Origin: a virus
DNA length: 22,465 bases
IMG/VR virus record: IMGVR_UViG_3300007076_000031
Coordinates: 1 to 22,465 of that record
Strand: one strand, 5' to 3'
Shown here: piece by piece, positions 1-22,465 of the stretch
How positions within the stretch are numbered: the first letter of the stretch is position 1
How the letters are laid out: the number at the start of each line of letters is the position of its first letter
Position numbers and translations under genes: made by a program
Notes under the pieces: model-generated
Seen by the model: the letters and a program-made list of their open reading frames with translations, nothing else
Database searches by the model: none
Told to the model about the DNA's origin: nothing

Positions 1-18
1 CCCTGTGCTCCCTCGGGC

Positions 19-43
19 AAAAAAATCGATGTCCCGACTCGAT
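19..43 (-). terminator. Possible weak intrinsic terminator of the early operon
   Basis: On the minus strand a short inverted repeat (ATCGA at 39-43 pairing with TCGAT at 25-29, 9-nt loop) runs straight into a T7 run (complement of A19-A25). It lies about 160 nt beyond the last early gene. The stem is only 5 bp and AT-rich, so termination is uncertain. The rest of 1-206 shows no convincing gene on either strand. Confidence 0.3.
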
Positions 44-206
44 GCGGCTCGCGGTCTGCGTCTAGACACCCGCCAGGAGCGCCTGAGCCGCGCTGTGGGC
101 GACTTTTGGGGGTGACCCGCTGTGGCGCAGCCCCCTCACCCGTCCGGCCGCTCTCAGCGCAGCTCAGAGCGTTCTGGCTCGATCGCCGCTTTCGGCTTGA
201 CATCCG

Positions 207-467
207 CTACCCGGATCCGGCCCCCGGAGGGCGCCTCCGGAACAGGGGCGCACTCGGGCAGGTGGCCCAGTGCGGGGTATACCTGGGCTCGGTAGCGCTA
301 CCCGCACCCGGGTAGCCAGTAGCGGGGGCCGGATCCGCCAGCCGGCACCGGGTACCGAGCAGCACCCACTCCCCGTCCGGGTGTGGCACCGCGTTGAAGG
401 GCATGCGCTTGCCGCTGGCGGTCTCGCCCCAGAGCAACTCCGCGTTGCACGCCTTGCAGCGGCTCAC
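207..467 (-). CDS. Small zinc-site phage protein, last gene of early operon
   Basis: The product is 86 aa. It starts with Cys4-x2-Cys7 and ends with His66-x3-Cys70 in the context RYTPHWATCP. Together with a GK-RMP-NA-P-PDG core this matches a widespread small zinc-ribbon-like phage family of unknown function. The GTG start at 467 overlaps the TGA of the upstream gene (GTGA), implying translational coupling, and explains why a longer reading of the same frame should not be used. Residues about 43-60, a run of A, D, P, G and T, look like an insertion relative to the usual family layout. They are encoded by palindrome-rich DNA (206-337). The family assignment is from pattern memory; zinc binding is inferred from the cysteines and histidine. 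Confidence 0.7.
   Translation of the reverse strand: MSRCKACNAELLWGETASGKRMPFNAVPHPDGEWVLLGTRCRLADPAPATGYPGAGSATEPRYTPHWATCPSAPLFRRRPPGAGSG
212..337. repeat. Palindrome cluster with a 15-bp inverted repeat
   Basis: A perfect 15-bp inverted repeat is formed by 212-226 and 323-337 (arm core GGATCCGGCCCCCG). Inside it lie a hairpin at 224-240 (CCGGAGG/CCTCCGG, 3-nt loop) and another at 297-316 (GCTACCCG/CGGGTAGC, 4-nt loop). The cluster covers the 3' end of the 86-aa gene, whose stop codon lies just outside its edge, and could be a small palindromic element inserted in frame. Some may be GC-rich coincidence, but a perfect 15-bp pair 96 nt apart is unlikely by chance. Confidence 0.6.
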
Positions 468-841
468 GGTCGGGTCCCCTGCGCGAGCGGCGCTGTGCCG
501 GTCGGCGGCTCGGGCCCGAGGTGCAGGTAGTCCACCGCGACCAGGCCGCGCGCTCGGGCGCAGTCGAGCTCCACGCGCATGCCCTCGCTCAGCGTGCCGC
601 CGACCAGCACGATGGCGTCGCAGCGCGCCAGGCCGGCGAGGTTGTCGCGCATGCCGCGCTGGCGGTGCTCTTCGCTGAGCGTCCGGCAGTACGCCATCCA
701 CGGCAGCGAGAACGCGATGCCCTCGTGCGTCTGCACCAGCCAGCGAAGCCAGCGCTCAGCGCGCTCGAGATTCGCGACGCGCGCCGGACCGTCGGGGCCG
801 ACAGGGTGCGCGACCCAGGCAATCTGCATCACGGGGCCCAT
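464..841 (-). CDS. DUF4406/nucleoside deoxyribosyltransferase-like protein
   Basis: The 125-aa product begins with a beta strand (MQIAWVAHP) and carries the pattern RDNLAGLARCDAIVLVGG followed by SEGMRVELDCARARGLVAVDY. This is the layout of the small Rossmann-like nucleoside 2-deoxyribosyltransferase/DUF4406 group common in phages. Members of that superfamily act on nucleosides or nucleotides, but no substrate can be read here. The ATG at 841 lies 3 nt after the upstream stop; an ATG four codons in (829) is an alternative. The stop overlaps the GTG of the next gene. The C-terminal tail is rich in P, G and T and probably unstructured. The fold-level call is moderately sure; the function is not known. 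Confidence 0.65.
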   Translation of the reverse strand: MGPVMQIAWVAHPVGPDGPARVANLERAERWLRWLVQTHEGIAFSLPWMAYCRTLSEEHRQRGMRDNLAGLARCDAIVLVGGTLSEGMRVELDCARARGLVAVDYLHLGPEPPTGTAPLAQGTRP

Positions 842-844
842 CGG

Positions 845-1156
845 CTACTCGACCTCGTCCTCGTCCTCGCGCTTGCACTTGAGCTTCACGGAGCCCTCCT
901 CGAGCTTGAGCGTGAAGACCAGCGAGCCGTCGCGGTGCGCGTAGACCTCGTGCCCGAGAGACTTCATGCGCTCGATGAGCTGCGCCTTGAGGTTCTCCTC
1001 GACGACCTGCAGGTCGCGGCGACGGTACAGCGCGTCGCAGTAGGGGCCGGCCAGCTCGGCCAGCTCGGGGATGACGGGGGCCTCGGCGCCGGGGATTTCG
1101 AGCTGTCTCTTGCCGGACTTCTTGCCGTCGGTGACGGTCGTGGTCTGCTCGCTCAT
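845..1156 (-). CDS. Conserved-type phage protein, helical centre and charged tail
   Basis: The product is 103 aa. It has a disordered Ser/Thr/Lys N-terminus, a central helix with many Arg and Glu residues (about 35-68) and a C-terminal beta-like stretch (HRDGSLVFTLKLEEGSVKLK) ending in acidic residues. The pattern resembles small phage early proteins with no assigned function; I cannot name one. The ATG at 1156 overlaps the TGA of the RusA-like gene (ATGA) and is preceded by GGAG, so the start is well supported. It belongs to the early operon and is probably co-regulated with replication genes. Confidence 0.7.
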   Translation of the reverse strand: MSEQTTTVTDGKKSGKRQLEIPGAEAPVIPELAELAGPYCDALYRRRDLQVVEENLKAQLIERMKSLGHEVYAHRDGSLVFTLKLEEGSVKLKCKREDEDEVE

Positions 1157-1653
1157 GGGGTGCTCCGTTCGTCGGTGGTGGTGGGTTCGAAGAGAGAGGG
1201 CTGCGCGACGGTGGTGCCGAGCAGCGCGGCGACTTCGTCGAGTGCGTACACGCGCAGCGCGGCGCCCGGATGCTCGGCGTAGACCTTGCGCGCGATGGTC
1301 TCGACGATGCGCGAGTCGTCGTCGAAGACCAGCCCGGTCAGCGGGTCGAGCACGCCGCGCAGAAGCTTGTCCAGGTCGGGCTTGACGCACGGGCGGAGCG
1401 GCGCGCCGGCCTTCACGCTGCCGCGAGCGTTGAGATGCCCTCGCGGGCGCAGCAGGCGAAACTCGACCCGCACGACCAGCTCGCGCTCGACGTAGACCGC
1501 GTGCCGCCCGCCGTACATCGCCGCGTGCGCCGCGCCGGCGACGTTCTTCGCCCAGCGCGAAAGCTCATGCGGGTTGCTCGGGATGAGCCGGCCGCGGACG
1601 AGCTTCATGCTGCCCTTGGGCGCCGGGTCGCCGTAGACCTCGAAGGCGATCAC
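1153..1653 (-). CDS. rusA: RusA-type Holliday junction resolvase
   Basis: The 166-aa product starts IAFEVYGDPAPKGS, the typical RusA N-terminus, and has the acidic metal-binding core KPDLDKLLRGVLDPL (Asp93, Asp95) followed by VFDDDSRIVE (Asp111-113). RusA-family enzymes are dimeric, metal-dependent endonucleases that cut Holliday junctions. In phages they resolve branched DNA from recombination or replication before packaging, which fits the exonuclease/RecT pair at 5140-7613. The family is usually about 120-150 aa; the extra length is at the C-terminus. The GTG start at 1653 overlaps the upstream TGA (GTGA), and the stop overlaps the next ATG. Confidence 0.9.
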   Translation of the reverse strand: MIAFEVYGDPAPKGSMKLVRGRLIPSNPHELSRWAKNVAGAAHAAMYGGRHAVYVERELVVRVEFRLLRPRGHLNARGSVKAGAPLRPCVKPDLDKLLRGVLDPLTGLVFDDDSRIVETIARKVYAEHPGAALRVYALDEVAALLGTTVAQPSLFEPTTTDERSTP

Positions 1654-1898
1654 AGCAGTCGCCCCTGGCGCTGGCCTATCTTCGCGTGCGGCGGGCAGAA
1701 ATCGCGCTCCGGTCCGACGGTGGTCGCGTGACGCGCGCAGAGCTTCGCGTCGCAGGTACGACCGCCGTGCAACTCGAAGTCGCAGAGCTTCACGTGGGGA
1801 CGTCCGCAGCCAGGCACGCTGCAGGGCGCGCGTCGCTCCCCACGGGTGCACGTGATCACAAAATCCCCGCCGCCGAGGTCGACGCGCCTGCAGGTCAT
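1650..1898 (-). CDS. Small protein with two predicted zinc sites
   Basis: The 82-aa product has eight well-spaced candidate ligands: Cys26, Cys31, Cys39, Cys49, Cys54, His57, Cys68 and His71. The stretch CSVPGCGRPHVKLCDFEL is followed by CDAKLCARHA and CPPHA, which suggests two interleaved zinc sites, as in small phage zinc-finger proteins. Its partner (nucleic acid or protein) is unknown. The ATG at 1898 overlaps the TGA of a 25-codon ORF (ATGA); an in-frame GTG at 1928 would give ten more residues but lacks a Shine-Dalgarno. It lies directly before the RusA-like gene. Confidence 0.7.
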   Translation of the reverse strand: MTCRRVDLGGGDFVITCTRGERRAPCSVPGCGRPHVKLCDFELHGGRTCDAKLCARHATTVGPERDFCPPHAKIGQRQGRLL

Positions 1899-1972
1899 CG
1901 CCCGAGCACCCAGCAGAGCCAGCGCCACCAGCGAGACTCACGGCGCGCGCGATAGGGGCCCGAGAGAATCAC
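1895..1972 (-). CDS. 25-aa Trp/Arg-rich mini-ORF
   Basis: A GTG at 1972 sits in a GTGA overlap with the upstream stop, and the TGA at 1897-1895 sits in an ATGA overlap with the next gene, so the ORF fills the gap exactly like its neighbours. The peptide has an Arg-rich middle and a Trp-rich end (RWWRWLCWVLG), which could lie at a membrane. It may be a real micro-protein or only a coupling ORF that carries ribosomes across to the zinc gene. No family can be recognised. Confidence 0.45.
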   Translation of the reverse strand: MILSGPYRARRESRWWRWLCWVLGR

Positions 1973-2421
1973 CGCTCGCCCGGTGGCGGCACGCCCTTGC
2001 CGCGCTTGCTGCTCTTCGCGAAGCGTTCCTCGAACGCGATGATCGCCTCGTCGTTGCCCCACGCCTTGCGCAGGAACGTGACGTCCGCGGCGGTGAGATA
2101 GCCGCGCTGCTTGATCGCCTGCACCGTCGCGGCGTACTCGTCCACCCACCGGCGATTGCGGCGTGCCAGCTCGTGATCGAGACGCTCGTAGCAGCTCACG
2201 TCCACGCCGGTCTCGTCGAAGCGCCCGACGCAGACCATCCGGCCGCCGTTGAGCGGGTCGAGACGCAGACGCTCTGGGCGGGTGCCGCACTCGGCGCAGA
2301 CCGAGAAGCTACCCGCCGGTGCCCCGAAGGTCGGACGGACGTACCCGCCGCGATCGCGATCGCTCGCACGGGCTCGCTCCATCTCGCATTCGGCTTCGTC
2401 GTGGTCGTCGTTGCGGCTCAC
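1969..2421 (-). CDS. Hypothetical early protein with four-cysteine site
   Basis: The product is 150 aa, not recognised. A charged N-terminus of about 27 residues, with Asp, Glu and Arg, is followed by Cys42-x2-Cys45, then Cys64 and Cys77, which could bind one zinc. The C-terminal half (about 80-138) is predicted helical, with YLTAADVTFLRKAWGNDEAI resembling a short DNA- or protein-binding helical unit. The ATG at 2421 overlaps the stop of the DnaD-like gene (ATGA). This position, directly after a replication initiator, is where many phages encode helicase loaders or other replication accessories, but the sequence shows no ATPase motif. Confidence 0.65.
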   Translation of the reverse strand: MSRNDDHDEAECEMERARASDRDRGGYVRPTFGAPAGSFSVCAECGTRPERLRLDPLNGGRMVCVGRFDETGVDVSCYERLDHELARRNRRWVDEYAATVQAIKQRGYLTAADVTFLRKAWGNDEAIIAFEERFAKSSKRGKGVPPPGER

Positions 2422-3407
2422 TTCGGCGGCTCCGTGCGAAGCATCGACGCGACAAGCGGGCTCACCGGCTCGTGGCGCTCGATGCGCTGGTTTGACTTCG
2501 GGACGCCGGCGCGGCGCTGCTCGTGCTCGTGCCAGGCGGCGTTACCCTCGGCGAGGTAGTCGGGGAACTTCTCGGGCCCGAAGAGCGTCGCCGGACGCAG
2601 GTACTCGGTCATGCGGTCGTCCTGCAGCCAGCGATTGCAGCGGTCCCAGACGACCGTGCGCAGGTCGTCTTCGGTGAAGCCCTTGCGCAGAAGCCTCACG
2701 ACGCGGATCACGTGCGCATCGCTCGTGAAGCTCCGTCCGGTGCGCTCGTTGAGCTTGCTCAGGACGCGCTGCGCGACTGCGCGCTCGGCTGGACTCGGCG
2801 AGCCAGACTTCTTCGCGTGCCCGTTGACCCGAGGAACCAGGGCGGCCTCCGCCGCAGGCGGAGTGAGCCTGAAAGGCGATACGGCGGGGTCGTCCGAAGA
2901 TGCAACGGTGGGGACGGAAGACGCAGACGGTTCCCCCGGGTCCCCCTCCAGGTCGGAGATCGGGGTCGGAGATCGGAGATCGGAGATCGGGGTCAGTCTC
3001 GAGGGTCTCGCGAGACCCTCGCGAGCATTCGCGAGACCCTCGCGAGTGGGTTCAGGAACGTCGCAGGCTTGGCCCTCTTCGGGCACCGGCACGCGAGGTT
3101 TCGACGGCCGATCTACAACCTGGTGACGCTGCCATCCGGGAATCGAGAAGAAGGTCTGGTCGTTCGCCCGGTAGAACTTCACGAACCCGATCGCGAGAAG
3201 CTCGCGAGAGGCTCGCGAGACTCTCGCGAGGTCTGGGTCGGTCTGCCAGATCTGGCCCGCCAGGTAGCCCAGACTACCGCGCCCGTTTCCGTGATCGTCG
3301 GCGAGCAGGATCAGTCCGATCGACAGCACCCGCGCGTCGGATGAGCATCCCGCCAGGCGCTCGTTCTCCAGCCACTCGGGCTTGAGGGTGCGAATGCGTC
3401 CCGCCAT
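2418..3407 (-). CDS. DnaD-like phage replication initiation protein
   Basis: The 329-aa product has three parts. Residues 1-105 form a winged-helix-like N-domain beginning MAGRIRTLKPEWLENERLA. Residues about 106-205 are a low-complexity linker rich in P, S, E and D. Residues about 208-290 match the conserved phage C-terminal domain seen in replication proteins (LNERTGRSFTSDAHVIRVVR, then CNRWLQDD, then YLRPATLFG). Such proteins bind the phage origin and recruit the host replicative helicase. In several phages (lambda O, for example) the origin lies inside this gene, and here the gene contains the repeat arrays at 3008-3046 and 3191-3230. The ATG at 3407 overlaps the stop of a 16-codon ORF (TGATG), with GAGG 8 nt upstream. 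Confidence 0.8.
   Translation of the reverse strand: MAGRIRTLKPEWLENERLAGCSSDARVLSIGLILLADDHGNGRGSLGYLAGQIWQTDPDLARVSRASRELLAIGFVKFYRANDQTFFSIPGWQRHQVVDRPSKPRVPVPEEGQACDVPEPTREGLANAREGLARPSRLTPISDLRSPTPISDLEGDPGEPSASSVPTVASSDDPAVSPFRLTPPAAEAALVPRVNGHAKKSGSPSPAERAVAQRVLSKLNERTGRSFTSDAHVIRVVRLLRKGFTEDDLRTVVWDRCNRWLQDDRMTEYLRPATLFGPEKFPDYLAEGNAAWHEHEQRRAGVPKSNQRIERHEPVSPLVASMLRTEPPK
2955..2994. repeat. Short tandem repeat, GGAGATC units
   Basis: Six units follow each other: GGAGATC, GGGGTC, GGAGATC three times, GGGGTC. The tandem lies in the linker part of the DnaD-like gene and codes for TPISDLRSPTPISDL in that protein. It may be a slippage-prone linker or part of an origin region together with the TCGCGAG arrays. 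Confidence 0.6.
3008..3046. repeat. Candidate iteron array A (4 x TCGCGAG)
   Basis: Heptamers TCGCGAG start at 3008, 3019, 3029 and 3040, a spacing of 11, 10 and 11 nt. Three of them are full CTCGCGAG palindromes. The array also reads as an 18-bp direct repeat at a 21-nt period. Because 11 and 10 are not multiples of 3, codon or peptide repetition alone does not explain the spacing. It lies within the DnaD-like replication gene and is a candidate initiator-binding site or origin. Confidence 0.65.
3191..3230. repeat. Candidate iteron array B (4 x TCGCGAG)
   Basis: Heptamers TCGCGAG start at 3191, 3202, 3213 and 3224, exactly 11 nt apart. The last three are full CTCGCGAG palindromes. The array lies in the winged-helix part of the replication gene, 144 nt from array A. 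Constant one-turn spacing would place all four on the same face of the helix, as expected for cooperative protein binding. Confidence 0.65.
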
Positions 3408-3457
3408 CAGGCACGCCTCGTCGTGCGCGCTGTGCGCGCGTTGTCGTCGGTGGTCAC
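3407..3457 (-). CDS. 16-aa mini-ORF before replication gene
   Basis: A GTG at 3457 is preceded by AAGGAG at good spacing, and its TGA overlaps the ATG of the DnaD-like gene (TGATG). The peptide VTTDDNARTARTTRRA is polar and basic. It lies between the Cro-like regulator and the replication gene and may be a translational-coupling or leader ORF rather than a functional peptide. It is too short for any family match. Confidence 0.4.
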   Translation of the reverse strand: MTTDDNARTARTTRRA

Positions 3458-3480
3458 CGGGTCGCTCCTTCCCGGTGACG

Positions 3481-3825
3481 TCAGGCGAGCGCGGCTTGGA
3501 CTTCGTCTTCCTCGTCGTCGATGTCGGCGTCGACGAGGGGCTGCTCGTCCTCGCCGTCGGCGCACGCGTGGGCGCGGACGTTCGAAGGTCCGTGCGCGGC
3601 GATCTCCTCGGCCGACGCCTCCTGCATCCAGAGCTCCGGCTCGATCCCGAGCTGCCGGCTCACGTGCAGCGCGATCGCGATGCCGGGGCGCGAGCCCCGC
3701 TCGAGCCGGCTGACCAGCGAGTCGGCCGACAGGTTCAGGGCGCGCGAGCACTGCGACTGGGTGAAGTTGCGCTCGCGGCGCCAGCGGCGAAGGGCGATCG
3801 CGCCCTTGTTGAGCATGCGTTGCAT
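3481..3825 (-). CDS. XRE-family regulator, Cro-like, first gene of early operon
   Basis: The 114-aa product carries an XRE/Cro helix-turn-helix at about residues 7-62 (FTQSQCSRALNLSADSLVSR with LERGSRPGIAIALHVSRQLG). The C-terminus is strongly acidic (DADIDDEEDE). It is divergently transcribed from another XRE gene and heads the replication operon, the place of a Cro-type regulator in lambdoid switches. The start ATG at 3825 has no Shine-Dalgarno but lies 6 nt after a TANNNT hexamer (TACTGT), so the mRNA may be leaderless; a second ATG at 3816 is possible. Whether it represses or activates cannot be told from sequence. Confidence 0.8.
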   Translation of the reverse strand: MQRMLNKGAIALRRWRRERNFTQSQCSRALNLSADSLVSRLERGSRPGIAIALHVSRQLGIEPELWMQEASAEEIAAHGPSNVRAHACADGEDEQPLVDADIDDEEDEVQAALA

Positions 3826-3831
3826 GAGGGG

Positions 3832-3862
3832 ACAGTAATCACGCCTAGACGCAACCTTGCAA
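3832..3862 (-). promoter_or_regulatory. Putative leaderless early promoter
   Basis: On the minus strand TACTGT (3837-3832) stands 6 nt before the ATG at 3825. A weak -35 candidate TTGCAA (3857-3862) lies 19 nt upstream. The direct repeat GCAAC at 3851-3855 and 3859-3863 overlaps the -35 and could be an operator. Confidence 0.4.
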
Positions 3863-3903
3863 CTCTTTCGGCGTATGCTGCTCCGGCTGTCTGTGAACGG
3901 CCA

Positions 3904-3932
3904 TTGTGGACTGGGTCGAAATGACCTACATT
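3904..3932 (+). promoter_or_regulatory. Putative leaderless promoter of CI-like gene
   Basis: TTGTGG (3904-3909), a 17-nt spacer and TACATT (3927-3932) end 7 nt before the ATG at 3940. This predicts transcription starting at or next to the start codon, as for lambda cI from PRM. No Shine-Dalgarno precedes the gene. Confidence 0.5.
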
Positions 3933-3939
3933 CCCGTCC

Positions 3940-4365
3940 ATGGCAAAGCGGCCAGATCCAACTGTGGAACTAATCCGTCGGAACATGGTCCGGTTCAGGG
4001 AGGAGGCCGGTCTGTCGCAGGCGGACGCCGCGCTGGACTCGGGCATCCCGGTGGACAACCTGCGCCGCTACGAGAGCGGCAAGGTGCACTTCGACGTGGT
4101 CGTCCTCAAGGCGATGGCCGACGTGTATGGTCACGCGCTCGAGGACTTCTTCGCCAGCGATCCGCCGCCGGCAAAGCTTGAGGATCGCCCGGCTATCTTC
4201 GCGCGCATTCGCGGCGGCATCGAGGTCGACGACGACATCTGGGGCGACGTCGTGCGGGCGGTCGATCGCGCCAACGGGCTCGTCGCCCAGCGCCGGCGGA
4301 CGCGGCGCCCGCGCCTGCCCGCCGACGGTAAGGGCAAGCACCACCCAGACAGGTCTCGGGAGTAA
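3940..4365 (+). CDS. XRE-family repressor, CI-like
   Basis: The 141-aa product has a helix-turn-helix at about residues 9-70 (RFREEAGLSQADAALDSGIP, then NLRRYESGKVHFDVVVLKAM), typical of XRE/CI DNA-binding domains. Residues 71-115 are acidic and helical, and the last 25 are basic and probably disordered. There is no S24/LexA-like cleavage domain, so it would not self-cleave. The gene diverges from the Cro-like gene and precedes an ImmA/IrrE-like gene, a pairing in which the second protein normally destroys the repressor. It is probably the lysogeny repressor. The ATG follows a TANNNT box by 7 nt and lacks a Shine-Dalgarno. Confidence 0.75.
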   Translation: MAKRPDPTVELIRRNMVRFREEAGLSQADAALDSGIPVDNLRRYESGKVHFDVVVLKAMADVYGHALEDFFASDPPPAKLEDRPAIFARIRGGIEVDDDIWGDVVRAVDRANGLVAQRRRTRRPRLPADGKGKHHPDRSRE

Positions 4366-4498
4366 GCCCAGACCGGCACAGCATGCTGTCAACGCGTTAC
4401 GAGTCGGTCACGACAAAGGTGTGATGGTGCTAGTCCTGTAAGGGCCCTCGCTGATAGTGTCGTCGGTGGTCGGCGTTTTACCGACAGAGGGAGGCGAC

Positions 4499-5107
4499 AT
4501 GAAGGGGCCGGCGATCGCGCAAGCGCGGGTGGACTGCACGGATGGGGGACTCGACGAGCTGGTCGAGTACTGCGCGCGCGCCGCGGTGCGCCGCTCGGGC
4601 CAGCGCCGCCCTCCGTACTGCCCTCGCTTACTGGTGAAGGCGCTCAGCGTGACCGCGGTGGTCATTGGTGCCGAGTTGCCCGAGCGCGTCGACGAGATCG
4701 TCTCGATGACCGCTGAGGGGCCGATGATCCTGTACCGACGCGAGTTGGGCGCCATCGATCGCCGCTTCGCGATCGCGCATGCGGCCGGCCATCTCGCGCT
4801 CGGCGACTTCGCGACTCAGGCTCCGCTCCGCCCAGGGCTGCTCGTGCCGCGCGAGCTGCGCGCCGCGCGCGACCGCGAGCGCCGCTGCGATCGCTTCGCC
4901 GCCGCCGCCCTGGTGCCGCTCGACGACCTGGCGCGCGAGATGGCCGCGCTCGGCGGCGCCGCCACCGGCGATCGCGAGACGCAGCACCAGGACTGGCTCG
5001 ACCGGCTCGATCGCCTCGGCGAGATCTTCATGGTCCCGCCCAACACGATCCGCCGGCGCATCGGCGAGCTGTCCGTGTTCCACGTGAAACAGACAGATTC
5101 ACCTTGA
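4499..5107 (+). CDS. ImmA/IrrE-like protein with degenerate active site
   Basis: The 202-aa product has the ImmA/IrrE layout: RFAIAHAAGHLALGD (93-102 region), then ERRCDRFAAAALVP (127-140). Active members have an HExxH motif plus a downstream Glu before A-(N/D)-x-FA as third zinc ligand. Here the motif is His94-Ala-Ala-Gly-His98, lacking the catalytic Glu, and the third-ligand position is Arg129. It is therefore probably not an active metalloprotease by the usual mechanism and may act as a binding partner or antagonist. In intact pairs ImmA cleaves the XRE repressor encoded next door, and this gene lies directly after one. The ATG at 4499 was chosen because GGGAGG stands just upstream; a GTG at 4457 gives a longer but less likely form. 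Confidence 0.7.
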   Translation: MKGPAIAQARVDCTDGGLDELVEYCARAAVRRSGQRRPPYCPRLLVKALSVTAVVIGAELPERVDEIVSMTAEGPMILYRRELGAIDRRFAIAHAAGHLALGDFATQAPLRPGLLVPRELRAARDRERRCDRFAAAALVPLDDLAREMAALGGAATGDRETQHQDWLDRLDRLGEIFMVPPNTIRRRIGELSVFHVKQTDSP

Positions 5108-5133
5108 CGTGTTCGGCTAGACTCAAATAGGGT
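5104..5133 (+). promoter_or_regulatory. Putative promoter of recombination genes
   Basis: TTGACG (5104-5109), an 18-nt spacer and TAGGGT (5128-5133) end 6 nt before the ATG at 5140. The hexamer fits TANNNT, and the gene has no Shine-Dalgarno, so the transcript may be leaderless. It overlaps the end of the ImmA-like gene and would let the exonuclease/RecT genes be expressed separately from the repressor. Confidence 0.4.
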
Positions 5134-5139
5134 CGCTTC

Positions 5140-6177
5140 ATGTCTAGCGCGAATGAGGCGGCCTCCGGTCCCTCACAGGCGATCACGTTCGAAGGGATCG
5201 GCGCCTCGGACGCTGCGGCGGCCGCCGGCGTGAACCCGTGGAAGAGCCCCATCGAGCTGTGGGAGCAGCTGCAGGGCATCGTGCCGCGCCCGCGCGACGA
5301 TGACAACCCGGCGATGGCGTGGGGCCGGATGCTCGAGCAGCCCATCCGTCAGCACTACGCTGATCGCTTCTCGGTGCAGGTGCACGTCCCACCGGTGTCG
5401 CTGTTCCGCGCCGACGCGCCCTGGCGTCGCGCCTCGCCCGACGGGCTGGTGCTCGACGACGCCATGCGCAGCGGCGGGCCGCGCTACATGCGCGGGCTCG
5501 AGATCAAGACCGCCTCGCAGTACGCCGCGAGCGACTGGGGCCCCGACGGCAGCGACGAGGTGCCGATCCAGTACGCCATCCAGTGCCACTGGGGCATGCA
5601 CGTCTGCCAGATCGACAGCTGGGATCTGGCGGCGCTGATCGGCGGGCGTGACTTCCGGGTCTACCGCCTGCACCGCGACGCAGAGCTCGAGCGTGACCTC
5701 GTTGCTCAGGTCGACTGCTTCTGGCACGAACACGTGCTGCCGTGCGAGCCGCCGCCGCCGGATCATACGACGGCGTTCCGGGACTACCTGTGTCGACGCT
5801 GGCCGGACGTGCGCGCCGAGTACCTGCCAGCCGACGAGGGGACGTCCGCGCTCGTTGCCAGCGCGCTTCGCAACGCGCGCCTTCTCAGGGAGCTGAAGAA
5901 GGAGCAGGACGAGGTCAAGAATCGGCTGCGCGCGATGATCGGTGACTGGTCGGGGCTCGAGACGATTCACGGGCGCGTGCACTGGAAGCCGCAGCGCGCG
6001 CGCCGCGTGATCGACTGGGAGGCTGCCGCGATCGAGATGGCCAATAGCCAGGGCTGGGACCGCGAGCGCTTCGCCGCCTTCGTTGAGCTGCACCGCCGTC
6101 CGACCGAACCGCTCCGTCCGCTGCGCCTGCCGCGGCTCAAGGGCGAACCGGAAGAGGGTTCGGAGGATGTGCCGTGA
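5140..6177 (+). CDS. YqaJ-type viral recombinase exonuclease
   Basis: The 345-aa product shows the YqaJ/lambda-exonuclease fold signature: GIGASDAAAAAGVNPWKSPI near the N-terminus (20-38), MAWGRMLEQPI (Glu66), SPDGLV (Asp101), GLEIKT (Glu121-x-Lys123) and PIQYAIQCHWGMHV (Gln144, Gln148). These supply the metal-binding Asp/Glu-x-Lys centre. Enzymes of this group degrade one strand of duplex DNA 5' to 3', leaving a 3' tail for the annealing protein, and RecT is encoded just downstream. Residues about 240-280 form a charged helix. The ATG at 5140 is preceded by a TANNNT box rather than a Shine-Dalgarno. The stop overlaps the next start (TGATG). Confidence 0.9.
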   Translation: MSSANEAASGPSQAITFEGIGASDAAAAAGVNPWKSPIELWEQLQGIVPRPRDDDNPAMAWGRMLEQPIRQHYADRFSVQVHVPPVSLFRADAPWRRASPDGLVLDDAMRSGGPRYMRGLEIKTASQYAASDWGPDGSDEVPIQYAIQCHWGMHVCQIDSWDLAALIGGRDFRVYRLHRDAELERDLVAQVDCFWHEHVLPCEPPPPDHTTAFRDYLCRRWPDVRAEYLPADEGTSALVASALRNARLLRELKKEQDEVKNRLRAMIGDWSGLETIHGRVHWKPQRARRVIDWEAAAIEMANSQGWDRERFAAFVELHRRPTEPLRPLRLPRLKGEPEEGSEDVP

Positions 6178-6365
6178 TGAAGGCGAAGACAGCGCGCGAC
6201 TTCAGCGTCGGCGACGCGGTGGTCTACGCCGACTTCGACGGCAAGCGCGAGGACGGCGTCGTCACCTTCGTGAACGACCACTACGTCTTCGTGAGGTTCA
6301 CCGGCATGCACCCGGCCGCGCCGGGCAAGGCGTGCCTGCCAACGACGCTCGAGCGCGCGCACTGA
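6177..6365 (+). CDS. Small protein between exonuclease and RecT
   Basis: The 62-aa product has a compact beta-rich pattern (FSVGDAVVYADFDGKREDGV, then VTFVNDHYVFVRF), which suggests a small SH3-like barrel. The family is not recognised, though such short barrels are common among phage recombination modules. The ATG at 6177 overlaps the exonuclease stop (TGATG). A GTG at 6174 is a real alternative because GGAGG lies 7 nt before it. It may be a DNA-binding accessory of the Exo/RecT pair. Confidence 0.6.
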   Translation: MKAKTARDFSVGDAVVYADFDGKREDGVVTFVNDHYVFVRFTGMHPAAPGKACLPTTLERAH

Positions 6366-6464
6366 AAGTTGGCGGTGGCGCGCGGTCGGCTGATTGGCCA
6401 ACGGGGTCCGCGATCATGTGGGACCGGGCCGGCCGCGCGACACCTCCTCACCGAGAGGGGATCG

Positions 6465-7613
6465 ATGGAACAGCAGCAGCAGATGGTCAAGCCAGCCGCC
6501 ACCGCGCTCGAGGTCTCGCGCAAGCGGATGAACACCTTCCTCACCGCGAAGGTCGACTCGCTGGCGCGCTGGGTGCGCGGCGGCGTCGACCCGCGCGCGC
6601 TCGTCCGCTTCGCGCTGCTCGAGTGGCAGCAAAACCGGATGTTGCAGGAGGCAACACACGAGTCGATGTACCTGGCGCTCATCGCCTGCGCGCAGGTCGG
6701 GCTCGAGCCGAGCGGCACGAAGCAGGAGGCGTACATCGTCCCGTTTCGCGACTGGAAGACGAAACGAGTGATTGCTACCTTCATGCCCGGCTGGCGCGGA
6801 CTCATCAAGCTGGCGCTGCGCTCGAAGGCGGTCAAGACGGTGAGCGCGCACCTGGTCTACGCCAACGACGTGTTCGAGCCGCAGCTCGGCTCCGACCAGA
6901 AGATCGTGCACCGCCCGGCGCCGTTCGGCTCCGATCGCGGCGAGCTGGTCGGCACGTACGCGGTGGCGAAGCTCGAGAACGGGGAGATCGAGGCCGAGCT
7001 GATGAACATGGACGACCTCGAGCGCATCCGCCGCTCGGCGATGAAGGGCGACAAGGAGTCGCCGGCGTATCGCGACTGGGGCGACCAGATGTACCGCAAG
7101 GCGCCGATCCGGCGGCTGTGCAAGAGGCTGCCGCTCGGCGCCGAGTACTTCCTCGCGGCGCGACTCGACGAGCTGCTCGAGGGTGGCGACCTGCGCACCT
7201 ACAAGGACGTGATCGACGTCGACGGCGAGCTGCCCGAGATGGAGCCGCTGCCCACCGAGGGAGAGAGCGCTCCCGCCCTACCCGAGGGCACGACAACGCA
7301 GCCGCCGCCCGCGCGCGGGACGCAGGGCGTCAAGGAGCAGCTGCGCAAGGCGCGCAAGCAGGCGGAGACGGAGCCGTTGCCGCCGGCCGCCGCGCCGCCG
7401 CCGGCCCCGGCCGCGCCGAAGCCGAGCGAGGTCAGCGAGATCGATCCGGTCGACCTCGAGGTGATGCGTCTGGAGGATGAGTTGGAGCGCATCAAGGAGC
7501 ACCCGGGCGATCTCGCGTCGGTGATCTCGCGCGTGGAGGGCCTGCCCAACGGCGACGACAAGCTGCGCCTTCGCGAGCTGTGCGCGGCGGCGCGCAAGGA
7601 GCTGGGGGCATGA
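6465..7613 (+). CDS. recT: RecT-family single-strand annealing protein
   Basis: The 382-aa product begins with a Gln-rich start and has the RecT core at about residues 45-245: LIACAQVGLEP, then KQEAYIVPF, FMPGWRGLIKLALRS, VYANDVFE, GELVGTYAVAKL and YRKAPIRRLCKRLPL. RecT proteins coat single-stranded DNA and pair complementary strands, working with a 5'-3' exonuclease, here the gene at 5140. After the core there is a Pro/Ala-rich linker (about 265-325) and a helical C-terminal region (about 330-380) that may bind partners. The ATG at 6465 was chosen for the GAGAGGGG just upstream; an earlier in-frame GTG would add an unlikely Arg/Gly-rich stretch. The stop overlaps the next ATG (ATGA). Confidence 0.92.
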   Translation: MEQQQQMVKPAATALEVSRKRMNTFLTAKVDSLARWVRGGVDPRALVRFALLEWQQNRMLQEATHESMYLALIACAQVGLEPSGTKQEAYIVPFRDWKTKRVIATFMPGWRGLIKLALRSKAVKTVSAHLVYANDVFEPQLGSDQKIVHRPAPFGSDRGELVGTYAVAKLENGEIEAELMNMDDLERIRRSAMKGDKESPAYRDWGDQMYRKAPIRRLCKRLPLGAEYFLAARLDELLEGGDLRTYKDVIDVDGELPEMEPLPTEGESAPALPEGTTTQPPPARGTQGVKEQLRKARKQAETEPLPPAAAPPPAPAAPKPSEVSEIDPVDLEVMRLEDELERIKEHPGDLASVISRVEGLPNGDDKLRLRELCAAARKELGA

Positions 7614-7930
7614 TCGCCTGCCCAACCTGCCGCTCCCCGCACACGCGAGGGCCGCTTCAACCGAGGGTGGCGCTCGGCTGGTACGACGCCCATCGGTGCG
7701 TGCGAGCCCACCTGTTCCATCTCCCGCTGCGCACGGGGTACTGCCAGCACTGCACCCGCGAGCGCGACGATCTCGAGCTTCACGAGCTGGACGGGCGGCA
7801 GTACTGGATGTGCAGCGAGTGCCGGGAGGCCCCGGTGCGCGGCAGCTCGTATCACTGGGATGGCCCGGAAACGCCGTCGCGCTCGGCGCGCATCAACGGC
7901 AACCGGTGGGCGGGCCGTCATGGGGGATGA
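7610..7930 (+). CDS. Three-CxxC zinc-ribbon protein
   Basis: The 106-aa product has CxxC pairs at Cys4/Cys7, Cys45/Cys48 and Cys68/Cys71, the last two forming a likely zinc ribbon around a beta hairpin (LELHELDGRQYWMCSECRE). No family name can be given. The ATG overlaps the RecT stop (ATGA), so it is co-translated with the recombination genes. It may be a nucleic-acid-binding accessory, which is inference from position and the zinc motif only. Confidence 0.65.
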   Translation: MIACPTCRSPHTRGPLQPRVALGWYDAHRCVRAHLFHLPLRTGYCQHCTRERDDLELHELDGRQYWMCSECREAPVRGSSYHWDGPETPSRSARINGNRWAGRHGG

Positions 7931-8252
7931 TCGCCTTCTTCAGTCGGTACACCCCGAGCGCTGGCAGCGTGCTATCGACGACTTCCTCGACACCGTCGAC
8001 GGGCAGAACGAGGAGACCGGCGTGCGCCAGGCGGCATCGATCGCGCTGTGCGGCACCGCTGCGCTACTCGGCGCGATCATCGCAACTCGCTGCATCGACC
8101 CGCTGCATGCGCGCGTCCTGCTCGAGCAGGCGCGTCTGGCGCACGAGAGCCAGGGCAAGCTCCTCGCCAGTCTGGGCGAGACGCTGCTCGCGCTCGAGGT
8201 CACCGTCGGGGCACGCCCGGGGAACGGGCACCACGACAGGGCGAAACCGTAG
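7920..8252 (+). CDS. Hypothetical helical protein with possible membrane segment
   Basis: The product is 110 aa, not recognised. It is mostly helical; residues 38-58 (AASIALCGTAALLGAIIATR) are hydrophobic enough to be one membrane segment, flanked by charged regions. The ATG at 7920 lies 8 nt before the upstream stop, with a G-rich stretch (GGTGGGCGGG) upstream as a weak Shine-Dalgarno. The C-terminal tail contains Gly, His, Arg and Lys. Function unknown. Confidence 0.55.
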   Translation: MGDDRLLQSVHPERWQRAIDDFLDTVDGQNEETGVRQAASIALCGTAALLGAIIATRCIDPLHARVLLEQARLAHESQGKLLASLGETLLALEVTVGARPGNGHHDRAKP

Positions 8253-8253
8253 T

Positions 8254-8373
8254 ATGCCTCGCACCGAGGCAACAGCAGGTCTGATCCACCAGCTGGGCGC
8301 GTACGCTCCTGCGCGCTGCCTCGGGGCCTTTGAGGAGCGAGTCGAGGAGCACGACGATGGAGCGAGTTCGTGA
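8254..8373 (+). CDS. 39-aa small ORF before excisionase-like gene
   Basis: An ATG one base after the previous stop opens 39 codons whose TGA overlaps the GTG of the HTH gene (GTGA), the same junction type as elsewhere in the window. The peptide is hydrophobic then acidic (AFEERVEEHDDG). No clear Shine-Dalgarno precedes it, and a hairpin (TGCCTCG/CGAGGCA, 8255-8271) covers its start, which could lower its translation or act as a weak terminator. It has no known family. Confidence 0.4.
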   Translation: MPRTEATAGLIHQLGAYAPARCLGAFEERVEEHDDGASS

Positions 8374-8729
8374 GCGCGCGGTACCTCACCGCAGCGCAGG
8401 TGGCCGAGCGGCTGGCGATCTCGGCGAAGACCGTCTACCGCATGATCCGCGACGGCGAGCTGCCGGCGCTGTGGGCGCGCCGCACGGTTCGCGTCCCCGA
8501 GGAAGCTCTCGAGCGGCTCATCGTCGAGCGGCTGGCGGATGTTGAGCGATGGGCTCTCTCTACCGGCGCGGAGAGGTCTGGTGGGGCTACTGGCGCGACG
8601 CGCTCGGCGAGAAGCACCGCGAGTCGCTGGCCACGGGCGACCGCGAAGTCGCCCGGCAGAGGCTCCGCGCGCGCGAGCTGGCTACGCCCGATTCGATCGC
8701 GAACGCCACGCCCCTCGGAGAAGCGTTGA
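8370..8729 (+). CDS. Excisionase-like HTH DNA-binding protein
   Basis: The N-terminal 58 residues form a MerR/excisionase-type helix-turn-helix (YLTAAQVAERLAISAKTVYR, MIRDGELPAL, then the wing RRTVRVPEEALERLI). Such proteins bend DNA at attachment sites and direct integrase toward excision, or act as regulators. The position directly before the integrase fits Xis. The GTG at 8370 has GGAG upstream. The frame stays open for about 60 Ser/Arg/Ala-rich codons that overlap the integrase gene by 181 nt. That tail looks like out-of-frame coding sequence, so the overlap may reflect a late stop or a -1 frameshift that would join the HTH domain to the integrase. Confidence 0.7.
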   Translation: MSARYLTAAQVAERLAISAKTVYRMIRDGELPALWARRTVRVPEEALERLIVERLADVERWALSTGAERSGGATGATRSARSTASRWPRATAKSPGRGSARASWLRPIRSRTPRPSEKR

Positions 8730-9826
8730 CGTACCTGGTCGACACGGTCTACGCGGGGCGCCCCGACGGCACCGTGCGCTGCTATCAGCAGAAGGCGCGC
8801 TGGCTGGCTGAGCTGCTCGGCGCCGAGCGCCCACTCGGCAGCATCGACCGCGCACTCGTGCTCGGGTACCGGGCAAGGCGTCTGGAGAGCCGAGTCTCGG
8901 AGTCGACCGTCGCCAAGGAGCTCCTCGTGCTGCGCCTGGCGCTGCGCGAGCAGGGCATCGAGGGTGTGGTCCCCCGGCTGCCGGTGCGCTACGTACCGCG
9001 CAAGCGGTTCCTCACCGCGAAACAGTTTGCGCGCCTGCTCGCCGAGCTTCCGGTGAAGCGCCGGCTCTGGCTCATGGTCGCGACCTACCTCGGGCCGCGG
9101 TACAGCGAGCTGGTCGACCGGCTCCGCTGGGAGGACATCGACCTGCGGCGCCGCCTCGCCCACATCCGCGGGACCAAGACGGTCGACGCGGACCGCACGG
9201 TGCCGATCCCGGCGCCGCTTCTGCCCTGGCTGCGCCGCGCGCGCCAGGACGCCGGCCAGGTCGTCGAGGCGTGGACGAACGCGCGGCGCGACATCTGCGC
9301 GGCCTGGTGGAAGGTGGTGGGGTTCAAGCCGCCGGCCGGCTGGATGCGCGGCAAGATCTCCATCGCCGGCGCGCCGCGGCTGTCGCCCAACGACCTGCGT
9401 CGCACGTTCGCCTCCTGGCTCAAGCAGGCCGGGGTCGACTCGCTGGCGGTGGCGCACCTGCTCGGGCACAGCTCCACCAGGATGGTCGAGCTGGTCTACG
9501 GGCGGCTGGACGAGCGCACCTACCGCGACGCGGTGGCGATGCTGCCGCCGGCGCCGCCGGCGCGCGCCGGTCGGAAAGCGAGAAAGCGATCGACCTCGCG
9601 TCGTGGGGATTCCGACTGTGCACCAGTTGTGAACGCCAGGGGGGGTAAGCGGTCCTCCACAGAGACGCGGGACACGTCGAAAGTGGCTCTAGGTGCTCGA
9701 AAACGGGTGCCCAGGGTCGGAATCGAACCAACGACACGCGGATTTTCAGGCCCCGTGTTGCAGGTCGTTGACGGCGGAATCACGGAGGAATGTCCGCGCC
9801 GCGCGGCCGCTGTGCACAGGATGTGA
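8549..9826 (+). CDS. int: Tyrosine-type site-specific integrase
   Basis: The 425-aa product starts MGSLYRRGEVWWGYWRD, a common N-terminal fold of phage integrases. It has a SAM-like core-binding region at about 55-135 and a catalytic domain at about 155-330. Visible catalytic residues are Arg184 (LGPRYSEL), Lys210 (RGTKT), Arg284 (NDLRRTF), His307 (LLGHSS) and the nucleophile Tyr317 (VYGRL). The first His of the usual HxxR motif is Asn281. The last 90 or so residues are low in structure and run through the attP core, so residues 386-401 (PRVGIEPTTRGFSG region) are a translation of tRNA 3' sequence. The enzyme inserts the phage at a tRNA-Phe gene. ATG at 8549. Confidence 0.93.
   Translation: MGSLYRRGEVWWGYWRDALGEKHRESLATGDREVARQRLRARELATPDSIANATPLGEALTYLVDTVYAGRPDGTVRCYQQKARWLAELLGAERPLGSIDRALVLGYRARRLESRVSESTVAKELLVLRLALREQGIEGVVPRLPVRYVPRKRFLTAKQFARLLAELPVKRRLWLMVATYLGPRYSELVDRLRWEDIDLRRRLAHIRGTKTVDADRTVPIPAPLLPWLRRARQDAGQVVEAWTNARRDICAAWWKVVGFKPPAGWMRGKISIAGAPRLSPNDLRRTFASWLKQAGVDSLAVAHLLGHSSTRMVELVYGRLDERTYRDAVAMLPPAPPARAGRKARKRSTSRRGDSDCAPVVNARGGKRSSTETRDTSKVALGARKRVPRVGIEPTTRGFSGPVLQVVDGGITEECPRRAAAVHRM
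9616..9635 (+). other. Arm-type integrase site, left copy
   Basis: This 20-bp sequence matches 9810-9829 at 17 of 20 positions (shared CTGTGCAC and TGTGAACG). The two copies lie on either side of the attP core, 70 nt to its left here, in the same orientation. It lies inside the 3' part of int. Confidence 0.45.
9706..9749 (-). other. attP core: 3' half of a tRNA-Phe gene
   Basis: Read on the minus strand, this 44-bp stretch is the anticodon loop (CTGAAAA), 3' anticodon stem TCCGC, variable loop, T arm (GTTGG, TTCGATT, CCGAC) and acceptor CCTGGGC-ACC of a tRNA-Phe with GAA anticodon. The 5' half is absent: upstream bases do not pair with TCCGC as GCGGA would. A 3' tRNA fragment next to an integrase is the classic attP core, restoring the host tRNA after integration. 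The start at the anticodon loop suggests crossover there. The base after ACC is C, not A, so identity with a CCA-encoding host gene would end there. Confidence 0.85.
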
Positions 9827-9829
9827 ACG
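9810..9829 (+). other. Arm-type integrase site, right copy
   Basis: Direct repeat of 9616-9635 (17 of 20 identical), 60 nt to the right of the attP core and overlapping the end of int. Its symmetric placement about the core is what phage integrase arm sites look like. Confidence 0.45.
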
Positions 9830-9844
9830 GAGGTGAAGGTGTCG

Positions 9845-10162
9845 ATGCCCCAGGACGAGCGCGAGCGGAAGAGACTCTACGCGAGGGAGCGGCGCGCCAG
9901 GCTCATCGCAGCCGGGTTATGCCCCACCTGCGGGCTGCGCCCGCCCGACGACGGCGCGCGCCAGTGTGCTGGCTGCCAGGAGGCTCACCGCCTGCGTCAA
10001 CGCGACCTGCGGCGCGGCCTGGGCCCGAGCCCGAGCGGAGCGATCTGGCACTGCGACTGGTGCGGCGGTCGGGGGCACCAGGAACGCAGCTGCTCGCTGG
10101 CTGAGGCTGGTACGCGTCGCCTGGCGCCCGAGATCGAAGAGCGCATCGGAGGGCTGCCGTGA
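9845..10162 (+). CDS. Zinc-ribbon plus CCHC zinc-knuckle protein
   Basis: The 105-aa product has a very basic N-terminal helix (ERERKRLYARERRARL), a four-Cys site (Cys26/29 and Cys41/44), a second basic helix, then Cys70-x2-Cys73-x4-His78-x4-Cys83. That last spacing is exactly that of retroviral-type CCHC zinc knuckles. It probably binds nucleic acid. The function in the phage is unknown. The ATG at 9845 has AAGG 5 nt upstream and GGAGG 11 nt upstream; GTG codons at 9833 and 9839 are alternative starts. The stop overlaps the next GTG. Confidence 0.7.
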   Translation: MPQDERERKRLYARERRARLIAAGLCPTCGLRPPDDGARQCAGCQEAHRLRQRDLRRGLGPSPSGAIWHCDWCGGRGHQERSCSLAEAGTRRLAPEIEERIGGLP

Positions 10163-10314
10163 GCCGGACCTGTCCGGGCTGCGGCGAGTGGGTATCGCTG
10201 CCCCCGTCGTTCAACAGGGAGCGTCAGTGTCCAGCGTGCTGCGAGCCGCTGTTCTTCTGGCGAGGTCGCTGGCGTCTCGACCGCGATCGCGAAGAGCGCG
10301 CGAGGTTCCCGTGA
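10159..10314 (+). CDS. 51-aa zinc-ribbon protein
   Basis: The small product has CPGCGEWVSLPPSFNRERQC followed by PACCEP, giving Cys5/Cys8 and Cys24/Cys27(28), a compact zinc ribbon, then an aromatic/Arg stretch (LFFWRGRWRLDRDREERARF). The GTG at 10159 overlaps the upstream TGA, and its TGA overlaps the next GTG, so both ends are fixed by coupling. No function is known. Confidence 0.7.
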   Translation: MSRTCPGCGEWVSLPPSFNRERQCPACCEPLFFWRGRWRLDRDREERARFP

Positions 10315-10874
10315 CCTCACGCTGGACAGCAGGCGACGGGGCACAAGCGCTCCAGTTGCTCCGCGGCTATGACGCTGGCGAATGGCCCGACGACGGCGAG
10401 GCGTGGAGTCAACGAACGCACGACGCGGTGGACTCTCTTGCCGAGTGTCTGGCGCGGACCCTCGCCGAGATCCGACTGCTGCACGAGGACTGGCAGCGCG
10501 ACATCGACATCCGGGTGGAGGAGCGCGCGAGGCAGCGGGCGCGCGCTGACGCTGCCGAGGCCGAGTGCGAACGACTTCGAGCCGGCGAGGGCGGCGTGAT
10601 CGATCTCGGGACGCAGGCGATGATGCTGCGGGATCTACTGCGCGAGGTGCGACCGTTCGTCGATCCCGACGCCACGGCGGTCGTCGACGAGCTGGCGCGT
10701 CGCTTCTATCGCGACACAGGCATCATGGCGCCGGGCAAGAGCGTGCCGCTGGAGATGGCGTCGTCGCAGCCGCCGAACGAGGAGCGCCGGTCGCTGTATC
10801 GCGACTGGCTGCAGGCGCACCGCGACGCCTTCGTTGCCACCATCGACGCCGCGCTCGGGGAGAGCCCGCCTTGA
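10311..10874 (+). CDS. Hypothetical helical/coiled-coil protein
   Basis: The product is 187 aa, not recognised. Residues about 30-95 form a long charged helix with heptad-like Leu/Ala spacing (LARTLAEIRLLHEDWQRDID, then EERARQRARADAAEAECERL), likely a coiled coil. The C-terminal part (100-187) is helical, ending ATIDAALGESPP. It has no signal peptide and no zinc site, unlike its neighbours. The GTG start at 10311 overlaps the upstream stop (GTGA); its own stop overlaps a TTG. Confidence 0.65.
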   Translation: MTSRWTAGDGAQALQLLRGYDAGEWPDDGEAWSQRTHDAVDSLAECLARTLAEIRLLHEDWQRDIDIRVEERARQRARADAAEAECERLRAGEGGVIDLGTQAMMLRDLLREVRPFVDPDATAVVDELARRFYRDTGIMAPGKSVPLEMASSQPPNEERRSLYRDWLQAHRDAFVATIDAALGESPP

Positions 10875-11167
10875 CGCACACGCAAGCCGCATGGCTGCGC
10901 AACTCGCTCCGGCACCGGATCGACGAGATGCGCAACCTCGAGCGCCGCGCGCGCAGCGTCTACACGAAGGGCACGATGCTCGAGCCCGCGACGGTGCTCG
11001 CCGACGTCTACCGCGACGCGGCAGCCGTGTTCGAGCGGGCGCTCCTCGCCGTGCCCGAGACGGCGCCGAAGCGCCTGATGTTCACCTGCGTCGACTGCGG
11101 CGCGGAGTATCTCGACCCGCTCGACGACGAGCCCGATCACTGGTGCGAGCCGAGAGAGGACGCATGA
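10871..11167 (+). CDS. 98-aa protein with C-terminal zinc site
   Basis: The TTG at 10871 overlaps the upstream TGA (TTGA) and has GGGGAG 8 nt upstream, so this rare start is well supported. The N-terminal 62 residues form two helices (WLRNSLRHRIDEMRNLERRA, then VLADVYRDAAAVFERALLAV). The C-terminus has Cys73-x2-Cys76 and His90-x-Cys92 (FTCVDCGAEY, DHWCEP), a probable zinc site. Function unknown. It is part of the overlapping small-gene chain. Confidence 0.7.
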   Translation: MTHTQAAWLRNSLRHRIDEMRNLERRARSVYTKGTMLEPATVLADVYRDAAAVFERALLAVPETAPKRLMFTCVDCGAEYLDPLDDEPDHWCEPREDA

Positions 11168-11343
11168 AACCCTGCGACGCCTGCGCGCGGAAGGACGTCG
11201 TCATCGCCCACCTGCGCATGCAGCTCGACGTCGCCTGGGCGGGGCTCAGCCGGCTGGCACGTGGGCGCGACGACGTCCTGGTGGTGCGCGCGGCGAGGAA
11301 GCTGATCCGGCAGCTCACGACCACGAGATCCGTCGGCAGATGA
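11164..11343 (+). CDS. 59-aa hypothetical protein with N-terminal CxxC
   Basis: It begins MKPCDACARKD (Cys4, Cys7), followed by one long helix that ends in basic residues. With only one CxxC pair it could bind zinc as a dimer or together with a neighbour. The ATG overlaps the upstream TGA (ATGA), and the stop overlaps the next ATG (ATGA). Not recognised. Confidence 0.6.
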   Translation: MKPCDACARKDVVIAHLRMQLDVAWAGLSRLARGRDDVLVVRAARKLIRQLTTTRSVGR

Positions 11344-12080
11344 GAGGCCCGGCGTGCAGGCGATATGAGGCGCGACTACGATACAGCGCACTGCGCCCGG
11401 GGCATGGGTGGCTGTGCCATCGGTGTCGCTTCCACCTGTATCTGGCGAGGGCACAGGTAGCGCGATGGCGTCAGAGGGGGTTGTCCACGGTGGAGACACT
11501 CGATCTCTTGAGCATGCCGGGCGACGAGGACAACTGCCGACCCAGGGCAGCGAGCGCGCTGCGCGGGATGTCGGAGAGGGATGCGGTGGCCATGAGCGAC
11601 GCCATCGATTGGCACGGAGCCGACGTGCCCGACGTGGCGTGGCGATGCGCAGAGTACGAGTCATGGTGGGAATCTCGGGGGCGGCGGCTGTGGCTGGCTG
11701 AGTGGAGGACTGACGAGGAGGGGGATGCCGCCCGCGAGCGGCAGTCTCGGGATGAGAGTCGTCGAGCGGCCACTGAGCGACGGCGCCGAGAGCGACTGGA
11801 GGAGGCCCGGGAATGCGTCCGCCTCGAGCGCGAGCAAAGGAAGGCGCTTCGCGCGCTACACGAGAAGCCGACGTGGCCAAAGCTGCGCGCGATGGCGGCT
11901 GGGATGTACGAGGTACGGCTGAGGCTGAGTTGTGGGCACGTCATGGCGATTGAGGGGGTCCCGATCAGACGACTGGCGGACATCTTTCGTGAATCGACGG
12001 ACAGAAGCATCACGGGATGTGCGCTCTGTGGCGTGGCTGGGCGCTATTGGGCAGCTGACGACCCCCGAGTACTGCTGTAG
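11340..12080 (+). CDS. Zinc-site and coiled-coil hypothetical protein
   Basis: The 246-aa product has an N-terminal CHRC pair (Cys26/Cys29), a Trp-rich middle (YESWWESRGRRLWLAEW) and a long Arg/Glu coiled coil (about 125-175). A second zinc-like site lies near the C-terminus (Cys198-Gly-His200, Cys227-x2-Cys230). No family is recognised. By eye it uses more AGG, GGG and CGA codons than the flanking genes, which suggests more recent acquisition, though codon counts were not made. The ATG at 11340 overlaps the upstream stop. Confidence 0.6.
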   Translation: MRGPACRRYEARLRYSALRPGHGWLCHRCRFHLYLARAQVARWRQRGLSTVETLDLLSMPGDEDNCRPRAASALRGMSERDAVAMSDAIDWHGADVPDVAWRCAEYESWWESRGRRLWLAEWRTDEEGDAARERQSRDESRRAATERRRRERLEEARECVRLEREQRKALRALHEKPTWPKLRAMAAGMYEVRLRLSCGHVMAIEGVPIRRLADIFRESTDRSITGCALCGVAGRYWAADDPRVLL

Positions 12081-12111
12081 ACTGATCGGCCTGGACGGGG
12101 GTGAGAGTCAC

Positions 12112-12279
12112 ATGGAGCGAGAGGTCAGGATCGTGAAGGCGGGGCGGAAGTGGCGCGCGGCGGGCGCCGGCGCGGTGCTTGTCGGGGTGCTGGCGGCCTT
12201 CGCAGCGTCGCCGAGCGCAGGGCTCCCGATCGCGGGGATCGGGCTCGTCCTCTTCATCATCGGCCAGGCGCTCGAGTAG
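12112..12279 (+). CDS. Small membrane protein, two predicted TM segments
   Basis: The 55-aa product has a basic N-terminus (REVRIVKAGRKWR) and two hydrophobic segments at about 16-33 (AAGAGAVLVGVLAAFAAS) and 37-53 (GLPIAGIGLVLFIIGQA), so both ends probably face the cytoplasm. Size and topology would suit a small holin or a superinfection-exclusion protein, but no endolysin lies nearby to support lysis. The ATG at 12112 has GGGGGTGAG upstream. A terminator-like hairpin follows. Confidence 0.6.
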   Translation: MEREVRIVKAGRKWRAAGAGAVLVGVLAAFAASPSAGLPIAGIGLVLFIIGQALE

Positions 12280-12284
12280 TATGC

Positions 12285-12315
12285 CGAGGACACGGCTAGG
12301 GGGGGCGTGTCCTCG
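12285..12315. terminator. Bidirectional hairpin between convergent operons
   Basis: A perfect 10-bp stem (CGAGGACACG 12285-12294 with CGTGTCCTCG 12306-12315) and an 11-nt G-rich loop follow the membrane-protein gene. It faces the end of the opposing glycosyltransferase gene. There is no long T run, so strength is uncertain, but the placement between converging transcripts fits a shared terminator. Confidence 0.5.
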
Positions 12316-12349
12316 CGCTGGGGCTTGACTTTCAGGACGGGGCGGCCCT

Positions 12350-13129
12350 TTATTTCCGGCCGCGCGACGCACGAGAGACGACGTGACCGCGCGCCCCGTT
12401 CGGTACCGGCAGCGCCGGCCAGGGCCCGTTCTCGCGCACGAGCTCCGTCTCGGCGAGGTGGTTGCCGGCGGCGCTGCGCGTTTCGTAGATGGTGGTCCCC
12501 GCCGGCGGGCGCATGTACTTGAGCCAGCCGTGCGCTCGCGCGATCGCCCAGCACTCCACACCGCGCTCCTTCGCGAGCACCGCGAGCTCCGGGTCGACCA
12601 TGCGCGGCCAGCGGAAGTCGCGCGCGACGGCAACCGGCAGCGTGCCCAGCTGATAGGCGATCGTTCCGCTGCCGGCGACGTGCACGCGCGTGTCCTCGGC
12701 GAGCGCCTCGCCGAATCGGAACGAGACGCGCGAGGACGTGTAGTCCAGAAACGGCAGGCGCAGGATCGAACCGTGCACGCATGCGACGGACCCGGGGCGC
12801 CGGCGCAGCGCGTCGACCATGCGCTCGACGTAGTCGGCGGGGTACAGGATGTCGTCGTCACATGTCAGGTGGACGTCCGTCGGTGATGGCGTCGGCGGCA
12901 TCGCGAAGCTCTCCGCGTCGACGAACCACCATTTGGCCTCGGGGCCGCGCCAGCCAGCGTCGCGCGAGAGGATCGGGTGCGCCACCTTCTCGTGTAGCAG
13001 GAAGGGGGGCACGCGCAGATACCCGTTGAGGTAGACGTTGAGGCGGTCGACTTGCGGCAGCAGCGACGCCACGACCTGCTCGAGCAGGTGACGACGCGAT
13101 GCCAGCGTCGCGATCGACGCGATGATCAT
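12350..13129 (-). CDS. GT-A-fold glycosyltransferase
   Basis: The 259-aa product starts MIIASIATLASRRHLLEQVV, the Rossmann-like nucleotide-sugar half common to family 2-like glycosyltransferases. It carries the metal/UDP-binding acidic motif CDDDILYPADYVERMVDALR (Asp91-93). Its donor and acceptor cannot be read. In temperate phages such enzymes alter host surface sugars or, more rarely, phage DNA or virion proteins. It is transcribed against both neighbours, behind a small HTH gene with which it shares an ATGA overlap. That arrangement marks it as an inserted accessory (moron-like) unit. No membrane segment or signal peptide is seen, so it probably works in the cytoplasm or on its inner face. 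Confidence 0.8.
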   Translation of the reverse strand: MIIASIATLASRRHLLEQVVASLLPQVDRLNVYLNGYLRVPPFLLHEKVAHPILSRDAGWRGPEAKWWFVDAESFAMPPTPSPTDVHLTCDDDILYPADYVERMVDALRRRPGSVACVHGSILRLPFLDYTSSRVSFRFGEALAEDTRVHVAGSGTIAYQLGTLPVAVARDFRWPRMVDPELAVLAKERGVECWAIARAHGWLKYMRPPAGTTIYETRSAAGNHLAETELVRENGPWPALPVPNGARGHVVSRASRGRK

Positions 13130-13305
13130 CGGCGTCGGCGATGAGCGGCGAGCCAGCGCTCGTATTCGCTGAGCCGGATCCGGACGCCCACAGCCTTGTA
13201 GGCCGGGAGCCCGCGCTCGATCATCCGGCGCACGTGCCGCTCGGTCACACCTTCTCGCCGCGCCAGATTCTTCACGGTCATGAGGGGATCGATGGGGTCG
13301 GCCAT
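13126..13305 (-). CDS. Small excisionase-type HTH regulator
   Basis: The 59-aa product is almost only a helix-turn-helix (TVKNLARREGVTERHVRRMI, then a short wing and RIRLSEYERWLAAH), related in pattern to the excisionase-like protein at 8370. Its stop overlaps the glycosyltransferase start (ATGA), so it probably regulates that gene and itself. The ATG at 13305 lies 8 nt after a TANNNT box; GGAG lies only 2 nt before the start, too close for a normal Shine-Dalgarno. An ATG at 13281 is an alternative. Confidence 0.65.
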   Translation of the reverse strand: MADPIDPLMTVKNLARREGVTERHVRRMIERGLPAYKAVGVRIRLSEYERWLAAHRRRR

Positions 13306-13313
13306 GTCTCCAC

Positions 13314-13342
13314 ACGGTAACGAAACGCCGTCTGCGGCGCAA
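13314..13342 (-). promoter_or_regulatory. Putative promoter of the HTH-glycosyltransferase unit
   Basis: On the minus strand TTGCGC (13342-13337), a 17-nt spacer and TACCGT (13319-13314) precede the ATG at 13305 by 8 nt. The direct repeat CGAAACGC (13321-13328 and 13361-13368, 40 nt apart) brackets the region and could be operator sites for the HTH protein. On the plus strand TTGACG (13349-13354) could be a -35 for the late operon, but no -10 is evident. Confidence 0.4.
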
Positions 13343-13370
13343 CTGAGCTTGACGCGGACGCGAAACGCTG

Positions 13371-14798
13371 GTGCGCAGCGTGAATCGCTTGCGGGACTTG
13401 CGCCAGATCGGGCACTGGTTCGAACAGGTGAGCGCGGGGACCGCAGCGAACGAGGCAGCCGGGACGCCCAGCGTCCTGCGTCTGGTCCCACCGCGCGCCC
13501 TACCTGAACGCGCGCCGGGGGTTCAGCAGACAAAGCCCTGGCCCGCCTACGATGGCTGGGCCTCCCACCCTGGCACCGGGCTCAAGCCCGAGCGCGTCGT
13601 GCGGATCTTCCGGGGCGCCGAAGCCGGCTTCCTCACTGGTCAGTGCGATCTGTTCGACGACATCGTGGAGTCGGACGGGCATCTGCGCTCGCTGGTCGAG
13701 GGTCGCATCACCGCGATCGCCGGCAAGGAGTGGATGATCCAGCCCGGCGGCGACAGCCCGGCGGATCTCGACGCGGCGACCGCGCTGCGCGAGGCGCTCG
13801 GCGCCGACGACCTGGACATGGTCGAGTTCTTCGAGCACCAGCTCGAGGCGACCTTCAAGGGCTTCTCGGCCTCCGAGATCGACTGGCAGGTGCGCGACGG
13901 CCGCGTGGTGCCGGCGTGCTTCATCTCGGTGCCGCATCGCCGCTTCGGGGTGACGCCCGAGCAGGAGCTCGTCCTGCTCAACGAGCGCTCCCAGTTCCAG
14001 GTCCGGCCGGGCACCGGGGCGCTCTTCTTCGGGCTGGCTGGTGGCGAGGAGCTGCAGGCCGGCAAGTGGGTGGTGTCGCGCCGGCGCGGCGCGCTGCTGG
14101 CGCGCTCGGCGCTGCTGCGCACGGCCACCTGGTGGTCGCTGTTCAAGCGCATGTCGGTGCGCGACTGGGTCATCTTCGCCGAGAAGTTCGGCATCCCTCA
14201 CGTGATCGGCGTGTACGAGGAGAACGCCGGCGCCGAGGCGCGCGCGGCGCTCGAGACGGCCGTCGAGGACATCGGCGAGGGTGGCCAGGCGGTGCTCTCC
14301 GCGGCGACCAAGATCGTCATCGAGAACACCCCGCAGGCCGGCGGCGACGCGCAGGCGGTGCACCCCGCGATCATCGAGCTGTGCAACGCGGAGATGTCCA
14401 AGCTGGTCAACGGCGCGACGCTGAACACCGAGACCGGCGGACCGGGCTCCTTCGCGCTCGGTCGCGTGCACCAGGATCGTGCCTTCACGCTGGAGGGTGC
14501 CGACGCGCGCCGGCTCGAGGCGGTCTTTCGTCGCCACGTGTCCCTGCCGTTCGTGCGCTTCAACGGGATGGAGGGCGCCAAGCCGCCGCGCCTGAAGATC
14601 CGGGTGGTCCACGAACTGGACCCCGACACCCTGACCAAGGTCGCCAGCCGGCTGGTCAACGAGATGGGCGCGCTGCTCGACGTGTCGCAGCTGCGCGACG
14701 AGTTGGGCTTCCGCCTGCCAGCCAAGGACGAGGACGCGGCCAAGCCGCTCGGCGCGAAGCTGCCGGCCGACGACGGGGAGGGCCCCGATGCCCCGTGA
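13371..14798 (+). CDS. Mu gp29-like portal protein (DUF935)
   Basis: The 475-aa product matches the DUF935/Mu gp29 portal family: KPERVVRIFRGAEAGFLTGQ near residue 73, then DIVESDGHLRSLVEGRITAI, the central RDWVIFAEKFGIPHVIGVYE and the late GSFALGRVHQDRAF. Twelve portal subunits form the ring at the head vertex through which DNA passes. Mu gp28-type terminase normally lies directly upstream; here that place is taken by the glycosyltransferase unit. The start is uncertain: GTG at 13371 or at 13380, neither with a clear Shine-Dalgarno. The stop overlaps the protease start by 11 nt. Confidence 0.88.
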   Translation: MRSVNRLRDLRQIGHWFEQVSAGTAANEAAGTPSVLRLVPPRALPERAPGVQQTKPWPAYDGWASHPGTGLKPERVVRIFRGAEAGFLTGQCDLFDDIVESDGHLRSLVEGRITAIAGKEWMIQPGGDSPADLDAATALREALGADDLDMVEFFEHQLEATFKGFSASEIDWQVRDGRVVPACFISVPHRRFGVTPEQELVLLNERSQFQVRPGTGALFFGLAGGEELQAGKWVVSRRRGALLARSALLRTATWWSLFKRMSVRDWVIFAEKFGIPHVIGVYEENAGAEARAALETAVEDIGEGGQAVLSAATKIVIENTPQAGGDAQAVHPAIIELCNAEMSKLVNGATLNTETGGPGSFALGRVHQDRAFTLEGADARRLEAVFRRHVSLPFVRFNGMEGAKPPRLKIRVVHELDPDTLTKVASRLVNEMGALLDVSQLRDELGFRLPAKDEDAAKPLGAKLPADDGEGPDAP

Positions 14799-16014
14799 GC
14801 GCGCGCAGGTCTCGTTCGTCGCCGACGCGCGCGAGCCGCACCTCGCGCCGTTCGCCCTCTTTACCGCCGAGGGCAAGGCGATCGACGCGAGCGAGCGCAA
14901 GGCGCTCATCGAGCGCAGCCGCTCCGGCGAACACATCGAGCTGGAGCTCGAGGGGCCGATGTTCCTGCAGGGCGCCAAGGCCGGCGAGCTGCCCAACCGC
15001 AACTTCATCCGCTTCCGCAACGGCGCGATGGGGCCGCTGGCCAAGAGTGGCAAGAGCACCCCGTTTCTGCGCGATCACGCGCAGCGAAGCCAGGCCGACC
15101 GCGGCGGGACGATCGTCGAGTCCAAGCTCGAGAAGGGCGACGGCGGTGTGCGCAGCATCGTGCAGCGCATCCGCCTCACCACCCCGTGGGCGGTGCAGGG
15201 TGCGCTCGACGGCACGATCGATCGCTTCTCGATCGGCTGGCGCCCGACCGGGCCTATCGTCTACGCGCACAGCGGCGAGGAGATCGAGGACTGGCCGAAG
15301 CACTGGCCGGGCGACGAGCTGGAGGACGGCACGATCGTCGAGTGGGAGTTCACCGCCGCCGAGCTTGTCGAGACCTCGAGCGTCAACGTGCCCGCCGTGG
15401 TCGGCACGGGCATCGATGCGATTCGGTCCGCCTGGACGGCGGCCGTCAACCAGCCGGTGAACCCGGCGCCAGCCAAGGAGGCCCCGATGGGGTTCACCAA
15501 GGAGCTCAAGGCGAAGCTCGGGCTCGCCGAGGGCGCAAGCGACGATGAGGTCGTGGCTCGTGTCGAGTCACGCGAGGCGGAGGGCGCGGCGGCGCGCGAA
15601 CGTCTCGAGGCCACGCAGGCGAAGCTCGCCGAAGAGCAGCGCCGGATCGCCGTCGAGAGCGAGCGCGTGCGCGACGAGAAGGTCGAGCAGCGCATCCGCG
15701 AGCTGAAGGCCAAGGGCGCGCTGGCGATGGCCGACTCAGCGACCGAGGTCTGGCTGCGCGGCGTCGCGAAGAGCCAGGGGCTCGAGGCGTTCGAGAAGAC
15801 CGCCAGCGAGATCCCCGCCGGCATCTTCCACCTGGGCGGCACGCCGCGACAGGTGGACAGCAAGCAGCCGCCGGCGCTCGGCACCGGCGTCATCGCCTTC
15901 GACGAGGAGCGGCGCGCGCGCATGGCGCGGCTGGGCCTGAGCGAGAAGTCCTACGAGCACGCCCCAGATCGCTGGCAGGGGCTCGGCTCCATTCCAGCGA
16001 AGAAGGGAGCGTGA
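14788..16014 (+). CDS. Prohead protease fused to scaffold protein
   Basis: The 408-aa product is an N-terminal protease-like domain (about 1-215) plus a C-terminal scaffold (about 234-408). The protease half has NRNFIRFRNGAMGP, FLRDHAQRS (candidate catalytic His), GTIDRFSIGWRP (candidate Ser) and SSVNVPAVVGTG, a pattern of phage prohead proteases. The scaffold half has a charged coiled coil (about 250-305, ERLEATQAKLAEEQRRIAVE). In Mu and lambda the protease gene also encodes the scaffold from an internal start, and one is visible here at 15487. The ATG at 14788 has GGGAGG upstream. During assembly the protease would digest the scaffold to make room for DNA. Confidence 0.8.
   Translation: MPRERAQVSFVADAREPHLAPFALFTAEGKAIDASERKALIERSRSGEHIELELEGPMFLQGAKAGELPNRNFIRFRNGAMGPLAKSGKSTPFLRDHAQRSQADRGGTIVESKLEKGDGGVRSIVQRIRLTTPWAVQGALDGTIDRFSIGWRPTGPIVYAHSGEEIEDWPKHWPGDELEDGTIVEWEFTAAELVETSSVNVPAVVGTGIDAIRSAWTAAVNQPVNPAPAKEAPMGFTKELKAKLGLAEGASDDEVVARVESREAEGAAARERLEATQAKLAEEQRRIAVESERVRDEKVEQRIRELKAKGALAMADSATEVWLRGVAKSQGLEAFEKTASEIPAGIFHLGGTPRQVDSKQPPALGTGVIAFDEERRARMARLGLSEKSYEHAPDRWQGLGSIPAKKGA
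15487..16014 (+). CDS. Nested scaffold protein from internal start
   Basis: An in-frame ATG at 15487 is preceded by AAGGAGG (15475-15481) with a 5-nt spacer, the strongest Shine-Dalgarno of this gene. It would give the 175-aa C-terminal scaffold alone, beginning MGFTKELKAKLGLAEGASDD and containing the coiled coil. This parallels lambda Nu3 within C and Mu Z within I. Seen: the site and frame. Inferred: that it is used. Confidence 0.65.
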   Translation: MGFTKELKAKLGLAEGASDDEVVARVESREAEGAAARERLEATQAKLAEEQRRIAVESERVRDEKVEQRIRELKAKGALAMADSATEVWLRGVAKSQGLEAFEKTASEIPAGIFHLGGTPRQVDSKQPPALGTGVIAFDEERRARMARLGLSEKSYEHAPDRWQGLGSIPAKKGA

Positions 16015-16017
16015 GCC

Positions 16018-16467
16018 ATGGCGCTCAGCGCAGACAGGGACACCCCCCATCGGTACAAGGAGCGGAAGATCGTCCTCAAGGTCAAGGACGACGCCATCAT
16101 CTACGCCGGCGCCCTGGTCGCGGTCGACGCGAACGGCTACGCGGTGCCGGCCAGTGACACGGCCAACCTGATCGTCAAGGGTCGCGCCGAGCACGCCGTC
16201 GACAACACCAACGGCGGCGACGGCGGCGCGACGGTCGAGGTCTCGACGGGCGTGTTCCTCTGGGACAACGACGCCGCGACCAACGACGTCATCCAGGCCG
16301 ACATGGGCCGGCCGGTCTACGTAAAGGACGACCACACGGTCACGCAGGCGACCGGCGCGGCGCAGAACGTCGTGGCTGGCATCGCCGAGGAGCTGGACAG
16401 CGACGGGCGCGGCGTCTGGGTCGCCACCTTCGCCACCACCTACACCACCATCTCGGGGGCGAGCTGA
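16018..16467 (+). CDS. Capsid decoration-type protein
   Basis: The 149-aa product is beta-rich with little helix (IVLKVKDDAIIYAGALVAVD, then ATVEVSTGVFLWDND, then PVYVKDDHTVTQATG). It lies between scaffold and major capsid, where small cement or decoration proteins are encoded. The pattern resembles the DUF2190-like group, though this is weaker than the other virion calls. The start ATG is 3 nt after the scaffold stop; the stop lies 2 nt before the next ATG. Confidence 0.6.
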   Translation: MALSADRDTPHRYKERKIVLKVKDDAIIYAGALVAVDANGYAVPASDTANLIVKGRAEHAVDNTNGGDGGATVEVSTGVFLWDNDAATNDVIQADMGRPVYVKDDHTVTQATGAAQNVVAGIAEELDSDGRGVWVATFATTYTTISGAS

Positions 16468-16469
16468 TC

Positions 16470-17369
16470 ATGGGCAACGGCATCCTCGACCGAGCGAAGT
16501 TCTCGGACGTCTACTTCGACCTCAACACCCTGTTCAACAACGCGCTGGCGGAAGCTCCGCGCGTCGCCGAGCAGGTCTCCACCGTGATCCGCATGGACGC
16601 GCCGCTGATGAAGTACAAGTGGCTCGGCGCCGTGCCGACGATGAAGAAGTGGGTCGGCGAGCGCGAGATCGCGAAGCTGCGCGCGCAGAGCCAGATCATC
16701 GAGAACGAGGACTGGGCCAACGGCATCGAGGTCGAGCGAGACGACCTGGACGACGACAAGCTCGGCATCGTGGCGCCGCGCATCCGCGACCTGGCCCAGA
16801 AGGGCCTGGACGCGATGGAGGAAGAGGTCATCGGCTTCTACCTGGACGGGTTCGCTGGCACTCGTGGGCTCACCTACGATGGCCAGTATCTGTTCGACAC
16901 CGACCACAAGGCGGAGACGTCGAGCGACGACTCGCAGGACAACGTGTCCTCCGACGCCTTCGACGACGCCGGCGCGGCGCTGGTCACCGGATACACGGCG
17001 ATGCTCGAGTTCAAGGACAAGAACGGCAAGCCGCTCGGCATCCGGCCGACGGCCCTGCTGCACGGTCCGGCGATCTGGAACAACGTCCGCAAGGTGCTGC
17101 AGACGCCGTTCCTCTCGGGCGGCGCGACCAACCCAAACTTCGGGCTCGTCCAGCCGATCATGTCCAAGTACATCACCGGCAACGAGTGGTTCCTGATCGA
17201 CACCACGCAGGGCGCGATGCCGGTCATCCTGCAGATCCGCCGCGACCCGACGTTCCGCGAGAACGGCAACGACCTCTTCTTCTCCAAGAAGAGCTTCGAG
17301 TTCGGCGCGGACGCCACCTTCGGCGTCGGCTACGGGCTCTGGCAGACCGTCTTCGGTTCCGACGGCTAA
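16470..17369 (+). CDS. Mu gpT-like major capsid protein
   Basis: The 299-aa product matches the Mu gpT major head family in length and pattern: FNNALAEAPRVAEQVSTVIR, YKWLGAVPTMKKWVGEREIA, ENEDWANGIEVERDDLDDDK, then a C-terminal part with LIDTTQGAMPVILQIRRDP and FFSKKSFEFGADATFGVGYG. The subunit has the HK97 fold and makes the icosahedral shell. No N-terminal delta domain is seen, which agrees with the separate scaffold. It is followed by two strong hairpins. The ATG is 16470. Confidence 0.9.
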   Translation: MGNGILDRAKFSDVYFDLNTLFNNALAEAPRVAEQVSTVIRMDAPLMKYKWLGAVPTMKKWVGEREIAKLRAQSQIIENEDWANGIEVERDDLDDDKLGIVAPRIRDLAQKGLDAMEEEVIGFYLDGFAGTRGLTYDGQYLFDTDHKAETSSDDSQDNVSSDAFDDAGAALVTGYTAMLEFKDKNGKPLGIRPTALLHGPAIWNNVRKVLQTPFLSGGATNPNFGLVQPIMSKYITGNEWFLIDTTQGAMPVILQIRRDPTFRENGNDLFFSKKSFEFGADATFGVGYGLWQTVFGSDG

Positions 17370-17385
17370 TCGACGGGCTTAGAAA

Positions 17386-17440
17386 GCGTGCTCGGGCACG
17401 CAGGGCGGCGGGAACGCCCGAGTGAAGTCCCGCCGCCCCT
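17386..17440 (+). terminator. Two tandem hairpins after the major capsid gene
   Basis: The first hairpin is GCGTGC/GCACGC (17386-17401) closed by a TCGG tetraloop (UNCG type, extra stable in RNA). The second is an 11-bp perfect stem GGGCGGCGGGA/TCCCGCCGCCC (17403-17413 with 17428-17438, 14-nt loop). No T run follows. They may stop part of the transcription or protect the capsid mRNA 3' end, so capsid is made in excess over tail proteins. Confidence 0.55.
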
Positions 17441-17464
17441 ACGCGATGACCGGAGGGAGTTCCG

Positions 17465-17785
17465 ATGAGGGTACGTGTTCGCAATAGGCCAGGCGTGCTG
17501 GAACACCGGCGAGCTGGCATCGACTTCGGTCGAGACTGGTCGACGCACGACGTGAGCGCCGAGCAGCTCAAGAAGCTGCAGGGCGACGACGTGCTCGAGA
17601 TCGAGCAGACCGATCACGAGGTCGGTGACGGGCTCGAGGCGATGACGGTGCCGCAGCTGCGCAGCGCAGCGCGCGAGGCCGGGCTTCACGACGTCGGCAA
17701 GCTGCACAAGGCGGAGCTGATCGAGGCGATTCGCGCCGGCGCCGCAGGTGACGACGACAGCGAGGGTCACGAAGAAGAGCGCTGA
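17465..17785 (+). CDS. Mu gp35-like protein with SAP/HeH-type C-terminus
   Basis: The 106-aa product begins with a basic strand (MRVRVRNRPGVLEHRRAGID) and ends with a short helix-extended-loop-helix unit (MTVPQLRSAAREAGLHDVGK then ELIEAIRA), as in SAP/Rho-N-like motifs seen in Mu gp35-type proteins. Its role in head completion is not established. GGAGGG lies upstream of the ATG at 17465; the stop overlaps the next ATG (TGATG). Confidence 0.7.
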   Translation: MRVRVRNRPGVLEHRRAGIDFGRDWSTHDVSAEQLKKLQGDDVLEIEQTDHEVGDGLEAMTVPQLRSAAREAGLHDVGKLHKAELIEAIRAGAAGDDDSEGHEEER

Positions 17786-18207
17786 TGCCCTACGCGACCA
17801 CATCCGCTCTCGAGTTGGCCGCCGGCGGCGCGGAGCGCTTCCGGCAGCTGACCGAGGACAACGACGAGGCGGTCGAGGCCGCGCTCATCGCTGCGCAGGT
17901 GTGGATGGACGCGGAGCTCGGCAAGCGCTTCGCCGTCCCGCTGGCCGACGAGATCGTCCCTGCCTCGGTCGCGCAGCTCGCCGCCGAGGAGGCCATCTTC
18001 ATCCTCAAGCGCCGCAAGGACATGGTCACCGACTACGACCAGATGGCGCACGAGGAGCGCGCGAAGGCGCTGCGCGACATCGCGACCGGGCAGATCACCT
18101 TCGGCACCGCCGCGCCGCTGACCAAGTCGTCCCTGGTCGTCGATCGGCAGAGCGAGCGCCCGACCAGCAAGGCGGTCTCGCGCAAGAAGCTGGAGGGATT
18201 TTCGTGA
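17785..18207 (+). CDS. Mu gp36-like head-tail connector protein (DUF1320)
   Basis: The 140-aa product starts MPYATTSALELAAGGAERFR and has the helical pattern of DUF1320 (IAAQVWMDAELGKRFAVPLA, then PASVAQLAAEEAIFILKRRK). The family includes Mu gp36 and related connector-adaptor proteins that sit below the portal. Position after gp35-like and before gpG-like genes agrees. The stop overlaps the next GTG (GTGA). Confidence 0.8.
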   Translation: MPYATTSALELAAGGAERFRQLTEDNDEAVEAALIAAQVWMDAELGKRFAVPLADEIVPASVAQLAAEEAIFILKRRKDMVTDYDQMAHEERAKALRDIATGQITFGTAAPLTKSSLVVDRQSERPTSKAVSRKKLEGFS

Positions 18208-18731
18208 CGGGTCCTGCCTTCTTCCGGGTGAAGTTCCACGACGGCGGCGTCACGCGCGGCCTGCTGCTCATGGAGCGTCGTCGGCGCGAGCTGCGCACTG
18301 TCTTCCGCCAGCTGCGCAAGCCGCTCGCGGCGAGCCTGCAGCTGGCGGCCGATCGAGAGCAGGACCCCGAGACCAAGCAGGCGTGGCCCGCTCGCGCGCC
18401 CAGCACGCGGCGGCGCGCCGAGAAGCGGGCGTCGTTCAAGGTGACGCGCGAGCGCCGCCGGCGCCGCATGGTCGGCCCGCTGCGCGAGACCCGCACCAGG
18501 ATGGCCGGCACCCTGGGCACCCTACCCACCAGCGTGCGCACCGGCGCGCGCGGCGCGACGCTGGCCGCCGCCTCCGCCGTCCGCTGGTCCGGGGTGCACA
18601 ACGAGGGCGGCGTGGTCGGGCACAGCTCGGTGATCCCGGCTCGCCCCTTCGTGGCCTTCGCCGACGACTTCCTCGAGCTGGCGCGCGAGCGCATCGAGGG
18701 CTTCGTCATCCAGGGGTGGGACCAGGGATGA
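18204..18731 (+). CDS. Virion morphogenesis/tail completion protein, Mu gpG-like
   Basis: The 175-aa product has a helical, basic N-terminal half (VFRQLRKPLAASLQLAADRE, then the Arg-rich RRRAEKRASFKVTRERRRRR) and the family end VRWSGVHNEGGVVGHSSVIP with ARPFVAFADDFLELARERI. The PARPF pattern is characteristic of phage virion morphogenesis proteins of the Mu gpG/tail-completion type. It probably joins tail to head. The GTG at 18204 overlaps the upstream stop, and its own stop overlaps the next ATG (ATGA). Confidence 0.8.
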   Translation: MTGPAFFRVKFHDGGVTRGLLLMERRRRELRTVFRQLRKPLAASLQLAADREQDPETKQAWPARAPSTRRRAEKRASFKVTRERRRRRMVGPLRETRTRMAGTLGTLPTSVRTGARGATLAAASAVRWSGVHNEGGVVGHSSVIPARPFVAFADDFLELARERIEGFVIQGWDQG

Positions 18732-19342
18732 GCACAGCGCCGCGCATCCTGATCGCCCAGGCCATCGTCGCGCGGCTCGCTCCGCTCACGATCGAGGCTG
18801 GCAGATACCTGCGCGCGCTCGACCTGTACAACGGCGAGTTGACCGGCAAGCAGGGGATCGACGACCTGAAGCGCGCCCTGCTCGGTCGCGTGCCGGCCAT
18901 CCTCATCGCGCCGGGGGCGTCGACCACGACGTACAAGACCATCGATCGTCGGCGCGCCGAGGAGACGATCCGGATCGAGATGGTCTTCGTGTCGCAGCAC
19001 TGGGGCTCGCTCACCGCCCAGCTCTACGGCACCGAGCGCACCGAGGAGGACCCGACCACCGATCCGGGCGTCTACCAGATGCTCTGGGACGCGCGCCGGC
19101 TGCTCGTCGACGGCGACAAGCTGATCGCGGGGCAGCGCGATCTCGCGCACCAGGACGACAGTGAGGTCATCCCCGGTGGCCAGGACTTCACCGTGTGGCG
19201 CTCCCTCTGGGAGATGCGCTTCCAGGTCGTCGCCGAGAAGACCCCGGTGGGGCCGTTCACCAGCGTCGAGGAGCGGCACTTCGTCGAGAACGGCGACACC
19301 GCCAACCCGGACATCGTCGCGATCACGGTGGCCGATGCGTAA
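18728..19342 (+). CDS. Mu gp37-like tail protein (DUF1834-type)
   Basis: The 204-aa product has IAQAIVARLAPLTIEAGRYL at the start, AILIAPGAST, a strand with IRIEMVFVSQHW and a late FTVWRSLWEMRFQVVAE. These agree with the tail-terminator-like gp37/DUF1834 group, and the place in the Mu order fits. The assignment rests mostly on synteny. The ATG overlaps the upstream stop (ATGA), and the gene overlaps the next by 8 nt. Confidence 0.65.
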   Translation: MSTAPRILIAQAIVARLAPLTIEAGRYLRALDLYNGELTGKQGIDDLKRALLGRVPAILIAPGASTTTYKTIDRRRAEETIRIEMVFVSQHWGSLTAQLYGTERTEEDPTTDPGVYQMLWDARRLLVDGDKLIAGQRDLAHQDDSEVIPGGQDFTVWRSLWEMRFQVVAEKTPVGPFTSVEERHFVENGDTANPDIVAITVADA

Positions 19343-19592
19343 GAAGCGAACCACGGTACGCGCGGCGCCCGGGCGGACGGGGATGCCGATCCCGAGCAAC
19401 ACAGCCATCGACAGCGGCCTCCGGGTGTTCTCGCCCGAGACGCCGGTCGAGGTCATCTACAACCACTTCATCCGCAAGCGGCTCGCCGCCGGCGACCTCG
19501 TCGAGATCGTCGAGGAGCCTGCCGCCGAACCGAGCCGGCGCCCGCCGCCGCTGCACCCGATCCCGACCCCGTTCGACGAAGGAGGGGAGTGA
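19335..19592 (+). CDS. Mu gp38-like small protein (DUF2635)
   Basis: The 85-aa product starts with a basic RKKRTTVRAAPGRTGMPIPS and has the typical VFSPETPVEVIYNHFIRKRL, then AAGDLVEI, of DUF2635. It lies just before the tail sheath, as in Mu. The role is unknown. The C-terminus is Pro-rich. AAGGAGG near the end serves as Shine-Dalgarno for the sheath gene. Confidence 0.8.
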   Translation: MRKKRTTVRAAPGRTGMPIPSNTAIDSGLRVFSPETPVEVIYNHFIRKRLAAGDLVEIVEEPAAEPSRRPPPLHPIPTPFDEGGE

Positions 19593-19595
19593 CCC

Positions 19596-21065
19596 ATGCC
19601 CGGCAATCTGCCGCTCGATGTCCGCCGTCCAGGGACGTTCAACTACTTCGACGACACCTCCGGCGCGCGCGGCCAGCTGGCGGCGCTCGACCGCAGCATG
19701 GCGATCATCGCCATGGGTGACGGCGTCGCGTCCTTCGACACCCCGATCCAGGTGGGCAACGAGGCGGAGGCCGACCTGGCGGCCGGCACCGGGTCGGAGC
19801 TCGCGCTGCTCGCGCGCGCGGCGTTCAGGACCTTCCGCAAGGCGGCCGGCGCGCCCGTCCGGGGCTCGGCGCCGCCGCTCTGGCTGGTTCCGGTCGAGGC
19901 GCCGTCCGGTGGCACCAAGCGCACCGTGACGGTGACCTTCACCGGGCCGGCGTCGGCGGGCGGCGAGGAGATCGTGCGCATCGCCGGCCGCGAGATCCGC
20001 GTGCTGGTCGCCGACGAGGACAGCGCGACGACGATCGCGGCTGCCTTCAAGGCGGTGTGCGACCGGCGCGCCTATGAGCTGCCGGTCACCTGCGCGGTGG
20101 CCGCCGGTGTGGCGACGCTGTCCTACCGCCACAAGAGCGTCAACGGCGACGACCTGGTCGTCGAGGCGGTGGGGCAGCCGGTGGCCGGGACCACGGTCGT
20201 GGTGGCCAACGGCGTCTCCGGCGCCGGCGTCGCGGACTATGAGGATGGGCTCGCTGCCCTGCTCGCGCGTGAGTACGGCGCGATCGCCCTGGCGAACCAC
20301 GCCGCGGCGGATGTCGTCGACGTCGGCGCGCATCTCGACGAGGCGTGGGCGCCCGATGTGAAGAAGTATCGGCACGTCTTTCTCGGCGAGACCGGCACGC
20401 TGTCGACGGCGACCGGCCTGGCCGACGACACCGACGCCAACCGCAAGGAGCTGGTGATCGTCTCGTTCGAGGGCGGCTGGGGCCTGCCCGGCGAGTACGC
20501 CACGGCGGTCGCGGCGATGGTGCAGACCAAGAGCAAGCCCAACTGCAACTGGGACAACATCGAGCTCCCGGTACCGCCCTGCGCCGACGCCGACAACTAC
20601 ATCTCGAGCGAGCTGGAGGCCGCGATCCTCGGCGGCGTCACGGCGCTGCAGCTCACGCCGACCGGCGGCGTCAAGATCGTCCGGCTCGTCACCACGAAGG
20701 CGACCGAGAACTCGCTGCCCTTCGAGCCCCTGCGCGACCTGGCGGTCTCCAAGACCCAGGCGTACTACGCCAAGCAGATCGACATCGCGATGGCGCGGAT
20801 CATGTCCGACCCCGAGCGCGGCGCCGACGCCGACCTCGACAAGGATCTGCGCTCCGCGGCCATCGAGATCCTGCTCAAGGGGCAGGAGGTGCGCGACCTG
20901 CACAACGTCGAGGCCCACCTCGCCGAGGTGCAGGTCTACTCGCACCCGGAAGCCCCGACCCGCAAGGTCGCCGAGATCCCAGAGTCGGTGGTGCCCAACT
21001 GTCACCAGCTCGACTCGACCTTCCGCCTCTTCGTCGAGGCACCGCTGGCAGCGGCGGCTGCGTAA
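19596..21065 (+). CDS. Mu gpL-like contractile tail sheath protein
   Basis: The 489-aa product has the layout of Mu-type tail sheath proteins: N-terminal RRPGTFNYFDDTSGA, a variable middle beta domain (about 100-200), and a conserved C-terminal domain including GVTALQLTPTGGVKIVRLVT, FEPLRDLAVSKTQAYYAKQI and the end with HQLDSTFRLFVEAP. Sheath subunits form the contracting outer tube, which proves a myovirus-type tail. The ATG at 19596 follows GGAGGGGAG at good spacing. Confidence 0.9.
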   Translation: MPGNLPLDVRRPGTFNYFDDTSGARGQLAALDRSMAIIAMGDGVASFDTPIQVGNEAEADLAAGTGSELALLARAAFRTFRKAAGAPVRGSAPPLWLVPVEAPSGGTKRTVTVTFTGPASAGGEEIVRIAGREIRVLVADEDSATTIAAAFKAVCDRRAYELPVTCAVAAGVATLSYRHKSVNGDDLVVEAVGQPVAGTTVVVANGVSGAGVADYEDGLAALLAREYGAIALANHAAADVVDVGAHLDEAWAPDVKKYRHVFLGETGTLSTATGLADDTDANRKELVIVSFEGGWGLPGEYATAVAAMVQTKSKPNCNWDNIELPVPPCADADNYISSELEAAILGGVTALQLTPTGGVKIVRLVTTKATENSLPFEPLRDLAVSKTQAYYAKQIDIAMARIMSDPERGADADLDKDLRSAAIEILLKGQEVRDLHNVEAHLAEVQVYSHPEAPTRKVAEIPESVVPNCHQLDSTFRLFVEAPLAAAAA

Positions 21066-21077
21066 AGGAGCCGAGCG

Positions 21078-21482
21078 ATGGCCGATCAGATCGTAGACCG
21101 CATCTTCTGCCAGATCGACATCCCCGGCACGGGCTCGGTCCGGCTGGACGACGTCATCGAGGACATCGAGATCAAGGAGTCGGTGGACCTCAAGGCGCGC
21201 AAGACCATGAACAAGCAGCGCAAGGCGCGCGGCTTCACCGAGGGCGTCCCCGAGATCGGCGCGGACCTCACGGTGCTCATGGTCGTGCCGCCGCCGGTCG
21301 ACTGGTACAAGCTCCGCCGTTCGCGCGTGGTCTTCCGGATCACGTACGACGACGGCGAGGCCGGTCAGCGCTTCCAGCTGCGCGACTGCCGCATCAACGA
21401 CATCTCCAAGAGCGGGAACGCCGACGGCGACACCACCTTGAAGGTGTCGATCATGGCCCTGGACCACTTCCCCGAGAGCTGA
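21078..21482 (+). CDS. Tail tube protein, Mu gpM-like
   Basis: The 134-aa product is a single beta-rich domain (CQIDIPGTGSVRLDDVIEDI, then LTVLMVVPPPVDWYKLRRSR and VVFRITYDD), in size and place the inner tail tube. The tube is the channel inside the sheath for DNA. The ATG at 21078 is preceded by AAAGGAG. The assignment is from position after the sheath plus general pattern. Confidence 0.75.
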   Translation: MADQIVDRIFCQIDIPGTGSVRLDDVIEDIEIKESVDLKARKTMNKQRKARGFTEGVPEIGADLTVLMVVPPPVDWYKLRRSRVVFRITYDDGEAGQRFQLRDCRINDISKSGNADGDTTLKVSIMALDHFPES

Positions 21483-21492
21483 GCCGCTCGTC

Positions 21493-22170
21493 GTGTCGAA
21501 GCGAGAACAGATCGCGAGTCGCGCCGCCCAGCAGGCGGAGTCTGGGCGCGCGGCACTCGCGCCGGACGGGCTCGCGGCGCGGCTGCGCGCGGCGCGCACG
21601 CTGCGCCGCAAGGTGCGCTTCCCGGGCACCGACATCGAGATCGCGATCCAGGTGCTGTCGGCCGCCGAGCAGGCCGAGTCCGAGGTGGCGGCGCTCGAGG
21701 CCGTGCGCGCGATCGGCATCGACGACGGCAAGCCGGGCCCGAACCACCTCGACCTCATCGGGTTCCACGTCACCAAGCAGACGCTAGCTCGCGCGCTGTA
21801 TGAGACCGACCGCCCGGACGCGGCGCGCCTGTTCGCGTCCGCCGACGATCTCGAGGGGGCGATCACCACCGACGAGCTGCATGCGCTCGGCGCCCTGTAC
21901 ACCGACGCGCGCCAGGCGCTCGATCCGCGCCCGGAGGAACTGCCCTCGGAGCTGCTCGAGGAGTTCCTCGAGGCCGCAAAAAAAAAGGCCGAGACCCACT
22001 GGAGGGTACTCGTGTCCGGCTGGCCCAGGAGCTGGCTGCTTTCTTTGGTCGACCGGCATGCGACCTCACTGAGCTTGAGCTCCTCGACTTCTGGTTCCGA
22101 CGAGCGAGCGCCCTTGCCGATCGAGACCGAGGAGACCGGCGTCCACCGAGCGGCAGCGGCAGGCGAGTAA
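21493..22170 (+). CDS. Tail assembly chaperone, short (0-frame) product
   Basis: The 225-aa 0-frame product has a first part (1-165) that is helical and charged, with VRFPGTDIEIAIQVLSAAEQ, GFHVTKQTLARALYETDRPD and ELLEEFLEAAKKK, the style of Mu gp41-type tail chaperones. After a nine-A run (21978-21986) the 0-frame continues about 60 codons of Ser/Thr-rich sequence that looks non-native. The -1 frame gives a much more protein-like continuation. Such chaperones hold the tape measure during tail assembly and are made in short and long forms. The start is GTG at 21493 with only a weak Shine-Dalgarno. Confidence 0.75.
   Translation: MSKREQIASRAAQQAESGRAALAPDGLAARLRAARTLRRKVRFPGTDIEIAIQVLSAAEQAESEVAALEAVRAIGIDDGKPGPNHLDLIGFHVTKQTLARALYETDRPDAARLFASADDLEGAITTDELHALGALYTDARQALDPRPEELPSELLEEFLEAAKKKAETHWRVLVSGWPRSWLLSLVDRHATSLSLSSSTSGSDERAPLPIETEETGVHRAAAAGE
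21978..21987 (+). other. Programmed -1 ribosomal frameshift site
   Basis: Nine As followed by G give the in-frame heptamers A AAA AAA (21978-21984) and A AAA AAG (21981-21987), the latter the E. coli dnaX-type slippery sequence. It lies between the two tail chaperone frames, where tailed phages conserve a -1 shift. A GCCG-A-GAC/GTCCGGC stem (21988-21995 with 22014-22020) begins right after it but is closer than usual for a stimulator. Confidence 0.85.
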
Positions 22171-22208
22171 CCACCAAGAGGATCGTCCGGCGACGACGAC
22201 CACGGTAG
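21987..22208 (+). CDS. -1 frame extension of tail assembly chaperone
   Basis: After the shift, 73 codons read in the -1 frame: GRDPLEGTRVRLAQELAAFF, then ACDLTELELLDFWFRRASAL, and a basic end. The LAxxL, DLTELELLDFWF and RRASAL pattern is typical of the C-terminal part of long tail chaperones. The joined product would be about 238 aa (165 + 73). The TAG at 22206-22208 is directly followed by the tape-measure ATG. This frame has no start of its own that fits. Confidence 0.8.
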   Translation, partial: GRDPLEGTRVRLAQELAAFFGRPACDLTELELLDFWFRRASALADRDRGDRRPPSGSGRRVTTKRIVRRRRPR

Positions 22209-22465
22209 ATGGCCCGCACCAAGCAAGCCCGCATCGAGCTGTCCGCGAACGATCGGACGTTCGCCGCGCAGCTCAAGGACATGCAGAAGCGCTGGGGCTC
22301 ATTTGGTAAGGGCCTCGGCAAGGGCTTCGGGCGCGGCTTGGGCGGGCTCGCGAAGGGCTTCGGGCGCGCGCTCACCACTGGGCTCGGCGTGGCTGGCGTC
22401 GCGGGCGGCGTGGACCTCATCGCCGAGCAGGCCAAGGCCACGCTCGACTTCGAGCGCTCGCTCAC
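22209..22465 (+). CDS. Tape measure protein, 5' part (runs off window)
   Basis: The ATG directly follows the TAG of the chaperone extension (TAGATG). The first 85 residues are seen: a Lys/Arg/Ser-rich start (ARIELSANDRTFAAQLKDMQ), a Gly/Phe/Lys repeat (GKGLGKGFGRGLGGLAKGFG) and a hydrophobic stretch. Tape measure proteins set tail length, are long and helical, and often have Gly-rich hydrophobic segments. The call rests on place after sheath, tube and frameshifted chaperone plus this composition. The 3' end lies outside the window. Confidence 0.75.
   Translation, partial: MARTKQARIELSANDRTFAAQLKDMQKRWGSFGKGLGKGFGRGLGGLAKGFGRALTTGLGVAGVAGGVDLIAEQAKATLDFERSL

Follow-up and report, generated by a model that had tools for sequence, protein, structure and literature searches.

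A probable replication origin built from phased TCGCGAG arrays inside a phage initiator gene

The initiator gene and its surroundings

The window, meaning the whole stretch of viral DNA analysed here (22,465 nucleotides), carries integrase, excisionase and RecE/RecT-like genes together with Mu-like head genes, and therefore probably belongs to a temperate phage. Two divergent HTH genes (3481-3825 on the minus strand and 3940-4365 on the plus strand) flank about 115 bp at 3826-3939 and are adjoined by an ImmA/IrrE-like gene (4457-5107), an arrangement that is probably a lysogeny switch.

The gene under study (Table 1) is assigned by PHROG to the replication initiation proteins (phrog_2149, 1408 and 428), which confirms the original prediction that the repeats described below lie inside a replication gene. 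The C-terminal part of its product matches Phg_2220_C (PF09524) with 59.4 bits against a curated cut-off of 27 (E 3.6e-16). This is the sole match in Pfam, where matches to the lambda O, the DnaD/DnaB and the plasmid replication-initiator (Rep) families are all absent, and a match of the same domain to TIGR02220 (NCBIfam) stays under the cut-off of that model. The AlphaFold model of the protein comprises a confidently predicted winged helix, a disordered linker and a helical C-terminal domain. A fold search with the N-terminal domain returned generic winged helices only, and no solved structure matches the family by sequence. The earlier description of the N-terminal domain as DnaD-like is not borne out, since the domain has no DnaD match and its winged helix is of a generic kind. 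In some phages whose C-terminal domain is similar, the protein is annotated as DnaD-like (e.g. H113).

Table 1. Positions of the initiator gene and of the elements within it
Feature	Position	Strand	Description	Source
Phage replication initiator gene	2418..3407	minus	329 aa; holds arrays, spacer and tract	PHROG, Pfam
N-terminal winged helix-coding DNA	3048..3395	minus	residues 5-120; proposed iteron-binding domain	AlphaFold model
Array 1	3191..3230		four TCGCGAG iterons, spacing 11, 11, 11; codes residues 60-72, third helix of the winged helix	
Inter-array spacer	3047..3190		from the last iteron of array 1 to the first of array 2, read along the gene, 151 bp	
Array 2	3007..3046		four TCGCGAG iterons, spacing 11, 10, 11; codes start of the interdomain linker	
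Short-period tandem tract (third element)	2955-2994 (repeat array 2951-2994)		period 7; coding strand GATCTCC, plus strand GGAGATC; GATC-rich; adjoins array 2	
C-terminal Phg_2220_C domain-coding DNA	2553..2765	minus	residues 215-285; proposed helicase-recruiting part	

Two phased arrays of TCGCGAG

The eight copies of TCGCGAG lie exactly where they had been reported, at 3008, 3019, 3029 and 3040 and at 3191, 3202, 3213 and 3224, and their reported spacings, all about 10-11 bp, are exact as well. Six of the eight are full CTCGCGAG palindromes, as had also been stated, with minus-strand matches at 3007, 3018, 3039, 3201, 3212 and 3223. Elsewhere in the window the heptamer is present as five single copies only (4972, 7571, 12571, 21512 and 22347), again in agreement with the original prediction. 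On both strands of this G+C-rich sequence it totals 19 copies against a chance mean of 20.1; it is the clustering of TCGCGAG and not its total copy number that is non-random. No other 6- to 8-mer with at least four copies at 8-40 bp spacing was found in the window, and GC skew across it was uninformative.

The repetition had been placed at the level of the DNA and not of the protein, and this holds, as the copies occupy different frames of the gene, and TCGCGA, observed eight times, never exceeds five copies in 20,000 trials in which the initiator sequence was recoded synonymously.

Conservation among initiator homologues

Viral contigs searched with the DNA pattern of a TCGCGA array only gave at least 119 loci. 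At 92 of the 119 loci listed the array lies inside an initiator homologue (85 by ORF homology and 7 more by profile search), and most homologues carry two arrays about 115-215 bp apart. A 12-bp spacing, such as a codon-level repeat would give, occurs at 16 of the other 27 loci. Two loci where no initiator homologue was matched (L070:2952-3040 and L109:8148-8222) hold TCGCGA arrays with mirrored spacings (11,11,9 and 9,11,11).

A second sample was made independent of the arrays by fetching homologues through two protein motifs outside them. At least one TCGCGA cluster is present in 51 of its 67 readable genes; both homologue samples are drawn from the matches listed and are enriched for close or array-bearing members. 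Flanking DNA serves as a real control for the specificity of the arrays: counting arrays of at least three copies of any 6-bp palindrome, 42 are found in 55 kb of homologue genes and 0 in 229 kb of flanks, so that equally dense clusters elsewhere, which the original prediction had named as counting against it, were not seen there. Of the 758 spacings of 8-12 bp, 754 are 10 or 11 bp; a spacing of 12 bp is almost absent from the arrays and all three reading frames are used. Where the amino acids of two genes agree, synonymous codon differences stand at 0.17 within the arrays and at 0.50 elsewhere; all 39 of 39 genes show this direction, and the comparison did not require both genes to carry sites. 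The array codons thus resist synonymous change and selection acts on the DNA itself, throughout a large family of phage initiators in which this anatomy is conserved.

Loss of the arrays in close relatives had likewise been named as counting against the original prediction and was found in part, since the sites are eroded or altered in about half of the members of the window's own 15-row clade; across the homologues as a whole the arrays are kept at the frequency given above. No relatives were found when viral contigs were scanned with only the window protein as query, and anchoring on RecE yielded a single distant locus. The distances between the two arrays of homologues cluster at multiples of about 11.3 bp, which suggests that both arrays stay on one face of the helix; part of this clustering may come from erosion of edge sites and from common descent.

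In the phages Redi, PFR1, Nymphadora, MooMoo and Persistence the arrays lie in genes annotated as replication initiation protein. The scan of related phage genomes that had been proposed as a check agrees with this picture, as pairs of TCGCGA in the five complete named phages are confined to the initiator gene with the exception of one pair in Nymphadora at 2166. In PFR1, Nymphadora, Persistence and MooMoo (L321, L323, L327 and L331), a DNA methyltransferase gene is found immediately upstream of the initiator gene. A contig of a metagenome-assembled genome labelled Sandaracinus (L337) encodes a closely related initiator whose gene keeps both arrays, and a myxobacterial host for the window phage is possible.

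A short-period tract beside array 2

An equivalent of the tandem tract is present in 128 of 139 homologues, where it mostly starts 6-40 bp past array 2 and has a period of mainly 5, 7 or 8 bp. In homologues the purine content of the coding strand reaches 74-81% in the peak bins, and the predominant coding-strand trinucleotide is GGA in 127 cases and TCC in six; in most homologues the strand orientation is the reverse of that of the window tract. Repeat scores are 21.9 against 7.8 in synonymous shuffles, the best repeat in some genes being the array itself. The 30-bp bin next to array 2, which holds the tract, is the most frequent least-stable bin (32 of 142), with A+T only slightly raised, to about 45%. 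The tract is a candidate unwinding or single-strand loading element.

In initiators of Streptococcus, Latilactobacillus and Vibrio phages (L333, L335, L332 and L326), repeats of about 10-11 bp are followed by a short-period tract in linker-coding DNA, a likeness assessed by visual inspection of a few cases.

Site classes and the sister clade

The palindrome ACGCGT was first chosen as a negative control and turned out to mark a sister clade, in which arrays lie in initiator homologues at 98 of 119 loci, mostly with the identical two-array layout; the sites therefore evolve while the architecture stays. A single change between the TCGCGA and ACGCGT classes suffices on the tree of N-terminal domains, and C-terminal domains are common to both classes. 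Residues 38, 97, 99 and 101 separate the two classes almost perfectly, which is a lead and not a test because the site classes are clades. The idea that the site class may track the N-terminal and not the C-terminal domain is not used as proof of binding, since the sites lie in or beside the coding DNA of the N-terminal domain itself. Further variants include TCGNCGA and the different sites of phages BigBern1, Alderaan and BaxterFox.

A putative replication origin and its alternatives

The original prediction took the arrays to be the replication origin or a binding array, a view which gains support from the specificity of the arrays for initiator genes, their retention in homologues and the suppression of synonymous change. 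It is highly probable, judging from the sequence and from analogy with known phage origins, that 2955-3230 is a replication origin lying within the gene for its own initiator, with the iterons bound by the N-terminal winged helix. The arrays recur in about three quarters of the related genes sampled and are therefore very probably the sites at which the initiator takes hold of its own gene so that replication of the phage DNA can begin.

In the proposed mechanism the winged helix would bind the TCGCGAG palindromes, and the four sites of each array, being about one helical turn apart, would face one side of the DNA. The two resulting protein-DNA patches, one within and one just after the DNA coding for the winged helix, may cooperate across about 150 bp, and the strain would open the DNA at the adjacent tandem tract, whereupon the C-terminal domain would bring in the replicative helicase. 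Binding by the initiator, opening at the tract and recruitment of the helicase are modelled on SPP1 and lambda, and we infer that replication starts within 2955-3230. Points that weigh against this reading are the only modestly raised A+T of the tract, the reversed strand orientation of the window tract relative to most homologues, and the eroded or altered sites in the window's own clade.

An alternative is that the arrays form an autoregulatory operator through which the initiator only blocks its own transcription, with the origin located elsewhere. Initiators often repress themselves, and the sites lie within the gene, where the initiator itself probably binds them; however, operators are usually located at the promoter, whereas the arrays lie 130-440 nt inside the gene, repression would not require the tract next to array 2, and known phage initiators with in-gene repeats use them as origins, all of which makes an operator unlikely. 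The HTH genes within 1 kb raise the possibility that the sites are bound by the immunity repressor or another regulator, such as one of the two divergent HTH proteins. This is very unlikely, given that the sites accompany the initiator family in widely differing phages and are not dispersed over the genomes.

A partition site or centromere bound by a winged-helix protein would fit the appearance of the centromere-binding winged helices TubR, AspA and pNOB8 in the fold search, but they are listed among many others and are weak, generic matches (E > 0.1). With an integrase and an excisionase in the window, no ParA seen among the genes examined and a PHROG grouping of the gene with initiators, such a function is highly improbable. 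The same low probability is given to a role of the sites in DNA methylation or restriction control, which takes its appeal from the CGCG contained in both TCGCGA and ACGCGT and from the methyltransferase genes upstream of the initiator in four of the named phages; array-bearing phages such as Redi show no methyltransferase gene in the stretch examined, and methylation alone explains neither the helical phasing nor the variant sites without CGCG. That the repeats simply result from a protein sequence that is itself repetitive or codon-biased, as the G+C-rich gene and the similar residues encoded by the sites (SR, LAR, PRE) might suggest, has a negligible probability and is contradicted by the recoding trials, the use of all three reading frames, the near absence of 12-bp spacings and the suppressed synonymous change at the sites.

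Comparison with known origins

The statement in the original prediction that lambda and other phages carry iterons within the initiator gene agrees with the literature, in which SPP1 and lambda have known in-gene origins and 80alpha an inferred one (PMC6316719, PMC3985674, PMC5499656). The oriL of Bacillus phage SPP1 lies in gene 38, which encodes the initiator G38P, and consists of direct repeats to which the initiator binds, next to an unwinding region (PMC6316719). The putative origin in the window likewise lies inside an initiator gene. SPP1 differs from the window in that its unwinding region is AT-rich and that it has a further origin, oriR, and the window differs from SPP1 in its 6-8 bp palindromes, its two phased arrays and its short-period, strand-asymmetric tract.

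The lambda ori sits within gene O (PMC5499656), and its four iterons are bound cooperatively to form a nucleoprotein complex (PMC3985674). A group of four iterons within the initiator gene is common to lambda and the window, although the lambda iterons are 19 bp long and form one group of four, and the window protein has no match to the lambda O family. For ORF20 of Staphylococcus phage 80alpha the origin is inferred to lie inside the initiator gene because the gene cannot be complemented in trans; a repeat anatomy of this origin was not found in the text of the paper (PMC5499656). The 80alpha protein is a Firmicute protein of the SPP1 G38P type and is adjoined by a phage helicase loader.

In the cluster A mycobacteriophages Miko, Rachaly and Jeeves, the RepA gene is sufficient for replication and the origin is presumed to lie within or next to it (PMC7157519). 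These are actinophage initiator genes, and some of the homologues share the label 'RepA-like', a likeness of label; the cluster A RepA proteins relate to the RepA of pMSC262-family plasmids. In iteron plasmid and DnaA-trio origins the initiator sites adjoin a region that is opened to single strands, and a short motif is read as single-stranded DNA (reviewed in PMC10797057). The window resembles them in its repeated sites next to a candidate opening tract, but differs from the DnaA-trio in that its tract belongs to a kind that repeats every 5-8 bp and not every 3, and is a candidate single-strand element only, and from iteron plasmids in that its protein has no plasmid Rep family match.

The best-supported reading is that the window origin would work like those of SPP1 and lambda, differing from them by its short palindromic sites, its two phased arrays and its tract. 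In the open-access literature searched, no description of the two-array-plus-tract layout was found, and it looks like an undescribed arrangement.

Implications for phage replication

A broader and more tentative proposal, which we consider possible though rather less likely than its opposite, is that phased arrays followed by a strand-asymmetric tract inside the initiator gene constitute a general layout across a large part of the tailed phages. The tract would then serve in sequence-specific loading onto single strands, and linkers of low complexity in many phage initiators would arise as by-products of such DNA. The winged helix and its sites would travel in one DNA segment and change together, with a readable recognition code. 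For many phages, Redi, PFR1, Nymphadora and MooMoo among them, the arrays allow precise and testable predictions of the origin to be made from the sequence only, and they suggest a reason for the repetitive linkers of phage initiators. The natural site classes, together with the candidate residues that separate them, provide material on how a winged helix reads DNA.
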